From Bacillus sp. FSL K6-3431 (GTDB taxonomy: Bacteria; Bacillota; Bacilli; Bacillales; Bacillaceae_C): 64,000 nt of DNA. Both the position numbers and the translations under genes were made by a program. Shown here one piece after another: positions 1-64,000 of this stretch. Positions within the stretch are counted from its first letter, which is position 1; the number at the start of each line of letters is the position of its first letter. Where the stretch lies: positions 3,534,001-3,598,000 of the forward strand of contig NZ_JBBOCT010000001.1 of the NCBI RefSeq assembly GCF_038002605.1, written 5' to 3'. The notes under the pieces are model-generated. The model was not told the DNA's origin and ran no database searches. It saw only the letters and a list, made by a program, of their open reading frames with translations.

Positions 1-40
1 TATCATTATAAATTGAGAAGGTTTCTCGTATTACCAATGA

Positions 41-100
41 CTGAGGGGATTTTATGGATATCGGAAAAGTTTATGACCCATAAATCCACCTCGGTTTTTT
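41..100 (+). terminator. Rho-independent terminator of a gene left of the window
   Basis: An imperfect stem pairs 41-57 with 77-94 (CTGAGG against CCTCGG at the base) and is followed directly by six T. It reads on the + strand and probably ends a gene upstream of the window. No coding sequence is recognisable in the first 40 bases. Confidence 0.6.
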
Positions 101-444
101 ATCTTGTTATATTAGATTTTGATGACATTGAGTCGACCCTGATGTCCAAGCTGTTTATTTTTATTGTTATATTGTACGTGAAAGAAGTCTAAAAAATAGC
201 TATATGGCTATATTGTAAGTTTTCACATATAGATAACATTAACGACATATATACAAAAAATGATATGCCGGCTACATTTATACATGTGATGTATGTATTA
301 CAAGGGGGGATGGGCTGATAGAAGTTTGAGTGTTTTATAATGTAAGTGCATTCATTTATTTTTAAAATGATGTGCTGACGTTAATCAATGGCTTGATTTG
401 TTGCTATATGAAGAACATATCAGGTAAGAAAGGAGGATAAATTA
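101..444 (+). promoter_or_regulatory. Upstream region of the sugar importer operon
   Basis: No gene is visible here. A perfect -10 hexamer, TATAAT, lies at 336-341 with no recognisable -35 box at the proper distance. That is the usual appearance of a promoter needing an activator, and an AraC-type activator is encoded at 5667-7937. A strong ribosome binding site (AAGGAGG, 430-436) precedes the GTG start at 445. The promoter assignment is inference. Confidence 0.35.
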
Positions 445-1410
445 GTGTCAGAAGAGTTGCCAACAGTAATTACCGAGAAGAAATTGAATCCATTAAAATC
501 ACGTAGAAATTCTTTAAAAAAAGTATTTACAAATAACTGGAGACTTTATGTTATGGTTCTTCCGGTTATTATTTATTTTATTGTTTTCCACTATATACCA
601 ATGTACGGGATACAGATAGCATTTAAAGACTTTATTGCTTCTAAAGGAATAACAGATAGCCCTTGGGTTGGTTTTAAACATTTTATAAGATTTTTCGATA
701 GCTATTATTTTTGGCGATTAATTAAGAATACGTTAGGAATTGGCGTATATGAATTATTAATTGGATTTCCTATTCCAATTATTCTTGCATTGATGATCAA
801 TGAAGTAAGAATGAAATTCTTTAAAAGGACGGTTCAGACCGTCACATATGCACCACACTTTTTATCCACTGTTGTTTTAGTAGGAATTATTATTATATTT
901 TTGTCGCCAGAAAACGGAATGATTAATCAGTTTATTCGGCTATTCGGCGGCAAAGAAATATCATTTATGACTGAACCTCAATGGTTTAAGAGTATTTATG
1001 TATTTTCAGGTATTTGGCAACAAATGGGATGGAGTTCTATTATTTACTTGGCCGCTCTAGCAGGAGTTGACCCGCAATTGCATGAATCAGCACGTGTGGA
1101 TGGTGCTACTAGATTACAGCGTATATGGCATATTAATATCCCGGGAATTATGCCTACTATTGTAATTCTACTTATATTAACTACGGGGTCTATCGTTAGT
1201 GTTGGTTTTGAAAAGGTTTTCTTAATGCAAAATGAACTCAATTTAGAGAGTTCTGATGTGTTTGCGACTTATGTTTATCGAAGTGGTATTTTAGATGCCC
1301 AATTTAGTTTTGCTTCGGCTATTGGCCTATTTAGCAATATTATTAACTTTATTTTACTTGTGACAGTAAATTATATAGCTCGCAGAGTAGGTGATAGTAG
1401 CCTATGGTAA
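445..1410 (+). CDS. Carbohydrate ABC transporter permease, LplB/YtcP type
   Basis: First permease of an Lpl/Ytc-type carbohydrate importer, an integral membrane protein of 321 residues. A hydrophilic N-terminus of about 30 residues precedes the first membrane helix, and several more helices follow. The cytoplasmic EAA loop contacting the ATPase is at about residues 213-234 (ESARVDGATRLQRIW). The GTG start is fixed by AAGGAGG eight bases upstream. It is followed closely by the second permease and the binding protein. No ATPase gene is present, so a shared MsmX-like ATPase is expected from what is known of this transporter class. Substrate unknown, probably an oligosaccharide. Confidence 0.9.
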   Translation: MSEELPTVITEKKLNPLKSRRNSLKKVFTNNWRLYVMVLPVIIYFIVFHYIPMYGIQIAFKDFIASKGITDSPWVGFKHFIRFFDSYYFWRLIKNTLGIGVYELLIGFPIPIILALMINEVRMKFFKRTVQTVTYAPHFLSTVVLVGIIIIFLSPENGMINQFIRLFGGKEISFMTEPQWFKSIYVFSGIWQQMGWSSIIYLAALAGVDPQLHESARVDGATRLQRIWHINIPGIMPTIVILLILTTGSIVSVGFEKVFLMQNELNLESSDVFATYVYRSGILDAQFSFASAIGLFSNIINFILLVTVNYIARRVGDSSLW

Positions 1411-1428
1411 TGAGCGGAGGTGAACTTT

Positions 1429-2310
1429 ATGGAAAATCAAACATTCGGAGATAAAATGTTTGGCATTATTAACGGTTTAATTTTATTTTTATTACTAGTA
1501 ATTATTTTATATCCCCTGATTTTTATAATAAGTGCATCAGTGAGTAATCCATTTATTGTTGCAAGGGGAGAATTATGGTTATTCCCTAAAGAATTTACGT
1601 TAATCGCTTATGAAAAGGTTTTCCAAAACAAAGATATAATACAAGGTTATTTAAATACATTGTTTTATACAAGTTTAGGTACTTTAATTAACTTATCTCT
1701 AACAACGTTAGGAGCTTACCCACTTTCAAGAAGAGATTTCTTCGGTAGAAATACCATTATGTTCTTTTTTGTTTTCACTATGTTCTTTAGCGGTGGATTA
1801 ATTCCTACGTATCTAGTGATTAAAAACTTAGATATGCTCAATACATTTTGGGCCCTTGTTATTCCCAATGCGGTGGCAGTATTTAATTTAATTATTATGC
1901 GTACATTTTTTCAGCAAAGTATACCGCTAGAAGTAGAAGAGGCAGCTAAAATAGATGGTTGTACAGACTTTCAAATATTGTTCCGCATTGTTTTGCCATT
2001 ATCGACACCAATAATAGCTGTGATGGTACTTTTCTATAGTGTTGGGCACTGGAATGCATATTTTGATGCACTTATTTATTTAACCGATCGAGAGAAGTTT
2101 CCTCTTCAATTAATCTTAAGGGAAATTCTTATTCAGAATTCTATGGATGATATGGCCGGAAGTGCCGAATCGATGGCCGATCAAATGATGTATGCTCAGT
2201 CCATAAAATATGCAGTAGTTATCGTGGCAAACTTGCCTGTATTATTGCTTTACCCGTTCTTACAAAAGTATTTTGTTCAAGGAATTATGATTGGAGCCGT
2301 TAAAGGTTAA
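1429..2310 (+). CDS. Carbohydrate ABC transporter permease, LplC type
   Basis: Second permease, 293 residues from the ATG at 1429. The in-frame GTG at 1420 overlaps the Shine-Dalgarno GCGGAGG (1414-1420) and is therefore rejected. The protein has about six membrane helices and the EAA loop EEAAKIDGCTDFQILF near residue 171. The C-terminus ends in QGIMIGAVKG, as is typical for LplC/YtcP-type permeases. It forms the membrane channel with the preceding protein. Confidence 0.9.
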   Translation: MENQTFGDKMFGIINGLILFLLLVIILYPLIFIISASVSNPFIVARGELWLFPKEFTLIAYEKVFQNKDIIQGYLNTLFYTSLGTLINLSLTTLGAYPLSRRDFFGRNTIMFFFVFTMFFSGGLIPTYLVIKNLDMLNTFWALVIPNAVAVFNLIIMRTFFQQSIPLEVEEAAKIDGCTDFQILFRIVLPLSTPIIAVMVLFYSVGHWNAYFDALIYLTDREKFPLQLILREILIQNSMDDMAGSAESMADQMMYAQSIKYAVVIVANLPVLLLYPFLQKYFVQGIMIGAVKG

Positions 2311-2337
2311 GTACTTCAAATATTGGGGGTATGGAAA

Positions 2338-3939
2338 TTGAGGAAATATTGGTTGTTTGCTTTGCTAATTGTTTTAAGTAGTATCTTAATCGCTTGTAAC
2401 AACAAAGAGGTTAAAGGGGATGAGGGAGCCGAAAAAGGTAATTTAGAGAATAATTTTAATAAAGAAGCTATGCCCATTGTAAAGGAACCAATTGAAATTA
2501 AAATGTTCGCTCCTAAGCGATTTTCCGCACAAGATTTTAACGATATACTGCTTTGGAATGAATATGAAAAAATGACAAATGTGAAGGTGAAATGGGAAAC
2601 GGTTGACCGAGATAATTTAGCAGAAAAGCGTAATATTATTCTAGCCGGTGGTGATTATCCGGATGCATTCTTTGGTAGTTCATTATCAGAGGTCGAATTA
2701 ATTAATCATGGAGGACAAGGTGACTTTTTAGCGCTGAATGATTTGATAGATAAGTATGCACCAAATTTCAGAAAGTTGATGGACGAGTATCCAGAGATTG
2801 GAAAAGCAGTTACCATGCCTGATGGTAATATTTATTCATTTCCTATAGTTACAGATCCTGAATTTTTATCTATGACGATGGGTCCAATGCTATGGTACAA
2901 GCAAGACTGGCTTGATGAACTAGGCTTTGATATTCCTGAAACGACAGATGAACTCTATCAATTACTTATAGCAATAAAAGAGAATTATCCTGATGCATAT
3001 CCTCTGGGGGGTGGACCAGGAATTGAAGCATATCTCATTCCTTTCTTTAAAGGTGCTTGGGGCCTTGGGAATAGAGGAAGTTCGCATCAATATGTAGATG
3101 TGGATCCTAAAACTTATGAGCTAAGATTTATTCCAACGGATTCAAACTTTAAGGAGATGTTGCAATACTTAAATAAAGTTTATAGTGAAGGATTAATTGA
3201 TGAAGAATTTTTCACTGGTAGTGCTGATCAGGTCATTGCAAAAGGTTCCCAAGGGCTTTATGGTGTTCTGCCAGACTATAATCCAGAAGCTGTATATAGT
3301 AATTTAAAAGGATATGTGGGTGGGGAAGCGCTAGAAGGTCCTAATGGAGATCGACTTTACTCACATATAGGATCCCCGATAGGTGGAGTTGGACAATTCG
3401 TCATTACAAAAAACAACCCACATCCAGAAGCAACAGTACGCTGGGCCGATTATTTCTTCAGTGATGAAGGTAGTAAAATGTTCTTTATGGGCTTTAAGGA
3501 TAAAACATATATTGAAACAGCGGATGGCTCTATAGAATATACGGATGAAATAAGAAACCATCCTGACGGTTTGACTCAAGACCAAGCGGTAGGTGAGTAT
3601 CTGATATGGCCGGGTACAGGTTATTTGGGCTTAAGAAAACAAGAATATTTTAAAGGGGCTGAAGGTATGCCTAGTACTCTTGAAACGGCAGAAAAATTAT
3701 CGCCTTATATTGTTAAGGAAATTTGGCCGCCATTTAATTACACTGTGGAAGAAATTGATGAAATGAATGTATTAAGAAATGATATAGAAACGTATATTGG
3801 TGAGATGCAGGCCAAGTTTATTACAGGAAGAACACCATTTGAAGATTGGGATAATTATGTAAAGACTTTTGATAAGATGGGTCTAGATAAATATATGAAA
3901 ATATATAATGATGCTTATGAAAGATATTCCAGTAAATAA
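2338..3939 (+). CDS. Extracellular solute-binding lipoprotein of the sugar importer (LplA/YtcQ type)
   Basis: Substrate-binding protein of family 1, 533 residues, anchored in the outer leaflet of the membrane. The signal peptide ends in the lipobox LIAC at residue 20, followed by CNNKEV and a charged linker. I chose the TTG at 2338 because GGGGGT (2325-2330) lies seven bases upstream; a TTG at 2323 is also in frame but has no ribosome binding site. The N-terminal fold with a MFAPKRF strand and WNEYEKMTNVKVKWE resembles LplA/YtcQ proteins. It delivers the sugar to the two permeases encoded upstream. The ligand cannot be told from sequence. Confidence 0.9.
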   Translation: MRKYWLFALLIVLSSILIACNNKEVKGDEGAEKGNLENNFNKEAMPIVKEPIEIKMFAPKRFSAQDFNDILLWNEYEKMTNVKVKWETVDRDNLAEKRNIILAGGDYPDAFFGSSLSEVELINHGGQGDFLALNDLIDKYAPNFRKLMDEYPEIGKAVTMPDGNIYSFPIVTDPEFLSMTMGPMLWYKQDWLDELGFDIPETTDELYQLLIAIKENYPDAYPLGGGPGIEAYLIPFFKGAWGLGNRGSSHQYVDVDPKTYELRFIPTDSNFKEMLQYLNKVYSEGLIDEEFFTGSADQVIAKGSQGLYGVLPDYNPEAVYSNLKGYVGGEALEGPNGDRLYSHIGSPIGGVGQFVITKNNPHPEATVRWADYFFSDEGSKMFFMGFKDKTYIETADGSIEYTDEIRNHPDGLTQDQAVGEYLIWPGTGYLGLRKQEYFKGAEGMPSTLETAEKLSPYIVKEIWPPFNYTVEEIDEMNVLRNDIETYIGEMQAKFITGRTPFEDWDNYVKTFDKMGLDKYMKIYNDAYERYSSK

Positions 3940-3990
3940 CCATTTTAAGAAATATAAATAAAAGGGTTAAATCAATTGAATAGAAAACAC

Positions 3991-4047
3991 AGGGCATTCC
4001 GACCACTAAAAATCCACTTCATTTTTCTTTTGGAATGCCCTTTGTTT
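3991..4047 (+). terminator. Terminator after the importer operon
   Basis: A ten-base perfect stem, AGGGCATTCC (3991-4000) with GGAATGCCCT (4032-4041), is followed by a T-rich tail. The 31-base loop is long. It separates the transporter genes from the phosphoesterase. Confidence 0.6.
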
Positions 4048-4142
4048 GTAGACTAGATATGAGCCCTTTTTGGATAATTATAATTTATTCATTTGAGAAT
4101 CTATTAAATCAATGTATATTCATGCCCGGAGGTGTTATAGTG

Positions 4143-5024
4143 ATGGTCAATAAAGGTCAGACTAGCTGTAGTGAAAGTCCTTTGTTGGAGTTTTTTGTTA
4201 TTAGTGATTATCAATTAAGTGTTAACAATGAAAAAGCACTTAGAAAGTTGAAATTAGCATTGAAAGATTTAAAGAAAATAAATCCACAACCAGATGCCCT
4301 TGTTGTAAATGGGGATATCACTGTTGATGGGAAGAATGAAAGTTATAAATTAGCAAAAGAAATTATGCAAGAATATTTTTATCCTGAGAATACAATGTTC
4401 ACAATCGGAAATCATGAGTTTTTTAATAGTGATGGAAATGGTCCATCGATTGAAAGGTTTTTGAATTTTGCGCAACGAGATTTTGTATATGGGGAAAGAG
4501 TGGTAGGCGGCTATCCATTCATCTTATTGGGAAGTGAAAGCTGGGGGCCGATTGATTCTCCAATTAAAGATTCGGCTGTTTTAAGTGACTCTCAATTAAT
4601 TTGGCTAGAGGAAACGATACAAAAATATAAAAGTGAGAATAAACCCATATTTGTGTTTTTGCATCAACCACTTCCTAATTCTGTTGCTGGAACCGATTTG
4701 CCATATTATCGAAATGGTGTTGTTCAAGATAGAGAAATAAATAAACTGCTGATTGAATACCCTAATGTAATATTATTTTCTGGACATAGTCACTGGGATT
4801 TACATTTACCTGGCCAGTTTGTTCAAAAGCCTTTTGGCATGGTAAACTCAGGGGCTATCTATGATACGTATGGTACGGATGGTAAGGGGCATGAAATTGT
4901 GATTGATCCAGAGGGAAGTCAGGGGTTATTAGTCCAAGTTTATCATGAAAAGGTAATAATCAAACCGAGGGATATTGCTAAACAGAGATGGATTAATCAA
5001 ACCTTTGAGGTGAAACTGAAGTAA
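4143..5024 (+). CDS. Calcineurin-like metallophosphoesterase
   Basis: Predicted cytoplasmic phosphoesterase of about 293 residues. A GTG at 4140 is an equally possible start; GGAGG at 4128-4132 serves either. Metal-ligand motifs appear in order: SDYQ near residue 21, NGD with a following D near 58-62, GNHE near 86, an LHQ-containing helix near 176, and GHSH near 217. The first motif is DxQ where most family members have DxH. No signal peptide is visible. Its position between the importer and its regulator suggests it acts on a phosphorylated imported compound, or supports the same pathway, but the substrate is unknown. Confidence 0.8.
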   Translation: MVNKGQTSCSESPLLEFFVISDYQLSVNNEKALRKLKLALKDLKKINPQPDALVVNGDITVDGKNESYKLAKEIMQEYFYPENTMFTIGNHEFFNSDGNGPSIERFLNFAQRDFVYGERVVGGYPFILLGSESWGPIDSPIKDSAVLSDSQLIWLEETIQKYKSENKPIFVFLHQPLPNSVAGTDLPYYRNGVVQDREINKLLIEYPNVILFSGHSHWDLHLPGQFVQKPFGMVNSGAIYDTYGTDGKGHEIVIDPEGSQGLLVQVYHEKVIIKPRDIAKQRWINQTFEVKLK

Positions 5025-5666
5025 TAGATTGTGTTCATTGCACGCACACTTCCTAATCGAAGATGTTGAGTGAGTGATCGCCTCAATGATCCTTATAGTA
5101 GGATGGAGGTCTTTCTTTCACACATATAAATTTTGAATCATTTATTCATAAAAATAATTTGTCAAAACCGGAGAGCTACAGTGGACTATACGTTAGGATA
5201 ATGGAAAAAGGTGCAATTGCTGGCATCGTACAGTCAATCAAAATGGGAATGGATCCTTTTCTAGCGCTTTTTAATATTGGACTTTATCGGGTTACTGCAT
5301 CAATATTACTGTCAACTTTGGGATTCTGGTTAGTGGAAGTGTTGTAGCATGAGAGTATAGGAACATGATATAAACGGGTAATTTCACAACAATATATGAT
5401 GAGTTGCAGGTAGTCACAAACGTGTAATATAGATCATAATACGTTTGTGGCTTTGATGAATTTGTATATGCAAACAAACAGAATTAATGTACATACAGCG
5501 ACATGCGATATTTATGATTAAGGAGCCGCGCTATACTGACATATTTAATTTTTTTATAATTCCGAATTCATTTGGCGATGAACTATTTGTATGATGGCAA
5601 TAATTATGTATAAACAAACTATTGTATAAAGGATGAGTTTTAGAAAATAGGATTGGGTGATCGGTA
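5025..5666. other. Intergenic region with a possible small decayed reading frame
   Basis: No confident gene. A TTG-initiated frame at 5159-5347 (62 codons) encodes a hydrophobic C-terminal stretch, but it lacks a ribosome binding site and a recognisable family, so it is probably a remnant or chance. An imperfect hairpin at 5081-5110 and a better one at 5412-5452 are present. Confidence 0.4.
5412..5455 (+). terminator. Hairpin, possible weak terminator
   Basis: AGTCACAAACG (5412-5422) pairs with CGTTTGTGGCT (5442-5452), with one G-U pair. Only a short T-rich tail follows, so termination is uncertain. Confidence 0.35.
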
Positions 5667-7937
5667 ATGGTAATGTTTGGAAAACAGAATTTATTTTACA
5701 AGTACTTATTATCATATTTTATTATTTTCCTAATCCCCTACTTAACAATTAGCATTATCTTCTATCAAATGTCAGTAAGTAGTTTGCAGAAAGAAATTAC
5801 ACAATCGAATTTGTCTAAATTGGAGCAAATTAAAGATTTAACTGATTCTCGCATGGAAGAACTGAAAAATATAGCTACTAGAATATCAAGCGACCACCGT
5901 TTAACATCATTTAAAGTAAGACAGTCATATTCAAATATAGAAGCCATACAAGAGCTGGGTAAATATCATGTAAATAGTGCTATAATTGATGGTTTATATT
6001 TATTTTATAATAATGCTGATTTTATATACTCTTCAAAAGGGTCGAGCAGTATCGATACAGTCACTACATACGACTATAAAATAATAGAAAAGGAAAGGGA
6101 AAAATTTGAAGAACTCCTGTACACCTCTTCCCTACCTATCGTTCATCCTTTAAATCTTATATCTAATAATGAAAATGAGGAAAGAAAAGTAATTGCGTTT
6201 TTTTATCCCCTTCCTATTAATAGTTCAAAACCGTATGGAAAAGTGCTTTTTTTCGTGAGGGAGGAAACGCTAACAAACATGATTCATCATATACTTTCCG
6301 ATTTTGAAGGGAATATATTTGTTATTAATAGGGATAAGGAAATACTTTCGTCCATTCACGAAGGAAAAGAACTTAAATCAGAGATTGTGTATGATCTTTC
6401 TAACCAAGAATTTAACGTCGTAAATAAAAAAATTAATAATGAAAAATATTCTCTGGTAAAGGTTCATTCAGATCTTAGTGGCTGGACATTTATGACAGCT
6501 ATGCCAACAGTGCAATTTTATAGTAAATTATCTTCATTAAAAAAGTTGATTATTACACTATTTTTAATCATCGCAATACTAGGTTTTTGCTTAGCCTATT
6601 TATTATCATTAAAACAATATCGACCAATTAAAAATCTAGCACGACATATGAAATCTAACGATGAAGCTGGGTTTGTTAAGGGGCAGCATAAAGATGAATT
6701 AGAGATAATTAGAGATTCAATTGATTTAATGGTTTACAATAGTCAGAAATTAGAGAGGCGTGTGATTGAACAAAAGCCATTTGTAAGAGCTCAAATTTTA
6801 TTAGAAATGCTGAAAGGTAATACGAAAGATGGTATAAACGGTATCTCCAAAGAAGGATATCTTTTGTTTAATGGTACCCACTTTTTTGTCATGCTGATTT
6901 CCTATAATGAAAGTAGTAAAGGTCTTTCTTTTTATGAAAGAGAAGGATTGATAGGGTCCTTATCACATGTCGCATACAGCGGATGTGTTGGTTATGGATT
7001 TGAACTTTTCCGTGAAAATGTGATCGCATTAATAGTAAGTATAGATGAAGAAAGGTATTCACCTAATTATGAGCGAGAACACTTTATTTATCATGTGGAG
7101 GATTTGATCAGTCATATTGGTGATAACATATCAAAAATTGGTGTAGGAAATGTCCATCATGGTGTTAAGCATGTCAAGCGCTCATATATAGAAGCACTTG
7201 CTTCTATTGAATATAATTTGGTTAATAATAGTAGTAGTATCGTGTTTTTTGATGATATTACAATAAAAATGGAAAGACAAATTTGGTATCCGACGGAATA
7301 TCAAGTTAAATTCACTCAGAGTTTAAAACAAGGCGATTTTCAATTAGCAAAAGAAAATTTAGATGCCATTTTCCAATATTTCCAAAATGAGAAAGTATCG
7401 ATATCAATTGTAAAGTGCATGTGTTTCGACATTAGTAATACAGTGTTAAAGTATTTGGCTGAATTGGAAATGATTCATAAGGCTCAAAATATTAATGACA
7501 TCGTTAATTTCCATAGTTTGGAACAGTTAAAAACAAGCCTTATAATATTGATTCAAATGGCATGTGAAGAGGTTGATAGTAGGAAAGAAAGCAATAATAT
7601 TCAATTGAGAGATGAAATTCTGGACTATATTCAATCTGAATATAAATCAAATCATTTAACTCTAGATTTATTAGCTACCTCTTTTAATTTATCGACTTCA
7701 TATATGAGTAGGTTTTTCAAAGAACAGGTGGGTTTCACTTTTACACAATATGTTTGGGAACTACGGTTGAAAGAATTTAAGCGATTATTAATAGTAACAG
7801 ACCTTCCGATTCGAGAAATTGTGCAAGACATTGGATATGTGGATGTTGCAAATTTCACAAGGAAATTCAGAAAGGAGGAAGGTTTAACACCGGGACAATA
7901 TAGGCAGAGTTTGAAATTGGGTGACGTGAATATGTAA
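5667..7937 (+). CDS. Membrane-anchored AraC-family sensor regulator (YesS/YtdP type)
   Basis: A 756-residue one-component regulator. A membrane helix lies at about residues 12-34, an extracellular sensor region at about 35-290, a second helix at about 291-312, then a cytoplasmic linker and a C-terminal AraC DNA-binding domain of two helix-turn-helices (about 645-750, ending in LTPGQYRQSLKL). GGTGATC at 5656-5662 supports the ATG at 5667; an ATG two codons later is also possible. Proteins of this architecture usually stand next to, and activate, Lpl/Ytc-type sugar importers such as the one upstream. The inducer is unknown. Confidence 0.88.
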   Translation: MVMFGKQNLFYKYLLSYFIIFLIPYLTISIIFYQMSVSSLQKEITQSNLSKLEQIKDLTDSRMEELKNIATRISSDHRLTSFKVRQSYSNIEAIQELGKYHVNSAIIDGLYLFYNNADFIYSSKGSSSIDTVTTYDYKIIEKEREKFEELLYTSSLPIVHPLNLISNNENEERKVIAFFYPLPINSSKPYGKVLFFVREETLTNMIHHILSDFEGNIFVINRDKEILSSIHEGKELKSEIVYDLSNQEFNVVNKKINNEKYSLVKVHSDLSGWTFMTAMPTVQFYSKLSSLKKLIITLFLIIAILGFCLAYLLSLKQYRPIKNLARHMKSNDEAGFVKGQHKDELEIIRDSIDLMVYNSQKLERRVIEQKPFVRAQILLEMLKGNTKDGINGISKEGYLLFNGTHFFVMLISYNESSKGLSFYEREGLIGSLSHVAYSGCVGYGFELFRENVIALIVSIDEERYSPNYEREHFIYHVEDLISHIGDNISKIGVGNVHHGVKHVKRSYIEALASIEYNLVNNSSSIVFFDDITIKMERQIWYPTEYQVKFTQSLKQGDFQLAKENLDAIFQYFQNEKVSISIVKCMCFDISNTVLKYLAELEMIHKAQNINDIVNFHSLEQLKTSLIILIQMACEEVDSRKESNNIQLRDEILDYIQSEYKSNHLTLDLLATSFNLSTSYMSRFFKEQVGFTFTQYVWELRLKEFKRLLIVTDLPIREIVQDIGYVDVANFTRKFRKEEGLTPGQYRQSLKLGDVNM

Positions 7938-7979
7938 GAATAAACTTTCTGTAGCTGCTATGAAAGAAAGGAAAGAAAG

Positions 7980-8030
7980 GGCCTGTCCCCCAGTGTAATA
8001 AAGCATCACCGTACTGGGGGGGCAGACACC
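7980..8030. repeat. Dispersed palindrome, family A, copy 1
   Basis: The left arm CCTGTCCCCCAGT pairs with the right arm ACTGGGGGGGCAGAC. It belongs to a family whose arms resemble GGTGTCTGACCCC, with other copies at 13431, 14254, 21131, 35683 and 37041. Right beside it is the Bcr/CflA remnant. Confidence 0.75.
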
Positions 8031-8058
8031 TAATTTTTAGGAGGAAAGATAGAAGAAA

Positions 8059-8283
8059 GTGAGTCACCAGCCAAACTACGAAAATTTCGGTTGTTTTAAT
8101 CCTCGGCTCTCTTGCAGCTCTTGGTCCACTATCTATAGATATGTATTTGCCAGGATTACCGGACTTAACAAATGAATTACAAACAAATTACAAACAAATA
8201 CATCAGTTGCACAATTAAGCTTAACTGCTTGTTTAATCGGTCTTGCGCTCGGTCAACTGTTGGTAGGTTCATTAGTGATATGA
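8059..8283 (+). pseudogene. Bcr/CflA-type drug resistance MFS transporter, N-terminal remnant
   Basis: Translation across frames gives ILGSLAALGPLSIDMYLPGL followed by SVAQLSLTACLIGLALGQLL, the hallmark first helix and motif of Bcr/CflA transporters (about 400 residues when intact). The copy is broken twice: a frame change near codon 6 after the GTG at 8059, and an exact 11-bp tandem duplication (TTACAAACAAA at 8177-8187 and 8188-8198). It stops at 8281-8283, so more than 80 percent of the gene is missing. AGGAGGAAAG at 8039-8048 is the surviving ribosome binding site. Confidence 0.85.
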
Positions 8284-8308
8284 GGGGATTCCATTTGGCT
8301 AATGAAGG

Positions 8309-8872
8309 TTAGGTTATTATCGTTTTCACTAGATAATGATACACATGATGATTAATCATGATTGTTTCCTTATAGGAAAAACCAAGTCGTTCATACAGTC
8401 TACGTGCCTTATCGTTCGTTTCTTCCACATTTAATGAAACAGTAGGATAACCCTGAACTTTCGCATAATTGGTCATTGATTGTAAAAGCTCGGTTCCAAA
8501 CCCTCGCCCACCAAATTTTGGGTTCACACTTAGTGTATCCACATAGAAATCCGTTACATCCGCTTCCTGATTTAAAAATGGTTCTTTACCCGTACTCTTC
8601 CTTACATGTGTACGAATAGGCGCATCAAGATTCTGTGCATCTCTTCCATGATAGGCAATAATAATGCCTACTGGACCATGATCAACAGTCTTGACTAGGC
8701 AATTATGGTAGCTTAGGCGATTCCCCTCTTGATAAAAATATCGTTCCAACTGTTCAAGTACCTTTTCCTTATCGTGTTCCCCTGTCAATGCATTTGCTAT
8801 ATCATGGATTGCATTATATATGAGTACTGCTGCCTGTTTATAATCTTGTTTTTCTGCCTTTCTAATCATCAT
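8309..8872 (-). CDS. GNAT-family N-acetyltransferase
   Basis: A 187-residue acetyltransferase predicted to transfer acetyl from acetyl-CoA to a small molecule or amine. The ATG at 8872 follows AAGGAG at the right distance; the upstream in-frame ATG at 8926 has no such site. Motif A is visible as LSVNPKFGGRGFGTELLQ, with the pyrophosphate-binding GGRGFGT, and motif B as SLNVEETNDKARRLYERLGF. The substrate cannot be inferred. It converges on the Bcr/CflA remnant. Confidence 0.85.
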   Translation of the reverse strand: MMIRKAEKQDYKQAAVLIYNAIHDIANALTGEHDKEKVLEQLERYFYQEGNRLSYHNCLVKTVDHGPVGIIIAYHGRDAQNLDAPIRTHVRKSTGKEPFLNQEADVTDFYVDTLSVNPKFGGRGFGTELLQSMTNYAKVQGYPTVSLNVEETNDKARRLYERLGFSYKETIMINHHVYHYLVKTIIT

Positions 8873-8926
8873 GTTGCACTCCTTTTTGTCAACTTGAATA
8901 TTCACTGTTAATAGATTATCACTCAT

Positions 8927-9106
8927 ATGCTAAAAGAACCAGAAGGAGAATGGATGGAGTTTCAAGAAATAGTAGTTGAAAGATAATTTGAAAGAGTGTG
9001 CATTTTGAGTGTTAAGAGCGCTGTTATCGCTGAAATCAATGGTCCCAACTTTTTAGGAGATATACCAGTCAATGAGTTAACATTAAATTATAGAGTTAAT
9101 GTATAA
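8927..9106 (+). other. Two short decayed coding fragments
   Basis: Frames at 8927-8986 (ending EWMEFQEIVVER) and 9005-9106 (including SAVIAEINGPNFLGDI) look protein-like but are only 19 and 33 residues and match no family I recognise. They are most likely debris of a lost gene; chance cannot be excluded. Confidence 0.2.
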
Positions 9107-9167
9107 AAGGATGGTAAATTACTGATTGATTTTTTTGCTTGAAAATAATGTGAAAGGGGTGTACATT

Positions 9168-10196
9168 TTGAAGGTTAAATATCCTATTGATGATCACGTA
9201 ATTATAAATAATCTTAATAATGAATACGGGATGCAAGTGGATAGTATTACTTTTTTGCCAGTTGGTGATTCAGCTTATTCCTATAAAGTGTATGATTATA
9301 ATGGTGAGCGATATTTTCTGAAGTTATTTGATCATCTACATGATAGACAAAGGCAGAGTATTGAACGACTTGAATACTACTTACTATTAACTTGGAAAAT
9401 GTATCATCAAGGAATTTTTAAAAATATTACCTATCCAATAAAAAATCAGAATAGTGAATATAAGACAACCTTCAATAATATCACTATCGTGTTGTTTAAC
9501 TTCATTGAAGGGGAGACATTGGCAGAAGCATACCCTTTTTCAAAAGAGATTGTTAAAAAGGTTGTAAAATCAATGGCTGCCATTCATCAAATCATAGATT
9601 ACATAGATCCTGCCCATCCTTTAATAGAGACCTTTGATATCTCCTTTCAATTTCAGCTTAAGAAGTGCATTACGCTGCTTGAAAATACCGTAACAACAGA
9701 AAACCATATAAAGTTAGTTTTACAAGAACGAGTTTTAGCAGAGAAAGAGCAAATACATTCCTTACTAAATCTCATTCGTGAACTTCAAAATGTTGTCGCA
9801 AAGGATAATAAAAACAATGTATTATGTCACGGTGATCTTTGGGGAGGAAATCTGATTTGTCATGAAAATGAACTGTATGTTATTGATTGGGAATCAGCCA
9901 TTATGGCACCTCCCGAATATGATCTATTTAACTTTATAGGGAAGAGTTTCGAGATTTTCTTTGCTGCTTACCAAAAACAAATGGGCGAAACTGTAACGTT
10001 AAATGCAAATCTATTGAGGTTTTACTCCTATCGCCATCATCTTCGAAATCTAACTAATTGGTTAATGAATATTCTCTATCGAAACACTGAAGAAGCCCAG
10101 AACGAAAATGATTTAGACATGATTCTGAATCATTGTATGAATCGTTGGGATAGTATTGAGGAAAATGTTAGGGCTGTTCATTCTATAATGAAATGA
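9168..10196 (+). CDS. APH/CotS-like phosphotransferase family protein
   Basis: A 342-residue protein of the aminoglycoside phosphotransferase/choline kinase fold. The catalytic loop is CHGDLWGGNL (Asp as base, Asn as metal ligand) and the DFG-equivalent is IDWE, about 20 residues later. An ATP-lobe segment GDSAYSYKVYDYNGERYFLK with the conserved Lys is near residues 36-55. The TTG at 9168 is preceded by AAAGGGGTG (9153-9161); longer in-frame starts lack a site. The substrate is unknown and resistance should not be assumed. Confidence 0.82.
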   Translation: MKVKYPIDDHVIINNLNNEYGMQVDSITFLPVGDSAYSYKVYDYNGERYFLKLFDHLHDRQRQSIERLEYYLLLTWKMYHQGIFKNITYPIKNQNSEYKTTFNNITIVLFNFIEGETLAEAYPFSKEIVKKVVKSMAAIHQIIDYIDPAHPLIETFDISFQFQLKKCITLLENTVTTENHIKLVLQERVLAEKEQIHSLLNLIRELQNVVAKDNKNNVLCHGDLWGGNLICHENELYVIDWESAIMAPPEYDLFNFIGKSFEIFFAAYQKQMGETVTLNANLLRFYSYRHHLRNLTNWLMNILYRNTEEAQNENDLDMILNHCMNRWDSIEENVRAVHSIMK

Positions 10197-10296
10197 AGAA
10201 AAGACAGTGGGAGAAGAGATATTAATAAGGGAAAACTTCCGCACTCACACTAGTTTGGATGGAGATTAATAAACATTATGTTCGGAGGTTATAAGG

Positions 10297-10508
10297 ATGA
10301 CAATGCCAACAAATGTAGTAGCAGTAGGTAGAATCGTAGAAGATGAACAAGGAAATATCCTTTCAGTAAGGAAGTGTGATGGAGCTTGGGTATACCCTGG
10401 AGGATAGGTGAAAAAGGACAAAAGAATAGGAAGTTAGATGAAAGCTTAGCAGAAATTAAAAATGGAAATGTACTTAATTATGCTGCTAAAGAAAAGTTTG
10501 AATTTTAA
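10297..10508 (+). pseudogene. Nudix hydrolase, N-terminal remnant
   Basis: The ATG at 10297 (after CGGAGG) opens a frame reading VVAVGRIVEDEQGNILSVRK and then WVYPGG, the first strand and start of a Nudix box. It ends at a TAG (10405-10407) exactly where Gln would continue the box. A second frame runs on to TAA at 10506-10508 but carries no Nudix catalytic REXXEE. An intact gene would need about 130-150 codons, so this one is dead. Confidence 0.75.
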
Positions 10509-10532
10509 TTTTTTTAGAATGGAGTTGCGTCT

Positions 10533-11111
10533 ATGAAAAGATTAGTGATTATCACAGTTGGTAAAACACATAGCGGGAAAACGACATTTGCTAAAACGTT
10601 AGAACAGCAGTTACCGAACTCAATTGTCATTGACCAAGATAACCATGCTGCATTCATCAATACCTTCTACAAAATCTTATTACCAAATCAAGGACCCAAT
10701 ACGCTCAAGTACACTATCACTCAAACCATTGTTGATTATGCTGTTAACCAGACTGATAATCATCTCATTCTTTGCAATTCAAATCGCTCTCGCAAGGGTC
10801 GTTTAGACCTGCTTGAAAGTTTTCATAATAAAGGATTTATCACCATCCTTGTTAATTTTGATATTTCAGATCATATTCTTCGAGAGCGAGTTGGTAATAG
10901 CCAGCGTAGTAAAACTATACTTAGGAGTGCTTCTTCTTTTGAGGAAGTGCTTACTCGCCAACAGGCTGAGTCTCATAAAGGCGACTTGACAGCACCAACA
11001 GCGGACGAGGCAGATCATGTATTTGTAATCAAAAACACATATGAAGTTCCGTCAGTTACTCGAAGAATTGTCAATATTGCTCAGAGTTTATCGCAGATTA
11101 ACGGGCAGTAA
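10533..11111 (+). CDS. P-loop kinase / AAA-type ATP-binding protein
   Basis: A 192-residue nucleotide kinase-like protein. Walker A, GKTHSGKTT, is at residues 9-17 just after the first strand, followed by IVIDQDNHA near 31-39 and a HLILCNSNRS strand (Walker B-like). GGAGTTG precedes the ATG at 10533. Relatives are annotated as kinases or zeta-toxin-like ATPases; no substrate can be assigned. The last seven codons and the stop are the first bases of a dispersed repeat (family B, from 11089), so the native C-terminus seems to have been replaced. Confidence 0.75.
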   Translation: MKRLVIITVGKTHSGKTTFAKTLEQQLPNSIVIDQDNHAAFINTFYKILLPNQGPNTLKYTITQTIVDYAVNQTDNHLILCNSNRSRKGRLDLLESFHNKGFITILVNFDISDHILRERVGNSQRSKTILRSASSFEEVLTRQQAESHKGDLTAPTADEADHVFVIKNTYEVPSVTRRIVNIAQSLSQINGQ

Positions 11112-11182
11112 AACCCCGATTGGTTCAACTAACCATCAGTGGGGGATGAACAAAACCCCGACTGATGGAAGTTTCACTTTAT
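11089..11182. repeat. Dispersed repeat, family B, short copy
   Basis: Begins with TATCGCAGATTAACGGGCAG and ends with GAAGTTTCACTTTAT. The same ends flank the longer copy at 33591-33811. Internally, ACCATCAGTGGGGG and CCCCGACTGATGG form a hairpin. The left end lies inside the preceding kinase gene. Confidence 0.85.
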
Positions 11183-11280
11183 GAGTAATGCGAAGTTTAG
11201 TCAATTTCCTAGTATTACAATTATTTACTTTATTGTATACTGTCGGAAATACTTTTAAATGGTTATAGGGGGTGATTTCA

Positions 11281-11850
11281 ATGAAAATATTAGAAAATGA
11301 AATGGTTACATTAATACCGGTGGAATTGGAGCATATTGATGGAATCCATGCTGCTGCGCAAAACATTTGCATTTGGGATCATATGTCCGTTGACTTAAGA
11401 TCTAAAGAAGCATGTATAAATTATGTTGAGAATGCCGTTAAGAAACGTGAGAATGGTACAGATTTCGCATTTGTAATTTTTCATAATGAAACAAAGCAAA
11501 TTATTGGATGCACTTGGTTTTTAGACATTCACCCAGCCCATAAACGATTAGAAATTGGTTCAACATGGCTTAACCCAAATTTCTGGCGCACAACTGTTAA
11601 TACAAACTCTAAATGGTTACTGTTACAATACTGCTTTGAAGAACTTAATTACAATCGTGTACAAATTAAAACAGGCCATCGTAATATACGTTCTCAAAAA
11701 GCTATCGAACGCATTGGTGGCGTAAAGGAAGGTATTTTGCGAAATCATATGATCCAACGAAATGGCGACATTCGTCACACTGTTATGTATAGTATTACGC
11801 AAGACGATTGGTCAAAAATAAAAATACTATTTCTGAGTCAACTATTATAA
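11281..11850 (+). CDS. GNAT-family N-acetyltransferase, RimJ/RimL-like
   Basis: A 189-residue acetyltransferase resembling RimJ/RimL and putative spermidine or ribosomal-protein acetylases. It shows RLEIGSTWLNPNFWRT and LNYNRVQIKTGHRNIRSQKA, followed by IERIGGVKEGILRNH, the conserved C-terminal half of this subfamily. AGGGGGTGAT places the start at the ATG at 11281 rather than the overlapping GTG at 11272. A possible -10 box TATACT is at 11236-11241. Substrate unknown. Confidence 0.85.
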   Translation: MKILENEMVTLIPVELEHIDGIHAAAQNICIWDHMSVDLRSKEACINYVENAVKKRENGTDFAFVIFHNETKQIIGCTWFLDIHPAHKRLEIGSTWLNPNFWRTTVNTNSKWLLLQYCFEELNYNRVQIKTGHRNIRSQKAIERIGGVKEGILRNHMIQRNGDIRHTVMYSITQDDWSKIKILFLSQLL

Positions 11851-11953
11851 ATAAAAGAAGGCACATCTATAAAAGCAATTTATATTAAAGGTTAAAAGTC
11901 GTACTTAATATCGATCGGTTGAAATCCCAAGTTCATAAAGAGAAGGGATTAAT

Positions 11954-11982
11954 TTGACAGGAATAAAGCGGAAAAAAATAAC
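11954..11982 (+). promoter_or_regulatory. Candidate sigma-A promoter of the kinase gene
   Basis: A perfect -35 box TTGACA (11954-11959), a 17-bp spacer and AATAAC (11977-11982) as a weak -10, 30 bases before the start at 12013. Confidence 0.4.
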
Positions 11983-12012
11983 GCATTTATTTATCGACGG
12001 GAGAATAATTAT

Positions 12013-12951
12013 ATGGAACAAAAGATACTTGAATTACTTAACGAAATATATCCAGTGGACATTAGTAAAGTTGAATCAGTAACAAGTGAAATGTATCGGT
12101 GTACCGCAGAACAAGGTAACTTCTTCGCTAGGATAACGAATTATAAAACATATGATGAACAGGTAGAAGAAGTTAATTACACAAACTTTTTATATAATGA
12201 AGGATTTGGTGTCTCGCCAACAATATCCTCTTTAAATGGTAAATTAGTGGAAAAGATAACACTTGATAGGGAAGTTTTAACTGTTTTATATAAAGCAGCT
12301 TACGGTGTGCACTTACCAAGAAGTCAATGGAATGCCAGTATATTAAAAGAATTGGGTCGGCAAATTGGTAGATTACATCGTTTATCAAAGAAATTTGAAA
12401 ATATAGAGCCGATTAAATATATCAACGATTGGCATGTTAATGAAGAATATGATTTTCTTAAATACATCCCCAAAGAAGAAAGCACTATTAGAGAAATTGC
12501 ACATGAGGTATTATCTACAATAAAAAACATGCCAAAAAGTCAAACAACTTATGGTTTGCTACACGGTGATTTATGGTTAGAAAATATACTGGTAGATAGC
12601 GATTCGAAATTAACAATGGTTGACTTTCAAGATTGTGAGAGACATTTTTATATATTTGATTTAGCTGTTCCCATCTATAGTGCGGTGGAATATTCTTTTG
12701 TAGGGAATGGCAACATAGTTGACTATGGACGTTCTATTACAAAGGCAGTAATCGATGGATATAAGGAGGAAAATGATATATCTCCGGATATGTTAGATAA
12801 ACTCCCTTTATTTATTAAATTAAAGGAAATATTTGAATACAGCTTAATGCATATGTACTGGAATAAAGAAAATTTAACTGAAGAACAAATACGAATAATG
12901 AACCATTTTAGAATAAGGATTGAACATAATCATTCCATTTTTAATGCTTAA
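12013..12951 (+). CDS. APH-family phosphotransferase
   Basis: A 312-residue kinase-fold protein. The catalytic loop is LLHGDLWLENI and the metal-binding motif VDFQD follows, as in aminoglycoside phosphotransferase/choline kinase proteins. FARITNYK near residue 36 would hold the ATP-binding lysine region. It is the second of three such kinases in the window (also 9168 and 51478) and is clearly diverged from both. The substrate is unknown. GGGAG at 12000-12004 precedes the ATG. Confidence 0.82.
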   Translation: MEQKILELLNEIYPVDISKVESVTSEMYRCTAEQGNFFARITNYKTYDEQVEEVNYTNFLYNEGFGVSPTISSLNGKLVEKITLDREVLTVLYKAAYGVHLPRSQWNASILKELGRQIGRLHRLSKKFENIEPIKYINDWHVNEEYDFLKYIPKEESTIREIAHEVLSTIKNMPKSQTTYGLLHGDLWLENILVDSDSKLTMVDFQDCERHFYIFDLAVPIYSAVEYSFVGNGNIVDYGRSITKAVIDGYKEENDISPDMLDKLPLFIKLKEIFEYSLMHMYWNKENLTEEQIRIMNHFRIRIEHNHSIFNA

Positions 12952-13030
12952 CAAATTGTTTTGTTAAATGAACGGATGTATTCTTGAAGAATGTGAAGTG
13001 CTATTTTTTAAAAAGAGGAAAGAATCTCAC

Positions 13031-13126
13031 ATGAAGGTCTACTATTTCAGTAAGAAATTGCAACCCTGTACGGAAGCGGCCAATGCAATTATAAAATTTG
13101 GATTTGAACAAATGAAGTTAATTTGA
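13031..13126 (+). pseudogene. Possible C-terminal remnant of an acetyltransferase
   Basis: A 31-codon frame after AGAGGAAAG ends ANAIIKFGFEQMKLI, which resembles the last helix and strand of GNAT proteins (xxVIEKxGFxxE). Too short to be sure; it may be chance. Confidence 0.2.
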
Positions 13127-13430
13127 ATTCAAGTATGTAAAAGGTACCTATCATAATTTAAAGCTATTTTCTATTTGAAAGAAGAGTCATAACGAGCATG
13201 GGGATATCCCACGCTTTGTTCTTTTCTCTAGGTTTCTCCCCTAAGGACAAATTGAGAATCCCTTATCACTTTTATTGGTCCCATCAACTCAGTGTGAATG
13301 GAAATATAATATAAAAATAAGCTTTTTGTTGGCTGTGTTAAAGGTCATTGGTGATTTTTTAATACGGGTTGATCGGAAGGCGAAGGCCTGGAGCGTAAAT
13401 CAACAACCTAGTTGTACATACCTAAAGTGA

Positions 13431-13481
13431 GTGCCTGACCCCCAGTCTCAGTATAGTATCAACGTAGTGAGGACAGGCACC
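13431..13481. repeat. Dispersed palindrome, family A, copy 2
   Basis: GTGCCTGACCCCCAGT at the left and GAGGACAGGCACC at the right form the arms. The rest of the 12.95-13.5 kb stretch holds no recognisable gene. Confidence 0.7.
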
Positions 13482-13536
13482 TATTTCAAATGTTGTTTTT
13501 CAGTGGATGGGTAGAGAGGGGAAAAGTGGAAATAAC

Positions 13537-13746
13537 CTATTCTCCTTCTCTTTGTGGGAATATAGCGGTTAAATCAATTGTAAGATCTTCCAATACATAA
13601 ACTGGAATAGAATCTTCCCTGTTATATACATCGTGAAGTTCTAATGAATGGCTTTCGAGTATGTAAACTTCAACAATCTGATTAGCAGTGTCAATAATCC
13701 AATATTCTTATTATGAACCATTAGATAAAAGCTCATACACAAAAGG
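13537..13746 (-). pseudogene. Uma2-family (DUF820) endonuclease-like gene, C-terminal remnant
   Basis: Read from 13746 down, the frame gives FVYELLSNGS, two consecutive stop codons (13713-13708), then EYWIIDTANQIVEVYILE and a tail ending LTIDLTAIFPQREGE. The EYWIIDxxxxxVEVY block is the second catalytic strand region of Uma2 proteins (about 190 residues intact). The N-terminal two thirds are missing and the stops replace the residues before EYW. Confidence 0.8.
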
Positions 13747-13954
13747 ATTATGATCACTTTATTCAGTTGGTTGCAAGGGAAGTAGAAAATTCATTAAATC
13801 TGTATTTAAGGTTTTAATTAAGAACCATTTTAGAGGCGTTTTCCGATAGATAAGACTAGAAACGCTTCTTGTATGTGCTTGACAGCGCCATTAGCCTTAC
13901 AGAAGATCAATCTTTTATCGCAAAGAGCTTCCCAATCTTTTCGGAGGAGACTTT

Positions 13955-14179
13955 ATGACGGTAGATAAAGCGATTGAAGAAATAACGAGGAAATTTGAAG
14001 ATATATATGGAGTCACCGGAGTAGTTTTAGGTGGATCAAGAGCAAAGGGCAATCATAGACCAACATCTGAAGTTGATATTGGTATTTACTATGATGAAGG
14101 AGCAGGTTTTGATGTATAGGAGATTGGAAAGATAGCTACTGAACTTGATGACGAGCACAGAACCGATTTAGATACATAA
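13955..14179 (+). pseudogene. Nucleotidyltransferase-domain gene, N-terminal remnant
   Basis: The ATG at 13955, after CGGAGGAG, opens a frame with GVVLGGSRAKGNHRPTSEVD and IGIYYD, the GGSxAxG and DxD-type motif of the MNT/kanamycin-nucleotidyltransferase fold. An in-frame TAG at 14117 cuts it at 54 residues; the frame continues to TAA at 14177 (ELDDEHRTDLDT). Intact relatives have about 240 residues. Confidence 0.8.
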
Positions 14180-14255
14180 AGAGAGGACAAGAGGGGGGAT
14201 AGGTATGCTTCGAGAACTTGTTTCTGAAACGGAGAAATTATCTCAATTGTAAGGT

Positions 14256-14302
14256 GTCAGAGCCTGTTACATGAAATCTTAATGTGGCTCTGACATTTTT
14301 TT
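14256..14302 (+). terminator. Terminator hairpin, family A-like
   Basis: GTCAGAGCC (14256-14264) pairs perfectly with GGCTCTGAC (14286-14294), followed by ATTTTTTT. It would stop transcription from the nucleotidyltransferase remnant. The preceding GGTGTCAG resembles family A arms (copy 3). Confidence 0.7.
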
Positions 14303-16034
14303 AAGCCAATTGTTGTTCAGCAAATTCGCGATATAACGAATGCGACTCCGTCAATTCTTGATGGGTTCCAATACCTGTTACTTGTCCTTTTTCGATGAAA
14401 ACAATTTTGTCGGCATCAACGATCGTTGATAAGCGATGGGCAATCACGAATGTTGTGCGCCCTTCCATTAACCGTGTTAATGCTTGTTGGACGACACTTT
14501 CTGATTGACTGTCTAAACTTGCGGTTGCTTCGTCCATCATCAGAATTTTAGGATCACGTAGAAAAGCACGTGCGATCGCAATTCGCTGTCTTTGACCACC
14601 TGATAGTTTCACACCACGTTCACCAACTTCTGTATCCAAACCATTCGCAAATGATTGAATGAATTCATCGGCATATGCCATTTTGGCTACTTCCCAAAGG
14701 CGTTCATCAGATACCCCTACTAAATTATCTAAGCCATAACATAAGTTCTCGCGAATTGTTCCGGCCATCATTGCGCTTTCCTGTGATACATAACCAATTT
14801 GACTGCGCCATGAGACAAGGGATAAGTCGTTAATAGGTGTGTGACCGATTTGTATTTCTCCAGCTGTTGGTTCGTAAAATCGCTCAAGCAATCCGAACAT
14901 AGTCGTTTTACCACCGCCACTTGGTCCAGCAAAAGCTATCATTTCACCTGGCTGTGCATTAAATGAAACCTCCTTAAGCACGGGCTCATCCTCACTATAA
15001 GCAAATGACACATTCAAGACATGAATAGGTTCATTAGTAATATCTAAATCTAAACCAGCTTGCCCTGATTCTAACGGTAATTCTAAAATATCAATAATCC
15101 GTTCTGTTGCTCCTTTTGCCTTTTGTAATTGTGTAAAAAACATTGCAAATGACGTGATCGGCATAATAATTTGGAAAAGATAGAGTAAAAAGGCAACGAG
15201 TGACCCCGTTGACATTGTTCCATTTGCAACTCGCATGCCACCATAACCAATAATCATCACGATTACAACCATAATAACGAGGTACATAATCGGGGCGATT
15301 AACGCATAGATTCGAGCCTCTCTTAATCCGAATCCCAGTAATTTTCCAATTCCAGATAAGCCTTTTGCTTCTTCATTTTCCTCCGCGTTTGATGCTTTCA
15401 TTAAACGGATCTCGGCAAGTGTCTGTTGAATATGTCCTGTAAATACTGCTGTTTCATCCTGTAAACCGCGAGAAATTTTTTGCATTTTACTGCCGAGTGG
15501 AATCATAACTGCTACCGTAATTGGAACGGAAATTAACATAAGTAGCGTCATTTTCCAATCCATAATGAGTAAAATAGTAATCGAGCCGATAATCGAGATA
15601 ATTCCAGTAATGAATTGTGGAAAATGATCAGAAATCAATTCTCTTACCACACTTGTATCATTAACGACCCGACTCACTGATTGACCACTTGAGGTTTTAT
15701 CAAAATAGCTGACAGGTAAACGGATGAGCTTCATCCACATGTTTTCGCGTAACCTAGCGACTATTTTTTGACCAACAGAACTTAATAAATAAATAGATAT
15801 TCCACTAATCACCGCCTGGAGGATAAACGCAACTCCAATACTAATAATGAGCGGTACACTTAATGATGCGACTGAAAAACCATTTACCAACTCTTTCGTT
15901 AGTAACGGTACAACTAGGCCTGCAAGAGTTGTAAGCACACTTGCTGTTAAACCAATAAATAACGCGACCTTGGGAATTTTCGTTGATAAAATAAGAGAGA
16001 AAAAGGGCTTTAGACTGCCATTTGGTTTGTTCAT
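14301..16034 (-). CDS. bmrA: BmrA-like multidrug ABC half-transporter
   Basis: A 577-residue fusion of a six-helix membrane domain (about 1-310) and an ATPase domain. Walker A GPSGGGKTT is near residue 368, the signature [14 protein letters not shown] near 476, Walker B ILMMDEATASLDSQS near 498, and the H-loop AHRLST near 530. It closely resembles B. subtilis BmrA over its whole length, including KLIRLPVSYFD and the end YREFAEQQLA. It should work as a homodimer exporting hydrophobic drugs. GGGAG precedes the ATG. The TetR gene upstream on the same strand is the likely regulator. Confidence 0.88.
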   Translation of the reverse strand: MNKPNGSLKPFFSLILSTKIPKVALFIGLTASVLTTLAGLVVPLLTKELVNGFSVASLSVPLIISIGVAFILQAVISGISIYLLSSVGQKIVARLRENMWMKLIRLPVSYFDKTSSGQSVSRVVNDTSVVRELISDHFPQFITGIISIIGSITILLIMDWKMTLLMLISVPITVAVMIPLGSKMQKISRGLQDETAVFTGHIQQTLAEIRLMKASNAEENEEAKGLSGIGKLLGFGLREARIYALIAPIMYLVIMVVIVMIIGYGGMRVANGTMSTGSLVAFLLYLFQIIMPITSFAMFFTQLQKAKGATERIIDILELPLESGQAGLDLDITNEPIHVLNVSFAYSEDEPVLKEVSFNAQPGEMIAFAGPSGGGKTTMFGLLERFYEPTAGEIQIGHTPINDLSLVSWRSQIGYVSQESAMMAGTIRENLCYGLDNLVGVSDERLWEVAKMAYADEFIQSFANGLDTEVGERGVKLSGGQRQRIAIARAFLRDPKILMMDEATASLDSQSESVVQQALTRLMEGRTTFVIAHRLSTIVDADKIVFIEKGQVTGIGTHQELTESHSLYREFAEQQLA

Positions 16035-16062
16035 AGTGTAATGCTCCCATCGATAGAAAAAT

Positions 16063-16745
16063 TTACTTGCTTATTTCACTTCTTGGTTTTACTACTCGCC
16101 AATATTGCCGTGTTTCCTCGTCGCGAACAACGAAGCCCAGTTTATCTATCTCGTGAAGCAAATCTTTGGTGTCATCTACTTCTTTTTTCTGCAAAGCAAT
16201 TTCGCGTGCTTTCATTAGTGCGTTGGCTGCGGGTGGGAGGTCTGGAGTGTCCAATACCCAGCGACGGTACTGATCTTTATAAGGGTCACCCTCTTGTGAC
16301 CAAGAATAATCATGCTTTATAAATGCATTGGCGAAAAGTTTAGGTGATTCATCTAGCTTTTCTCGTGAAAGCTCATGTCCTGATATTCCTAGATAACCAG
16401 TTGTTTCCCATCAAGGAAAATAATATCAATATCTTTCCGTGGAATAGTCTTCGAATGACCATCTTTGTCCAATTGAACCTTTTCATCAGTGATCGTTGCA
16501 ATGAGGCTCTCCTTTATAGCTATATAGGCGACCGACACGCCAGCGGACAAGCCAAGAAGCGTCGTGATAATTCTCAGCCAAGACCCATTAAAAGAATGGA
16601 TGAGTTTAATGGGTCCCTGAAACGGCACCCAAGGGAGAGTTAAAGCCCAAGCGGCGGAAGTAACCAAGTGTAATGCCGATTACTGAAAATCCTCCGTACA
16701 AAATAATTCCTGTTTTTGTTGAAAAACAAGCAACGGTGTGATGTT
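16063..16745 (-). pseudogene. yqeB: YqeB family membrane protein gene, broken by frameshifts
   Basis: Three frames on the - strand join into one YqeB-like protein. First comes TGIILYGGFSVIGITLGYF (about 16725-16670). Next is ALTLPWVPFQGPIKLIHSF through IIFLDGKQLVI, which ends at 16389. Last is LGISGHELSREKLDESPK through DPYKDQYRRWVLDTP to YWRVVKP, ending at 16063. Frame changes lie near 16665 and 16395, and no start codon remains at the N-terminus. Known YqeB proteins share PWVPF.GP.KL and GDPYKDQY.RWV. It sits between tetR and the ABC transporter gene. Confidence 0.85.
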
Positions 16746-16764
16746 GGCACTTCGTTTACCTACC

Positions 16765-17352
16765 TTATGTATGATTGATGTCAATAACACTTTTTACAGC
16801 TTCTATCCATATATCTTTATAATTCAATTCGAATCCCATTAACATGAAATTGCTAATACTATCGACTAATAATGCTAACATATGGGCTTTTGCCTCGGTC
16901 TTTTCTTTGGATATGACGCCCAACTCCGTACCCTTTTTTAAGAGAGTAGAAAAGCCGTTCAAGAAATCCTCTTGCATAGCAATTAATCTCTGTGAGTATT
17001 TTTCGTTTCTACCTACGGTCAAAATAAATTCATTAAGCACACGCAAGATAGTTTGCTCTTCATCTAGTTCAGGCAGCATGCGTAGCCCATCTGCGAGGAG
17101 TGTTTCTGCAAAGTTATATTTCGTGTATTCATCTAAGGAAAAGTAATTTGAAAAATAATAGTCAGCAAAAATTTCATCAAAAAGAAAGTCCATCAATGCC
17201 TCTTTAGAAGGAAAGTAATAATATATTGCTGCCTTCGTAATACCAACTTCCTTCGCAATCATTGACAGGCTTGTCTTCTCAATCCCATGTGTTGCAAATA
17301 ATCTATAAGTTGCATCAATAATGCTTTGAGAGGTGTTATTTTTCGATATCAT
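16765..17352 (-). CDS. TetR-family transcriptional regulator
   Basis: A 195-residue repressor. The N-terminal helix-turn-helix is at about residues 8-52 (SLSMIAKEVGITKAAIYYYF then SKEALM), and the C-terminal ligand domain is less conserved. AAAGGAG fixes the ATG at 17352. An inverted repeat at 17368-17389, directly upstream, is a likely autoregulatory operator. It lies upstream of and in line with the bmrA-like gene, so control of drug efflux is the likely role. Confidence 0.88.
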   Translation of the reverse strand: MISKNNTSQSIIDATYRLFATHGIEKTSLSMIAKEVGITKAAIYYYFPSKEALMDFLFDEIFADYYFSNYFSLDEYTKYNFAETLLADGLRMLPELDEEQTILRVLNEFILTVGRNEKYSQRLIAMQEDFLNGFSTLLKKGTELGVISKEKTEAKAHMLALLVDSISNFMLMGFELNYKDIWIEAVKSVIDINHT

Positions 17353-17367
17353 TATGAAACTCCTTTT

Positions 17368-17389
17368 ACTTACTTGACGGTCGGTAAGT
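17368..17389. promoter_or_regulatory. Candidate TetR operator
   Basis: ACTTAC (17368-17373) and GTAAGT (17384-17389) form the outer arms around a TTGACGGTCG core, in the style of TetR-type operators. It lies 16 bases upstream of the tetR start. Confidence 0.5.
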
Positions 17390-17830
17390 GAATTATACTT
17401 TTTAATTAATTGTTGTGCAAGGTTGTCTAGCAGAATTATTTTTTTATAGATTAAATGTAGTAAGAAGTGATTCTATGACTAGTGCCAGCTTCTAATTGCC
17501 TTTAGTATGCTGTCCTCGTTTCGACTACATAAGTCGAAAACGAGGGACTATACAATGTAGGTTATTTCGATGTTCCATTATGCATATACAGCGATGAGCA
17601 AGGGAGCGTGCCCTATTCTTCTAATGTACGAGAATAAATAGATTTGTAATGTATATCTATTAATCAATTCTAATTTTGTAGAATATTGTCGAAAAAGATT
17701 CCGCGATATATTGCATTTTGCTAATAAGCATAGTAATATAAAGTTTACCGATATATTGCATATATCGTAGATTAAAGTCAGAATTTTTTGATTCGAAAAA
17801 TAAAACTTCACATCTTAAGGAGCAAAACTT
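17390..17830 (+). promoter_or_regulatory. Upstream region of brnQ with several dyads
   Basis: No gene. The contents are as follows. A strong hairpin pairs 17514-17526 with 17532-17545 around a 5-base loop. A CodY-box-like sequence, ATTTTGTAGAATATT (17673-17687), matches 11 of 15 consensus positions by eye. A 13-bp direct repeat, CGATATATTGCAT, occurs at 17704-17716 and 17749-17761. The second copy lies in a palindrome CGATATAT-TGC-ATATATCG (17749-17767). CodY control of branched-chain amino acid uptake is known in Bacillus; its use here is inference. Confidence 0.4.
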
Positions 17831-19186
17831 ATGAAGAACAAACTATCATTTTCATCTTATTCCGTCATTGGAGTTATGTTGTTTGCATTATTTTTCGGTG
17901 CCGGTAATCTGATTTTTCCAGCAACACTCGGTCAAAGTGCTGGGACGAGTATATTACCTGCAGTAGTAGGCTTTTTAATCACAGGAATTGGATTGCCGTT
18001 TCTTGGAATCTTAGCAATAGGTTTTTCAGGTAGTCGCAATCTCCAGGAACTTGCAAGTCGAATTCACCCAGTATATGCAGTTATTTTTACTGCCCTGCTT
18101 TATTTAACAATTGGACCATTTTTTGCGACACCACGGACAGGGGCTGTTGCTTATGATATTGGAATTGCTCCCTTTGTAAGTGATGGCTATGCGCAGATTG
18201 GATTGTTCATTTTTACCTTGTTATTTTTCGTTATTACAATGTTACTTTCATTAAATCCGGCGAAGCTTGTTGATCGAGTGGGCAAGATTTTATCACCAGG
18301 TATTATTATTTTGCTGCTGGTATTACTAGTAATGGTCATTGTAAAACCGATGGGGTCGATTGAATCTCCACAAGGTGATTATGTAAGTGGGGCATTCATG
18401 AAAGGATTTACAGAAGGTTATAACACTATGGACGCACTTGCTTCCCTTGTTTTTGGGATTATTGTCATCAATGCTATCCGTGCGATGGGTGTAACATCGA
18501 CACGTGGTGTGCTAGCAGCAACAGTAAAATCAGGGTTTGTTGCGACTGCATTACTCGGCATTATTTATGTAGGTATTGCGTATTTGGGTGCAACAAGTAC
18601 ACAGATGTTTGGTCTTTTCGAAACAGGCGGGCCTGTTCTTGGCAGCGCGACGTCATATTATTTCGGAACCTTTGGAACAATCATGTTGTCCATAATTATT
18701 ATATTGGCCTGCTTGACGACTAGTATTGGATTGATCTCAGCTTGCGGCGAATACTTTCACACATTATTACCAAGAGTAAGTTATAAAATGTTTGTTGGAT
18801 TCTTTTCGCTATTATCATTTACTATTGCAAACTTTGGGTTATCGAATATTATTAATTATTCGATTCCAGTCTTAATGTTCCTTTATCCGCTTGCAATCGT
18901 CTTAATGTTTTTGACGTTCTTATCACCGTTGTTTAATCATTCTCGTATTGTATATGTTGCCGCTACTATCGTAACATTCATGATTAGTGTTATTGACGGA
19001 CTTAAGAAATTCTGTGATTTATTAAAAATCCCATATTTCGAATGGATGTCACCAATCATTTCACTTTATAAAGAGACATTGCCCCTTTATAGTGAAGGGC
19101 TCGGTTGGTTAGTCCCTGTCTTGATTGTTATCCTAATTACAGGAGCAATTGGACGTATCAAAAATTTATCCACCTCACATGCATAA
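17831..19186 (+). CDS. brnQ: Branched-chain amino acid:cation symporter BrnQ
   Basis: A 451-residue LIVCS-family transporter for leucine, isoleucine and valine with about 12 membrane helices. The N-terminus VIGVMLFALFFGAGNLIFPA is diagnostic of the family. AAGGAG lies eight bases before the ATG. It appears to be a single-gene unit closed by a terminator at 19190, and its long upstream region holds a CodY-like box. Confidence 0.93.
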   Translation: MKNKLSFSSYSVIGVMLFALFFGAGNLIFPATLGQSAGTSILPAVVGFLITGIGLPFLGILAIGFSGSRNLQELASRIHPVYAVIFTALLYLTIGPFFATPRTGAVAYDIGIAPFVSDGYAQIGLFIFTLLFFVITMLLSLNPAKLVDRVGKILSPGIIILLLVLLVMVIVKPMGSIESPQGDYVSGAFMKGFTEGYNTMDALASLVFGIIVINAIRAMGVTSTRGVLAATVKSGFVATALLGIIYVGIAYLGATSTQMFGLFETGGPVLGSATSYYFGTFGTIMLSIIIILACLTTSIGLISACGEYFHTLLPRVSYKMFVGFFSLLSFTIANFGLSNIINYSIPVLMFLYPLAIVLMFLTFLSPLFNHSRIVYVAATIVTFMISVIDGLKKFCDLLKIPYFEWMSPIISLYKETLPLYSEGLGWLVPVLIVILITGAIGRIKNLSTSHA

Positions 19187-19189
19187 TGG

Positions 19190-19225
19190 AAACCGGTCTT
19201 CTCCATGGGAGAGAGACCGGTTTTT
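19190..19225 (+). terminator. Terminator of brnQ
   Basis: AAACCGGTCT pairs with AGACCGGTTT and five T follow at 19221. Confidence 0.8.
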
Positions 19226-19330
19226 AGGTAAATGAAATAGAATGCACTTTTCGGAATTGTAATGATGTAATCAGGTCGGGTAGAATCCCTACCTAATTCC
19301 CCGATGTTTCAGCTTGCTAATACGAGTTCA

Positions 19331-19993
19331 TTATTTAGATTCTAATGAATGGAATTCGTCAATCGCACGTAGCCAATTTTCACGCATGATCGCTGAAACG
19401 TTTGTGGCATCTCGTTTTATCAGCAATTTGATAATTTTATTATGCTCTTCTATTGATTCCTCTGTTAAAACAACCGAGTTGTGGAAAAATAATCGTCTCA
19501 CATGTGTCTGTAGAAAGGCAATAGGAGCTAGTATATAAGGATTATTAGCGGTATCAACAATGATTTGATGAAACTCTTCATCGGTTTTTAGTGCGGAAAA
19601 GTAGTTTTCCGAACGAACTGCTTTGGCAAATCTCCCATTTACATCTTCTAGCAATGAAATGACTTCATCTGTTATATAAGGAATAGCTAGCTCTGCCGAT
19701 AGCGCCTGTAAAGCTGCTAAAGGCGGAAGAAGATCTGTAATAGATTCCTTTTTCACTTCCGTCACTTGAGTTGCCTTACCTGGATACATTTTTACGAAGC
19801 CTTGCATTTCAAGGAGTTGTAATGATTCTCGGACCGGTGTTCTACTAACACCTAATGCTTTTGCAAGTTCGGTATCATTCAATTTTTCCCCCGGTTGCAA
19901 AGTTCCATCTATAATCCATTGTTGAATTTGATTGAACGCACTTTCCTTTGCGGTAGTGCGGATAGGTTTCGAATGATTAATAGGTATCGGCAA
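19331..19993 (-). CDS. GntR-family regulator, FadR/FCD subfamily
   Basis: A 220-residue regulator. The winged helix-turn-helix is at about residues 10-70 (GEKLNDTELAKALGVSRTPV, RESLQLLEMQGF), followed by an all-helical FCD effector domain with the metal-binding-type DEEFHQIIVDTANNP. I place the start at the TTG at 19993 because GGGGTGA (20005-19999) lies just upstream. A longer frame to 20167 exists, but it runs through a dispersed repeat and is not credible. The effector is unknown. The gene faces away from nat (20343). Confidence 0.85.
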   Translation of the reverse strand: MPIPINHSKPIRTTAKESAFNQIQQWIIDGTLQPGEKLNDTELAKALGVSRTPVRESLQLLEMQGFVKMYPGKATQVTEVKKESITDLLPPLAALQALSAELAIPYITDEVISLLEDVNGRFAKAVRSENYFSALKTDEEFHQIIVDTANNPYILAPIAFLQTHVRRLFFHNSVVLTEESIEEHNKIIKLLIKRDATNVSAIMRENWLRAIDEFHSLESK

Positions 19994-20037
19994 TAGATTC
20001 ACCCCATGCAAATTTTGTATAAAGTATCTAAATAGTG

Positions 20038-20132
20038 CTTGTTCAAAAAGTGCCAAATTTGAAACAAGAAGTTCAAACCGAGCAACGAAGAAATTTACCG
20101 TTGAACATATGATTGCTTTTTGAACATCCTTT
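20038..20132. repeat. Dispersed repeat, family C, copy 1
   Basis: Bounded by TGTTCAAAAAG at the left and CTTTTTGAACATCC at the right, with GAAACAAGAAGTTC and CAACGAAGAAATT inside. The same ends and internal blocks occur at 61030-61276; shorter members are at 40421 and 55303. It lies 45 bp upstream of the GntR start. Confidence 0.8.
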
Positions 20133-20342
20133 AACAAAGAGTATACAGGATAATCGATTACAATCATATATACAATATATCAGTCGGAAAAATGACGTAC
20201 GTAAATGTAATATTGTATTGTATGAAGTTGATACAACAGCGATTATTATAAGCTATACTTATCCTTGTAAAATCATATTGATAGCTAGCGCAGGTTTCAT
20301 TATTATGAGAAGATCAACTTGAATAAGGAAGGAGTAGATCAT

Positions 20343-21128
20343 ATGAAGAATAATTATATTGATGTGAAACCTGAAGTTGTTGCCTATCTTGAACGAATTG
20401 GATACAGTGGTCCACTTGACGTAAGCCTAAATACACTTTCTAAGCTTCAGGAGTGTCATCTTCATACAGTACCTTACGAGAACTTCGATATTTTAAAACG
20501 GATTCCATTGTCGCTAAAAGTCCCAGATTTATTTGATAAAATTGTTGTCCGGCACCGCGGGGGTTATTGTTTTGAATTGAATGCACTATTTAGCTGGCTA
20601 TTACGAGAACTAGGCTATCCGGTTATCGATTATTTTTCCCGGTTTTGGCGTGATGAGCCGAACACGCCGCCTAAACGTCGACACCATGTGTTGCAAGTGG
20701 AGGCAGAGGGGGAGTTGTATTTATGTGATGTCGGTGTAGGTGGTATTGTACCGCGTAAACCAATTCAGATGGTTGAGAACCTGGTACATGAACAAGGTGA
20801 TGAATACTATCAATTGGAACGTGATGCTTATTACGGCTGGATGCTATATGAAAAAAAGCGAGGTCAATGGAGTAAAATATACTCATTCACCGAGGAGCCT
20901 CAGCTACCAAAAGATTATATTATGGCTTCTTATTGGTGTGAGAATGCACCAGAATCGATATTCATAAATGAAGCCATGGTCGCGATTCGTACAGCAGAGG
21001 GACGCAATTCGATTGCAGGTAAGGAGTTTCGTATTTTTACAGCGGATGGTGTGCAGGCTTTTACACCACAGACGCAAGAGGAATACGATGAAGCGTTAAA
21101 AACATATTTTGGGATCGTAATTAGATAA
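20343..21128 (+). CDS. nat: Arylamine N-acetyltransferase
   Basis: A 261-residue cytosolic enzyme transferring acetyl from acetyl-CoA to arylamines and hydrazines. The catalytic triad is visible: Cys76 in RGGYCFELN, His114 in the HHVLQV strand, and Asp129 in CDVGVGG. The active-site N-terminal block HTVPYENFDIL is also typical. AAGGAG upstream selects the ATG at 20343; an earlier in-frame TTG at 20319 precedes this site. Confidence 0.93.
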   Translation: MKNNYIDVKPEVVAYLERIGYSGPLDVSLNTLSKLQECHLHTVPYENFDILKRIPLSLKVPDLFDKIVVRHRGGYCFELNALFSWLLRELGYPVIDYFSRFWRDEPNTPPKRRHHVLQVEAEGELYLCDVGVGGIVPRKPIQMVENLVHEQGDEYYQLERDAYYGWMLYEKKRGQWSKIYSFTEEPQLPKDYIMASYWCENAPESIFINEAMVAIRTAEGRNSIAGKEFRIFTADGVQAFTPQTQEEYDEALKTYFGIVIR

Positions 21129-21130
21129 AG

Positions 21131-21185
21131 GTGTCTGACCCTTATGATGTTAGCGCTTTACTAATCTGAGGGCTAGCATTTTTTT
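21131..21185 (+). terminator. Terminator of nat, family A-derived
   Basis: Starts with the family A arm GGTGTCTGACCC. ATGTTAGC (21148-21155) pairs with GCTAGCAT (21173-21180), and T residues run from 21180 to 21185. Confidence 0.65.
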
Positions 21186-21215
21186 CAGAAGAAGTAATTT
21201 GCTGGAGGGATGGAA

Positions 21216-22151
21216 GTGGAGATAACATCTAATTGGCTAACAATGAATGACCAAGTAGAAATACATGTAAAAAAATGGGTATCAAAAGATGTTCATCCAC
21301 AAGCAATTCTGCAACTTTCTCATGGTATGGCAGAGCATATTGAACGATATGATGAATTTGCACAGTATTTAGTCCAAAAGGGAGTATTTGTGTTCGGTAA
21401 TGATCATAGAGGCCATGGAAAAACAGCTGAAAAGGCAGGATTATATGGATTTTTTGCGGAAGAAGATGGATTTGAATTTGTTGTTAATGATCTTTACCAT
21501 GTAAACCAATGGATTCAAAAGGAATTTCCCGATATCCCAATATATTTAATGGGCCATAGTATGGGCTCCTTTTTAGCGAGACGATATATACAAAAATATT
21601 CCGCTTCTATTAAAGGCGTTATTATATCGGGAACAGCTGGCAGCCCTGGGGTAGCGGGCAAGCTTGGTAAACAAATAGCAAAACGTGAAATACGAAAAAA
21701 AGGAGCAAAGACACCAAGTCCTTTACTTGATCGCCTTTCGTTTGGATCATTTAATAAAGGCATGGCCAATTCAAGAACAAAGTTTGACTGGCTCACTAGC
21801 GATCATCATGAGGTGGAAAAATATATCAATGATCCACTTTGCGGCTTCCTTTGTAGTGCTGGATACTTTTATGATCTTTTTACAGGCTTGGAAAAAATCC
21901 ATAATAATGAATTGATTCAACATATACCGAATCAATTACCTATGTTTATTTTTAGCGGTGATAAAGATCCTGTTGGTGGGATGGGCAAAGGTGTGCAGAA
22001 GGTGATTAAGCAATATGAACAAAATGGCTTACAAAACATTGAATCTAAGTTTTTTCATAATGGTAGACATGAGATGCTGAATGAAACGAATAAGGAAGAT
22101 GTCTATCAAGAGGTCTACCAGTGGTTAAAGAAGCGACTAAAAAACGATTGA
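21216..22151 (+). CDS. Alpha/beta hydrolase, monoacylglycerol lipase/lysophospholipase type
   Basis: A serine hydrolase of 311 residues. The nucleophile elbow GHSMGS carries Ser115. LSHGMAEHIERYDEFA forms the oxyanion-hole region and GNDHRGHGKT follows, both typical of the monoacylglycerol lipase/PldB family. The Asp is in FSGDKDPVGG and the His in NGRHEMLNE. GGAGGG sits directly against an ATG at 21210, so the GTG at 21216, six bases farther, is the better start. There is no signal peptide, so it is cytosolic. The natural ester substrate is unknown. Confidence 0.87.
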   Translation: MEITSNWLTMNDQVEIHVKKWVSKDVHPQAILQLSHGMAEHIERYDEFAQYLVQKGVFVFGNDHRGHGKTAEKAGLYGFFAEEDGFEFVVNDLYHVNQWIQKEFPDIPIYLMGHSMGSFLARRYIQKYSASIKGVIISGTAGSPGVAGKLGKQIAKREIRKKGAKTPSPLLDRLSFGSFNKGMANSRTKFDWLTSDHHEVEKYINDPLCGFLCSAGYFYDLFTGLEKIHNNELIQHIPNQLPMFIFSGDKDPVGGMGKGVQKVIKQYEQNGLQNIESKFFHNGRHEMLNETNKEDVYQEVYQWLKKRLKND

Positions 22152-22679
22152 TGATCATTTCACAGATTAACCAGTAAGTATTAATCAAATGTTTGATTAA
22201 TAGCGCAGAGGGGAGAAATGTACTGAAAGCAAAAGATTCATGATATATTCCCTTTTGCTAAGTGACGTAAAAAGATGAATTAGTTCAAGAAGATTTGCGT
22301 TCGGATGACTTTAAAAATTTTACCTTTTTTGAAAAAACATCTAGACATAATATAAAGTATGCGATACAATCCAATTAATCTCATAAAACACAGTTGAATA
22401 CTGAGGTATGGAAACTGTATATGGTTAATTGCTGATCAGACAAATGAAGGCTCTAGGTAATCCACATTTTAACATGTAGATTACTCAGAGCCTTTTTGTG
22501 TATTATCCTAATTAAAAATTAAAATTGGAGGGGAGAAAAGATGACAAAAGTATAAATGGAGTTCACCGAAAAGATCGGAAAAACATCGGAGGAAATTATC
22601 ATTCATAGATCAATCGTAATTGACGTAGATTTATCGACTTATTTTACATTAGGAATATAAGGGAAAGGGGATCAAAAGT
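22152..22679 (+). promoter_or_regulatory. Upstream region of the sulfate importer operon
   Basis: No gene is credible here. It holds a perfect 24-bp palindrome (22179-22202, arms TATTAATCAAA around TG), a hairpin AGCAAAAG/CTTTTGCT (22229-22260), and a terminator (22449-22496). After the terminator, a short frame at 22541 stops after four codons and another at 22556-22660 shows no known motif. I looked for an S-box core and did not find one. Confidence 0.4.
22449..22496 (+). terminator. Terminator or attenuator before the sulfate operon
   Basis: GGCTCT-GGTAATC pairs with GATTACTCAGAGCC, with two mismatches, and five T follow. It sits 185 bases upstream of the first gene, so it could be a leader attenuator or the end of a lost gene. 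Confidence 0.6.
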
Positions 22680-23726
22680 ATGTATATAAAGAAAAGGCAA
22701 GCAAGGATCTTATTGGTCTTTACAGCGATAGCAGTAATTCTAACCGGTTGCGGTAATTCAGAGAAGAGTGGGCAGCAAACTGCTAATAAAAAGAAGGTTG
22801 AACTTTTAAACGTATCATACGACCCAACGCGTGAACTATATGAAGAATTTAATGAGAAATTTGCAGCGCAATGGAAGGAAGAAACTGGTGTTGATGTGAC
22901 CATCCAGCAGTCTCATGGTGGGTCGGGAAAACAAGGTCGTGCAGTTATCGATGGTTTAGAAGCAGATGTTGTCACACTCGCACTTGCTTATGATATTGAT
23001 GAAGTGGCCGCCTCTCGCGATTTAATTGCGGAGGACTGGCAAACAAGACTGGTGGATAATTCAACTCCGTACACATCAACGATTGTCTTCCTTGTCCGCA
23101 AGGGAAATCCAAAGGAAATTAAAGATTGGGATGACTTAATTAAAAAAGATATATCTGTTATTACACCAAATCCCAAAACATCTGGCGGTGCACGTTGGAA
23201 TTATTTAGCTGCGTGGGCCTATGCGGATAAGCAATTTAATAAAGATGAAAAGAAAGTGAAAGAGTTTGTACGTAATCTATATAAAAATGTAGAAGTTCTT
23301 GATTCGGGTGCCCGTGGTTCAACGACGACATTTGTGGAACGAGGCATTGGTGATATATTGCTAGCTTGGGAAAATGAAGCATTCTTAACATTAAATGAGT
23401 TAGGAAAAGACGAATTCGAAATTGTCGTTCCATCACTTAGTATTTTAGCTGAGCCACCTGTAGCAGTAGTCGATAAAATTGTGAAGAAAAAAGGGACAGA
23501 GAAAGTTGCGCAGGCGTATCTTGAATATCTGTATACAGAACAAGGTCAAGAAATAGCTGCGAAGAACTATTATCGCCCACGAAGTGAAGAAGTGTTGAAA
23601 AAATACGCCGATCAATTCCCGAAGATTAATCTTGTCACAGTTGACGACGATTTCGGTGGCTGGAAAAAGGCACAGGAAACACATTTTAATGACGGTGGCA
23701 CATTCGATGAAATTTATCAGCCATAG
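22680..23726 (+). CDS. sbp: Sulfate/thiosulfate-binding lipoprotein
   Basis: A 348-residue periplasmic-type binding protein, lipid-anchored: the signal peptide ends in LTGC near residue 24. Family motifs are [27 protein letters not shown], and [20 protein letters not shown], the classic sulfate-binding fingerprint, then YYRPR near the C-terminus. It captures sulfate or thiosulfate for the CysTWA transporter encoded downstream. AAGGGG precedes the ATG. Whether it is of Sbp or CysP preference cannot be told. Confidence 0.92.
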
Positions 23727-23812
23727 AATGCTTCATAAAGAAATGAATCAGCTGTTTTGCTCATACGGCTTGTAGTCAAGCAATGTTTATTTGAAGAAGT
23801 GAAGGAGATGTC

Positions 23813-24646
23813 ATGGCGAAAAAATCGAGATTTAAAAAACATAGTATTTTACCGGGTTTCGGGTTATCACTTGGTTTCACGATGTTGTATCTCAGTTTGC
23901 TTGTATTATTGCCGCTGTCGTTGATTTTTATAAATACGGCATCGATGGGCTGGTTGGGTTTTTGGGAAACCGTGACAGAGGCGCGCGTTGTTGCTTCATA
24001 CAAACTAAGTTTTGGTGCCGCTTTTGTAGCTGCCGGTATTAATGTAATATTCGGTGTGCTTATTTCGTGGGTACTTGTTCGATATTCATTTCCGGGGAAG
24101 CGGATCATTGACGGTTTGGTAGATTTGCCGTTTGCGCTTCCTACGGCTGTAGCCGGCATTGCATTAACAACATTATTTACGGAAAATGGATGGATTGGTC
24201 AGTTTCTATCATTTAAAGTAGCGTTTACTCCACTCGGTATAACGATTGCGTTAACGTTCATCGGCTTGCCATTCGTAGTGCGGATGGTACAACCGATTCT
24301 TCAAAATCTTGATCAGGAAATGGAAGAAGCATCTGCAATCTTAGGTGCGAATCGCATTCAAACGTTTGTTAGGGTAATTATTCCGGAAATTTTGCCTGCT
24401 ATGCTAACTGGTTTTGCTCTTGCATTTGCGCGTGCGATCGGTGAATACGGCTCTGTCGTTTTTATTGCTGGCAACATGCCAATGAAAACGGAAATAACAC
24501 CACTTATTATTATGACAAAGCTTGAACAATATGATTACGCTGGTGCGACAGCGATTGGAGCAGTCATGTTAATCATTTCATTCGTCATACTCTTGTTCAT
24601 CAATGGCATGCAGTGGTGGATGAATCGAAGGTATGCTCATACTTAA
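23813..24646 (+). CDS. cysT: Sulfate ABC transporter permease CysT (CysU)
   Basis: First membrane subunit of the sulfate importer, 277 residues with about six helices. The EAA loop EEASAILGANRIQTFVRVII is near residues 178-197. The DLPFALPTAVAGIALTTLF and ARAIGEYGSVVFIAGNMP motifs are characteristic of CysT. AGGAG lies upstream of the ATG. It is in line with sbp and cysW. Confidence 0.93.
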   Translation: MAKKSRFKKHSILPGFGLSLGFTMLYLSLLVLLPLSLIFINTASMGWLGFWETVTEARVVASYKLSFGAAFVAAGINVIFGVLISWVLVRYSFPGKRIIDGLVDLPFALPTAVAGIALTTLFTENGWIGQFLSFKVAFTPLGITIALTFIGLPFVVRMVQPILQNLDQEMEEASAILGANRIQTFVRVIIPEILPAMLTGFALAFARAIGEYGSVVFIAGNMPMKTEITPLIIMTKLEQYDYAGATAIGAVMLIISFVILLFINGMQWWMNRRYAHT

Positions 24647-24664
24647 TAATGAAGGAGGAATTTC

Positions 24665-25516
24665 ATGGCAAAGCAGCGTAGCGGAAAAATAGCCGGTAAG
24701 CGTACAGCAGAAGAACCAATCTGGATTCGAATGCTACTGATCGCACTCGCACTCGGTTTTTTATTTTTATTTCTTGTTTTGCCGCTTCTTGCAATTTTTA
24801 TAAAAGCATTCGAACAAGGTGTGGGTGTCTATCTTGCTTCAATTACAGATCCAGATGCATTATCAGCAATCAAATTAACCTTGCTCGTCGTCTTGATTAC
24901 AGTTCCACTTAACGCAATTTTCGGTATTACCGCTGCGTGGGCGATTACAAAATTTGATTTTAAAGGTAAAAGCCTTTTAATTACGCTCATTGATTTACCG
25001 TTTGCGATTTCACCAGTGATTGCAGGCCTTGTGTTCGTTTTACTATTTAGTGCACATGGTTTGTTCGGTGAATTTCTATTTGCAAATGACATTAAAATTA
25101 TTTTTGCCGTACCGGGCATTGTAATCGCCACATTGTTTGTCACATTTCCATTTGTCGCACGTGAGTTGATCCCACTAATGCTGGCGCAAGGATCTGCGGA
25201 AGAAGAGGCATCATTAACACTAGGGGCAGGAGGGTTCAAAACCTTCTTTCTCATTACCTTGCCAAATATTAAATGGGGATTATTATATGGTGTTATTCTT
25301 TGTAATGCGCGAGCGATTGGTGAATTCGGTGCTGTTTCAATTGTGTCAGGACATATTCGCGGTCTCACGAATACGATGCCTCTTCACATAGAAATTTTAT
25401 ATAATGAATATCAATTCTCAGCGGCGTTTGCTGTCGCATCACTCATGTCCATCTTGGCGATCATCACGCTCGTTTTGAAAAATTTTATTGAGTGGAAATC
25501 GAGTCAGCAAGGATAG
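24665..25516 (+). CDS. cysW: Sulfate ABC transporter permease CysW
   Basis: Second membrane subunit, 283 residues. The EAA loop [20 protein letters not shown] is near residue 180, and [18 protein letters not shown] is the CysW counterpart of the CysT motif. GAAGGAGG precedes the ATG by about six bases. It pairs with CysT to form the pore. Confidence 0.93.
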
Positions 25517-25532
25517 AACAGGAGGTATTTAC

Positions 25533-26606
25533 TTGGGTATTCAAATAAAAGAAGTGTCAAAAACATTCGGTTCGTTTAATGCGCTGAATGATATTACGAT
25601 TGATATTAAAACGGGGGAACTAGTGGCACTACTTGGCCCATCTGGATCAGGAAAGACGTCGTTGCTTCGCATTATCGCTGGGCTAGAGGAAGCAGATAAA
25701 GGTGTCATATTATTCGGTAATGAAGACATGACTCAAATTCACACGACTGAGCGCAAAGTTGGTTTCGTTTTTCAGCATTATGCACTGTTTAAACATATGA
25801 CGGTGTTTGATAATATTGCGTACGGGTTGAAAGTACGTCCCAAAAAAGAGCGTCCATCTAAAAAAGATATTGTGATAAAGGTAAATGAATTAATCGGACT
25901 AGTGAAGCTAGATGCTTTTTCCGATCGTTATCCATTCCAGCTCTCAGGAGGGCAGAGGCAGCGTGTCGCACTGGCGCGAGCACTTGCAGTTGAACCGAAA
26001 GTACTTTTGTTAGATGAACCGTTTGGTGCACTTGATGCAAAGGTTCGGAAAGATTTGCGGCGCTGGCTACGAAGACTGCATGATGATTTTCACATTACGA
26101 GTATTTTTGTGACACATGATCAGGAGGAAGCGCTGGATGTGGCGGATCGTATCGTTGTTATGAATGAAGGAAAGATCGAACAAATTGGCAGCCCTGAAGA
26201 AGTATACGATCATCCAAACAGCCCTTTTGTGTATGATTTCTTAGGGAATGTAAACTTATTTCATGGGCGTTTGCAAAATGGAAAGCTGCATTATGGGAAT
26301 ATTCAAATGGATGTGCCCGGATTTGAAAATGCGAAGAACAAGCAAGCTGTTGGATATGTCCGTCCACATGATGTGACGATTGAGCGAGAAGGCACAGATG
26401 CAGAAGCGATTCAAGCGAAAATTGTCCATATTCATGTGGTAGGGCGAACAGTTCAAGTTGAGTTGAAACGAGAAGACAATGATCATTTTTTGGAAGCAGA
26501 GATAACGAAAGAGCGATATCGGGAGCTGAATTTGAGCATGGGTGACCATGTTTTTATTAAACCAAACCAGCTCCGTGTTTTCATTCCGGAAGACTACTCG
26601 ATATAA
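25533..26606 (+). CDS. cysA: Sulfate ABC transporter ATPase CysA
   Basis: A 357-residue ATPase energising sulfate/thiosulfate import. Walker A is GPSGSGKTS near residue 35, the signature [15 protein letters not shown] near 135, and Walker [13 protein letters not shown] near 155. The C-terminal TOBE-type regulatory region carries YVRPHDV. The TTG start at 25533 is set by AGGAGG eight bases upstream; a longer frame from 25488 would overlap cysW and lacks a site. Confidence 0.93.
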
Positions 26607-26627
26607 AATGCTGATCAGTTAACTGAA

Positions 26628-26665
26628 GGCTGCTTGTCTTTTAAAAGACAAGTGGCTTTTTGTCT
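26628..26665 (+). terminator. Terminator of the sulfate operon
   Basis: ACTTGTCTTTT/AAAAGACAAGT-type stem (CTTGTCTTTT with AAAAGACAAG) followed by GGCTTTTTG. The stretch just before it, TGCTGATCAG-TTAAC-TGAAGGC, is nearly repeated before the terminator at 22449. Confidence 0.75.
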
Positions 26666-26714
26666 TATCTCGTTAAACTGAAAATCAAGTAAACAATCGA
26701 TCGATTTAAGGGTT

Positions 26715-27082
26715 GTCCTATCAGGTTTATCCGAACGTGCGCAAACCTGGTCTTCTGTACTATCTGGTGGACAGAAAAAAAGAGTGGTACTTGCTAGAAC
26801 ACTTATCCATGAACCTCAACTGCTTTTATTCGATGAACCATTAGGGGCTTTAGATGCTTTAACAAGGCTTGAAATGCATGAATTAATTGAAGAACTCTAT
26901 GGAGAGAAAAGCAATTAATCGCAATTCTTGTCACACACGATGTGTGGGAAGCGGTTGCTTTAGCAAATAGAGTGCTTCTAATGAAGATGGGTGAAATTAC
27001 GATGGTTCTTTCTATTCATTTACCTTACCCACGACAAAGAGATCATCCTCTATTCGCTAAATTAGATTCAAATATTGAATAG
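26715..27082 (+). pseudogene. ssuB: Aliphatic sulfonate ABC ATPase (SsuB-like), C-terminal remnant
   Basis: The frame gives [20 protein letters not shown] then [20 protein letters not shown], the signature and Walker B of SsuB/TauB ATPases. A one-base frameshift at about 26914 follows. The second frame reads [20 protein letters not shown] and ends YPRQRDHPLFAKLDSNIE at 27082. The whole Walker A half is missing. An SsuB-like fragment beside an intact sulfate importer suggests the organism lost a second sulfur-uptake system here. Confidence 0.85.
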
Positions 27083-27180
27083 AATAAAGGGGAATAAGAG
27101 CAAGTCCGTGATCCGGTTTTACACACATAAATCTGCAAGCAAGGATGCTTAGTATTAAGTGTAAGGAATTGTTTAGTAAG

Positions 27181-27209
27181 AAGATTACAATAGTAGTAAT
27201 CTTTTTTTT
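27181..27209 (+). terminator. Terminator after the ssuB remnant
   Basis: AAGATTAC (27181-27188) pairs perfectly with GTAATCTT (27196-27203), then more T. This is a relic of the lost gene's operon. Confidence 0.75.
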
Positions 27210-27219
27210 TGAACATTTA

Positions 27220-27975
27220 TTAATAGACTCCTAGAATTAAGAAGGTAATCGGCAATATACTAAACGCTATGTTAACAATGAAATGACAAACGATTAGTGG
27301 AAACAATCTTTTTTGTTTGTAATAGATAAATCCGCTGCCAATTCCCCAAAGAAAAAATGCTGATGCATAAACAATTGCGCTTTGCCAACTAACGGCTAAC
27401 ATCATATGTTGCAAAGCGAAGCCAATAGATGGGATCACAATACCAACCCAAACCTTTTTATAACGCTTGATAAATAATGGCTGTGCATATCCCCGATACA
27501 TTAATTCCTCAATTGGTGCATTTAAAAAAGGGAAAATCAGGGATACGCATGCTGCTGACCATGTAAGCCAACGTGGGCGTGCAAAATTGATATCTTCTAA
27601 GTCGCCAGCAAAAATGGTTTGGAAATGTTGAAATAAATCCGTTCCATACATGATAAACATTGTCCCCATAACAGCAATAACAAATGGAATATATAAAACA
27701 AATAGCCATAAGAAACCGAATAAAACATCTTTACCAAATTGATCAGAGCGAAAGCCGAGTAATTCTTTTAGTGTACGACCTTCTTTTTTGAGCATGTAAT
27801 GCAAGAGAAAAAAGCAAAGAATATTTACGACAGTAAAGTATATAGCCGAGAAATCTGGTAAGAAGGGAAAGTGAAAGTCTAAACCGAATAATTTAAATAT
27901 TAAAAAGAAAATGAATAATGTAATGATCAACATAGGAAAACGGATAAATGATACAAGCCATGCATTATTCAGCAT
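27220..27975 (-). CDS. CPBP-family intramembrane metalloprotease
   Basis: A multi-helix membrane protein of the Abi/CAAX-protease group. EELMYRGYAQ carries the EExxxR glutamates, ALQHMM the next histidine and VCHFIVNIAF the last. I prefer the ATG at 27975 (251 residues) because GGGGGATCC lies just upstream; an ATG at 28029 would add 18 lysine-rich residues but has no ribosome binding site. Family roles range from prenyl-protein processing to bacteriocin self-immunity; which applies here is unknown. Confidence 0.83.
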   Translation of the reverse strand: MLNNAWLVSFIRFPMLIITLFIFFLIFKLFGLDFHFPFLPDFSAIYFTVVNILCFFLLHYMLKKEGRTLKELLGFRSDQFGKDVLFGFLWLFVLYIPFVIAVMGTMFIMYGTDLFQHFQTIFAGDLEDINFARPRWLTWSAACVSLIFPFLNAPIEELMYRGYAQPLFIKRYKKVWVGIVIPSIGFALQHMMLAVSWQSAIVYASAFFLWGIGSGFIYYKQKRLFPLIVCHFIVNIAFSILPITFLILGVY

Positions 27976-28114
27976 TGGATCCCCCATTTTTACAATGACG
28001 TTACTTTTTCGTTTATTTATTTTATTCATTCGGATCAGTAATAGACATGATATATGTTTGATGGTCGATTAACCTGTGTATAGTATAAATACTGTAGAAT
28101 TGAAAAACAATAGG

Positions 28115-28183
28115 TTTGTCTTTTTAACTACGACAAAGATAGCTTTCTTCTTTATTGAATGCAGTGGATATGTACTTTAACAT
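28115..28183 (+). promoter_or_regulatory. Candidate MtlR site and promoter of the mannitol operon
   Basis: The dyad TTTGTC (28115-28120) / GACAAA (28132-28137) resembles the TTGNCACA-N4-TGTGNCAA operator described for Bacillus MtlR. Downstream, TTGAAT (28155-28160), a 17-bp spacer and TAACAT (28178-28183) form a weak promoter, as expected for an activated one. Confidence 0.45.
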
Positions 28184-28221
28184 TGATTAGTAAACATTAA
28201 ATCATGAAAGGGAGAGAGCAT

Positions 28222-30123
28222 ATGGCTCAATCTAATATAAAGGTAGCTGTACAAAAGTTCGGTAACTTTCTAAGTTCGATGGTTATGCCGAATATTTCAG
28301 CTTTCATAGCGTGGGGGTTAATTACGGCACTATTTATTCCTACTGGTTTTATTCCGAGTGAAAACCTTGCCAAAATGGTGGATCCAATGGTTACCTATTT
28401 ACTACCACTCCTTATAGGATTTACTGGCGGTAAGATTATATATGACCAGCGCGGAGGCGTAGTAGGTGCGATTGCAACAATGGGAGTCATTGTAGGATCA
28501 GATATTCCAATGTTCCTTGGAGCGATGATGATGGGACCGCTCGGAGGATATGTGATTAAAAAGTTTGATCAGCTGATTGAAGGAAAAGTTAAAGCTGGTT
28601 TTGAAATGCTTGTGAATAACTTCTCGGCAGGAATACTTGGTGGTTTGCTAACTATCCTATCCTTTTTAGGGGTAGGCCCAGCCGTTGATGTATTTTCGGG
28701 CTGGCTTATGTCCGGTGTTGATTGGCTAGTTGGACTAGGGCTATTGCCTTTGACAAGTATTTTAATCGAACCTGGAAAAATACTGTTTTTAAATAATGCA
28801 ATCAATCATGGAATCCTTACGCCAATAGGATTAGAGCAGGTAAAACAGACTGGTCAATCCGTTCTGTTAATGCTTGAAGCAAATCCAGGTCCTGGTCTTG
28901 GTGTCTTGCTTGCTTTTAGTATTTTTGGAAAAGGAACTGCTAAAAGATCGGCACCAGGAGCTGCGATTATTCAATTTTTGGGAGGAATTCATGAAATTTA
29001 CTTCCCTTATATACTTATGCGTCCGATGTTGTTCTTTGCGGTTATCCTAGGTGGGGTTAGTGGTGTATTTACACTCGTTCTTTTAGGCGGAGGTTTATTT
29101 GCTCCCGCTTCCCCGGGAAGTATCCTAGCCATTGCTGCGGTAACTCCGCATCAGCCAAGCGCATTTATTGCTAACTTTGCAGGTATACTTGTAGCTGCAG
29201 CTGTTTCTTTTGTCGTTTCAGCTTTCGTTTTAAAAACAGGAAAGCAAGAAGGGGAAGATATTGAAGAGGCAGCAAGAAAAATGCAAGAAATGAAAGGGAA
29301 GAAAAGCTCTGTAGCAGGTGCATTCACTGCAAATGCAGGAGATATGCCTGCTGATGTAAATAAAATTTATTTTGCTTGTGATGCCGGAATGGGATCAAGT
29401 GCGATGGGAGCTTCTCTTCTTCGGAAAAAAGTGAAAGAAGCGGGGTTGAACATTGCTGTAACAAATACAGCGATCAGTAATCTTCCTTCCGACGCTCAAA
29501 TAGTGATTACCCAGGATGAATTAACACCGAGAGCGCAAAATAAGGTACCGAAAGCTTATCATGTATCGGTGGATAATTTCTTGTCCAGTCCTGAATACGA
29601 TAAATTAATCGATCAGTTACAAAATCCGGCCAATGAAGAACTTGATGAAATAGTTGAAGATGCTGAAGAAAATGTATCCAATGCAAATAATGATGATTTA
29701 CTTCTTGAGGAAAATGTATTTATAAATCAGGCATTTGACAATAAGGAGGATGCCATTCGGTTCGCAGGTAGAGCTTTAGTTAAAGCGGGATACGTGGAAG
29801 AAAGCTATATTGAAGCAATGATTGCTCGTGATGAAATGACATCTACTTATATGGGGAATGATGTGGCAATTCCACATGGTACCGAGGAAGCGAAGCAGGC
29901 TGTCCTTAAATCAGGGTTTACCGTTTTACAGGTTCCTAACGGAGTTGATTTTGATGGTCATAAAGTCCGTTTGATTTTCGGTATTGCAGGAAAAGATGGT
30001 ACACATCTTGAGATATTATCCGGAATAGCAGTAACATGCTCAGATATGGATAATATTGAAAAGATGGTCGAAGCAAAAACAGCCCGTGAAATCATGGATA
30101 TGATAAACATCGAAAATAAATAG
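28222..30123 (+). CDS. mtlA: Mannitol PTS permease, fused EIICBA
   Basis: A 633-residue membrane transporter that imports mannitol while phosphorylating it to mannitol-1-phosphate. The EIIC membrane domain (about 1-340) starts KFGNFLSSMVMPNISAFIAW. The EIIB domain has the phosphorylated Cys386 in FACDAGMGSSAMG. The EIIA domain (about 490-633) has the active His552 in VAIPHGT. All three domains are on one chain, unlike species with a separate mtlF. GGGAGAG supports the ATG at 28222 over the earlier ATG at 28204. Confidence 0.95.
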   Translation: MAQSNIKVAVQKFGNFLSSMVMPNISAFIAWGLITALFIPTGFIPSENLAKMVDPMVTYLLPLLIGFTGGKIIYDQRGGVVGAIATMGVIVGSDIPMFLGAMMMGPLGGYVIKKFDQLIEGKVKAGFEMLVNNFSAGILGGLLTILSFLGVGPAVDVFSGWLMSGVDWLVGLGLLPLTSILIEPGKILFLNNAINHGILTPIGLEQVKQTGQSVLLMLEANPGPGLGVLLAFSIFGKGTAKRSAPGAAIIQFLGGIHEIYFPYILMRPMLFFAVILGGVSGVFTLVLLGGGLFAPASPGSILAIAAVTPHQPSAFIANFAGILVAAAVSFVVSAFVLKTGKQEGEDIEEAARKMQEMKGKKSSVAGAFTANAGDMPADVNKIYFACDAGMGSSAMGASLLRKKVKEAGLNIAVTNTAISNLPSDAQIVITQDELTPRAQNKVPKAYHVSVDNFLSSPEYDKLIDQLQNPANEELDEIVEDAEENVSNANNDDLLLEENVFINQAFDNKEDAIRFAGRALVKAGYVEESYIEAMIARDEMTSTYMGNDVAIPHGTEEAKQAVLKSGFTVLQVPNGVDFDGHKVRLIFGIAGKDGTHLEILSGIAVTCSDMDNIEKMVEAKTAREIMDMINIENK

Positions 30124-30130
30124 TTGTTTT

Positions 30131-30176
30131 AATGAATAGAAAAGCGTATTTTATTGCTTTTCTATTCATTGTTTTC
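30131..30176 (+). terminator. Intra-operon terminator between mtlA and mtlR
   Basis: A 15-bp perfect stem pairs AATGAATAGAAAAGC with GCTTTTCTATTCATT (loop of 10), with GTTTTC after it. It should lower read-through into mtlR and mtlD. Confidence 0.8.
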
Positions 30177-30349
30177 TACAGTTCTACGCCGTTTAAGAGG
30201 TTATAATACCACCAAATATCTGCACGACGTAGGTCACACAGATATTGCCATACTTTGTGACGTTCATAACCAGTGTTTCTTTTCTTTAAACTTAGCAGTT
30301 GGTCAGGGGGCTTTGCTTTTTTATACCTCAGTTGAAATGAGATGATGGT

Positions 30350-32440
30350 TTGTACGTTACCACGAGGGAAAAGGATATTATTGAATTAATTATCAAAACA
30401 TCTGGAAAGCATACAGCTTATTCGATTGCGACATATTTACGTGTTAGCGCCCGAACAATCCAACGCGATTTAAAATCTATAGAGAAGATCCTCCAATCCT
30501 TTGATTTGCACTTGGTACGCAATATGGATAAGGGATTATTAATTGAAGGCAAAAATGAGCATATATTCCGCCTTATTCAGCATTTAGTGGGCATGGAGAC
30601 AATTGATCAAACGCCTCAGGAAAGAAAACTGCTCTTGCTTTTAGCATTATTACAAGAAGAATTCTATACAATTCAAGTTTTAGCGATGGATCTTGGAGTA
30701 AGTATTACAACCTTGACCACTTATTTGGATGAATTGACAGACTGGTTAATGAATTTTAATGTGCGTATTACGAGAAAAAGAGGAGTAGGGATTGAACTTA
30801 TTGGAACAGAACCTAACAAAAGAAAAGCCCTAGCTCAATATTTCTTGTTTCATTTTAATGAAGAACTCATTGAAAGTTTATTTATATTAGAAAGCGGAAA
30901 AAACTCACAAGAAGTGATTTTGCATTATTTTCTTCCTGAGTATCTTCTTACAATCGATAAATTGCTAGATGCTGCAATTAATAATTTACAACCGCGGCTT
31001 GCAGATAGTGATTATATTGGATTAATTGTACATATTTGTATTACGATGCAAAGGACGGAAACGGGCTTTCTTTTGGAAGAAGAAATAGAAGAAGAAACAA
31101 TGGATTTGACTCATGAATACAGCCAGATCATGAAAATAGGTATGGAGTTGGAGAAAACGAATTCCATATCCTTAAGTAAGGGCGATATGATCTATTTGGC
31201 TATTATTCTGAAGGGTTCCAAGCTTCAAGCAGTAGAAGGACTTCCATATGATAAAATCGTGCTTAGTCAGATGATAAAAAACTTAATTCGAAATGTATCT
31301 ACTCAGCTTCATGTGGATTTAACAAAGGATTTTTCTTTGTATCAAGGACTACTAGCTCACATGGAGCCATCGATTTTTCGTGTCAAACAGAAAATAGCTT
31401 TATTTAACCCTTTAAAAGAGGAAATTATCAGGAAATACCCACTTTTATTTCTAGCTGTTAAAAACTATGTAGAGAAGGAATTCAAAGAAATGGCTGATTT
31501 TCCCGATGATGAGATAGCCTTCATCGTTCTACATTTTGGATCAGCGTTAGTGATGCAGGAAGAGCAACTATCTATACAGGCACTAGTTCTATGTCCGACA
31601 GGTATAGGCACATCTAAGATGTTGGCAAGTCGCATAAAAAAGGAAATTATTGAAATAGATACTGTAGAGATTAAATCGATTAAAGAAGTTCGGCAGAATG
31701 GGAACGTGAAAAGTTATGATGTCATTATCTCCACTGTTAGACTTCCATTTATAAATATGGACTATATTTTGGTTTCACCGCTTTTAAATGAAGAAAATAT
31801 TTTAGCCATCAAAAGTTATTTAAAGAATAACATAGGAAACTTAACGAAAAACAAGCAATATATAAAGCCTGAACAGCAAGGAGCTTCCACATCAAACCAG
31901 GAAAAAGGATCATTGACAAAAGCTTTAAAAGAGTTGGGGGAAATACATAATAGTATCGATGCTGTTATGAGTAATTTTCACGTTTATCGGTTGCCACATA
32001 AAGGGTATGAGGCGACGATGGAAGAAATGGTCAGGTTGGCGGAAAAGGATAAACTTTTAACAGATGTGAAAGGTGTAATCGAAGCATTAAAAGAACGGGA
32101 AAGAAAAGGTGGGCTTGGCATCCCAAATACAGGATTGGCTCTTTTCCATTGCAGGCATGAAAAAGTAACAGAGCTGATTTTCCAAATTGGTTACTTGGAT
32201 AAGCCTTGCACAGTAAAAGGTATGGACGGAAATAACATGTATATGAAGAGCTTACTATTGATGCTCGCACCTGAGGAATTAAGCGTAAGGGAGCAGGAAA
32301 TAGTAAGCTTGATAAGTACAAGCTTAATTGAAAGTAATGAAGCGATGCTGATTTTTTCTTCAGCAGATGAGGAAGCAATTCGTACAAAATTAGAGAACAC
32401 TTTTCTAGACTATCTTCATACTAATTTAATAAAGGACTGA
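30350..32440 (+). CDS. mtlR: Mannitol operon transcriptional activator MtlR
   Basis: A 696-residue PTS-controlled activator. The N-terminal helix-turn-helix (about 1-85) includes YLRVSARTIQRDLKSIEK. Two PRD domains follow (about 190-400), then a EIIB-like domain with VLCPTGIGTSKML (Cys near 419), and a C-terminal EIIA-like domain with the His in TGLALFHCRHEKV. The TTG start gives MYVTTRE, matching the known Bacillus MtlR N-terminus; no strong ribosome binding site is visible, implying low translation. Between mtlA and mtlD, as in several Bacillaceae. Confidence 0.92.
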   Translation: MYVTTREKDIIELIIKTSGKHTAYSIATYLRVSARTIQRDLKSIEKILQSFDLHLVRNMDKGLLIEGKNEHIFRLIQHLVGMETIDQTPQERKLLLLLALLQEEFYTIQVLAMDLGVSITTLTTYLDELTDWLMNFNVRITRKRGVGIELIGTEPNKRKALAQYFLFHFNEELIESLFILESGKNSQEVILHYFLPEYLLTIDKLLDAAINNLQPRLADSDYIGLIVHICITMQRTETGFLLEEEIEEETMDLTHEYSQIMKIGMELEKTNSISLSKGDMIYLAIILKGSKLQAVEGLPYDKIVLSQMIKNLIRNVSTQLHVDLTKDFSLYQGLLAHMEPSIFRVKQKIALFNPLKEEIIRKYPLLFLAVKNYVEKEFKEMADFPDDEIAFIVLHFGSALVMQEEQLSIQALVLCPTGIGTSKMLASRIKKEIIEIDTVEIKSIKEVRQNGNVKSYDVIISTVRLPFINMDYILVSPLLNEENILAIKSYLKNNIGNLTKNKQYIKPEQQGASTSNQEKGSLTKALKELGEIHNSIDAVMSNFHVYRLPHKGYEATMEEMVRLAEKDKLLTDVKGVIEALKERERKGGLGIPNTGLALFHCRHEKVTELIFQIGYLDKPCTVKGMDGNNMYMKSLLLMLAPEELSVREQEIVSLISTSLIESNEAMLIFSSADEEAIRTKLENTFLDYLHTNLIKD

Positions 32441-32445
32441 TACGA

Positions 32446-33588
32446 ATGAAACAAGCAGTACACTTTGGCGCAGGAAATATAGGTAGAGGGTTTATTGGCG
32501 CACTTTTTTCACAATCTGGATATCACGTGACATTTATTGATATTGCTGAACAAATCATTCAGCAATTAAATGTAGAAAAACAGTATCAGGTTAAATTAGC
32601 AACAGATCTGCAAGAAACGATGACGATAGAGAATGTATCGGGATTAAATAATTTAACACAGGAAAAAGAAGTTATTGAGGCGATTCAAGATGCTACCTAC
32701 CTTACTACTGCGATTGGACCTAATATCTTGCCGCGTATTGCTCCGTTAATAGCGAAAGGATTGGCTAAAAGAGTAAAGGAAAGCGATGAAAAGTTATATG
32801 TGATTGCTTGCGAAAACCAAATATCAGCGACAGATCTTTTAAAAGGTTATATATTGGAGCATTTAGACGAAGAAACAAAAGCTATATTAGACGAAAAAGT
32901 TTATTTCTTTAATTCTGCGGTGGACCGGATTGTGCCTATCCAAAATAATCAAGGTTCATTAGATGTACTTGTAGAACCATATTATGAATGGGTTGTAGAA
33001 ACAACGGAGAGTATCCCACCAATTGAAGGGATGAAAATTGTTTCAGCCCTGGCACCGTTCATTGAAAGAAAGCTTTTTACAGTGAATACGGGACATGCTT
33101 ATATTGCTTATTTTGGTTATCTTGAAAAAAAATCAACGATAGATGAAGCATTGGCGGATGGAAAAATTCTCGAGCAAGTTCAGGCAACACTTAATGAGAC
33201 AGGTAATTATTTAGTGAAACAATATGGCTTGGACTCAGATGAACATCAACAATATATTCATAAAATTATTGAGCGTTTTAAAAATGCCTATTTGAATGAT
33301 GGCGTTACTAGAGTTGGCCGTTCACCCATACGCAAGCTTGGTCCAAATGATCGTTTGGTACGTCCAGCAGTTGAAGCGAGTAAAGCGGGACTATCTTATA
33401 CACATCTTGCGAAGGCGATTGCATCAGCCTTACAATTTGATTTTAAAGACGATGAAGAAGCTGTAAAGTTACAAACAATGATCAAGGAAAATGGCGTATC
33501 TTATGTGCTTAAAGAAGTAAGTGGACTAGATGAAAACAGTGAAATTACTGAAGAGGTTATCAGCCAGTACAATGTAATGAAGAAATAA
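32446..33588 (+). CDS. mtlD: Mannitol-1-phosphate 5-dehydrogenase
   Basis: A 380-residue NAD-dependent cytosolic enzyme oxidising mannitol-1-phosphate to fructose-6-phosphate. The N-terminal HFGAGNIGRGFIGALFSQSG is the Rossmann dinucleotide-binding loop. ENQISATD and the KLFTVNTGHAYIAYFGYL block (catalytic Lys/Asn/His region) are typical. It starts five bases after mtlR and is the last gene of the operon. Confidence 0.95.
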   Translation: MKQAVHFGAGNIGRGFIGALFSQSGYHVTFIDIAEQIIQQLNVEKQYQVKLATDLQETMTIENVSGLNNLTQEKEVIEAIQDATYLTTAIGPNILPRIAPLIAKGLAKRVKESDEKLYVIACENQISATDLLKGYILEHLDEETKAILDEKVYFFNSAVDRIVPIQNNQGSLDVLVEPYYEWVVETTESIPPIEGMKIVSALAPFIERKLFTVNTGHAYIAYFGYLEKKSTIDEALADGKILEQVQATLNETGNYLVKQYGLDSDEHQQYIHKIIERFKNAYLNDGVTRVGRSPIRKLGPNDRLVRPAVEASKAGLSYTHLAKAIASALQFDFKDDEEAVKLQTMIKENGVSYVLKEVSGLDENSEITEEVISQYNVMKK

Positions 33589-33590
33589 TT

Positions 33591-33811
33591 TTATCGCAGA
33601 TTAACGGGCAGTAAAACCCCCACTTTTAGGATTCAAGTTTAAGCAATGAAGAGTAAGTGGGGATCGACTGCCCGTAAAGGCCCGATTGGTTCAGGCCAAC
33701 AGGATGTTGGTCACTCAGGCGTTGCCGCAGGACGCGGCGACCTTAGCCTGAGTTCCCTAACAATCAGTAGGGGATGATAGAAAACCCCCACTGATTGAAG
33801 TTTCACTTTAT
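33591..33811. repeat. Dispersed repeat, family B, long copy
   Basis: Starts TATCGCAGATTAACGGGCAG and ends GAAGTTTCACTTTAT, like the copy at 11089. It carries extra internal stems: CCCCCACTT/AAGTGGGG (33616-33663) and CTCAGGC/GCCTGAG (about 33716-33752). It lies immediately after mtlD. Confidence 0.85.
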
Positions 33812-33846
33812 ATTGCAAAAGAGTAAAGTCAATGTGGCTTCACTTT

Positions 33847-33890
33847 AAAAAGAACCATTAGGCAGATTAAAATGCTTAATGGTTCTTTTT
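33847..33890. terminator. Bidirectional terminator after the mannitol operon
   Basis: AAAAAGAACCATTA (33847-33860) pairs perfectly with TAATGGTTCTTTTT (33877-33890). Confidence 0.85.
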
Positions 33891-33912
33891 AAGATATAAA
33901 TATAAAAAATGA

Positions 33913-34003
33913 TTGCGCACTTAAATTGAATTTGTTATTATATCGTTATACGATATATCGCCACTCGATATATCCTTATACGATATATCGAGTGGCGATA
34001 TAT
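33913..34003 (+). promoter_or_regulatory. PadR promoter with stacked operator palindromes
   Basis: A -10-like TATTAT (33936-33941) precedes the dyad ATATCGT-TAT-ACGATAT (33940-33956). This overlaps a perfect 21-bp inverted repeat with arms at 33953-33973 and 33983-34003 and a 9-bp spacer. CGATATAT-type half-sites recur throughout. The array ends 17 bases before the padR start, so it also makes a hairpin in the leader RNA. Autoregulation by PadR is inference. Confidence 0.65.
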
Positions 34004-34020
34004 GTGAAGTAGGTGAAGGA

Positions 34021-34377
34021 ATGACAAAACGAGCAGTGGATTTTTTACCATTGTCGCAAGCCACATATTATATTTTATTATCGTTAAGAGATATACGCCA
34101 TGGATATGCCATTATGCAAGATGTAGAAGAAATTAGCCATGGGGATGTAACGATGGGTCCGGGAACGTTATATGGAGCCCTTAGCAAACTTGAAAAGCAA
34201 AACATCATTTTAAAGGCAGAAGTTAGTCAGGAAGACCGCCGCAAATATTATCGATTGACATCTCTAGGTAAGGAAGTGCTTCGGCTTGAATATAAGCGGC
34301 TTGAATCACTCGTCGAAAATGCACGGGGTATAGTAGAAGAAATGGAAGGTGAATTAGATGACCATAAAAAAGTTTAA
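34021..34377 (+). CDS. PadR-family transcriptional regulator (1)
   Basis: A 118-residue winged-helix repressor. LPLSQATYYILLSLRDIRHG is the first helix, then VTMGPGTLYGALSKLEKQNI the recognition helix and DRRKYYRLTSLGKEVL the wing, as in PadR/LmrR proteins. The stop overlaps the next gene by 20 bases, so both are translated from one message. The operator array upstream suggests autorepression. Confidence 0.92.
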   Translation: MTKRAVDFLPLSQATYYILLSLRDIRHGYAIMQDVEEISHGDVTMGPGTLYGALSKLEKQNIILKAEVSQEDRRKYYRLTSLGKEVLRLEYKRLESLVENARGIVEEMEGELDDHKKV

Positions 34378-34864
34378 ACTATTTCTCGCTTCAAGCATCG
34401 AAAAAGAAGAAAAGTGGTTGACGGAAATGTCCCGAAAAGGTCTTCATTTAAAACAATATCGTTTGTTTACGTATTATTTTGATGAGTACCCAGATGAATC
34501 TTATATTTATCAAATCGATTTTCGTGAAGCAGATGATGATTACTTCCAGTTGTATCAAGATGCTGGCTGGCAATATGTAGACAGTTCTATCAATCGATTT
34601 CATTACTTTTGTACGAAAGCTGACAAGGAGGGGAGTAAAAAGATTTACTCTGATAGTGAATCAGTGAAGGTAACACTACAACGAATGATGGCATTTTATA
34701 TTGCAATCTTTTTCGCTATGATCACATCACAAATAGGACTTATTGTGACGTGGAAAGGGTGGACAATTCAAGTGATTGTAGCCGTGTTCATCGCAGTTGT
34801 TATCATACTTTATTTGTATATGCTCTATACTCTTAAAAGGAAAATCAATTTTTATTATAAGTAG
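34358..34864 (+). CDS. DUF2812 membrane protein
   Basis: A 168-residue protein. The N-terminal DUF2812 domain (about 1-105) contains KEEKWLTEMSRKGLHLKQY and YQDAGWQYV, followed by two membrane helices at about 112-133 and 140-163. Such proteins are regularly co-encoded with PadR regulators; the function is unknown. GGAAGGTGA inside the padR end serves as ribosome binding site. Confidence 0.88.
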   Translation: MTIKKFKLFLASSIEKEEKWLTEMSRKGLHLKQYRLFTYYFDEYPDESYIYQIDFREADDDYFQLYQDAGWQYVDSSINRFHYFCTKADKEGSKKIYSDSESVKVTLQRMMAFYIAIFFAMITSQIGLIVTWKGWTIQVIVAVFIAVVIILYLYMLYTLKRKINFYYK

Positions 34865-34973
34865 CCATGAGATAAAAAGTAGTTAGGAAAAAACATAACT
34901 TGTCGTACAGTGAATCTTTTTCTCTATTCAAGCGTATAATTTGGTACAAGTAAAGCTTAGAGGATGGTTGAAA

Positions 34974-35684
34974 ATGACAGAATATACTATAAAGGTACAT
35001 GATGAGTTGCAAACTTGGAAAAGGAAAATGATCAAGCGCTCAAGTCTAATCAATCGAATTTCAAAGACAGCACAAACAAAAGTGAATGGGTTGATTCCAG
35101 AAAAGTTTCATAAAATAATGACAGATAGTATTAAAAACATGGTAAAGGCAACCCTAGTTGGGTCAAACTTGACGACTAATAAGCAGAAGCCAGAAGGGAT
35201 AAGTCTTTATGAACGGGATGAACTTTTGAAGGAAAAGTTATCAACTTATCGAAAAACAGCCGTGATTGAAGGCGCTGGAACTGGCGCAGGCGGTATTTTG
35301 CTTGGAATTGCCGACTTTCCGTTACTTTTATCTATTAAAATGAAGTTTTTATTTGAAGCCGCTGCCGTTTATGGCTTTGATACGAGCGATTATGAGGAGC
35401 GCTTGTTCATTCTTCATGTGTTTCAACTTGCTTTTTCAAGTGATGAAAAACGAAAAGAAACGTTTCATATCATTGAAGACTGGGAAGAACAAAAGAAGCT
35501 ATTGGTCGATATGGATTGGCGAGTGTTTCAACAGGAATATCGCGATTATATTGATTTAGTGAAAATGTTTCAATTAATTCCGGGCATTGGAGCAGTTGTT
35601 GGCGCGTACGCAAACTATAATCTTCTCGACCAGCTTGGGGAAACAGCGATGAACGCATATCGATTAAGAATAATAGATCTTTAG
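34974..35684 (+). CDS. EcsC-family protein
   Basis: A 236-residue protein related to the third gene product of the B. subtilis ecs locus, here without ecsA/ecsB. The glycine-rich hydrophobic hairpin EGAGTGAGGILLGIADFPLL is at about 98-117, then KMKFLFEAAAVYGFDTSDYE and a second glycine hinge LIPGIGAVVGAYANYNLL. AGAGGATGG places the start at 34974. Biochemical role unknown. Confidence 0.87.
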   Translation: MTEYTIKVHDELQTWKRKMIKRSSLINRISKTAQTKVNGLIPEKFHKIMTDSIKNMVKATLVGSNLTTNKQKPEGISLYERDELLKEKLSTYRKTAVIEGAGTGAGGILLGIADFPLLLSIKMKFLFEAAAVYGFDTSDYEERLFILHVFQLAFSSDEKRKETFHIIEDWEEQKKLLVDMDWRVFQQEYRDYIDLVKMFQLIPGIGAVVGAYANYNLLDQLGETAMNAYRLRIIDL

Positions 35685-35738
35685 GTGTCTGAGCCCCACT
35701 ACGTTAAAGCTATAGCGTAATGGGGTTAGACACCTTTT
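35683..35738. repeat. Dispersed palindrome, family A, copy 5 (probable terminator)
   Basis: AGGTGTCTGAGCCCCA pairs with TGGGGTTAGACACCT, and TTTT follows. It starts within the TAG stop of the EcsC gene and probably terminates it. Confidence 0.8.
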
Positions 35739-35842
35739 TAAATGTGTATAGGTTTATGTGAGTTTATATAGCATATAGTTTCAATCTCGATTATAATGAG
35801 GAGTCGACTTTAATATTTTACGAGAGAAAGAAGGTTGTGCAT

Positions 35843-37033
35843 TTGTCACGAGATCAACGTAAAAAAATGATTATCTTAATGATAAATATGTTTATTGCCA
35901 TAGGAAGTTTTGGCATTATCATTCCTATATTGCCAGCATATTTGAAGTCTATTGGCGAGGGCGGTACGGCAGCGGGATTAATGATTGCCATCTTTGCTGG
36001 GGCACAGTTGCTTGTATCACCGATTGCCGGTAAGTGGACAGATCAATATGGACGCCGAAAAATGATTATTTCGGGACTTAGTGGTTTGGCTTTATCGATG
36101 TTTGTTTTTTACTTTTCTGATTCGCTGATCGTGCTTTATATATCACGTGTCATTGGTGGAATTGGTGCAGCATTGTTAGTACCCGCTATTTTTGCATATG
36201 TAGCTGATATTACAACAATGGACCAGCGAGCAAAAGGAAATAGTTATATTTCAGCGGCTATGTCTTTAGGTATTGTAATTGGACCAGGTATCGGAGGGTT
36301 CTTAGCAGACTTTGGTTTGAAAGTACCCCTACTTGTATCCGCTATCGTAGGAGTCGTTGCGGTTATCTTTTCGACCTTTGTTCTAAAGGAAAGTATGGGA
36401 ACGGATAGTTATGTACCTGAAGACGATTCAGAGCCTATGCTTAAAAAGCTTGGACAATCTTTTACCAAACCATACTTTATTCCACTCGTTATTATTCTTG
36501 TAATGAGTTTCGGTTTGATGGCATATGAATCTGTGCTAGGTTTATTTGTTGATAATCAGTTTGGAGCCACACCAAAAGATATTGCCATTATGGTTACAGC
36601 AACTGGAATTGTGAGTGTCATCGTCCAATTGTTTGCTGTGGATCGTCTCGTGAGTCGTTTTGGAGAAGCGGCAGTGTTAAATATATTTCTTGGTGTCGCA
36701 GCAGGTGGATTTTTATTATCATTATTTGCCCCAACCTACGAAGTATTCTTTGTCGTCACAACGATTATTTTTCTTTCCACATCGATTTTGAGACCAGTTT
36801 TGACGACACTTATATCAAAACTTGCAGGAAATGAGCAAGGGTTTGCGATGGGAATGAATAATGCGTATATGAGTATTGGAAACATTCTTGGTCCGCTACT
36901 TGCTGGACTACTATACGACGTTCATATCACCTACCCATTTGTCCTTGGTCTGATTGTTCTTGTAATTACGCTGCTTGTGTCGATGAAATGGAAAAGCAAA
37001 AGCAAAGGTAATCTTTTAGAGGCGGCAAAATAA
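35843..37033 (+). CDS. MFS multidrug efflux transporter, Bmr/NorA type
   Basis: A 396-residue, 12-helix drug:proton antiporter. Motif A appears as GKWTDQYGRRKMII (residues 64-77). The antiporter motif C is GIVIGPGIGGFLADFG. I take the TTG at 35843, with AGAAGG eight bases upstream; a GTG at 35837 is also in frame. The Mta/TipA-like MerR gene just downstream is the probable activator, as in known MerR-pump pairs. Drug range cannot be predicted. Confidence 0.85.
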   Translation: MSRDQRKKMIILMINMFIAIGSFGIIIPILPAYLKSIGEGGTAAGLMIAIFAGAQLLVSPIAGKWTDQYGRRKMIISGLSGLALSMFVFYFSDSLIVLYISRVIGGIGAALLVPAIFAYVADITTMDQRAKGNSYISAAMSLGIVIGPGIGGFLADFGLKVPLLVSAIVGVVAVIFSTFVLKESMGTDSYVPEDDSEPMLKKLGQSFTKPYFIPLVIILVMSFGLMAYESVLGLFVDNQFGATPKDIAIMVTATGIVSVIVQLFAVDRLVSRFGEAAVLNIFLGVAAGGFLLSLFAPTYEVFFVVTTIIFLSTSILRPVLTTLISKLAGNEQGFAMGMNNAYMSIGNILGPLLAGLLYDVHITYPFVLGLIVLVITLLVSMKWKSKSKGNLLEAAK

Positions 37034-37040
37034 AAACATT

Positions 37041-37102
37041 AAGGTGTCTGACCCCTGTTGCAGTGAAGCGTTACTGTAATGGGGGGCAGACACCTTTTTT
37101 TA
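37041..37102. repeat. Dispersed palindrome, family A, copy 6 (probable terminator)
   Basis: AAGGTGTCTGACCCC at the left, GGGGGGCAGACACCTT at the right, then a T-run. It lies between the pump gene and its regulator and probably terminates the pump transcript. Confidence 0.85.
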
Positions 37103-37104
37103 AT

Positions 37105-37141
37105 AAGGTATTGACTCTGACGTAACGTGATACCTTATAGT
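37105..37141 (+). promoter_or_regulatory. MerR-type promoter with 19-bp spacer and operator dyad
   Basis: TTGACT (37111-37116) and TATAGT (37136-37141) are separated by 19 bp, the over-long spacing typical of MerR-activated promoters. A dyad AAGGTAT/ATACCTT spans 37105-37136 exactly across the spacer. It drives the regulator itself. Confidence 0.75.
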
Positions 37142-37166
37142 GATAAGTGAAGGGAGACAAGACGAA

Positions 37167-37907
37167 GTGAAAGTTAAAGAAGTAGCTAACTTAGTTGGAA
37201 TTAGTGTGCGCACACTACATCATTATGATGAAATCGGGTTATTAATCCCGCAAGAGACAACTGAATCGGGATATCGTATTTACTCCGAAGATAATCTTGA
37301 GACACTCCAGCAAATTTTGTTTTTTAAAGAACTTGGCTTCCCTTTAAAGAAAATCAAAGAAGTAATTAATAGTCCTTCGTTCGACCGACAAGAGGCGTTA
37401 GATTTGCATCGAAAAATGCTACTAGATAAACGTAACCGACTGGATCAAATGATCGCGACGATTGAAAAAACGATGAAATATTCGAAAGGAGAAATAGAAA
37501 TGTCTAATAAGGAAAAGTTTGAAGGATTTGACTTTAGCCAAAATCCATATGAACAAGAAGCACGTGAACGATGGGGAGATAAAGCTGTAGATAAAGCGAA
37601 TGCAAAAGTAGAATCCATGACTAAGGATAAAAAGAAGGATTTTGAGGAAACATTTAATGCCATATATAGAAAGCTAGCCGATATCCGTCACATTGCTCCA
37701 GAATCAGAAGAAGCACAGACAGGAATCAAAGAGTGGTTTGAATTTTTGAATAAAATGGGTGATTATTCACTTAATGCATTCAAAGGTTTAGGCCAAATGT
37801 ATATCGATGATGAACGTTTTACAAAAAACATCGACCAATTTGGTGAAGGCTTAGCAAAATTCATGTGTGATGCTATGGCAGTTTTTGCAGATACAAATAA
37901 AAAGTAG
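37167..37907 (+). CDS. mta: MerR-family multidrug-sensing activator, Mta/TipA-like
   Basis: A 246-residue regulator. The N-terminal MerR helix-turn-helix and wing ([20 protein letters not shown]) is followed by a dimerisation coiled coil (about 80-115) and a C-terminal TipAS drug-binding domain (about 120-246) ending [20 protein letters not shown]. It resembles B. subtilis Mta along its full length. The GTG at 37167 follows GGGAG; an upstream ATG at 37140 overlaps the -10 box. It probably activates itself and perhaps the MFS pump. Confidence 0.85.
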
Positions 37908-38327
37908 TATTAGCTTTTACCCGAGGCGTAATTGAGCATAGCAGAATTTGCAATAACATCAGGATCATCTGAATGGCTTAGCGAACACTTGGTGTGAGGG
38001 AATAATATGTAGCATGCTAGTATGAAACGAATGAAAAGAGCAGTGAAAAAGCTGATAAAGCCTTTTTACTGCTTTTTTTCTTATGAGATTATTATAAATA
38101 GGAAAAGGGTTAATGCAAGAAGCTCGTCATTTTTAGTGAATATGTAGCAGAAAAATGATGGCTATATATTGCTTTGATAGGGAGTATAAAAAGTTTCATT
38201 ATTATACTGTCACGTAGAGTAAAGTGAAATTAAAATCAGAAAGGATGCTTCTAAATTTAATTTATAAAGTACAAATAGAAGCGGTAACTAGCTATTTGAT
38301 CACGTTTTATAAAAAAAGTATTTTACT
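37908..38327. other. Intergenic region, no gene
   Basis: No convincing reading frame. It contains a terminator (38039-38079) and, at about 38213-38224, a GTAGAGTAAAGTG block resembling the half-site of the operator at 38335. Confidence 0.4.
38039..38079 (+). terminator. Terminator
   Basis: AGCAGTGAAAAAG (38039-38051) pairs with CTTTTTACTGCT (about 38061-38072), with one bulge, followed by seven T. Confidence 0.75.
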
Positions 38328-38372
38328 TTGACACATAGAGTAATATAGGGTATTATTACTCTATCATATAGA
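38328..38372 (+). promoter_or_regulatory. Promoter and operator of the second PadR operon
   Basis: Consensus TTGACA (38328-38333), 17-bp spacer, TATTAT (38351-38356). A perfect 11-bp inverted repeat, ATAGAGTAATA (38335-38345) and TATTACTCTAT (38354-38364), covers the spacer and -10, and a further ATAGAG follows at 38367. Bound repressor would block RNA polymerase directly. Assignment to PadR is inference. Confidence 0.75.
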
Positions 38373-38394
38373 GCAGTTAGAGGTGAGGAGGAGC

Positions 38395-38724
38395 ATGACT
38401 ATTAGAGGTGACATTATTCGTGGGCATTTAGATTCGATTATATTGCGGTTAATTTATGAAAAAGATCAGTATGGTTATGAAATATCGAAGGAAATCAGTT
38501 TGAGAACGAATGACCGTTTCCAGATTAAAGAAGCAACATTATATGCCGTATTTCAACGGTTGGAAAGAAAAGAATTAATCGAGTCTTATGTTGGCAGTGT
38601 TTCCCGTGGAGGAAGAAGGAAGTATTACAGAATTACAACTTTAGGAAAAGCCTTTTTAAAAGAAAGTGTTCAAGAATGGCAAGAAATCAAGGAAATTATT
38701 GATGTGTTTATGGAGGGATTATAA
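38395..38724 (+). CDS. PadR-family transcriptional regulator (2)
   Basis: A 109-residue winged-helix repressor. IIRGHLDSIILRLIYEKDQY and GYEISKEI form the first helices, IKEATLYAVFQRLERKELIE the recognition helix and GRRKYYRITTLGKAFL the wing. GAGGAGG puts the start at the ATG at 38395. Its stop abuts the next gene directly. Likely represses its own operon through the dyad at 38335-38364. Confidence 0.92.
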   Translation: MTIRGDIIRGHLDSIILRLIYEKDQYGYEISKEISLRTNDRFQIKEATLYAVFQRLERKELIESYVGSVSRGGRRKYYRITTLGKAFLKESVQEWQEIKEIIDVFMEGL

Positions 38725-39123
38725 TTGCAAACAATTAAACGTCATGTAGATGAATTATTTAAGGATGTTCCGGAGAGCGAACAAAAAGAAATTATTAAAC
38801 AAGAAATCATCGAAAACCTTGAAGAAAAAACATTTGATTTAATGGAGCAGGGCAAAGAAGAGGAAGATGCGATTAATAAAACGCTGATCGAATTTGGAGA
38901 CATTGAGGATATAAAAAAAGAGCTCGGAGTAAAACAACCCGTAAAAAGGAATATGTCCAAAATAAATTTAGGATTTTCACTCTGGGGTAGTATTCTTATT
39001 ATTGCGCTATTTCTGTTCATTAACTTTTACTATACACCAAATACCATTTGGTTCGTGTATCCAACCTTTGCAGTTATCTGGTGGCCGTTAACAATGTTTT
39101 ATCATTGGTTACGTTCAAAATAA
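38725..39123 (+). CDS. HAAS-domain protein with a C-terminal two-helix module
   Basis: A 132-residue protein starting at TTG directly after the padR stop, with GGAGG at 38712-38716. Residues 1-68 form a helical HAAS-type domain (FKDVPESEQKEIIKQEIIEN, then the FGDIEDIKKELG end). Two membrane helices follow (about 82-101 and 109-128) with FINFYYTPNTIWFVYPTFAV and IWWPL. This second part is the same module that is repeated five times in the next protein. HAAS proteins commonly accompany PadR regulators; the function is unknown. Confidence 0.8.
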   Translation: MQTIKRHVDELFKDVPESEQKEIIKQEIIENLEEKTFDLMEQGKEEEDAINKTLIEFGDIEDIKKELGVKQPVKRNMSKINLGFSLWGSILIIALFLFINFYYTPNTIWFVYPTFAVIWWPLTMFYHWLRSK

Positions 39124-39135
39124 GGAGGGATACAA

Positions 39136-39918
39136 ATGGATAGACATAAAATTGGGTTTGCCATAGTAGCTAGTTTAATAAGTATCATTTTCATTATGAT
39201 TGTCAACTATTTGACTAGCCCGAATTATATGTGGTTTATTTACCCTGTTTTTGCACTGTTGTTCTGGCCAGGGAGCATTATTTTTATTGCGAAAAAAAAA
39301 TATAAACTGCAATCTATTTTCGGCAGTGTAGTCATAATTACATTTCTGATTATAACGAACTATCTTCATTCACCAGATTATCTTTGGTTTCACTATGCGA
39401 TTTTTCCAATCATTTGGTGGCCAGTTTCTGCGTTTTATGGCGAAAAAGCAAAGACATTATCATTCGCATTAATCGGAAGTATGAGTACGATTCTTTATTA
39501 CTCGTTGTTGAATGTCATCATGTCACATCAGCATCCATGGGCTATTTATCCTGCCTTTATTGTTCTATGGTGGCCACTCGCACTATACTATGCTCGAAAA
39601 AAGGATTATTTCGGTCTGTCCGTTTCCGGTAGTTTATTAACGATTTTATTTTTTATTACTGTCAATGCTGTTTCTTCTCCTAGTACAATTTGGGCTATTT
39701 ATCCTGCCTTTATTGTTCTATGGTGGCCACTCGCATTATACCATGCTCGAAAAAGGGATTATTTCGGCCTGTCCGTTTCTGGTAGTTTATTAACGATTTT
39801 ATTTTTTATCACAGTCAATGCTGTTTCTTCTCCTAGTACAATTTGGGCCATATACCCTATATTTATTGTTTTATGGTGGCCGTTAAGTATGTATTATTAC
39901 CAATTTAAAAGACGTTAA
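39136..39918 (+). CDS. Membrane protein of five tandem two-helix (2TM-like) repeats
   Basis: A 260-residue, highly hydrophobic protein with about ten membrane helices. The same unit is repeated with an exact 51-residue period; the anchor Trp of WxxYPxFxxxWWP falls at residues 33, 84, 135, 186 and 237. Each unit has one helix ending in NxxxSP, then the WxxYPxF helix ending WWPL. The unit resembles the bacterial 2TM domain (inference). Units 3 and 4 are almost identical in DNA. No enzymatic motif is seen. AAGGAGG precedes the ATG. Third gene of the PadR-HAAS operon; role unknown. Confidence 0.85.
   Translation: MDRHKIGFAIVASLISIIFIMIVNYLTSPNYMWFIYPVFALLFWPGSIIFIAKKKYKLQSIFGSVVIITFLIITNYLHSPDYLWFHYAIFPIIWWPVSAFYGEKAKTLSFALIGSMSTILYYSLLNVIMSHQHPWAIYPAFIVLWWPLALYYARKKDYFGLSVSGSLLTILFFITVNAVSSPSTIWAIYPAFIVLWWPLALYHARKRDYFGLSVSGSLLTILFFITVNAVSSPSTIWAIYPIFIVLWWPLSMYYYQFKRR
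39541..39846 (+). repeat. Two near-identical 153-bp tandem units inside the membrane protein gene
   Basis: Units 39541-39693 and 39694-39846 differ at seven positions by my count, five silent and two changing Tyr to His and Lys to Arg. This indicates a recent in-frame duplication or gene conversion. Confidence 0.9.
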
Positions 39919-40420
39919 AAAACTATTAAATAAGGAATAAGCAATGGATATGATGCGATTGACTTTTGGCATACATTCTCTCTGTAACTAAGAGAGAATG
40001 AACTCAATATACAAGCCATTCGATTTTTTTTTGGATGAGTATAACTATAAATATGCGAATTTTCAGCATAATAGGCATTTACAAGTTAAATAGTAAGAGG
40101 GTTAAGGAAGAAACTCCATTCAAAAAGGTATCAGAGACGTTAATCTAATGTATATGTGCATAAGGGTGGAAAATTGTAGTGCTAGAATGAGAAACTACAG
40201 GTTTGAAATATGGTTGCTTAGTCTAAGATACATAAATAGCTGCTTACACACTTATTCAAAAGGCATGCATAAAATGACAGACTGGCAAAACCACCATTAT
40301 AGGGTTCTAAAAGGTCCTACTATAAATATACTTTTTCAAAATCTGTAGGGTTGAAAGTTAGTCTAACGTCTATATAAGTATCATATATGAAAGAAACAAG
40401 AAGATTGGATATATAAAAGA
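39919..40420. other. Intergenic region with a hairpin
   Basis: No supported gene; a frame at 40148-40348 has no ribosome binding site or motif. CATTCTCTCT (39974-39983) pairs perfectly with AGAGAGAATG (39991-40000); it lacks a T-run, so it may be an operator or an RNA 3' end. Confidence 0.4.
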
Positions 40421-40494
40421 GTGTTCAAAAAGCCACCAAATGATAAACAACGAATTTATTCGTTGCCTTTGAAATTTGGCGCTTTTTTGAACAC
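40421..40494. repeat. Dispersed repeat, family C, compact copy
   Basis: GTGTTCAAAAAG at the left and CTTTTTTGAACAC at the right, with CACCAAATGATAAACAACGAAT and ATTCGTTG inside. The inner block matches, inverted, the right end of the copy at 61030. Confidence 0.8.
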
Positions 40495-40621
40495 CAACTA
40501 TAAAAGTTCGAAATCAGACTTAAGTCTTAGATGATTATTAGTCTATAGCTGGGTTCGCTTTGGAAGTTCTTTTTGTATGCTTATTATAAGATCACGGAAT
40601 CACCGAAAGGAATGAGCAGTA

Positions 40622-41779
40622 ATGAAGAAGATATTATTTTTCCCCCTACTAAGCATGCCTTCAGGCCATCATCAAGTTGCAGATACACTTACGAGCTATT
40701 TACGCAAAAGAAACCCCAAATTTATTTGTAAAAAAATAGACCTACTAAGTAAGTGGAATCCTTTGTTTGAAAGTATTATTACGAAAACATATTTAGAGTG
40801 GATATATCATTCTCCTAAAACGTATGCATGGGTCTATAAACAAATGGCGCACACCTCTAAGGAGCAACGGTCGTATAAATATTATGAGTTTTTATTCTTA
40901 AAAAAGATGAAGCAGATCATATCTGAAGAAAAACCGGATCTGATTATTTGCACACACGGATTCCCATCCTACTTTCTAAGTAGACTGAAAACACGGGATC
41001 AATGTCAAATACCAGTTATCAATGTGTACACAGATTTTTTTGTGAACGATGTTTGGGGAAGAGAGGGAATAGATTATCATTTTGTACCAAGTCAAGTAGT
41101 GAAGAATGAATTATTGGAGAAAAGTGGCGTTTCTGAAGGGCAGATATTTATTACCGGAATACCCATTGCGGAACAATTTGATAAACGACTGAATTCAATT
41201 AAAGGTAGATCCGGGTGCAATGTTTTAGTATCTGGGGGAAGTGTTGGACTGGGAAATATGATGGATCTTTTGCAGCGACAAAAAGAGGATAAAGAAATAG
41301 AATACTTTGTTTTATGTGGAAAGAATAAAAAACTTTATCAAAGTATTGTTCGTCTTAATTATAAGAACATCCATCCGATTCCCTATATTTCATCAAAAGA
41401 GAAAATGAATGAATTATATAATAAAGTGGACGCGATCATTACGAAGCCAGGTGGTGTGACCATTAGTGAGGCTCTGATGAAAGGTTTACCTATTTTTATT
41501 CACTCCGCTCTACCAGGACAAGAGGAAATTAATTTAAAATTTTTAAAAGAAATGAAGCTTGTACATGAACTAAATGATAAACAATCACTGGAAGATCAGC
41601 TCATAGATTTTTTCAAAGACACATTACTATTTGATCGATTTCAAGATTCAGTGCAAAGATATTTAAGTGAATTAGAGGCTGGTAAGCCCGAGTATATTTC
41701 AACTTTAATTGACTCTGTGATTGAGACAAATGATACAGCCTGGATTAGTGAGATAGAAAGAAGGAAAAAGGTGCAATGA
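40622..41779 (+). CDS. Glycosyltransferase of the MGDG synthase/UgtP type
   Basis: A 385-residue GT28-type enzyme. The N-terminal MGDG-synthase domain contains SMPSGHHQVADTL and PDLIICTHGFPSYFLSR. The C-terminal nucleotide-sugar domain has VSGGSVGLGNM, KPGGVTISEALMKGLPIF and PGQEEINLKF. It probably glycosylates diacylglycerol at the inner face of the membrane; closer B. subtilis relatives include UgtP and YkoN. First gene of a coupled three-gene operon. The sugar donor is not readable from sequence. Confidence 0.87.
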   Translation: MKKILFFPLLSMPSGHHQVADTLTSYLRKRNPKFICKKIDLLSKWNPLFESIITKTYLEWIYHSPKTYAWVYKQMAHTSKEQRSYKYYEFLFLKKMKQIISEEKPDLIICTHGFPSYFLSRLKTRDQCQIPVINVYTDFFVNDVWGREGIDYHFVPSQVVKNELLEKSGVSEGQIFITGIPIAEQFDKRLNSIKGRSGCNVLVSGGSVGLGNMMDLLQRQKEDKEIEYFVLCGKNKKLYQSIVRLNYKNIHPIPYISSKEKMNELYNKVDAIITKPGGVTISEALMKGLPIFIHSALPGQEEINLKFLKEMKLVHELNDKQSLEDQLIDFFKDTLLFDRFQDSVQRYLSELEAGKPEYISTLIDSVIETNDTAWISEIERRKKVQ

Positions 41780-42393
41780 TTCAACAATTCTTAGAATGGC
41801 TAAATACAATTGGAATTGCCGGTTTATTTTTATCCATGTTTTTAGAAGGATCATCTCTACCCTTTCCAGGTTTGGTTATTGTACTTTCATATGGATATTT
41901 ATTATCTCCGGGATATATAAATACAGCTTTCATCGCACTGGGCATGAGTATTTTTTACACTCTTGCTAGCCTTATTCCTTATTTTATAGGGGCAAAGCTT
42001 GAAAGACATCTCCCAAAGAAACTGAAAAAGGGGTTAGAGAAAGGAATCGTATTATTCAATCGCTATGGAATTTGGAGCATAGCACTTTCTCGACCATTTG
42101 GTATTGGTAATTATATTTCGTATGTAGCGGGTATAGGGAAAGTGAACTTATTTAAATATTTTATCTTAACTTTTTTAGGGATATACCCGTGGTCATACGT
42201 AATGATTCTGCTAGGAAATTACTTTAAAGGGAATTATGAGACATTCAAGGACTATTTCAGCTCCTACGGCATATACGTTTATCTATTCATAGCAGTTATC
42301 TTAATATTCATAGGATTATTATTTTATTATAAAAAATCAAAACAGAGAAATGTAGAATTATCTGATTTAGGTGAAGGAGGACGTAGTAAATGA
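41776..42393 (+). CDS. DedA-family membrane protein
   Basis: A 205-residue protein with about five membrane segments. The signature runs FLEGSSLPFPGLVIVLSYGY near residue 22, then LSRPFGIGNYISYVAGIGKV, and a final helix followed by a basic tail. DedA/VTT proteins are linked to lipid (undecaprenyl phosphate or phosphatidylethanolamine) scrambling. The ATG overlaps the preceding stop as ATGA, so translation is coupled with the glycosyltransferase. Confidence 0.9.
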   Translation: MIQQFLEWLNTIGIAGLFLSMFLEGSSLPFPGLVIVLSYGYLLSPGYINTAFIALGMSIFYTLASLIPYFIGAKLERHLPKKLKKGLEKGIVLFNRYGIWSIALSRPFGIGNYISYVAGIGKVNLFKYFILTFLGIYPWSYVMILLGNYFKGNYETFKDYFSSYGIYVYLFIAVILIFIGLLFYYKKSKQRNVELSDLGEGGRSK

Positions 42394-43196
42394 AACAAAC
42401 GGGAGTGTCACTGGGCGGCGGCTCTCTTAGGGGAGTTGCTCATATAGGCGCATTAAAAGAACTAATAATCAATGATATTGAAATCACTCATATAGCAGGA
42501 ACAAGTGCTGGATCTATGGTTGGCGGTCTATTGGCGTGTGGCATGAATCCTGAAAAGATGCAAAGCGTTGTTCATGATGTTTCCATTCGTCGCCATATTG
42601 ATATTGGCTTCAATAGAAAGGGCTGGATAAAGGGTGACAGAATTTATAATACTTTACTAAAATGGACTGAGGGAAAGCATTTTTCGGATTTGGATATTCC
42701 ATTCGCGGTCATTTGTGTAGATCTTATTTCTGGTGAAATGGTCGTTATTGATTCTGGAGAAGTAGCACTTGCCATTCGTGCCAGTATTGCGATACCAGGT
42801 CTATTTTCTCCAGTAGAAATAGGCAATAAATTATTAGTTGATGGCTATATATTAAATAATAACCCTGCTGATATTGTCAGAAGTATGGGTGCGGAAAAAG
42901 TGACATCTGTAAGAGTTCGAAGTTCTAATCCTCATTATCCTTCTAATTTTTTTTCCGTTTTAAACAGATATATTGATATTGCTAGTCAAAAAAATACTGA
43001 TCGCTGCTTAGAGGAGCATGCCGATTTATTAATAGATATCGACCTACACGATGTAGGGAGATTCGAAACCAAGTCTTTATCGAAATCAATTGACTTGGGG
43101 CAAGAGGAAACAAGGAAAGTATTATTTAATAAAAAAAATGAAGAGAGTAATAATAATATTATTTACATGGATCATTGGTTGAAAAAAGTCCGTTAA
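42390..43196 (+). CDS. Patatin-like phospholipase
   Basis: A 268-residue lipid acyl hydrolase. The oxyanion loop GGGSLRG is at residues 9-15, the nucleophile Ser39 in GTSAGSM, and the catalytic Asp151 in VDGYILNNNP: a complete Ser-Asp dyad. GGAGGACG gives the ribosome binding site and the ATG overlaps the dedA stop. Co-translation with a lipid glycosyltransferase and a DedA protein suggests membrane lipid turnover or remodelling (inference). Confidence 0.92.
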   Translation: MKQTGVSLGGGSLRGVAHIGALKELIINDIEITHIAGTSAGSMVGGLLACGMNPEKMQSVVHDVSIRRHIDIGFNRKGWIKGDRIYNTLLKWTEGKHFSDLDIPFAVICVDLISGEMVVIDSGEVALAIRASIAIPGLFSPVEIGNKLLVDGYILNNNPADIVRSMGAEKVTSVRVRSSNPHYPSNFFSVLNRYIDIASQKNTDRCLEEHADLLIDIDLHDVGRFETKSLSKSIDLGQEETRKVLFNKKNEESNNNIIYMDHWLKKVR

Positions 43197-43269
43197 TAGA
43201 GGTATATATAGTTCAAATGCTAGGTAAGGTATTTATAATGGGAAAGTCCTATTTTCATATGGTTAAAGT

Positions 43270-43308
43270 TAAAACCATTCCTGTGATTAGGAGTGGTTTT
43301 ATTTGATA
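43270..43308 (+). terminator. Terminator of the lipid operon
   Basis: AAAACCATTCCT pairs with AGGAGTGGTTTT, with a small mismatch, and ATTTG follows. Confidence 0.7.
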
Positions 43309-43399
43309 ATTAGACGAATGTAATGCTTAGATAGCATGGATGGAGAGTTAAACACGAACAGTGGATAATGATTTTTTCAAAAGTGTACGAAATAATCTA

Positions 43400-43438
43400 T
43401 AAAGTCAGATGCCGGAATGATATTCACATCTGACTTTA
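43400..43438 (-). terminator. Terminator of the TetR-ABC operon
   Basis: TAAAGTCAGATG (43400-43411) pairs perfectly with CATCTGACTTTA (43427-43438). On the - strand it follows the permease stop by 15 bases with a moderately T-rich tail. Confidence 0.65.
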
Positions 43439-43452
43439 GATAGACATATTAC

Positions 43453-45057
43453 TTATCCCGATATATCTCGTTTATTATATCCGACAAAGCCAATAAGCAT
43501 CGCAACAATTGCGATCGTTGTTAGCACGGAGGCTTTCATAAAGTCGATATCTTCAACTGGTAGTTGAGAAATATGCCTATAGGGCGATAGGTGACTGAGC
43601 CATTCGGGAAATTGAAGTAACCCGCCTAAATAAACGACTACGAAAGAATAGGTTAAGTATAACCAAACGAAACCAGTGAATTTGGGTGCTATACCGACAA
43701 GCAATACCGTGATCCCGATCATGATCCACATTGCAGGTAAATAAGCCATTGCTGCACCATAGAGAGTGCCGAATGGAATTGGATCATCCATGACTGCCGA
43801 TCCAGCACCCCATAGACCGATTGCAGTAAGTGATAGCATGATAAAAGCAACAACAATAGACACTAATAACGAGCTATTTATTAACCCTGTTCGAGAAATA
43901 GCAAGAGCTAGTAAATGTTCAGTACGATTTTTTCTCTCTTCCCCGATAAGTTTTAGTATGGCCATCAGAGCAGGAATCGTACAAATCATTGCCATAATGG
44001 ACATCAACATTGTTATAAACTGTTCTGTTAATGAAAATCCTTCGACAGGTGTTAATAAATCTTCCATTATGTCCATATTTTCAAAAAAGGACTCTAAATC
44101 ACCTAAAACGGATCCGTATGAGACACCTAAAATAAACATACCGATGGCCCAAGCGATCATTCCTGTTCGCTGTAATCTTAGTGTAAGACCAAGCGGACTT
44201 TGTAAAAGTGGGTGTGCAAATTTCTTTCCATTCTTTGCAGGTAAAAATCCCGATTCTAAATCGCGGATGGCGTTCAAATATAATGCTAGTATAATCAAAA
44301 TGATTGAGACAACTATTGTTAGTAAAATTGGCCACCAGTAATTATTCACATACACTTCCGCACTTAACACCCAACCTAATGGGGAAAACCAAGAAAGTGT
44401 TTCAGTGCCTACATCACCTACTGCACGAACAAGGTAAGAAATGCCCAACACCCCAAACGATAAACCGATTGTCCCTCTGGAGTTTTCCGAGATCTGTGCA
44501 AAAACTGCGGTAATTGCTGTGAAAAAAATGCCTGTTGCTCCTAAAGCAGCTCCATATAACAATGAACCTTCTAAATTCATACTTTCAATACCTAAAGCAT
44601 GCAGCCCGAAACCTATCACTAAGGCTAATAATACATTAGTACCAGATATTACTAAGATTGTTGCGTGTAAATGTGATAAACGCCCGGCAGGAAGAGAGCG
44701 GATCAATTCGATACGACCGTCTTCTTCATCTGCTCGTGTATGACGTGCAACAAGTAGAATACTCATAATCCCAACAACTAAAGCGGTGAAAAGTAACATT
44801 TGATGGGCCATCATCGCTCCATTTGTATAATTATCTAAACCATATCCTTTACCGACCATTGCTGTCATTGCAGGGTTCATCATCGTTTCTGCAATCGTCT
44901 GTCTTTCTTGCTGGGAAGAGTATAAATCTGTAAAGGCATTCGCGACTGCAAATGTCACAACAGATAAAGAGAGTAACCAAATCGGAATACGAATGCGATC
45001 TCGTCGAAGTATGAAGCGAAATAGGCTCCCTGTTTTATTGTAAAGCTGCTTTGTCAT
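43453..45057 (-). CDS. ABC exporter permease (TnrB/tetronasin-resistance type)
   Basis: A 534-residue membrane protein with about 12 helices in two six-helix halves. It shows ARHTRADEEDGRIELIRSLP, the conserved cytoplasmic block of tetronasin-type ABC permeases, and its weaker copy LIGEERKNRTEHLLALAISR in the second half. It is co-encoded with an ATPase and a TetR regulator, so it most likely exports a drug or antimicrobial. Its start overlaps the ATPase stop. Confidence 0.85.
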   Translation of the reverse strand: MTKQLYNKTGSLFRFILRRDRIRIPIWLLSLSVVTFAVANAFTDLYSSQQERQTIAETMMNPAMTAMVGKGYGLDNYTNGAMMAHQMLLFTALVVGIMSILLVARHTRADEEDGRIELIRSLPAGRLSHLHATILVISGTNVLLALVIGFGLHALGIESMNLEGSLLYGAALGATGIFFTAITAVFAQISENSRGTIGLSFGVLGISYLVRAVGDVGTETLSWFSPLGWVLSAEVYVNNYWWPILLTIVVSIILIILALYLNAIRDLESGFLPAKNGKKFAHPLLQSPLGLTLRLQRTGMIAWAIGMFILGVSYGSVLGDLESFFENMDIMEDLLTPVEGFSLTEQFITMLMSIMAMICTIPALMAILKLIGEERKNRTEHLLALAISRTGLINSSLLVSIVVAFIMLSLTAIGLWGAGSAVMDDPIPFGTLYGAAMAYLPAMWIMIGITVLLVGIAPKFTGFVWLYLTYSFVVVYLGGLLQFPEWLSHLSPYRHISQLPVEDIDFMKASVLTTIAIVAMLIGFVGYNKRDISG

Positions 45058-45950
45058 TATGATTCACCTCCAACTCCTTCGTAATGGCGCATAAATAAAT
45101 CTTCTAATGTCGGAGGCGCACTTTCTAATTTCACAATCCCAAATTGACTAACATGCTGCATTACATTGCCTAGCTCTTCCGTATCTACATGGAATGAAAA
45201 AGCTTGACCTTTTTTTACAATATCATGAACACCTTTCAGTACATGTAAAGAAGTGATGGCTTGCTTCGTCTCGACAAGTAGACTTGTTCTTGTTAAGTGG
45301 CGTAATTCATTTAAAGAACCTGTTTCGATGATTTGACCTTGTCTAATGATGGCGACTTTGTCGCATAGCCTTTCTACCTCAGATAATATATGACTGGAAA
45401 GAAGTACGCTTTTCCCTGCCTTTTTTGCATTCATCACACATTCTTGAAACACTCTTTCCATTAATGGATCAAGTCCTGAAGTTGGTTCATCTAAAATATA
45501 AAGATCTGCATCAGATGAAAAAGCGGCAATTAATGCAACCTTTTGTCGATTCCCTTTTGAATACGTTCTGCATTTTTTTGTTGGATCTAAATCGAATTTC
45601 TCAATAAGTTCTTCACGTCGGCTTTTATTGTTCGTTCCACGAAGCTTTACGAATAAATCAATCACTTCACCGCCTGTTAAGTTCGGCCATAGGTCCACAT
45701 CTCCCGGTACATAGGCAATTCGTTTATGGATGTCAACAGCTTCTTTCCATGTATCCATTCCAAAAATAACTGCTTCACCTTCCGTTGCTTTTAAAATACC
45801 GAGCAACACTCGTATTGTTGTTGATTTTCCAGCTCCATTAGGACCGATAAAACCATAAACTTCCCCATTATTCACTTCAATGTTCACGCCTTCTAAGGCG
45901 ACAAATTTGCCAAACTTTTTCGTCAGGTTAGTTGTTCTTAATACGCTCAT
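45057..45950 (-). CDS. ABC exporter ATPase
   Basis: A 297-residue ATP-binding subunit. Walker A GPNGAGKST is near residue 37, the signature YSKGNRQKVALIAAF near 129 (SKGNRQ replaces the usual SGGQ, as is common in this class), and Walker B LYILDEPTSGLDPL near 153. The C-terminal 80 residues are the DrrA-type extension. It powers the permease encoded by the next gene and overlaps it by one base. Confidence 0.92.
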   Translation of the reverse strand: MSVLRTTNLTKKFGKFVALEGVNIEVNNGEVYGFIGPNGAGKSTTIRVLLGILKATEGEAVIFGMDTWKEAVDIHKRIAYVPGDVDLWPNLTGGEVIDLFVKLRGTNNKSRREELIEKFDLDPTKKCRTYSKGNRQKVALIAAFSSDADLYILDEPTSGLDPLMERVFQECVMNAKKAGKSVLLSSHILSEVERLCDKVAIIRQGQIIETGSLNELRHLTRTSLLVETKQAITSLHVLKGVHDIVKKGQAFSFHVDTEELGNVMQHVSQFGIVKLESAPPTLEDLFMRHYEGVGGES

Positions 45951-46588
45951 TTCTCATCCTCCCCTTTTGTATAAAAGCATGTTTTCATCATGTCGAGATA
46001 ATCAAAAAACTCTTCAAAATATGCTTCGAAATGAATGGAATTCATATCTTGGTCCCGTAAACGATGTTTGACTTCTTCTTCATATCCATGAAATGACCAC
46101 TGTATTAATTTGAATGTCTTTTCGGCATCAATGTCTTGTCTAAACAATGAAAAGTCTATATTTCCATATATTTTGGCGTGTGATTTCTCTTGCAATGTCT
46201 CAATCCGAGATTTTAATTTTGGATCAATTTGATCAAAATTCTTTAAAAATATGGTCGCTAAAAAATTTATAGCGTTAGGATACTTCATGAGGAACTCCAA
46301 TTTGACGTTTGATATGTTTTTTAATCTCTCAAATACATTACGTTCACTCGTATCAATAAATTTGAGATACTTCTGCTCCGTTATGTCGATACAATAATCA
46401 ATTAAATAGAAATAAAGGTCTTTTTTATTATTAAAGTAATAAAATAGCATTCCTTTTCCAATGCCAGCATCTTTGACAATTTGATTCGTTGAAGCCATTT
46501 CAAATCCCTTCTCTGTAAACTCTTTTAACGCAGCATTAATGATTCGCTTCTGTTTTGTAATATCGAGGTTTTTAAATGGTTTTGTCAT
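45947..46588 (-). CDS. TetR-family transcriptional regulator
   Basis: A 213-residue regulator. The helix-turn-helix is at about residues 15-55 (FEMASTNQIVKDAGIGKGML, FYYFNNKKDLY). It is the first gene of the operon and overlaps the ATPase start by four bases. Two operator-like dyads lie 46-97 bases upstream of the start. It probably represses this operon and is released by the exported compound. Confidence 0.9.
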   Translation of the reverse strand: MTKPFKNLDITKQKRIINAALKEFTEKGFEMASTNQIVKDAGIGKGMLFYYFNNKKDLYFYLIDYCIDITEQKYLKFIDTSERNVFERLKNISNVKLEFLMKYPNAINFLATIFLKNFDQIDPKLKSRIETLQEKSHAKIYGNIDFSLFRQDIDAEKTFKLIQWSFHGYEEEVKHRLRDQDMNSIHFEAYFEEFFDYLDMMKTCFYTKGEDEK

Positions 46589-46634
46589 ACTTAATTCCCC
46601 CTCTGTAATTGTTTTATTCCTTTACGACATTATA

Positions 46635-46685
46635 TAGACCAGTTCGGTCGATAAAATCAAAACAGATTTCGACCGAACTGGTCTA
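46635..46685. promoter_or_regulatory. Paired TetR operators
   Basis: TAGACCAGTTCGGTCGA (46635-46651) and its exact inverted copy TCGACCGAACTGGTCTA (46669-46685) are 17 bp apart. Each is itself a GACC-N5-GGTC dyad, typical for TetR dimers, so two dimers could bind. Confidence 0.75.
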
Positions 46686-46982
46686 CGCTTTATTTTCCAG
46701 TGAATGGAGGTTGTTAATCGATAATAGTACTTAAACTGTTTAAACAGGCATATTCTTTGAAATAAACTGAATGCTTATTCTGATGTCGAAATCATACTAT
46801 TACTACTAAAAGATAGAAAATGTTAGTAAATTGCTAATATCTGATAAAAGATGATGAATACGAGTGAAAGAACGAACGGTTGGTATCGGTGGAGAGATGC
46901 TAAAAGAGGTAGAGTAAGCGCAAATGCTGTTAAGCGACGTACAAACTGGTGGCGATCTAAGATGGGACTAGTAATCCTATAC

Positions 46983-47016
46983 AAAAAACCTGAAGGAGAT
47001 TTCCCTCAGGTTTTTG
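46983..47016 (-). terminator. Terminator of the 47.0-48.7 kb gene
   Basis: AAAAACCTGA and TCAGGTTTTT form a perfect stem. It works on the - strand, just after the stop at 47020. Confidence 0.8.
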
Positions 47017-47019
47017 ATT

Positions 47020-48705
47020 TTATTGAAGACCATCAATGTCGAGTTTTTTGACAGGCATGAATGTTTCTCCGGTGTCTAAATATTGCAAGTTCACTTTATC
47101 TCCCACCTCTAGGTAGATGGTAAGAGGACTATTCTCTGAGGAAACGGTATAGTTTTGTTTGTTATCTAAATAAAATGAGATGATGGTAAAATCTCCAGTT
47201 TTTTCTTTGAATACTCGTAAAACTGTTCCTGAAACGCCTTTCTCTTCCGCGTTTGATGTACCATCGACGGAACTCCCGCCACGTTGCAGCGCTGTTTTAT
47301 AGAGCTTTAGTGCTTCATTTGGTGTATTTGCAAAAACGGAAATCTCTGGATTGGCGGCAGAAACAATAAAGTAGTTTTGCAAAAATCCATTTGAATCAAG
47401 CACGGGTGTTAACCAACTAGCTTCACCATAAAAGTTATAAAGGACTGGCATTTCACCTGACCACTTTTTCTCAATGAATTTCTTATCAATAATCTGTAGT
47501 GCTGCTTGTGAATCCATATAAGATTCTTCCAAGTTACCAGTGTAATAAGTTGCTTTTCCTGTACGCGCATCTGTAAGCGAGTAACCGAGCATCGAATCTA
47601 CGCCTTCTTTCGGACTCGTGAAGTCGGTGAAATAGACCATTTCTCCATCTTCATTAAAGATGGGACTCACATTTGCAACCGTTCCTTCATCAGAAGGGAG
47701 TTTTACATCTCTTTTCCCGAAGACACTATTCCAAAAACCGTGAATGTATTTTCCAAAGTAACTATTTTGAAGGCTGACAGCTTCGGGAGAAACGGCACCG
47801 TCAATGAATGCTGGAACCTGGTCCAAAGAGAATTTCTTTGTTTCTCCATTAGTAGGATTAACCATGACAACACCTTGCATATCAAAACCATCACGCGCCG
47901 AAATGAAGTGACCATATGTCCTAACATAAAATGGTTTTCCGTCATCATCGATCTCCAACCGTGGCTCACCATAGAAGATGAGATTAGGATTTTGATTACG
48001 AATAAAGCGATTTAGGTCTTTGTTTAGATAAGCTGAAGGGCTATAAGTCATTTCTGCCTTCACAAATTTTGGATTATTTGATGCATCTGTCGCGCTCATT
48101 TTAAAATAGCCAGGGGTTGTTTTTCCATTCCACCATTTGAAAAATCCAGAAAATTCAACAGGAGCAATATAAACATACTCTTCCCCGATTTTTTGAATCT
48201 GTAATTCTCCAAGTTCGTAGTAACTTGTATTTGGAACTTGCCCAAATGCTTTTTTCATTTTATTTCTTGCAAATTTGGGTGGAACGCTAGCAGGTGTCTT
48301 TGTTTCATCGAAAGCCTGAATTTCCACCTTTTCTTCCATTTTTGATACCTTGTACTTGTCATCAGCATTGAATAAAAAGGCACTAAATATATAGACCATA
48401 AACAATAGGCTTCCTAGGAATAAAATACCTTTGAACCATTGCTCGCGTCCACTTGCTATTAAAGCTCCTAGGGCGGTAACAATCAATAACAAGAGCCAAA
48501 GCGAACTAATCGTCCGATCAATATTTGTCAAATAATAATAGCCAAATATAATGAGGAAAAACAGGACAGTCACACTGATATACTCCGCACTTATATTTCG
48601 TTTCACTGCTTCCTTCACTTTCTTCGCTTGCTTAGGTTTGATTGGAATTACGATTAACGTAAACACAATCGAAACAATAATCGAAAAGATAAAAATACTT
48701 CCCAT
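47020..48705 (-). CDS. Uncharacterised membrane protein with large extracytoplasmic domain
   Basis: A 561-residue protein I do not recognise. Membrane helices lie at about residues 3-22, 44-61, 67-87 and 92-112. They are followed by about 440 soluble residues, probably outside the cell. The soluble part has several aromatic-rich blocks: YYELGELQIQKIGEEYVYIA, FSGFFKWWNGKTTPGYFKMS, and RTYGHFISARDGFDMQGVVM. It closes with a small beta domain (GTVLRVFKEKTGDFTIISFY). AGGAGATG gives a good start. It stands alone between terminators. No catalytic motif seen. Confidence 0.7.
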   Translation of the reverse strand: MGSIFIFSIIVSIVFTLIVIPIKPKQAKKVKEAVKRNISAEYISVTVLFFLIIFGYYYLTNIDRTISSLWLLLLIVTALGALIASGREQWFKGILFLGSLLFMVYIFSAFLFNADDKYKVSKMEEKVEIQAFDETKTPASVPPKFARNKMKKAFGQVPNTSYYELGELQIQKIGEEYVYIAPVEFSGFFKWWNGKTTPGYFKMSATDASNNPKFVKAEMTYSPSAYLNKDLNRFIRNQNPNLIFYGEPRLEIDDDGKPFYVRTYGHFISARDGFDMQGVVMVNPTNGETKKFSLDQVPAFIDGAVSPEAVSLQNSYFGKYIHGFWNSVFGKRDVKLPSDEGTVANVSPIFNEDGEMVYFTDFTSPKEGVDSMLGYSLTDARTGKATYYTGNLEESYMDSQAALQIIDKKFIEKKWSGEMPVLYNFYGEASWLTPVLDSNGFLQNYFIVSAANPEISVFANTPNEALKLYKTALQRGGSSVDGTSNAEEKGVSGTVLRVFKEKTGDFTIISFYLDNKQNYTVSSENSPLTIYLEVGDKVNLQYLDTGETFMPVKKLDIDGLQ

Positions 48706-48852
48706 TTCCGAACATCTCCTCTAGTCATCTAAATTTCCTCTATTATTTTCTACGAGCTGATACACTAAAAAGTTTCAAACGATACAAAACAATTAAATGT
48801 TTTTTCAAGCACATAGAAGGGAAATATTAAAGAAAAGCGATAGCACCGTACG

Positions 48853-48906
48853 CATCGACGTATAACATATTGGTTAAGTGCGGCACGTCCTGTCGCTACG
48901 TCGATG
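48853..48906. repeat. Long-range hairpin upstream of the lipoprotein gene
   Basis: CATCGACGTA (48853-48862) pairs perfectly with TACGTCGATG (48897-48906), with a GC-rich interior unlike its surroundings. It could be an inserted palindromic element. Confidence 0.5.
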
Positions 48907-48938
48907 TGACCGGTCTCAATATAAAGGAGATGTATACA

Positions 48939-49763
48939 GTGATAAAGAAGATGGTTTTTGCCATGATTGTTTTGATGTTGACGGGATGTAATTCTCCTCA
49001 ATCATCTGATAAAAAGGGGCAAGAAAAAAACTCGTCGATAGTAGAAAACGATTCAAATGTTGATAATGAAAGCCTACCCAATGTAGAGGAGGAGCAAGCT
49101 AAAGAAGAGTCTGTCGATCAGCAGACATTATCACCTAAAAAAGTTATTGAAGAAACAGAAAAACAGTTGAAAGCAGATATTCCAATCAAGTTGCCAAAAA
49201 CTATCTCGGTTTCTTCCAGGCAACATTTAACAGCCATGACTAGTTCTGACAAGGGTCAATATGCTGTTATGTTTTTGGAAACGGACGAACCTATTCCAAT
49301 TAATAATGATGAATTGAAGGATAAAGAAGTAAATATAGCTACATTGAAAGGAACGAGATTCGAATCGGCAGAAAAAGCAGCAGAACAGATTAATCATGAA
49401 GAACACGCAGAAACGGGCGGGCATGAAGTGGATCTCGGCTATGGCATAAAAGGATATAGTGAAGGAGCAGCTGGTTCGCAGTACATTGGCTGGAATGAAG
49501 GTAGATGGTCACTCGTTGTCCGTGGCTTTACAGAGCAAGGGGAGAGTGTTGTAATCGAGGCGAAAAAAGTTGTTGAATATCTGGAAACAAATATGTTGCC
49601 AACTCCACATGATATTGGCGCGTCGATGTTAGATGTGACAAATAATAATGATCGGAAACAACTCATTTCCTGGCAGGAAGACAATATCGTATATGAAATA
49701 GAGACGAATAAGAATGCGCTAGATGCGCTTGAAATTGCTGTTTCCATTCAAGAAAACAAATAA
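48939..49763 (+). CDS. Uncharacterised lipoprotein
   Basis: A 274-residue protein with a type II signal peptide: KKMVFAMIVLMLTGCNS, lipid Cys at about residue 16. A charged, disordered linker (about 18-75) follows, then a folded region with PIKLPKTISVSSRQHLTAMT and HEEHAETGGHEVDLGYGIKG. AAAGGAGA selects the GTG at 48939. No family recognised; probably a surface-exposed protein anchored in the membrane. Confidence 0.75.
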   Translation: MIKKMVFAMIVLMLTGCNSPQSSDKKGQEKNSSIVENDSNVDNESLPNVEEEQAKEESVDQQTLSPKKVIEETEKQLKADIPIKLPKTISVSSRQHLTAMTSSDKGQYAVMFLETDEPIPINNDELKDKEVNIATLKGTRFESAEKAAEQINHEEHAETGGHEVDLGYGIKGYSEGAAGSQYIGWNEGRWSLVVRGFTEQGESVVIEAKKVVEYLETNMLPTPHDIGASMLDVTNNNDRKQLISWQEDNIVYEIETNKNALDALEIAVSIQENK

Positions 49764-49882
49764 TATATTACAAATAATTGAACAGAAAGGGACTATTAAT
49801 AATACTATAGAGATGATTTGACTTAATTTAGCTTTAATCATATATAATAAAGGGAAGGAAAAATAAAAAGGTGGTTTTTTTC

Positions 49883-50227
49883 GTGACATTACAAAGTAAA
49901 AATGATGCCCTTCCTCCTAAGACATGTACGATTGAACGACTAGTTACAGTTCCAGAAGACATTGAAAAGGTGCTTCAAGGGAAAAAGAAAGCAACTAGGA
50001 GAAATGGAAGATATGCAGATATCGGAGAAATAATGACGCTTCAAGATCGAGAGTTCATTGTTGAAAAAGTGTATACCCAAACCCTTGGTGAAATGACAGA
50101 TGAACACGCGCAGCAAGAAGGATATGAAACACTAAACGAATACAAAGAAACAATACTAGCGATGCATCCCGGTATGCCTTGGGTTCCTAAAATGAAAGTT
50201 TGGGTTCATGAGTTTGCTTCTAAATAA
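49883..50227 (+). CDS. ASCH-domain protein
   Basis: A 114-residue protein of the ASCH (PUA-like, RNA-binding) fold. KVLQGKKKATRRNGRYADIG near residues 33-52 holds the GKKxxTxR substrate-site motif, and TLGEMTDEHAQQEGYETLNE is the conserved helix. AAAAGGTGG puts the start at the GTG at 49883. Relatives are suggested to bind RNA or deacetylate modified nucleosides; the role here is unknown. Confidence 0.85.
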   Translation: MTLQSKNDALPPKTCTIERLVTVPEDIEKVLQGKKKATRRNGRYADIGEIMTLQDREFIVEKVYTQTLGEMTDEHAQQEGYETLNEYKETILAMHPGMPWVPKMKVWVHEFASK

Positions 50228-50261
50228 ATGTTATCACTCGTTTCGGTAGCATTTATGTTAT

Positions 50262-50338
50262 AAAAGAAAAGTAGCTGACTAGGTCAGCTTTTCTTTTAAG
50301 GTTGTCGAGAAAGTCTCGGCAGCCTTTTATATTTTTTT
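50262..50338 (+). terminator. Tandem terminators
   Basis: Two successive hairpins. The first pairs AAAAGAAAAG..GCTGAC with GTCAGCTTTTCTTTT (50262-50298). The second pairs GGTTGTCGAGA with TCTCGGCAGCC (50300-50324) and is followed by TTTTATATTTTTTT. They close the ASCH gene. Confidence 0.8.
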
Positions 50339-50665
50339 GGTGCAATACTATACACGTACGAAACTATACGATTTCTCGACTAGTTCCTCCATCTGGCCAG
50401 TTTTACTAGTTGTGATCCACACTTTTACCCTGTAATCCAAGCTCATTCCAATAATGAATATGTGATAATGACTTTTTCCATGGCTCTGCGTGTAACTAGC
50501 CACTCACGTAAAATTACTGGTCGCGCCATAAATAGCTAACCATAGAAACTTCGTAAAAAAAATTGAAAGAGTCTTTATGTTTAGTCTCTTGCTTATTGAC
50601 TGTAACTGTATGTAATTGGAATAATGGAATGAGGAATGTTTCTAAATGAAGCGGAGGTCAAAGTC
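50339..50665 (+). other. Intergenic region, nothing recognised
   Basis: No reading frame of note and no strong dyad. It must hold the promoter of the ywqG relic, but I see no clear one. Confidence 0.4.
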
Positions 50666-51455
50666 ATGATTAGATCAACCATCATGTTGTCAAAAAAATT
50701 AGAGTCTTATCGATATGAAATTGAAAAAACGGTGAAACCCTTTCTGAAAATCGAAACGATAAATGAAAAGCCTCGTATTTATCACAGCAAATTTGCCGGT
50801 CATCCTTATTTGCCCAAAACTGCTGAGCATCCGCTGGATGAAAATGGGAAACAGATGAAATTACTCGCGCAGTTGAATTTTGCAAAAATTCCTCATTTAG
50901 AACATATGCCACAAAAAGGATTGTTACAATTTTTTATTGCAGCTGATGATGATTTACTGGGGCTAGACTTCGATGACCAAACGAAACAGAATAATTTTAG
51001 GGTCGTTTATTTTCCAGAAGTGATAACAGATGAAAGTCTACTTGTTTCTGATTTTAGCTATATACAAGAAGTAGAGGAATCGTATTTTCCCATTGAAAAA
51101 GAGCTTTCTCTTTCATTTACAGTTGGGGAGGAGCCAGTCGCTACGGGGGATCATAGGTTTGATCATTCTTATTCTAATCTCGATTTTGATGAAGTGATCG
51201 ATAGGGGAGGCGAAAAGAATGAGACATTATGGGATTTATTTGCTGAAGAACTCTCAAATGAGGGGCATAAAATAGGCGGATAGGGATTATGATGAAAAGT
51301 GGAAAAGTCATGATATATTGCTACTTCAAATAGATTCCGAATTTGAAAAGGGTATGATGTGGGGAGATTCAGGAGTTGCTAATTTCTTTATTCGCAAACA
51401 AGACTTGGAAAGGTTGGATTTCTCTCATGTATTATATAACTGGGATTGCTTTTAA
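50666..51455 (+). pseudogene. ywqG: YwqG family (DUF1963) gene, broken by a small deletion
   Basis: The first frame from the ATG at 50666 (GGAGG at 50653) matches YwqG: HSKFAGHPYLPKTAEHPLDE, LLAQLNFAKIPHLEHMPQKG, LLQFFIA, up to NEGHKIGG at 51280, then TAG. The C-terminus continues in another frame: [19 protein letters not shown] and [20 protein letters not shown], ending YNWDCF at 51455. Intact relatives have about ten residues (YPxFTQEDPR-type) between GHKIGG and the DYDE block. A deletion of roughly 28 bases at about 51281 therefore explains the break. Confidence 0.87.
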
Positions 51456-51477
51456 AATGGTGTGAGGGGGAGTGCAA

Positions 51478-52383
51478 ATGCTAAATGAAAGCATAATGAA
51501 GTGGGTATTGGCTTCATATAGTGGAAGTGAAAAGATCATTGCAATCGAACAGCTTCACGGGGGAATGTCTTCTCATATATATAGTATTTCACTTCAAGTC
51601 GGGGATAAGATAAAAGATGTAGTGTTACGTCAGGTTGATGATGAGGAATGGCTGGAGGAAGAACCTGATCTAGCTCGTCATGAAGCAGAAAGTCTTCGCT
51701 GGGCCACAAGTGCTGGATTAATGGCTCCAAGTATTATTGCTTTTGACGAAACTGGAAGCAACTGTGGGCATCCCACAGTACTCATGGAAAAGCTAGAAGG
51801 ATCAGTCATTTTGAGGCCGGACAATGTGGATAGATGGGTAAATGGACTAGCGGAATCTTTAGTGCAGATTCACAAAGTGGATGCAGATGATTTTCATTGG
51901 AGTTATTTTACATATAAAGACCTTCATATAGTAGAAACACAGGAATGGTCAAAACATCCAGATTTATGGAACACAGCATTTAAAATAGCGAATAAACCTC
52001 GTCCAAAAGTGAAAGACTGCTTTATTCATAGGGATTTCCATCCAGCAAATGTATTATGGTCAAGGAACGCTGTCAGTGGTGTTGTCGATTGGGTAAATGC
52101 TTGTCGCGGCCCCGCAGGTATTGATGTTGGCCATTGTAGAACGGATTTGGCATTGCTACATGGCATTTCAGTAGCGGATGCTTTTTTGGATGCATACATA
52201 ATGCATGCAGGGGATTCATTTCAATATAACCCTTATTGGGATATATTGTCCGTAATAGATATTCTATTTGGTACGCCAGAAGTGTATCCGGGTTGGACTG
52301 CTTTAGGTGTGACAGAACTTACGGATCAAATGATGGAAGAGAGATTGGACGCCTATTTAGTTAGTTTATTGAAACGTATATGA
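51478..52383 (+). CDS. Phosphotransferase family protein (APH fold)
   Basis: A 301-residue kinase-like protein. EQLHGGMSSHIYSI near residue 23 is the nucleotide loop. The catalytic loop is CFIHRDFHPANVLW and the metal site VVDWVNACRGPAGIDVGHCR, which places it nearest the antibiotic/macrolide kinase-like branch of the fold. GAGGGGGAG supports the ATG at 51478. It follows the ywqG relic by 22 bases and ends at a strong terminator. Substrate unknown. Confidence 0.85.
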   Translation: MLNESIMKWVLASYSGSEKIIAIEQLHGGMSSHIYSISLQVGDKIKDVVLRQVDDEEWLEEEPDLARHEAESLRWATSAGLMAPSIIAFDETGSNCGHPTVLMEKLEGSVILRPDNVDRWVNGLAESLVQIHKVDADDFHWSYFTYKDLHIVETQEWSKHPDLWNTAFKIANKPRPKVKDCFIHRDFHPANVLWSRNAVSGVVDWVNACRGPAGIDVGHCRTDLALLHGISVADAFLDAYIMHAGDSFQYNPYWDILSVIDILFGTPEVYPGWTALGVTELTDQMMEERLDAYLVSLLKRI

Positions 52384-52411
52384 TCTTGCTGATTTATCTA
52401 TATATACTAGT

Positions 52412-52452
52412 GAAAAGCACTGAATGACAAGCAAACTAATTCAGTGCTTTTT
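52412..52452. terminator. Bidirectional terminator
   Basis: AAAAGCACTGAAT pairs with ATTCAGTGCTTTT, with T-runs on both strands, between convergent genes. Confidence 0.85.
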
Positions 52453-52456
52453 CCCA

Positions 52457-53608
52457 TTAAATATGAAAGGATTTGTTCGAATCCTTTTTGAAAAAAATTA
52501 GGGTTGCAGCAATTATTAACAAAATACCTGTAAAGATAAAGCCTTGATTTGCTGATAGTTTTAATAACCCTGTTAAACTGGAGCCAACTACGACACCAAT
52601 GGAGAAAAATGCATAAAAGTATCCATATGCTTTTCCGCGATGCGTCTTTTGTGTGGCCTCAATTAGCAATGAATTAAGTGATGGGAACAAAAAGGCAAAG
52701 CCGAGTCCATATAGGCCCATAAAAACATAAAGAATAGGAATATTTTGACCGATACTAATGAAAATAAGGCTTACTCCCATCGTTCCCATTCCAAATGTTA
52801 ATGTTTGAATTGGCTTAATTACGTCAAAAAGACGATTAGTTGGAAGAATGAAAATGAGAATGGCAACAATACCAAAAGTACTTAGAAGCAAGCCACTTGT
52901 TTGTGTATCTTGTCCAAGGGCAGCTACCTTTAATGGTAGCATATATGCGAGAACACCCTGTGAAAACATCAGAAAAAATGCTCCCAAGAAAGCTTTAATA
53001 ATACGTGAATCTTGGAAGAAAACACGTACTGACATCTGTTCCTTTTTTGCTTGCGTTCTATTTGATGTAACCACTTGTGAACGTAAAAGGATAAACGCAA
53101 GTATTCCTAACGCGATCATAAAGCAAGCAGTTATAGACAATACAGCAACTTCATTTGTTCTGCTTGATAAAATACCACTAAATGCTGGTCCGATGACAGC
53201 GGCTAACCCTACAAATGCTCCTGAAAGCGCCGCACCCTTCCCCTTTTTTGTTGTTTCAACCGAGTTCGCTAAATAAGTAAAAGCTGCTGGGACAATCAGA
53301 CCTGCAGTCAGTCCATGTACGAAGCGAATTAAAAGTAAGAGCCATGCATTTTCTGCAAAGTAATATATAGAAAGAGAAGCACCAGTAAGTAATAATCCAG
53401 AGATCAAAATGAGAAATGGTCCCTTTTTATCTGTTAAAAATCCCGAAACAACATTTCCAATTGTATTAGAAAAAGAATACATACCGACAACTAATCCAGT
53501 TAAAAAAGGAGTTGCTCCGACAGAAATTGCGAGCGGAGTCATAATTGGAAGTTGCGTAAACAAATCAAAGAATGAGAAAAAAACAATAATATATACAAAA
53601 ACACGCAT
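52457..53608 (-). CDS. MFS transporter
   Basis: A 383-residue, 12-helix major facilitator protein. Motif A-like GFLTDKKGPFLILISG lies between helices 2 and 3, and LIRFVHGLTAGLIVPAAFTY in helix 4. The ATG at 53608 follows GGAGGCGG at a rather long distance; an in-frame TTG at 53641 would add 11 residues. The C-terminus is rich in lysine. Resembles YfkF/drug-efflux type MFS proteins, but the substrate is unknown. Confidence 0.83.
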   Translation of the reverse strand: MRVFVYIIVFFSFFDLFTQLPIMTPLAISVGATPFLTGLVVGMYSFSNTIGNVVSGFLTDKKGPFLILISGLLLTGASLSIYYFAENAWLLLLIRFVHGLTAGLIVPAAFTYLANSVETTKKGKGAALSGAFVGLAAVIGPAFSGILSSRTNEVAVLSITACFMIALGILAFILLRSQVVTSNRTQAKKEQMSVRVFFQDSRIIKAFLGAFFLMFSQGVLAYMLPLKVAALGQDTQTSGLLLSTFGIVAILIFILPTNRLFDVIKPIQTLTFGMGTMGVSLIFISIGQNIPILYVFMGLYGLGFAFLFPSLNSLLIEATQKTHRGKAYGYFYAFFSIGVVVGSSLTGLLKLSANQGFIFTGILLIIAATLIFFKKDSNKSFHI

Positions 53609-53641
53609 AAACGATAGCCGCCTCCATCTTAATAACCTCAC

Positions 53642-54061
53642 ACTATCATCTCTTTTTTAACGAAATTAGGCAAGAAGTTCTGCCTTTTTCGAGGATGGGT
53701 TAATAGAAATTCGTGACAATCTTGTTAATTATCCTTTTAATGGATAATAGGGCTATTACGGAAGTTTTTTAGGAAAATAAATAGGTGTGAACCATGATAG
53801 ACTAACAATCATACCCAGCGTTTGGCCATAAGATGGTAAGAAGTGGCTATATTCATGTATTTACCTACATATGATACAATTTCACATAGGTATATTGGCT
53901 GGGATAGTCTCTTAGTGCATTAATCGTAGATGAACAGGTAGTAAAATCGGCTAATATAAAACTAAGGGACCCAGGGAAGCTCAAGGGGAAGGAATAAAAC
54001 TTCTACTTTTGGAGGTTTTACTTTATAAAGTAATGAGTGTGGCCAGAAAGGGGGAGAGGAA
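53642..54061. other. Intergenic region, nothing recognised
   Basis: No convincing gene on either strand. A weak stem AAAACTTC/GAGGTTTT (53996-54022) and a small palindrome ACTTTATAAAGT (54021-54032) lie just before the next gene. Confidence 0.4.
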
Positions 54062-55024
54062 ATGATAAGGATGCAAAGAGAACATATCTTTAAAATAATT
54101 AAAATAATCTTCCCTTTGATATTATTAGTATTAACAGGGTTGGAAATAAAGAAAGCGGCAATGGGAATTAATATTGATTTGCTCCAATATGAAGTAAATC
54201 AATTGCCGTTTTGGCAAATACCTCTCATTTTTATCCTTTCTATCTGTGCGATCACACCGATGTTTTTATATGATATCATGCTTGTTAAATTGTTAGGGAT
54301 TCAAGTATCGCAAAAGAAGTTAGTAAAACAATCCTTCATTGTCAATACTATTTCGAATTTGATTGGCTTCGGGGGGATTGCGGGCTTAATGCTCAGAAAC
54401 TATTTTTATACAAAATATGACGTGAACAAGCAGGTCTTACTGAGGAATATTGCTTCTGTAACAATATTTTCCCTTACAGGAATTTCATTACTCGCAATGA
54501 TTTTGCCAATCAGCTATCGAAACTTTCCTTTACTTAATGAAACTAAATGGTTATTTATTGCTGTAATAGGCGTAAGTTTATGTTTACCTATGTTTATCCT
54601 ATTCTATTGGATTCAACATAAAAGAAATAGTAGCTCTGCTATAAGCTTACAAATGTTTGTAAAGCTTGTTTTGGCATCACTTCTTGAATGGATATCTGTA
54701 TTTTGTGTGATTTGTTTTTTCGCTTATGTGTTGAATATTCCCATTCAATTGACTGATTTGTTTCCTGTATTTATTATCGCCACTTGCGCGGGGGTTGCCA
54801 GCATGATTCCTGGTGGGGTTGGATCGTTTGATCTAGTGTTTATTTGGGGTACCCAAAGTTTAGGTATTATGGATGAAAAGGTATTCGTTTTACTGATTTT
54901 TTATAGAATGAGTTATCTAATTTTCCCTTTCCTATTATCAGTAGCTTTATTTTATAAAGAGATATGGAGGAAGGTAGATTCCTTTTTGGAGCAATGTGCC
55001 AAATTTCTTCTTTCAGGGAATTAA
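54062..55024 (+). CDS. MprF flippase-domain-like membrane protein (UPF0104/LPG synthase TM region)
   Basis: A 320-residue protein with about eight membrane helices, equivalent to only the N-terminal flippase half of MprF. Shared motifs are NTISNLIGFGGIAGLMLRNY, SLLEWISVFCVICFFAYVL, and MIPGGVGSFDLVFIWG. The C-terminal lysyl-transferase domain of MprF (about 500 residues more) is absent. No fragment of it is seen downstream, so this is a naturally short protein. GGGGGAGAGG precedes the ATG at 54062. It may translocate a lipid. Confidence 0.85.
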   Translation: MIRMQREHIFKIIKIIFPLILLVLTGLEIKKAAMGINIDLLQYEVNQLPFWQIPLIFILSICAITPMFLYDIMLVKLLGIQVSQKKLVKQSFIVNTISNLIGFGGIAGLMLRNYFYTKYDVNKQVLLRNIASVTIFSLTGISLLAMILPISYRNFPLLNETKWLFIAVIGVSLCLPMFILFYWIQHKRNSSSAISLQMFVKLVLASLLEWISVFCVICFFAYVLNIPIQLTDLFPVFIIATCAGVASMIPGGVGSFDLVFIWGTQSLGIMDEKVFVLLIFYRMSYLIFPFLLSVALFYKEIWRKVDSFLEQCAKFLLSGN

Positions 55025-55170
55025 TCCTAACCTACTTGTAGTGGGTAGATCTGTAGAAATTAACCGTAGCCTGTTGGTGCCGTAAAAAGTGTATCCGAAT
55101 TGTAGCCAATGCATGGCTATTAATCTTGTACAATATAGCTAAAAGGTGATTTTAAATTTGTTGCAATATC

Positions 55171-55287
55171 AATCGGTAGTAAAACTGATATAAACGCTAG
55201 TAAGTCGCCAAAGATTGGTAGAAAAGTATCTTGAATGGGTAGTAACTACACGAAAATCGGTAATAAAATAATCATAATTGGTAATAA
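55171..55287 (+). repeat. Six degenerate direct repeats with 21-bp period
   Basis: The core GGTAR (once GCTAG) recurs at 55175, 55196, 55217, 55238, 55259 and 55280, exactly 21 bp apart. The fuller consensus is about AATYGGTARTAA. It lies between the flippase-like gene and the two-component operon. Confidence 0.8.
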
Positions 55288-55302
55288 GGCGGCCACCTTA
55301 TA

Positions 55303-55340
55303 AGAGGATGTTCAAAAATTCACCAAATGATAAACAATAA
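55303..55340. repeat. Dispersed repeat, family C, single-end copy
   Basis: AGAGGATGTTCAAAAA then CACCAAATGATAAACAA is the inverted right end of the copy at 61030-61276. Its partner end is missing. It lies 32 bp before the response regulator start. Confidence 0.75.
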
Positions 55341-55371
55341 AATCATATAAACAACATAAAGGATTTGAAAA

Positions 55372-56058
55372 GTGATGAAGAAAGTATTAATCATTGAAGA
55401 TGAAGAGAGTATCCGTAGCTTTTTAACGGTGAATTTTAAAATGCAAAAGTTTATTGTAGTGGAGGCGGGATCAGGCGAAGAGGGTTTAGTGAAGGCAAAG
55501 AAGGAAAAGCCGGATATTGTGATTCTCGATGTTATGCTTCCTGGTATCGATGGATTCCAAGTGTGTGAGCAATTAAGAACGAATTTCCCGGATATTGGTA
55601 TCATTATGTCTACGGCAAAAGGACAGGATTTAGATAAGATTAAGGGATTAGAGTTTGGAGCAGACGATTATGTCGTTAAACCATTTAATCCTTTAGAACT
55701 AATATTACGTGTGAAGTCTTTATTAAGAAGAATGATTGATGAAGTGGAAAAAGGAGAAACATTGAAAAGTGGTCCCTTTTTATTAGAAGTATATTCACAA
55801 AAAGTGTACAAACATAAAGTGGAAGTTTCGCTTACTCCGATAGAATACCTTCTGATGAAATTATTTATGGAAAACCCAGGTAAGGCATTTTCTAGGAATG
55901 AACTTTTAGACATTGTATGGGGACATCATTTCGTAGGGGACACGAAAATAGTTGATGTAAATATTAGACGGCTCCGAATTAAAATTGAAGATGATGTGGC
56001 GACCTCCATATACATAGAAACGGTGTGGGGAACAGGTTACCGTTGGAGGAAAGATTAA
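55372..56058 (+). CDS. OmpR-family response regulator
   Basis: A 228-residue regulator. The receiver domain (about 1-118) has the acidic pocket EDEE near residue 10, phosphoacceptor Asp53 in VILDVMLPG, and Lys in VVKPFNP. The winged-helix output domain (about 132-225) has LTPIEYLLMKLFMENPGKAF and TKIVDVNIRRLRIKIE. Start is GTG 55372 or ATG 55375. It heads a three-gene operon with the histidine kinase and a lipoprotein. Confidence 0.92.
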   Translation: MMKKVLIIEDEESIRSFLTVNFKMQKFIVVEAGSGEEGLVKAKKEKPDIVILDVMLPGIDGFQVCEQLRTNFPDIGIIMSTAKGQDLDKIKGLEFGADDYVVKPFNPLELILRVKSLLRRMIDEVEKGETLKSGPFLLEVYSQKVYKHKVEVSLTPIEYLLMKLFMENPGKAFSRNELLDIVWGHHFVGDTKIVDVNIRRLRIKIEDDVATSIYIETVWGTGYRWRKD

Positions 56059-56061
56059 AGA

Positions 56062-57489
56062 ATGGCTGGTAAAAGAAAACAGGCGAAGAGTATTAAAACG
56101 AGACTTGTTGGCAATTTTATTGTGATTATTTTAATCAGTGTAATAGCTTTTGAAACACTGCTAATCTATTTTACGCAATATTACTTTTATAATAATGCGG
56201 AAAATGTTTTAACAAACCAAATTAAAATATCTTCCGAATTTTATTCGAAATACTTTTCCAATGTTCCATTACAGGAAAATATTATTGATAATGTCGATGT
56301 ATTTTGGAAGCAAACAGATGCCCAAGTTCAAATTATCGATACAACGGGTAGAGTTTTATTAGATTCTGTTGGCGCCGAACATAAAGAGAAATTGCAGAGT
56401 TCGGATTTCCAAGAAGCATTAGATGGCGGAAAAGGTATTTGGATTGGGAAGTTGGAGCAAGGACAAGATAAAGTGATGATCGTTTCTTATCCATTAGAAT
56501 CTGACCAGGAAGTAGTAGGTGTGCTGAGGTTTATTTCAAGTCTTACTGAAGTAGATAATATGTTGAGAAATATTGCCTTTATCTTTATTAGTATTGGAGT
56601 TATTGTGATTGTGATTGCTGGTGCCATTAGCATCTTATTAGCAAACAGTATTATTCATCCGCTTAAGGAAGTGACGAATGGTGCTGAATTAATGGCTACA
56701 GGTGATTTGAAAATAAGAGTAATGAATCAGAAAAATGATGAGATTGGTAGACTGGCCTCAACTTTAAATTATATGGCACAAGAAATTGAAAATAGGGAGA
56801 AAATAAAGGACGATTTTATTTCTCTAGTTTCACATGAATTGCGAACACCACTTACATCTATTAAAGGATGGGCAGTTACCTTGAAAAATGTGGATCCAGT
56901 CGAAAAGAAAATATTTAAAGATGGTTTAACAATTATAGAAAAAGAAAGCGACCGTTTAACGGATATGGTGGAGGATCTGCTTGATTTCTCTAGCTATACA
57001 ACTAGTAACTTAACACTAAATAAAAAAGCGACTGATTTACGAGGAATTTTTGATTTTATTGCGAAACATATGAGTCCAAGAGCGGACAGGGATGGTATTC
57101 AATTTGAAGTTCAATGTAAGGAACTCCCTATCATAACATTGGATAAAGATAGGATAAAGCAGGTGCTTATTAATCTTTTAGAAAATGCATTTAGATTCAC
57201 ATCATCTGCAGGTAGCGTTACATTAAGTGCTTATTTGCAGGAAAAGGAAATTATTTTATCTGTAAAAGATACGGGCTGTGGAATTACTGAAGTAGAATTA
57301 CCTAAAGTGAAAGAGAAGTTTTATAAAGGGAAAAATAGTAGATCGCAAACAGGGCTTGGTTTAGCTATATGCGATGAAATTGTTGGAATGCATGGTGGGA
57401 GCTTAATGATTAAAAGTGAAATAGCTGTCGGCACAGAGGTCATTGTTGCACTTCCATTAGGGGAGGAGGAACATGATGGGGGAAAATAG
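56062..57489 (+). CDS. HAMP-domain sensor histidine kinase
   Basis: A 475-residue membrane kinase. A helix at about 13-36, an extracellular sensor domain (about 37-170) and a second helix (about 171-195) precede HAMP (about 196-248). Then come the dimerisation domain with His258 in SLVSHELRTPL and an ATPase domain with LLENAFRFT, KDTGCGI and TGLGLAICDEIV. It begins three bases after the response regulator stop, with GGAGGAAAG. The stimulus is unknown. Confidence 0.93.
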   Translation: MAGKRKQAKSIKTRLVGNFIVIILISVIAFETLLIYFTQYYFYNNAENVLTNQIKISSEFYSKYFSNVPLQENIIDNVDVFWKQTDAQVQIIDTTGRVLLDSVGAEHKEKLQSSDFQEALDGGKGIWIGKLEQGQDKVMIVSYPLESDQEVVGVLRFISSLTEVDNMLRNIAFIFISIGVIVIVIAGAISILLANSIIHPLKEVTNGAELMATGDLKIRVMNQKNDEIGRLASTLNYMAQEIENREKIKDDFISLVSHELRTPLTSIKGWAVTLKNVDPVEKKIFKDGLTIIEKESDRLTDMVEDLLDFSSYTTSNLTLNKKATDLRGIFDFIAKHMSPRADRDGIQFEVQCKELPIITLDKDRIKQVLINLLENAFRFTSSAGSVTLSAYLQEKEIILSVKDTGCGITEVELPKVKEKFYKGKNSRSQTGLGLAICDEIVGMHGGSLMIKSEIAVGTEVIVALPLGEEEHDGGK

Positions 57490-58903
57490 AGGAACGTTTC
57501 CATACTATTTATGCATCTTGATTCTTTCCCTTGTCGGATGTAGTCATTTTGATTTCAATACAGATGCCATGCTACTCTCTCCAGTTAATGAAATATCACC
57601 CATACAAGGGACTTGGGAGATAGAAGAATTTTCACCTGTAAAAGAACAGGAGAACCGATCCGGTGAAATCGAGCGATACTTAGGAAAGACAGCAATGTTT
57701 GATGATGTAGTTTGTGCTATGGGTGAAGAAAAATGTGTACAACCTAAATACAAAATTATTAATGTGGCTACTGCTGATTACTTTTACAATAAGTTTAGGA
57801 TAGATCAAGATCAGCATCATATTACCGCTGAAAGGGTGGATGTCATTACAGTTACGTCTGATCATCAAGTATTTTATGAGTTTATAAAAATAGAGGATAG
57901 TAAACTGCTTGTTTATATGGAAGGTGGATTTTTATATCTACATAAAACCTCTGATGAGGTAAAAGAAGATATGAAACAAAATGTTGTGGAAGATGATATT
58001 AAAAAGAATAGGGAACACAAAGGGAATAATGTATCAAAAGTAGGTCTATTGCTTGGGATTCGCTCTGCAAATAATACGTATAAAACATTGTGGATTAACA
58101 TGGAAAATAACAAATTAAAGCCGATTCTCACCAATAAGCAATTACTTGTTCCTAGAAAGACAGGATTTTGGGAAGTGGGCCGCTCATCATCAAAGGAAAG
58201 TATATATGCAATGCCAATGACTAATAAAGGAGAGCCAACTATATTAGTGGAGAATAAAAATATTCTTACTGAAAGCCCAGATAGTAAGATCTTATTCGTG
58301 GGAAATGACTATATTGGAACAGAGAATAATTTAAAGCTTAATGTGTTACCAATCGATAATATTAGCCTTGGAAAAGGAATCAAGCTTACAGACGTAACAA
58401 GCAAAAATGCATATGCCATAATGCTCCGTTCCAGTGAAGCATTTATTGCGTCACTTGATCGTGAAAAGGCCCAACAGATTATCAAAAATCCGCACGAGGA
58501 TAATTTTACTTTAGAAAGAAGAAGTGGACATTGGATTATGAAAGGTAGGCTTTTTTACGACCATGCGATTGGCGAAAAAGAGTACGAAGACTTTAATATC
58601 AATATATTAGTCCCGATGAAGCTAATAAATTATGATGAACTGTATACCCCATGGGGAGAAATTAAATCTAGCATGCCATGGATAATAGATGCATATCAAT
58701 CACCTCTGCAAGATACAATGATACTGACATCCAATGAATCCCTTTATATTTATACATTGGATGATGGGAAGATTTCTAATCAACCATTAAGGGAAATCGG
58801 TTTGCAAGATGGCGATACAATAGTAATGGCCGAATGGGCTCTTGGGGATTATGTTGATAAATGGAATGCGATTGTTGAGGAGAATTTTACTATTTTAAAT
58901 TAG
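57473..58903 (+). CDS. Lipoprotein of the two-component operon
   Basis: A 476-residue lipid-anchored protein: signal peptide YYLCILILSLVGCSH, lipid Cys near residue 23. The rest is extracytoplasmic. An N-terminal lipocalin-like start (ISPIQGTWEIEEF, then FDDVVCAMGEEKCVQPKYKI with two Cys) is followed by a beta-rich region whose repeated blocks may form a propeller (for example DAYQSPLQDTMILTSNESLY). The gene overlaps the kinase gene by 17 bases, so it is likely an accessory sensor or target. Family not recognised. Confidence 0.78.
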   Translation: MMGENRGTFPYYLCILILSLVGCSHFDFNTDAMLLSPVNEISPIQGTWEIEEFSPVKEQENRSGEIERYLGKTAMFDDVVCAMGEEKCVQPKYKIINVATADYFYNKFRIDQDQHHITAERVDVITVTSDHQVFYEFIKIEDSKLLVYMEGGFLYLHKTSDEVKEDMKQNVVEDDIKKNREHKGNNVSKVGLLLGIRSANNTYKTLWINMENNKLKPILTNKQLLVPRKTGFWEVGRSSSKESIYAMPMTNKGEPTILVENKNILTESPDSKILFVGNDYIGTENNLKLNVLPIDNISLGKGIKLTDVTSKNAYAIMLRSSEAFIASLDREKAQQIIKNPHEDNFTLERRSGHWIMKGRLFYDHAIGEKEYEDFNINILVPMKLINYDELYTPWGEIKSSMPWIIDAYQSPLQDTMILTSNESLYIYTLDDGKISNQPLREIGLQDGDTIVMAEWALGDYVDKWNAIVEENFTILN

Positions 58904-58914
58904 AAATTGGAATG

Positions 58915-58964
58915 TTTAGTATATAAAAGTCATTGACAGAAGACAATGACTTTTATATACTAAA
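58915..58964. terminator. Long perfect hairpin after the lipoprotein gene
   Basis: A 21-bp perfect stem pairs 58915-58935 with 58944-58964 around an 8-base loop. No T-run follows directly; the next hairpin supplies one. Confidence 0.65.
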
Positions 58965-59024
58965 AACAACTACTTGGTATAACCAAGTAGTTGTTTTTAC
59001 AATAGCTATCTTGTTTAACATAAT
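58964..59024 (+). promoter_or_regulatory. PadR operator and promoter of the third PadR operon
   Basis: AAACAACTACTTGG (58964-58977) and its perfect inverse (58983-58996) are separated by TATAA. TTTACA (58996-59001), 17 bp, CATAAT (59019-59024) form a promoter whose -35 touches the dyad. The dyad followed by TTTTT may also act as terminator for the genes upstream. Confidence 0.7.
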
Positions 59025-59046
59025 AGATGAGAGAGGATGGCATTAC

Positions 59047-59376
59047 ATGTCCATTAGAAGCCAATTGTTAAAAGGGATCTTAGACGGCTGCGTGTTAGCT
59101 ATCATAGAAAAGGACTCAGCATATGGTTATGAACTTTCACAAAAGTTACAAACGATTGGTCTACATGATGTAAGTGAAGGGACGATCTATCCAGTGCTGT
59201 TAAGACTTCAGAAAAACGGCTTAATCCGGGGAGAAATGAGACCATCAGATACAGGACCGAATCGAAAATACTATTTTTTGACTGTAGATGGAGAAGAGGC
59301 TTTAACAACGATCACAGAAGAATGGCAGCAAATATCTAATCCGGTAAATGAATTATTCAGAAGGAGGGAAAATTAA
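59047..59376 (+). CDS. PadR-family transcriptional regulator (3)
   Basis: A 109-residue repressor of the PadR type. SQLLKGILDGCVLAIIEKDS, AYGYELSQKL, VSEGTIYPVLLRLQKNGLIR and GPNRKYYFLTVDGEEAL are the standard helices and wing. AGAGGATGG precedes the ATG at 59047. Its stop overlaps the next start by one base. Likely autorepressed through the dyad at 58964-58996. Confidence 0.93.
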   Translation: MSIRSQLLKGILDGCVLAIIEKDSAYGYELSQKLQTIGLHDVSEGTIYPVLLRLQKNGLIRGEMRPSDTGPNRKYYFLTVDGEEALTTITEEWQQISNPVNELFRRREN

Positions 59377-60044
59377 TGCATGCAAAACAATTAATTGAAG
59401 AAAACAACCATAAAAGAGATCTGTTAACATTGGATAACAAATCATTTTATAGCGATATCCTATTATATATCCGTCTTCAGTTATCGTTATCGGAGCAGCA
59501 GTCGGAAGAGATATTAATGGAGATGCTTGATCATCTACTAGATGGGCAAAAGGAAGGGAAAACAGCGAAAGATATATTTGGACCAGATCCAAAAGCTTAC
59601 GCAGATGAGATTATTGCTCAATTGCCAAAGGAAAAAATGCGAGCTATTATACCATTTGTCACTGGAATTATTTTTGATATAGTAAGCTGGCTGTTAATCT
59701 TTCGCGGAATTGCCTTACTTGTTATCTCGCAATTTAAAGAAGTGGAAACTACGATTTACCCAATTATGGTGACGATCATAGCTGTTGTAGTGCTTAGTCT
59801 AGTGCTATTAGCTGTTTGGTTTGTATTTAGAATGATTAAAAACACATTATTTAAAGAAAAATCAAGCGTGAAAAAGGATTCACTAAAAATAGGTTTATTC
59901 GCTGCAATTTTGATGGCAGTGGTAATGGGGTTAACGATTTTTATTCCGGACAAAGGGCCGTCATTTAACTTTACTTGGTGGGCATCAATAGTTGTAGGGT
60001 GTATTTTGTGGTTAATCACCTATTTCATAAAAAGGAAGAGATAA
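59376..60044 (+). CDS. DUF1129-like membrane protein of the PadR operon
   Basis: A 222-residue protein. The helical N-terminal domain (about 1-85) contains SFYSDILLYIRLQLSLSEQQ and the FGPDPKAYADEIIAQLPKE end. About four membrane helices follow (95-118, 127-150, 170-188, 199-216). The layout fits DUF1129/HAAS-type partners of PadR regulators. AAGGAGG precedes the ATG. Translationally coupled to padR; function unknown. Confidence 0.78.
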   Translation: MHAKQLIEENNHKRDLLTLDNKSFYSDILLYIRLQLSLSEQQSEEILMEMLDHLLDGQKEGKTAKDIFGPDPKAYADEIIAQLPKEKMRAIIPFVTGIIFDIVSWLLIFRGIALLVISQFKEVETTIYPIMVTIIAVVVLSLVLLAVWFVFRMIKNTLFKEKSSVKKDSLKIGLFAAILMAVVMGLTIFIPDKGPSFNFTWWASIVVGCILWLITYFIKRKR

Positions 60045-60128
60045 CTTTTTTAGCTATCATGTAATGCAATGTAGACTGGTAAAAATATACGCGAGTTTTG
60101 AATCCCAAATCCGAAGCAGGAGGAAAAA

Positions 60129-60884
60129 ATGCTCACTAAAAAAAGTGCGAATTTCATCGATAATCTACGATTATATTTAATTACATCTGGTAAAAACGAA
60201 GATGAAGTAAAAGAGCTAACAGAGGAGTTACGAGAACATTTAATCGAATCAGAAAAGCGCGGTAAGAACATGGACGACATCATTGGCGGTACCCCGGCAG
60301 CCTATATGGAATCAATAAAAGCTGAAATGAAAACGGACTATACCGGTCTTGTGAAAAATATTCCGGTCTATTTTTTGGGGGTCATTGCTTATTTTATTAT
60401 GGGTCCAGCTATCCGCGGCGAATTCGAATTGAACATGATCCAAGTTATTGGCTTTCCGATTGTGGCAGCGGCAGCTTTGCTCATTTATGTTGCGTTTCTG
60501 CGGCAAGCCGGTAAAAAACAATATTCATCCAAAAGGCTATTCCTAGTTGGAATGATTGCGAGTACAAGTGTTATGGTGCTTTTTATCTTGCTTTTATTAG
60601 GGAGCAATCTTATTGTGAAGTCGTTTTTTCAAGCGAGCGCTACGGTTAATTGGGTGATTGTCGGGGTCTGTGCTTTCGTTTTTATTGCAGGGGCGATCTG
60701 GAGTAAAACGTGGTTTACCATTTGGATTCCACTGCTTTTATTCATTCCTGATGTTCTTTTCCGTTTTTCAAATTTAGGAGATGAAACGATATTGATAATA
60801 AGTGGTGCATCCTTTTTCTTAATATTTATCTTGCTTATATTGAGCTTGCTCATACAGGAAAAGTTTAAAAAGAAGCAAGGGTAG
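60129..60884 (+). CDS. HAAS-domain membrane protein
   Basis: A 251-residue protein with an N-terminal HAAS-like helical domain (about 1-65: FIDNLRLYLITSGKNEDEVK, ELREHLIESEKRGKN) and about six membrane helices. It begins 84 bases after the previous gene with CAGGAGG before the ATG. Same general architecture as its neighbour, so the two may form a hetero-oligomer. No enzymatic motif is visible. Confidence 0.78.
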   Translation: MLTKKSANFIDNLRLYLITSGKNEDEVKELTEELREHLIESEKRGKNMDDIIGGTPAAYMESIKAEMKTDYTGLVKNIPVYFLGVIAYFIMGPAIRGEFELNMIQVIGFPIVAAAALLIYVAFLRQAGKKQYSSKRLFLVGMIASTSVMVLFILLLLGSNLIVKSFFQASATVNWVIVGVCAFVFIAGAIWSKTWFTIWIPLLLFIPDVLFRFSNLGDETILIISGASFFLIFILLILSLLIQEKFKKKQG

Positions 60885-60901
60885 AATAATGATCATATAG
60901 T

Positions 60902-60948
60902 AAATAACTAAGGACATTGATTATTGCATCAGTGTCCTTAGTTATTTC
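60902..60948. terminator. Terminator of the third PadR operon
   Basis: AAATAACTAAGGACA pairs with TGTCCTTAGTTATTT, extended by TGAT/ATCA with a bulge. Confidence 0.8.
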
Positions 60949-61029
60949 CCATCGTGATTGTTCGTTCCGAAGCAAAGTATGATTAATTTACAATTTTAAG
61001 TCGTATCAAGTAGACTAGGAATAATTAAA

Positions 61030-61276
61030 GTGCGTGTTCAAAAAGGTGCCAAATTAGAAACAAGAAGTTCGAGGCGCGAAGGTTTTGAGGATCAGAGCTA
61101 TGCTATTAATACGTGAGAACCGGACTTGCACAGGAAGTTCTAACTTCTACGTTGCCCACAGGACGTACTTGCAACACGACGTGAGCGATCTTAACATTTA
61201 GTAGAAGTACGACGTACCTTTGCCAACGAAGAAATTCGCTGTTTATCATTTGGTGACTTTTTGAACATCCTCTTAA
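61030..61276. repeat. Dispersed repeat, family C, long copy
   Basis: Left end TGTTCAAAAAGGTGCCAAAT with GAAACAAGAAGTTC; right end CAACGAAGAAATTC, TGTTTATCATTTGG and CTTTTTGAACATCC. Compared with the copy at 20038 it has about 150 extra bases in the middle, including GAAGTACGACGTAC-type stems. No open frame inside. Confidence 0.8.
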
Positions 61277-61333
61277 AGGACTTTTTTACCTTTATCTACT
61301 ATTATCTACTATAAAAATAAAAGGAGCACAACC

Positions 61334-62305
61334 ATGATAAAATTTTCAAATGTATCAAAGTTGTATGCAGATGGAACCCAAGCGGTGAATTCTTTAGATT
61401 TACAAATCGAAGACGGCGAGTTTTTCGTCCTCATTGGTCCAAGTGGATGTGGAAAAACCACGACATTAAAAATGATGAATCGTTTAATAGATCCTACAAG
61501 TGGAGTCATTTCCATAGATAATGAGAAGATTGACAGTTATGACATTCATGAATTGCGCTGGAATATTGGTTATGTTTTACAGCAGATTGCTCTGTTCCCT
61601 CACATGACGATTGATGAAAATATTGCAGTTGTCCCTGAACTAAAGAAGTGGGGACGGGATAAAACTCGCTCGCGTGTGAATGAATTGTTAGAGATGGTTG
61701 GTCTTGACCCAGCTGTTTATAGAGCTAGAAAGCCAGAAGAACTCTCAGGAGGCCAACAGCAGCGGATTGGTGTTGCGCGTGCATTAGCTGCGGATCCGCG
61801 GCTGATTTTAATGGATGAACCATTTAGTGCACTTGACCCGATTAGCAGAGAAAAATTGCAAGATGATGTACTTACATTGCAAAGAACCATTCAGAAGACG
61901 ATTGTCTTCGTTACACATGATATACAGGAAGCTTTGAAGCTGGGAGACAGAATTTGCATCATGAGAGATGGAGGTATTGTACAGATCGGTACGCCGGAAG
62001 AGATTGTGCAGCATCCTGTAAATGATTTCGTAAAAGAGTTTGTGGGAATTGAATCGCGTAGGGATGAAAATGTAGATTTGGAGTCAATAGTGGATCATAG
62101 TGTCGGTAATGGTAATAGTGGTGCTTCTGATTCATTGGTAACTATTTCGGTCCATTCAACCTTAAAAGAGATTCTTGAAGCCTTCACCCATGAAGATCAA
62201 CTCCAGATAGAAAAAGAAGGCCAACGTATTGGGATGATCAATCGCCAAAAAATGATGCAGTACTTAGCGAATCGCTTGCAAGAAAGAGGCGTAAACAATG
62301 ACTAA
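61334..62305 (+). CDS. egtV: ABC importer ATPase, EgtV/OpuCA/BilEA type
   Basis: A 323-residue ATPase of the osmoprotectant/ergothioneine importer class. Walker A GPSGCGKTT is near residue 33, the Q-loop VLQQIALFPHM near 80, the signature LSGGQQQRIGVARAL near 138, and Walker B LILMDEPFSALDPIS near 157. A C-terminal extension (about 240-323) holds a single CBS-like region. It overlaps the permease gene by eight bases. OpuCA-type betaine importers look similar; the fused permease favours EgtV or OpuFA. Confidence 0.85.
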   Translation: MIKFSNVSKLYADGTQAVNSLDLQIEDGEFFVLIGPSGCGKTTTLKMMNRLIDPTSGVISIDNEKIDSYDIHELRWNIGYVLQQIALFPHMTIDENIAVVPELKKWGRDKTRSRVNELLEMVGLDPAVYRARKPEELSGGQQQRIGVARALAADPRLILMDEPFSALDPISREKLQDDVLTLQRTIQKTIVFVTHDIQEALKLGDRICIMRDGGIVQIGTPEEIVQHPVNDFVKEFVGIESRRDENVDLESIVDHSVGNGNSGASDSLVTISVHSTLKEILEAFTHEDQLQIEKEGQRIGMINRQKMMQYLANRLQERGVNND

Positions 62306-63821
62306 TATGATGAATGAATTTCGTGACAGGCAAAGTCAACTGTTCCAAGCTTTATTTGAGCATATTCAAATTTCATTGATATCCCTTTTGTTTGCCGTCT
62401 TGATTGCCATCCCACTTGGTATTTACTTGACTAGAAGAAAAAAGGTTGCCGAAAGTATAATTGGAGCTTCAGCTGTTTTACAAACCATTCCGTCCCTCGC
62501 TTTACTTGGTTTATTAATCCCCTTGCTAGGGATAGGTAAGGTCCCGGCAATTATAGCTCTTGTTGCCTATGCATTGCTCCCGATTTTAAGGAATACCTTT
62601 ACTGGGATTAATGAAGTTGATTCTTCACTAAAGGAAGCAGCGCGCGGTATGGGTATGAATACTCGCCAACAGCTCTTGAAGGTGGAAATGCCACTTGCTA
62701 TGCCTGTAATCATGGCAGGGATTCGCACAGCAATGGTATTGATTGTGGGGACAGCAACATTGGCTGCGCTTATTGGTGCTGGTGGTCTAGGGGATATTAT
62801 TTTGTTAGGGATTGACCGAAATAACTCGATGTTAATTGTATTAGGTGCCATTCCGGCAGCATTATTAGCAATTTTATTTGATCTATTATTGCGTAAGTTT
62901 GAGCAGCTTTCTTTTAAAAAAACATTGGTTTCCATCGGTCTTTTTATCATTTCAGCAGTACTGATTATGGTTCTTCCGTTCATATGGACAAGCGGTAAGA
63001 AAGATATTGTCATCGCCGGAAAACTTGGATCTGAACCAGAAATATTAATCAATATGTATAAAATTCTAATTGAGCAAGATACAGATTTACGCGTTGAATT
63101 GAAGCCGGGACTTGGTAAAACATCTTTTGTCTTTAATGCGTTAAAAGGTGGCAGTATTGATGTATATCCAGAGTTTACAGGTACCGCTATCTCTGAATTT
63201 TTAAAAGAGACTGCGATAAGCACAGATCGCGATGAGGTGTATGAACAAGCAAGAGAAGGTTTGTTAAAAGAATTTGATTTAGCTATGCTTGACCCAATGG
63301 AATACAATAACACCTATGCATTGGCTGTACCTAAAGAAACGGCAGACCGGTTCCAATTAAGTGCAATTTCTGATTTAGCTGCAGTTCAGCAAAACATCAA
63401 GCCAGGCTTTACTTTGGAATTCGCTGATCGCGAGGATGGTTATTTAGGCATTCAAAAGCTTTATGGCATCCAATTCTCTGATATCGTCACAATGGAGCCA
63501 AAATTACGCTACAATGCGATTGAAACAGGTGATATTAATTTGGTCGATGCTTATTCAACAGATAGTGAGATTAGGCAGCATCAGCTCGTTGTTTTAGAAG
63601 ATGATCAAAACTTATTTCCACCATACCAAGGTGCTCCATTGCTACGCGAAGAAACAATAAAGAAGCATCCTGAAATCGAGGACGCTTTAAATAAATTGGC
63701 TGGGAAAATTACAGATGATGAGATGCGCGAAATGAATTACCAAGTAAATGTAGAAGAAAAAAAGCCAGTAGAAGTAGCGAAAGAGTTTCTCAGAAATGCA
63801 GGTCTGTATCTCGGAAAATAA
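62298..63821 (+). CDS. egtU: Fused permease and substrate-binding protein, EgtU/OpuFB/BilEB type
   Basis: A 507-residue two-domain protein. The N-terminal permease (about 1-215) contains VDSSLKEAARGMGMNTRQQL (EAA loop) and a GAGGLGDIILLG motif. After a linking helix, a tethered binding domain (about 234-507) starts DIVIAGKLGSEPEILINMYK and has VYPEFTGTAISEFL, FADREDGYLGIQKLYG, VDAYSTDSEI and PPYQGAPLL. The fusion and these blocks match the ergothioneine importer EgtU of streptococci and Listeria BilEB as I recall them. OpuF betaine importers share the architecture, so the ligand is unproven. Confidence 0.82.
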   Translation: MTNMMNEFRDRQSQLFQALFEHIQISLISLLFAVLIAIPLGIYLTRRKKVAESIIGASAVLQTIPSLALLGLLIPLLGIGKVPAIIALVAYALLPILRNTFTGINEVDSSLKEAARGMGMNTRQQLLKVEMPLAMPVIMAGIRTAMVLIVGTATLAALIGAGGLGDIILLGIDRNNSMLIVLGAIPAALLAILFDLLLRKFEQLSFKKTLVSIGLFIISAVLIMVLPFIWTSGKKDIVIAGKLGSEPEILINMYKILIEQDTDLRVELKPGLGKTSFVFNALKGGSIDVYPEFTGTAISEFLKETAISTDRDEVYEQAREGLLKEFDLAMLDPMEYNNTYALAVPKETADRFQLSAISDLAAVQQNIKPGFTLEFADREDGYLGIQKLYGIQFSDIVTMEPKLRYNAIETGDINLVDAYSTDSEIRQHQLVVLEDDQNLFPPYQGAPLLREETIKKHPEIEDALNKLAGKITDDEMREMNYQVNVEEKKPVEVAKEFLRNAGLYLGK

Positions 63822-63880
63822 ATATATAATGATACACGCTCATGTATAATGAGTATAAATAAAAAAGGGGTGTGAACAGA

Positions 63881-64000
63881 ATGAGGAAAAGTGTTAAACA
63901 TATGGTTATGTTTAGCCTACATGTAGGTAAAGATACATCAGAGGCGGAGGACTTCTTGAAAGAAAGTGCAGCCGAATTGGCTTCAATTCCAGGTGTACAA
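63881..64000 (+). CDS. Dabb-domain (stress-responsive alpha/beta barrel) protein, 5' part
   Basis: The gene runs off the window. The 40 visible residues start MRKSVKHMVMFSLHVGKDTS and continue with FLKESAAELASIPGVQ, the first strand and helix of the dimeric Dabb fold (about 100 residues when complete). AAAGGGGTG precedes the ATG, and TATAAT at 63845-63850 is a likely -10 box. Function unknown. Confidence 0.8.
   Translation, partial: MRKSVKHMVMFSLHVGKDTSEAEDFLKESAAELASIPGVQ

Follow-up and report, generated by a model that had tools for sequence, protein, structure and literature searches.

In Bacillus subtilis, membrane thickness and fluidity are controlled by the DesK–DesR–Des system. DesK acts as a thickness sensor (PMC11237406). 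It has been proposed that the HAAS–PadR dyad can serve in envelope stress in place of two-component systems, with HAAS changing shape on membrane signals and passing the change to PadR (PMC11237479). Listeria cells that have lost LltR overproduce the DUF1700 membrane protein Lmo0600 and for that reason grow poorly in the cold (PMC6624303), and the DUF1048 protein LftS is not needed for repression by its partner LftR (PMC4517056). When overexpressed, BC4207, a membrane protein of four predicted helices whose gene shares an operon with the PadR gene BC4206, makes B. cereus resistant to enterocin AS-48. AS-48 leaves DNA binding by this PadR unchanged in vitro, so sensing is indirect (PMC2774856 and PMC3506622).

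The locus described here lies in the window, a 64,000-nucleotide stretch of the genome of Bacillus sp. FSL K6-3431. It resembles the HAAS–PadR dyad (PMC11237479), with its Listeria examples LltR–Lmo0600 and LftR–LftS, in placing a standalone PadR beside an N-terminal helical signalling domain with membrane helices, and in a probably autoregulated operon. It differs in its membrane part, a single 51-residue hairpin that is repeated 4–13 times in a separate protein. In addition, the GxP motif is not conserved in 120 relatives and is absent in the window, and the operon of some members contains a desaturase. The same desaturase type in the operon of some members and a membrane protein as likely sensor recall DesK–DesR–Des, but here a repressor and a membrane partner replace the kinase and response regulator, no kinase gene is present in the operon, and an array is added. 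The dyad is of a known kind; neither a hairpin array of variable length nor a link to a desaturase appeared among the papers listed in the literature searches. The operon comprises the following features.

38328..38356, plus strand: candidate promoter of the operon, TTGACA-17-TATTAT (11 of 12 consensus positions, best of 11 sites)
38335..38364, plus strand: putative PadR operator, ATAGAGTAAT-N10-ATTACTCTAT, over the spacer and −10 box (20/20 match, conserved)
38395..38724, plus strand (ORF listed from GTG 38383): PadR-family repressor (Pfam PadR, operon position)
38725..39123, plus strand: 132-residue protein with a perm_prefix_1 (HAAS-like) domain, predicted cytosolic, and one 51-residue hairpin unit (NCBIfam)
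38953..39105, plus strand: hairpin unit H, residues 77–127 of the HAAS-like protein, anchor Trp109 (motif, unit comparison)
39136..39918, plus strand: five-unit hairpin array protein of 260 residues with ten predicted membrane helices (ORF, motif, self-comparison, AlphaFold2)

Among the matches listed in open-licence PubMed Central, the terms DUF6320 and "permease prefix domain" did not occur, nothing relevant was found on variable hairpin-repeat membrane proteins, and the HAAS, PadR, LftS, DUF1700 and fluidity literature contained neither a variable array nor a desaturase link. A search of the same collection for PadR with desaturase, DesK and Bacillus returned no related work, as judged by titles and the beginnings of abstracts.

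The array protein and its 51-residue units

The ORF at 39136–39918 contains all of the tryptophans designated as repeat anchors in the initial annotation, at residues 33, 84, 135, 186 and 237. The exact 51-residue period claimed there is reproduced when the protein is compared with itself. The mean BLOSUM score peaks solely at lags 51, 102 and 153, with values of 2.68, 2.04 and 1.96, and the next lag reaches −0.19. The best value at any lag in 1000 shuffles that kept the hydrophobic/polar pattern is 0.42. The peaks persist when residues 186–236 are omitted (1.95 at lag 51). U4 and U5 are 88% identical, U3 and U4 51%, U3 and U5 45%, and the remaining pairs 27–39%. By unit class, the array is composed of U1-U2-U3-U4-U4′.

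39136..39288, plus strand: unit U1, class U1 (unit classification)
39289..39441, plus strand: unit U2, class U2 (unit classification)
39442..39594, plus strand: unit U3, class U3 (unit classification)
39595..39747, plus strand: unit U4, class U4, newly duplicated (classification, codon comparison, tree)
39748..39900, plus strand: unit U5, class U4, bearing the original C-terminal end (classification, codon comparison, tree)

Conservation was assessed over 623 full-length units out of 650 detected in the best 120 of 378 database relatives. The strictest positions are Asn24 (98%), Trp33 (97%), Trp44 (95%) and Pro45 (93%), followed by Pro29 (84%), Tyr36 (75%), Ser28 (72%) and Pro37 (67%). In the same units, lysine and arginine are concentrated at positions 1–6 and amount to 0–4% in the loop at positions 28–36. 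This distribution argues for an even number of helices per unit, and each unit is predicted to form a membrane hairpin. If the positive-inside rule holds here, all linkers would face the cytosol together with the HAAS-like domain, and the short loops would be outside.

An AlphaFold2 model of the array, based on a 24-row alignment, has a mean pLDDT of 92.9 and a pTM of 0.77. It contains a helix pair in each unit; in the final two units, the second helix is interrupted. Foldseek returned no matches to the model at E 0.001 or better, and the VIA ranks are weak and TPR-like, a fold match without significance. These outcomes do not by themselves mark the fold as new or as different. The array differs from soluble α-α repeat proteins of the TPR type in that it is predicted to be membrane-embedded and has a 51-residue unit. 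A sequence search of the PDB with the array gave no match up to E 10.

The relation to Pfam 2TM (PF13239) put forward in the initial annotation is weakly suggested: the relative P0107 scores 26.4 bits and exceeds the cut-off of 24.8, whereas the window protein stays below it at 16.5. The DUF6320 profile (PF19845, cut-off 29.9) behaves similarly, with 16.5 bits for the window array and 30.6 for the relative P0021. Apart from these weak profile matches, the family differs from both in forming tandem arrays of variable number. A scan of 24 family members, including that of the window, yielded matches at E 0.001 to DUF6320 (15), 2TM (4) and DUF5808 (1), and to no other family. A known non-repetitive transporter family covering the full length had been named beforehand as an observation that would speak against the repeat. 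None was found: the window array passes no transporter cut-off in Pfam or NCBIfam, and no transporter family is among the matches of the 24 members, so this candidate was rejected. An origin in a mobile element or phage was likewise rejected, as 72,556 plasmid and 50,697 phage records contain no array relative at E 1e-5.

Unit duplication and unit number

A tandem duplication of 153 bp gave rise to the fifth unit of the window protein.

39538..39690, plus strand: first copy of the 153-bp tandem duplication, covering the second half of U3 and the first half of U4 (DNA repeat, codon comparison)
39691..39843, plus strand: second copy (DNA repeat, codon comparison)

The two copies are 95% identical in DNA sequence and differ in 7 codons, 5 of them silently. 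In register, each copy spans the stretch between one anchor Trp and the next, with the result that the new unit joins a U4-like first half to a U3-like second half. In a tree of 87 units and 51 columns, with 31 of 82 inner branches open and bootstrap values not settled, the four position classes separate, with a few rows of our groups outside the smallest clade (7 changes against a minimum of 4). U4 and U5 of the window form a sister pair (97/94), as do U4 and U5 of the relative P0016 (96/92). Five-unit proteins thus arose more than once; the origin of the five-unit state of P0021 is undecided in this tree. The earlier suggestion that the protein changes size by unit duplication is supported by these two independent duplications and by the varying counts among relatives.

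The survey of related genomes proposed along with that suggestion revealed 4 to 13 units. Homologues lacking either variation in number or the 51-residue period would have spoken against the repeat; the number varies and the period is kept. Among 80 loci, the best of 98 encoding a relative, 75 have four units, three have six and two have eight. All five loci with more than four units carry Clostridia-type titles, and two with the same kind of title (L069 and L089) have four. The best 120 of 378 database relatives, from a search that admits just 0.55–1.75 times the query length, comprise 59 proteins with four units, 10 with five, 19 with six, 8 with seven, 22 with eight and 2 with nine. A second search used a nine-unit relative as query, and its best 120 of 162 proteins include 90 new ones: 2 with five units, 4 with six, 5 with seven, 26 with eight, 28 with nine, 22 with ten, and one each with 11, 12 and 13.

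The eight units of P0025 are up to 96% identical to one another, and the 13-unit P0245 contains, as judged by eye, runs of near-identical units. In 60 of 61 proteins with at least five units, a U2-like unit neighbours a U3-like unit, 49 of them with a 10-bit margin on both, and the final unit is U4-like in 57 of the 61. Extra copies are U4-like near the C terminus, and U1- or H-like, or less clearly classed, near the N terminus. Two relatives from the same genus have 210 residues with three strict motifs each, and their apparent counterparts at L064 and L091 score four units. Few membrane proteins are known in which one short hairpin unit varies freely in number. The natural versions with 4 to 13 units allow the effect of repeat number to be tested directly.

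At E 0.001, matches occur within the genus in 3 of 16 genomes, one of them the own genome, in 39 of 397 of the order and in 20 of 398 of the class, two of the latter being marginal (E above 4e-4). A profile search of the phylum sample has a match in 1 of 398 genomes, namely the own genome.

The HAAS-like partner, PadR and the operator

The protein encoded upstream of the array ends, as the initial annotation had claimed, in a sixth unit. Its Trp109 is present, and the unit is 31–43% identical to U1–U5. The assignment of the preceding domain to HAAS has strong support from one of two profiles. The protein scores 56.7 bits with NCBIfam perm_prefix_1, above the cut-off of 30, but 17.5 bits with Pfam HAAS, below the cut-off of 27. 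All 23 family members scanned, including that of the window, match perm_prefix_1 at E 0.001, and 10 of the 23 match Pfam HAAS at E 0.01 or better (best E 0.00092). The conserved GxP motif of the third HAAS helix was not found among 120 proteins: a GxP with differing letters occurs within the first 75 residues in 23 of them, and the window protein has none. FGDx, which we assume to take the place of the motif, is present as FGDI in 113 of the 120, in another form in 6 and in no form in 1. Given the score above the perm_prefix_1 but under the Pfam HAAS cut-off and the lack of a conserved GxP, the domain is called HAAS-like.

HAAS-like proteins contain one hairpin unit in 109 of 120 cases and two in 11. 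H is the most conserved unit class, with a mean identity of 68.7% compared with 44–58% for U1–U4, and its motif is kept in systems that lack an array. Both properties make the single HAAS-like hairpin the likelier sensor. The AlphaFold2 model of the HAAS-like protein, in which a three-helix core fold was examined, is poor (pLDDT 69.6, pTM 0.36), and Foldseek gave no matches to it at E 0.001. A PDB search with the HAAS-like profile gave 8 matches, none convincing (best E 0.067).

The PadR assignment of the first gene is corroborated by a Pfam PadR score of 68.6 bits (cut-off 27). ATG 38395 is the more likely start than GTG 38383 because AGGAGG stands just before it. The nearest structure is 9qbc (E 1.3e-30); 4esb (E 2.8e-12) and 4esf (E 2e-9), which we take to be B. 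cereus PadR structures, are more distant. The BC4206–BC4207 operon was considered as the same system and set aside as unlikely, the PadR proteins being only distantly alike.

PadR lies immediately 5′ of the HAAS-like gene in 76 of 80 loci, with gaps of −55 to 4 nt. The exceptions are L063 and L091, which have no PadR match (L091 at a contig end), L085, with an overlapping ORF, and L089, where PadR and the HAAS-like gene are on the opposite strand. An ORF with one or two units adjoins the array in every locus except L063 (79 of 80). The region contains 11 promoter-like sites, compared with a mean of 11.3 in shuffles, and the promoter match alone is weak. The operator is conserved: of the 77 loci where PadR is on the plus strand, 72 match it at 15 or more of its 20 positions, a score reached by 8 of 1540 single-base shuffles of these upstream regions. 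The five loci with low scores are L074, L078, L083, L085 and L097.

A scan of the own genome allowing up to three mismatches found one operator site, which is exact. A backwards control pattern also found one place, and weaker PadR sites are therefore not separable from chance. As far as the scan can tell, the single site limits the regulon to the PadR operon itself. The operon's own proteins are then its sole evident outputs, and the array is accordingly an effector or a component of an effector. PadR, the HAAS-like protein and the array probably constitute a self-repressed operon.

A second small palindrome, CTCTATCATATAGAG, at window positions 38359–38373 overlaps the downstream arm of the operator, and relatives keep at least its start (consensus ATTACTCTAtCAGATA). 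More than one binding register is possible for PadR.

The desaturase link and candidate functions

A fatty-acid desaturase gene is next 3′ of the array, on the same strand and at −3 to 62 nt, in 10 of 80 loci (L027–L031, L047, L057, L060, L072 and L076), which belong to Paenibacillus (5), Evansella, Heyndrickxia, Rossellomorea, Bacillus and Pseudalkalibacillus. In L087, the desaturase is the second gene after the array. The three operonic desaturases scanned all match PF00487, and the one typed by NCBIfam is a Delta-5 DesA (595 bits, cut-off 500). Of 55 other matched genomes, the locus was read in 49, which partly repeat the species of the 80 loci; a desaturase lies inside the ~1.5-kb flanks in 11 of the 49. 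The link also occurs in a second gene order. In G1033, G1049, G1018 and G1089, two operator-like sites (18–20/20) are followed by the desaturase, PadR and the HAAS-like gene. G1033 and G1049 have no array, G1018 has one broken into overlapping fragments, and that of G1089 has four units. With one desaturase per 4000 genes, random neighbours would give 10 of 80 loci with a probability of 1.5e-24 and 6 of 25 genera with 4e-17, rough estimates that rely on a count of genera by eye and treat neighbours as independent despite their common ancestry.

Desaturases were surveyed in 25 chosen genomes, 12 with an operonic copy and 13 without. A desaturase is present at E 1e-20 in 24 of the 25, and the operonic copy is the sole one in 11 of the 12. 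A DesR-like regulator adjoins 9 of 13 non-operonic copies and none of the 12 operonic ones (flanks of ~1.5 kb); DesR-like and DesK-like are names that we give by resemblance. One of these nine neighbours is the query itself, from the own genome, seven are 61–70% identical to it and one is 38% identical. No such regulator was seen in the ~1.5-kb flanks of the non-operonic desaturases of G012, G754 and G483 and the second copy of G1050. In two relatives, a DesK-like kinase and then a DesR-like regulator lie directly 3′ of the desaturase.

Within ~4 kb (less where contigs end), the desaturase is absent in the window and in 69 of 80 loci. PF00487 genes occur twice in the own genome, at 813 kb and at 4.16 Mb, and no operator-like site of at least 15/20 is near either of them; the best match beside the DesA-type gene at 813 kb is 12/20. 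The putative control of the Delta-5 desaturase has its genomic basis in the shared operon and operator sites of some genomes, not in that of the window, and would be a property of some members and not of this locus.

Other genes occupy the same place elsewhere. A ~195-residue protein is encoded on the same strand within 88 nt after the array in six loci, and an α/β hydrolase (one scanned) within 40 nt in seven Lysinibacillus loci. Members of the ~195-residue family stand after the array in several genera (L049:4855–5451, L050, L051, L059, L070, L087 and L091); neither Pfam nor NCBIfam contains a match to the L049 member, and no PDB match to it falls below E 0.045. One genome contains both a broken array behind desaturase, PadR and HAAS genes (L161:3353–4093) and a separate intact four-unit array (L162:2838–3473); the 7 kb read around the latter contain neither a PadR or HAAS-like gene nor an operator-like site.

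The operator and the desaturase link offer the best clue to function. We propose that the operon is a phosphorylation-free switch for membrane-lipid homeostasis, similar in role to DesK/DesR, with the array as its membrane-embedded output or tuner, and give this proposal an even chance of being correct. We infer PadR binding, contact between the HAAS-like protein and PadR, sensing of the membrane state and the biochemical action of the array. PadR would repress one promoter, its own, and the single hairpin of the HAAS-like protein would anchor the cytosolic signalling domain in the membrane. A change in bilayer order or thickness, or lipid stress, would be relayed by this hairpin, and the cytosolic domain would make PadR let go. 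The derepressed operon would then supply membrane-acting products, namely the array where present and, in many relatives, also the genome's DesA-type desaturase. As an output, the array would alter or stabilise the bilayer. As a tuner, it would make like-with-like contacts with the HAAS-like hairpin that set the strength of the response, with unit number as the adjustable parameter. Most likely it does both.

Anaerobes would not use an oxygen-dependent desaturase, so no desaturase use is expected at the Clostridia-type loci with six- and eight-unit arrays, which counts against a lipid switch. So do the absence of a desaturase near the operon in the window and in 69 of 80 loci, the lack of an operator-like site beside the own DesA-type gene, the presence of the ~195-residue protein or the hydrolase in the desaturase's place, the hit of the backwards control pattern and the poor HAAS-like model. 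The LftS result says nothing on derepression but shows no interplay of HAAS and PadR, and weighs on the same side. The desaturase link, together with the findings of PMC11237479, PMC6624303 and PMC2774856, nevertheless leads us to take the module as serving membrane homeostasis.

The array could instead confer immunity or resistance to membrane-active peptides; it would be controlled by PadR and induced by envelope damage, and its hairpins would shield the bilayer or bind the peptide. AS-48 resistance through BC4207, likewise from a PadR operon (PMC2774856 and PMC3506622), and the array and HAAS-like protein as the sole evident outputs of the window operon are consistent with such a role. It would leave the operonic desaturase in two gene orders unexplained, the window PadR is far closer to 9qbc than to 4esb and 4esf, and plasmid and phage records are free of arrays at E 1e-5; we regard it as unlikely. 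A function as transporter or lipid flippase, in which the repeats form the pathway and the HAAS-like protein and PadR sense the substrate, would account for the enzymes encoded beside the array, and the near-invariant polar Asn of each first helix and the aromatic motifs could line a path. The fixed U2-like/U3-like pair in 60 of 61 larger proteins also fits. A working path is hard to reconcile with 4 to 13 units among homologues, the window protein passes no transporter cut-off, and a transport function therefore seems quite improbable.

The array might also be a mere docking or titration partner of the HAAS-like hairpin, that is, a feedback brake with no membrane action of its own. Sensor and array are built of the same hairpin, the genome has a single operator site, and array-less systems exist, so the switch can do without the array. 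In the window operon, however, a circuit of this kind would lack an output, and the array of L162 stands alone in the 7 kb read, which leaves this role with little probability. Returning to membrane-lipid homeostasis, a more specific and doubtful form is that the hairpin repeat in the PadR-linked sensor and array makes a phosphorylation-free bilayer gauge that reads and resets membrane order, and that gain or loss of whole 153-bp units shifts the set point during evolution. If true, such a gauge would correspond, within the membrane, to soluble helical repeat proteins, and lipid desaturation could be controlled by it instead of by the DesK/DesR kinase pathway. The desaturase link itself suggests concretely what certain PadR/HAAS-like operons may sense. 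It also provides an alternative, open to testing, to the control of membrane fluidity by kinases, and a hypothesis of function for proteins labelled hypothetical or DUF6320 in their sources.

Several minor observations concern the own genome. The response regulator beside the desaturase at ~813 kb (L193:3579–4133) has a DNA-binding C-terminal part that looks decayed compared with relatives, and no DesK adjoins this desaturase. A loss of DesK from the genome was considered and dropped in view of a DesK-like kinase (65%) with an adjoining response regulator at 903 kb. In the window, ~700 nt downstream of the operon, three overlapping same-strand genes at 40622–43196 encode an MGDG-synthase-type glycosyltransferase, a VTT/DedA protein and a patatin-like phospholipase, and are probably a separate lipid operon. 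A 21-nt inverted repeat with 86% complementarity at 40421–40494, between the PadR operon and the lipid genes, may be a terminator; a simple terminator scan of the region found none. Upstream, at 35837–37907, an MFS transporter gene followed by a gene for a MerR regulator with a TipAS antibiotic-recognition domain is likely a drug-responsive efflux pair.
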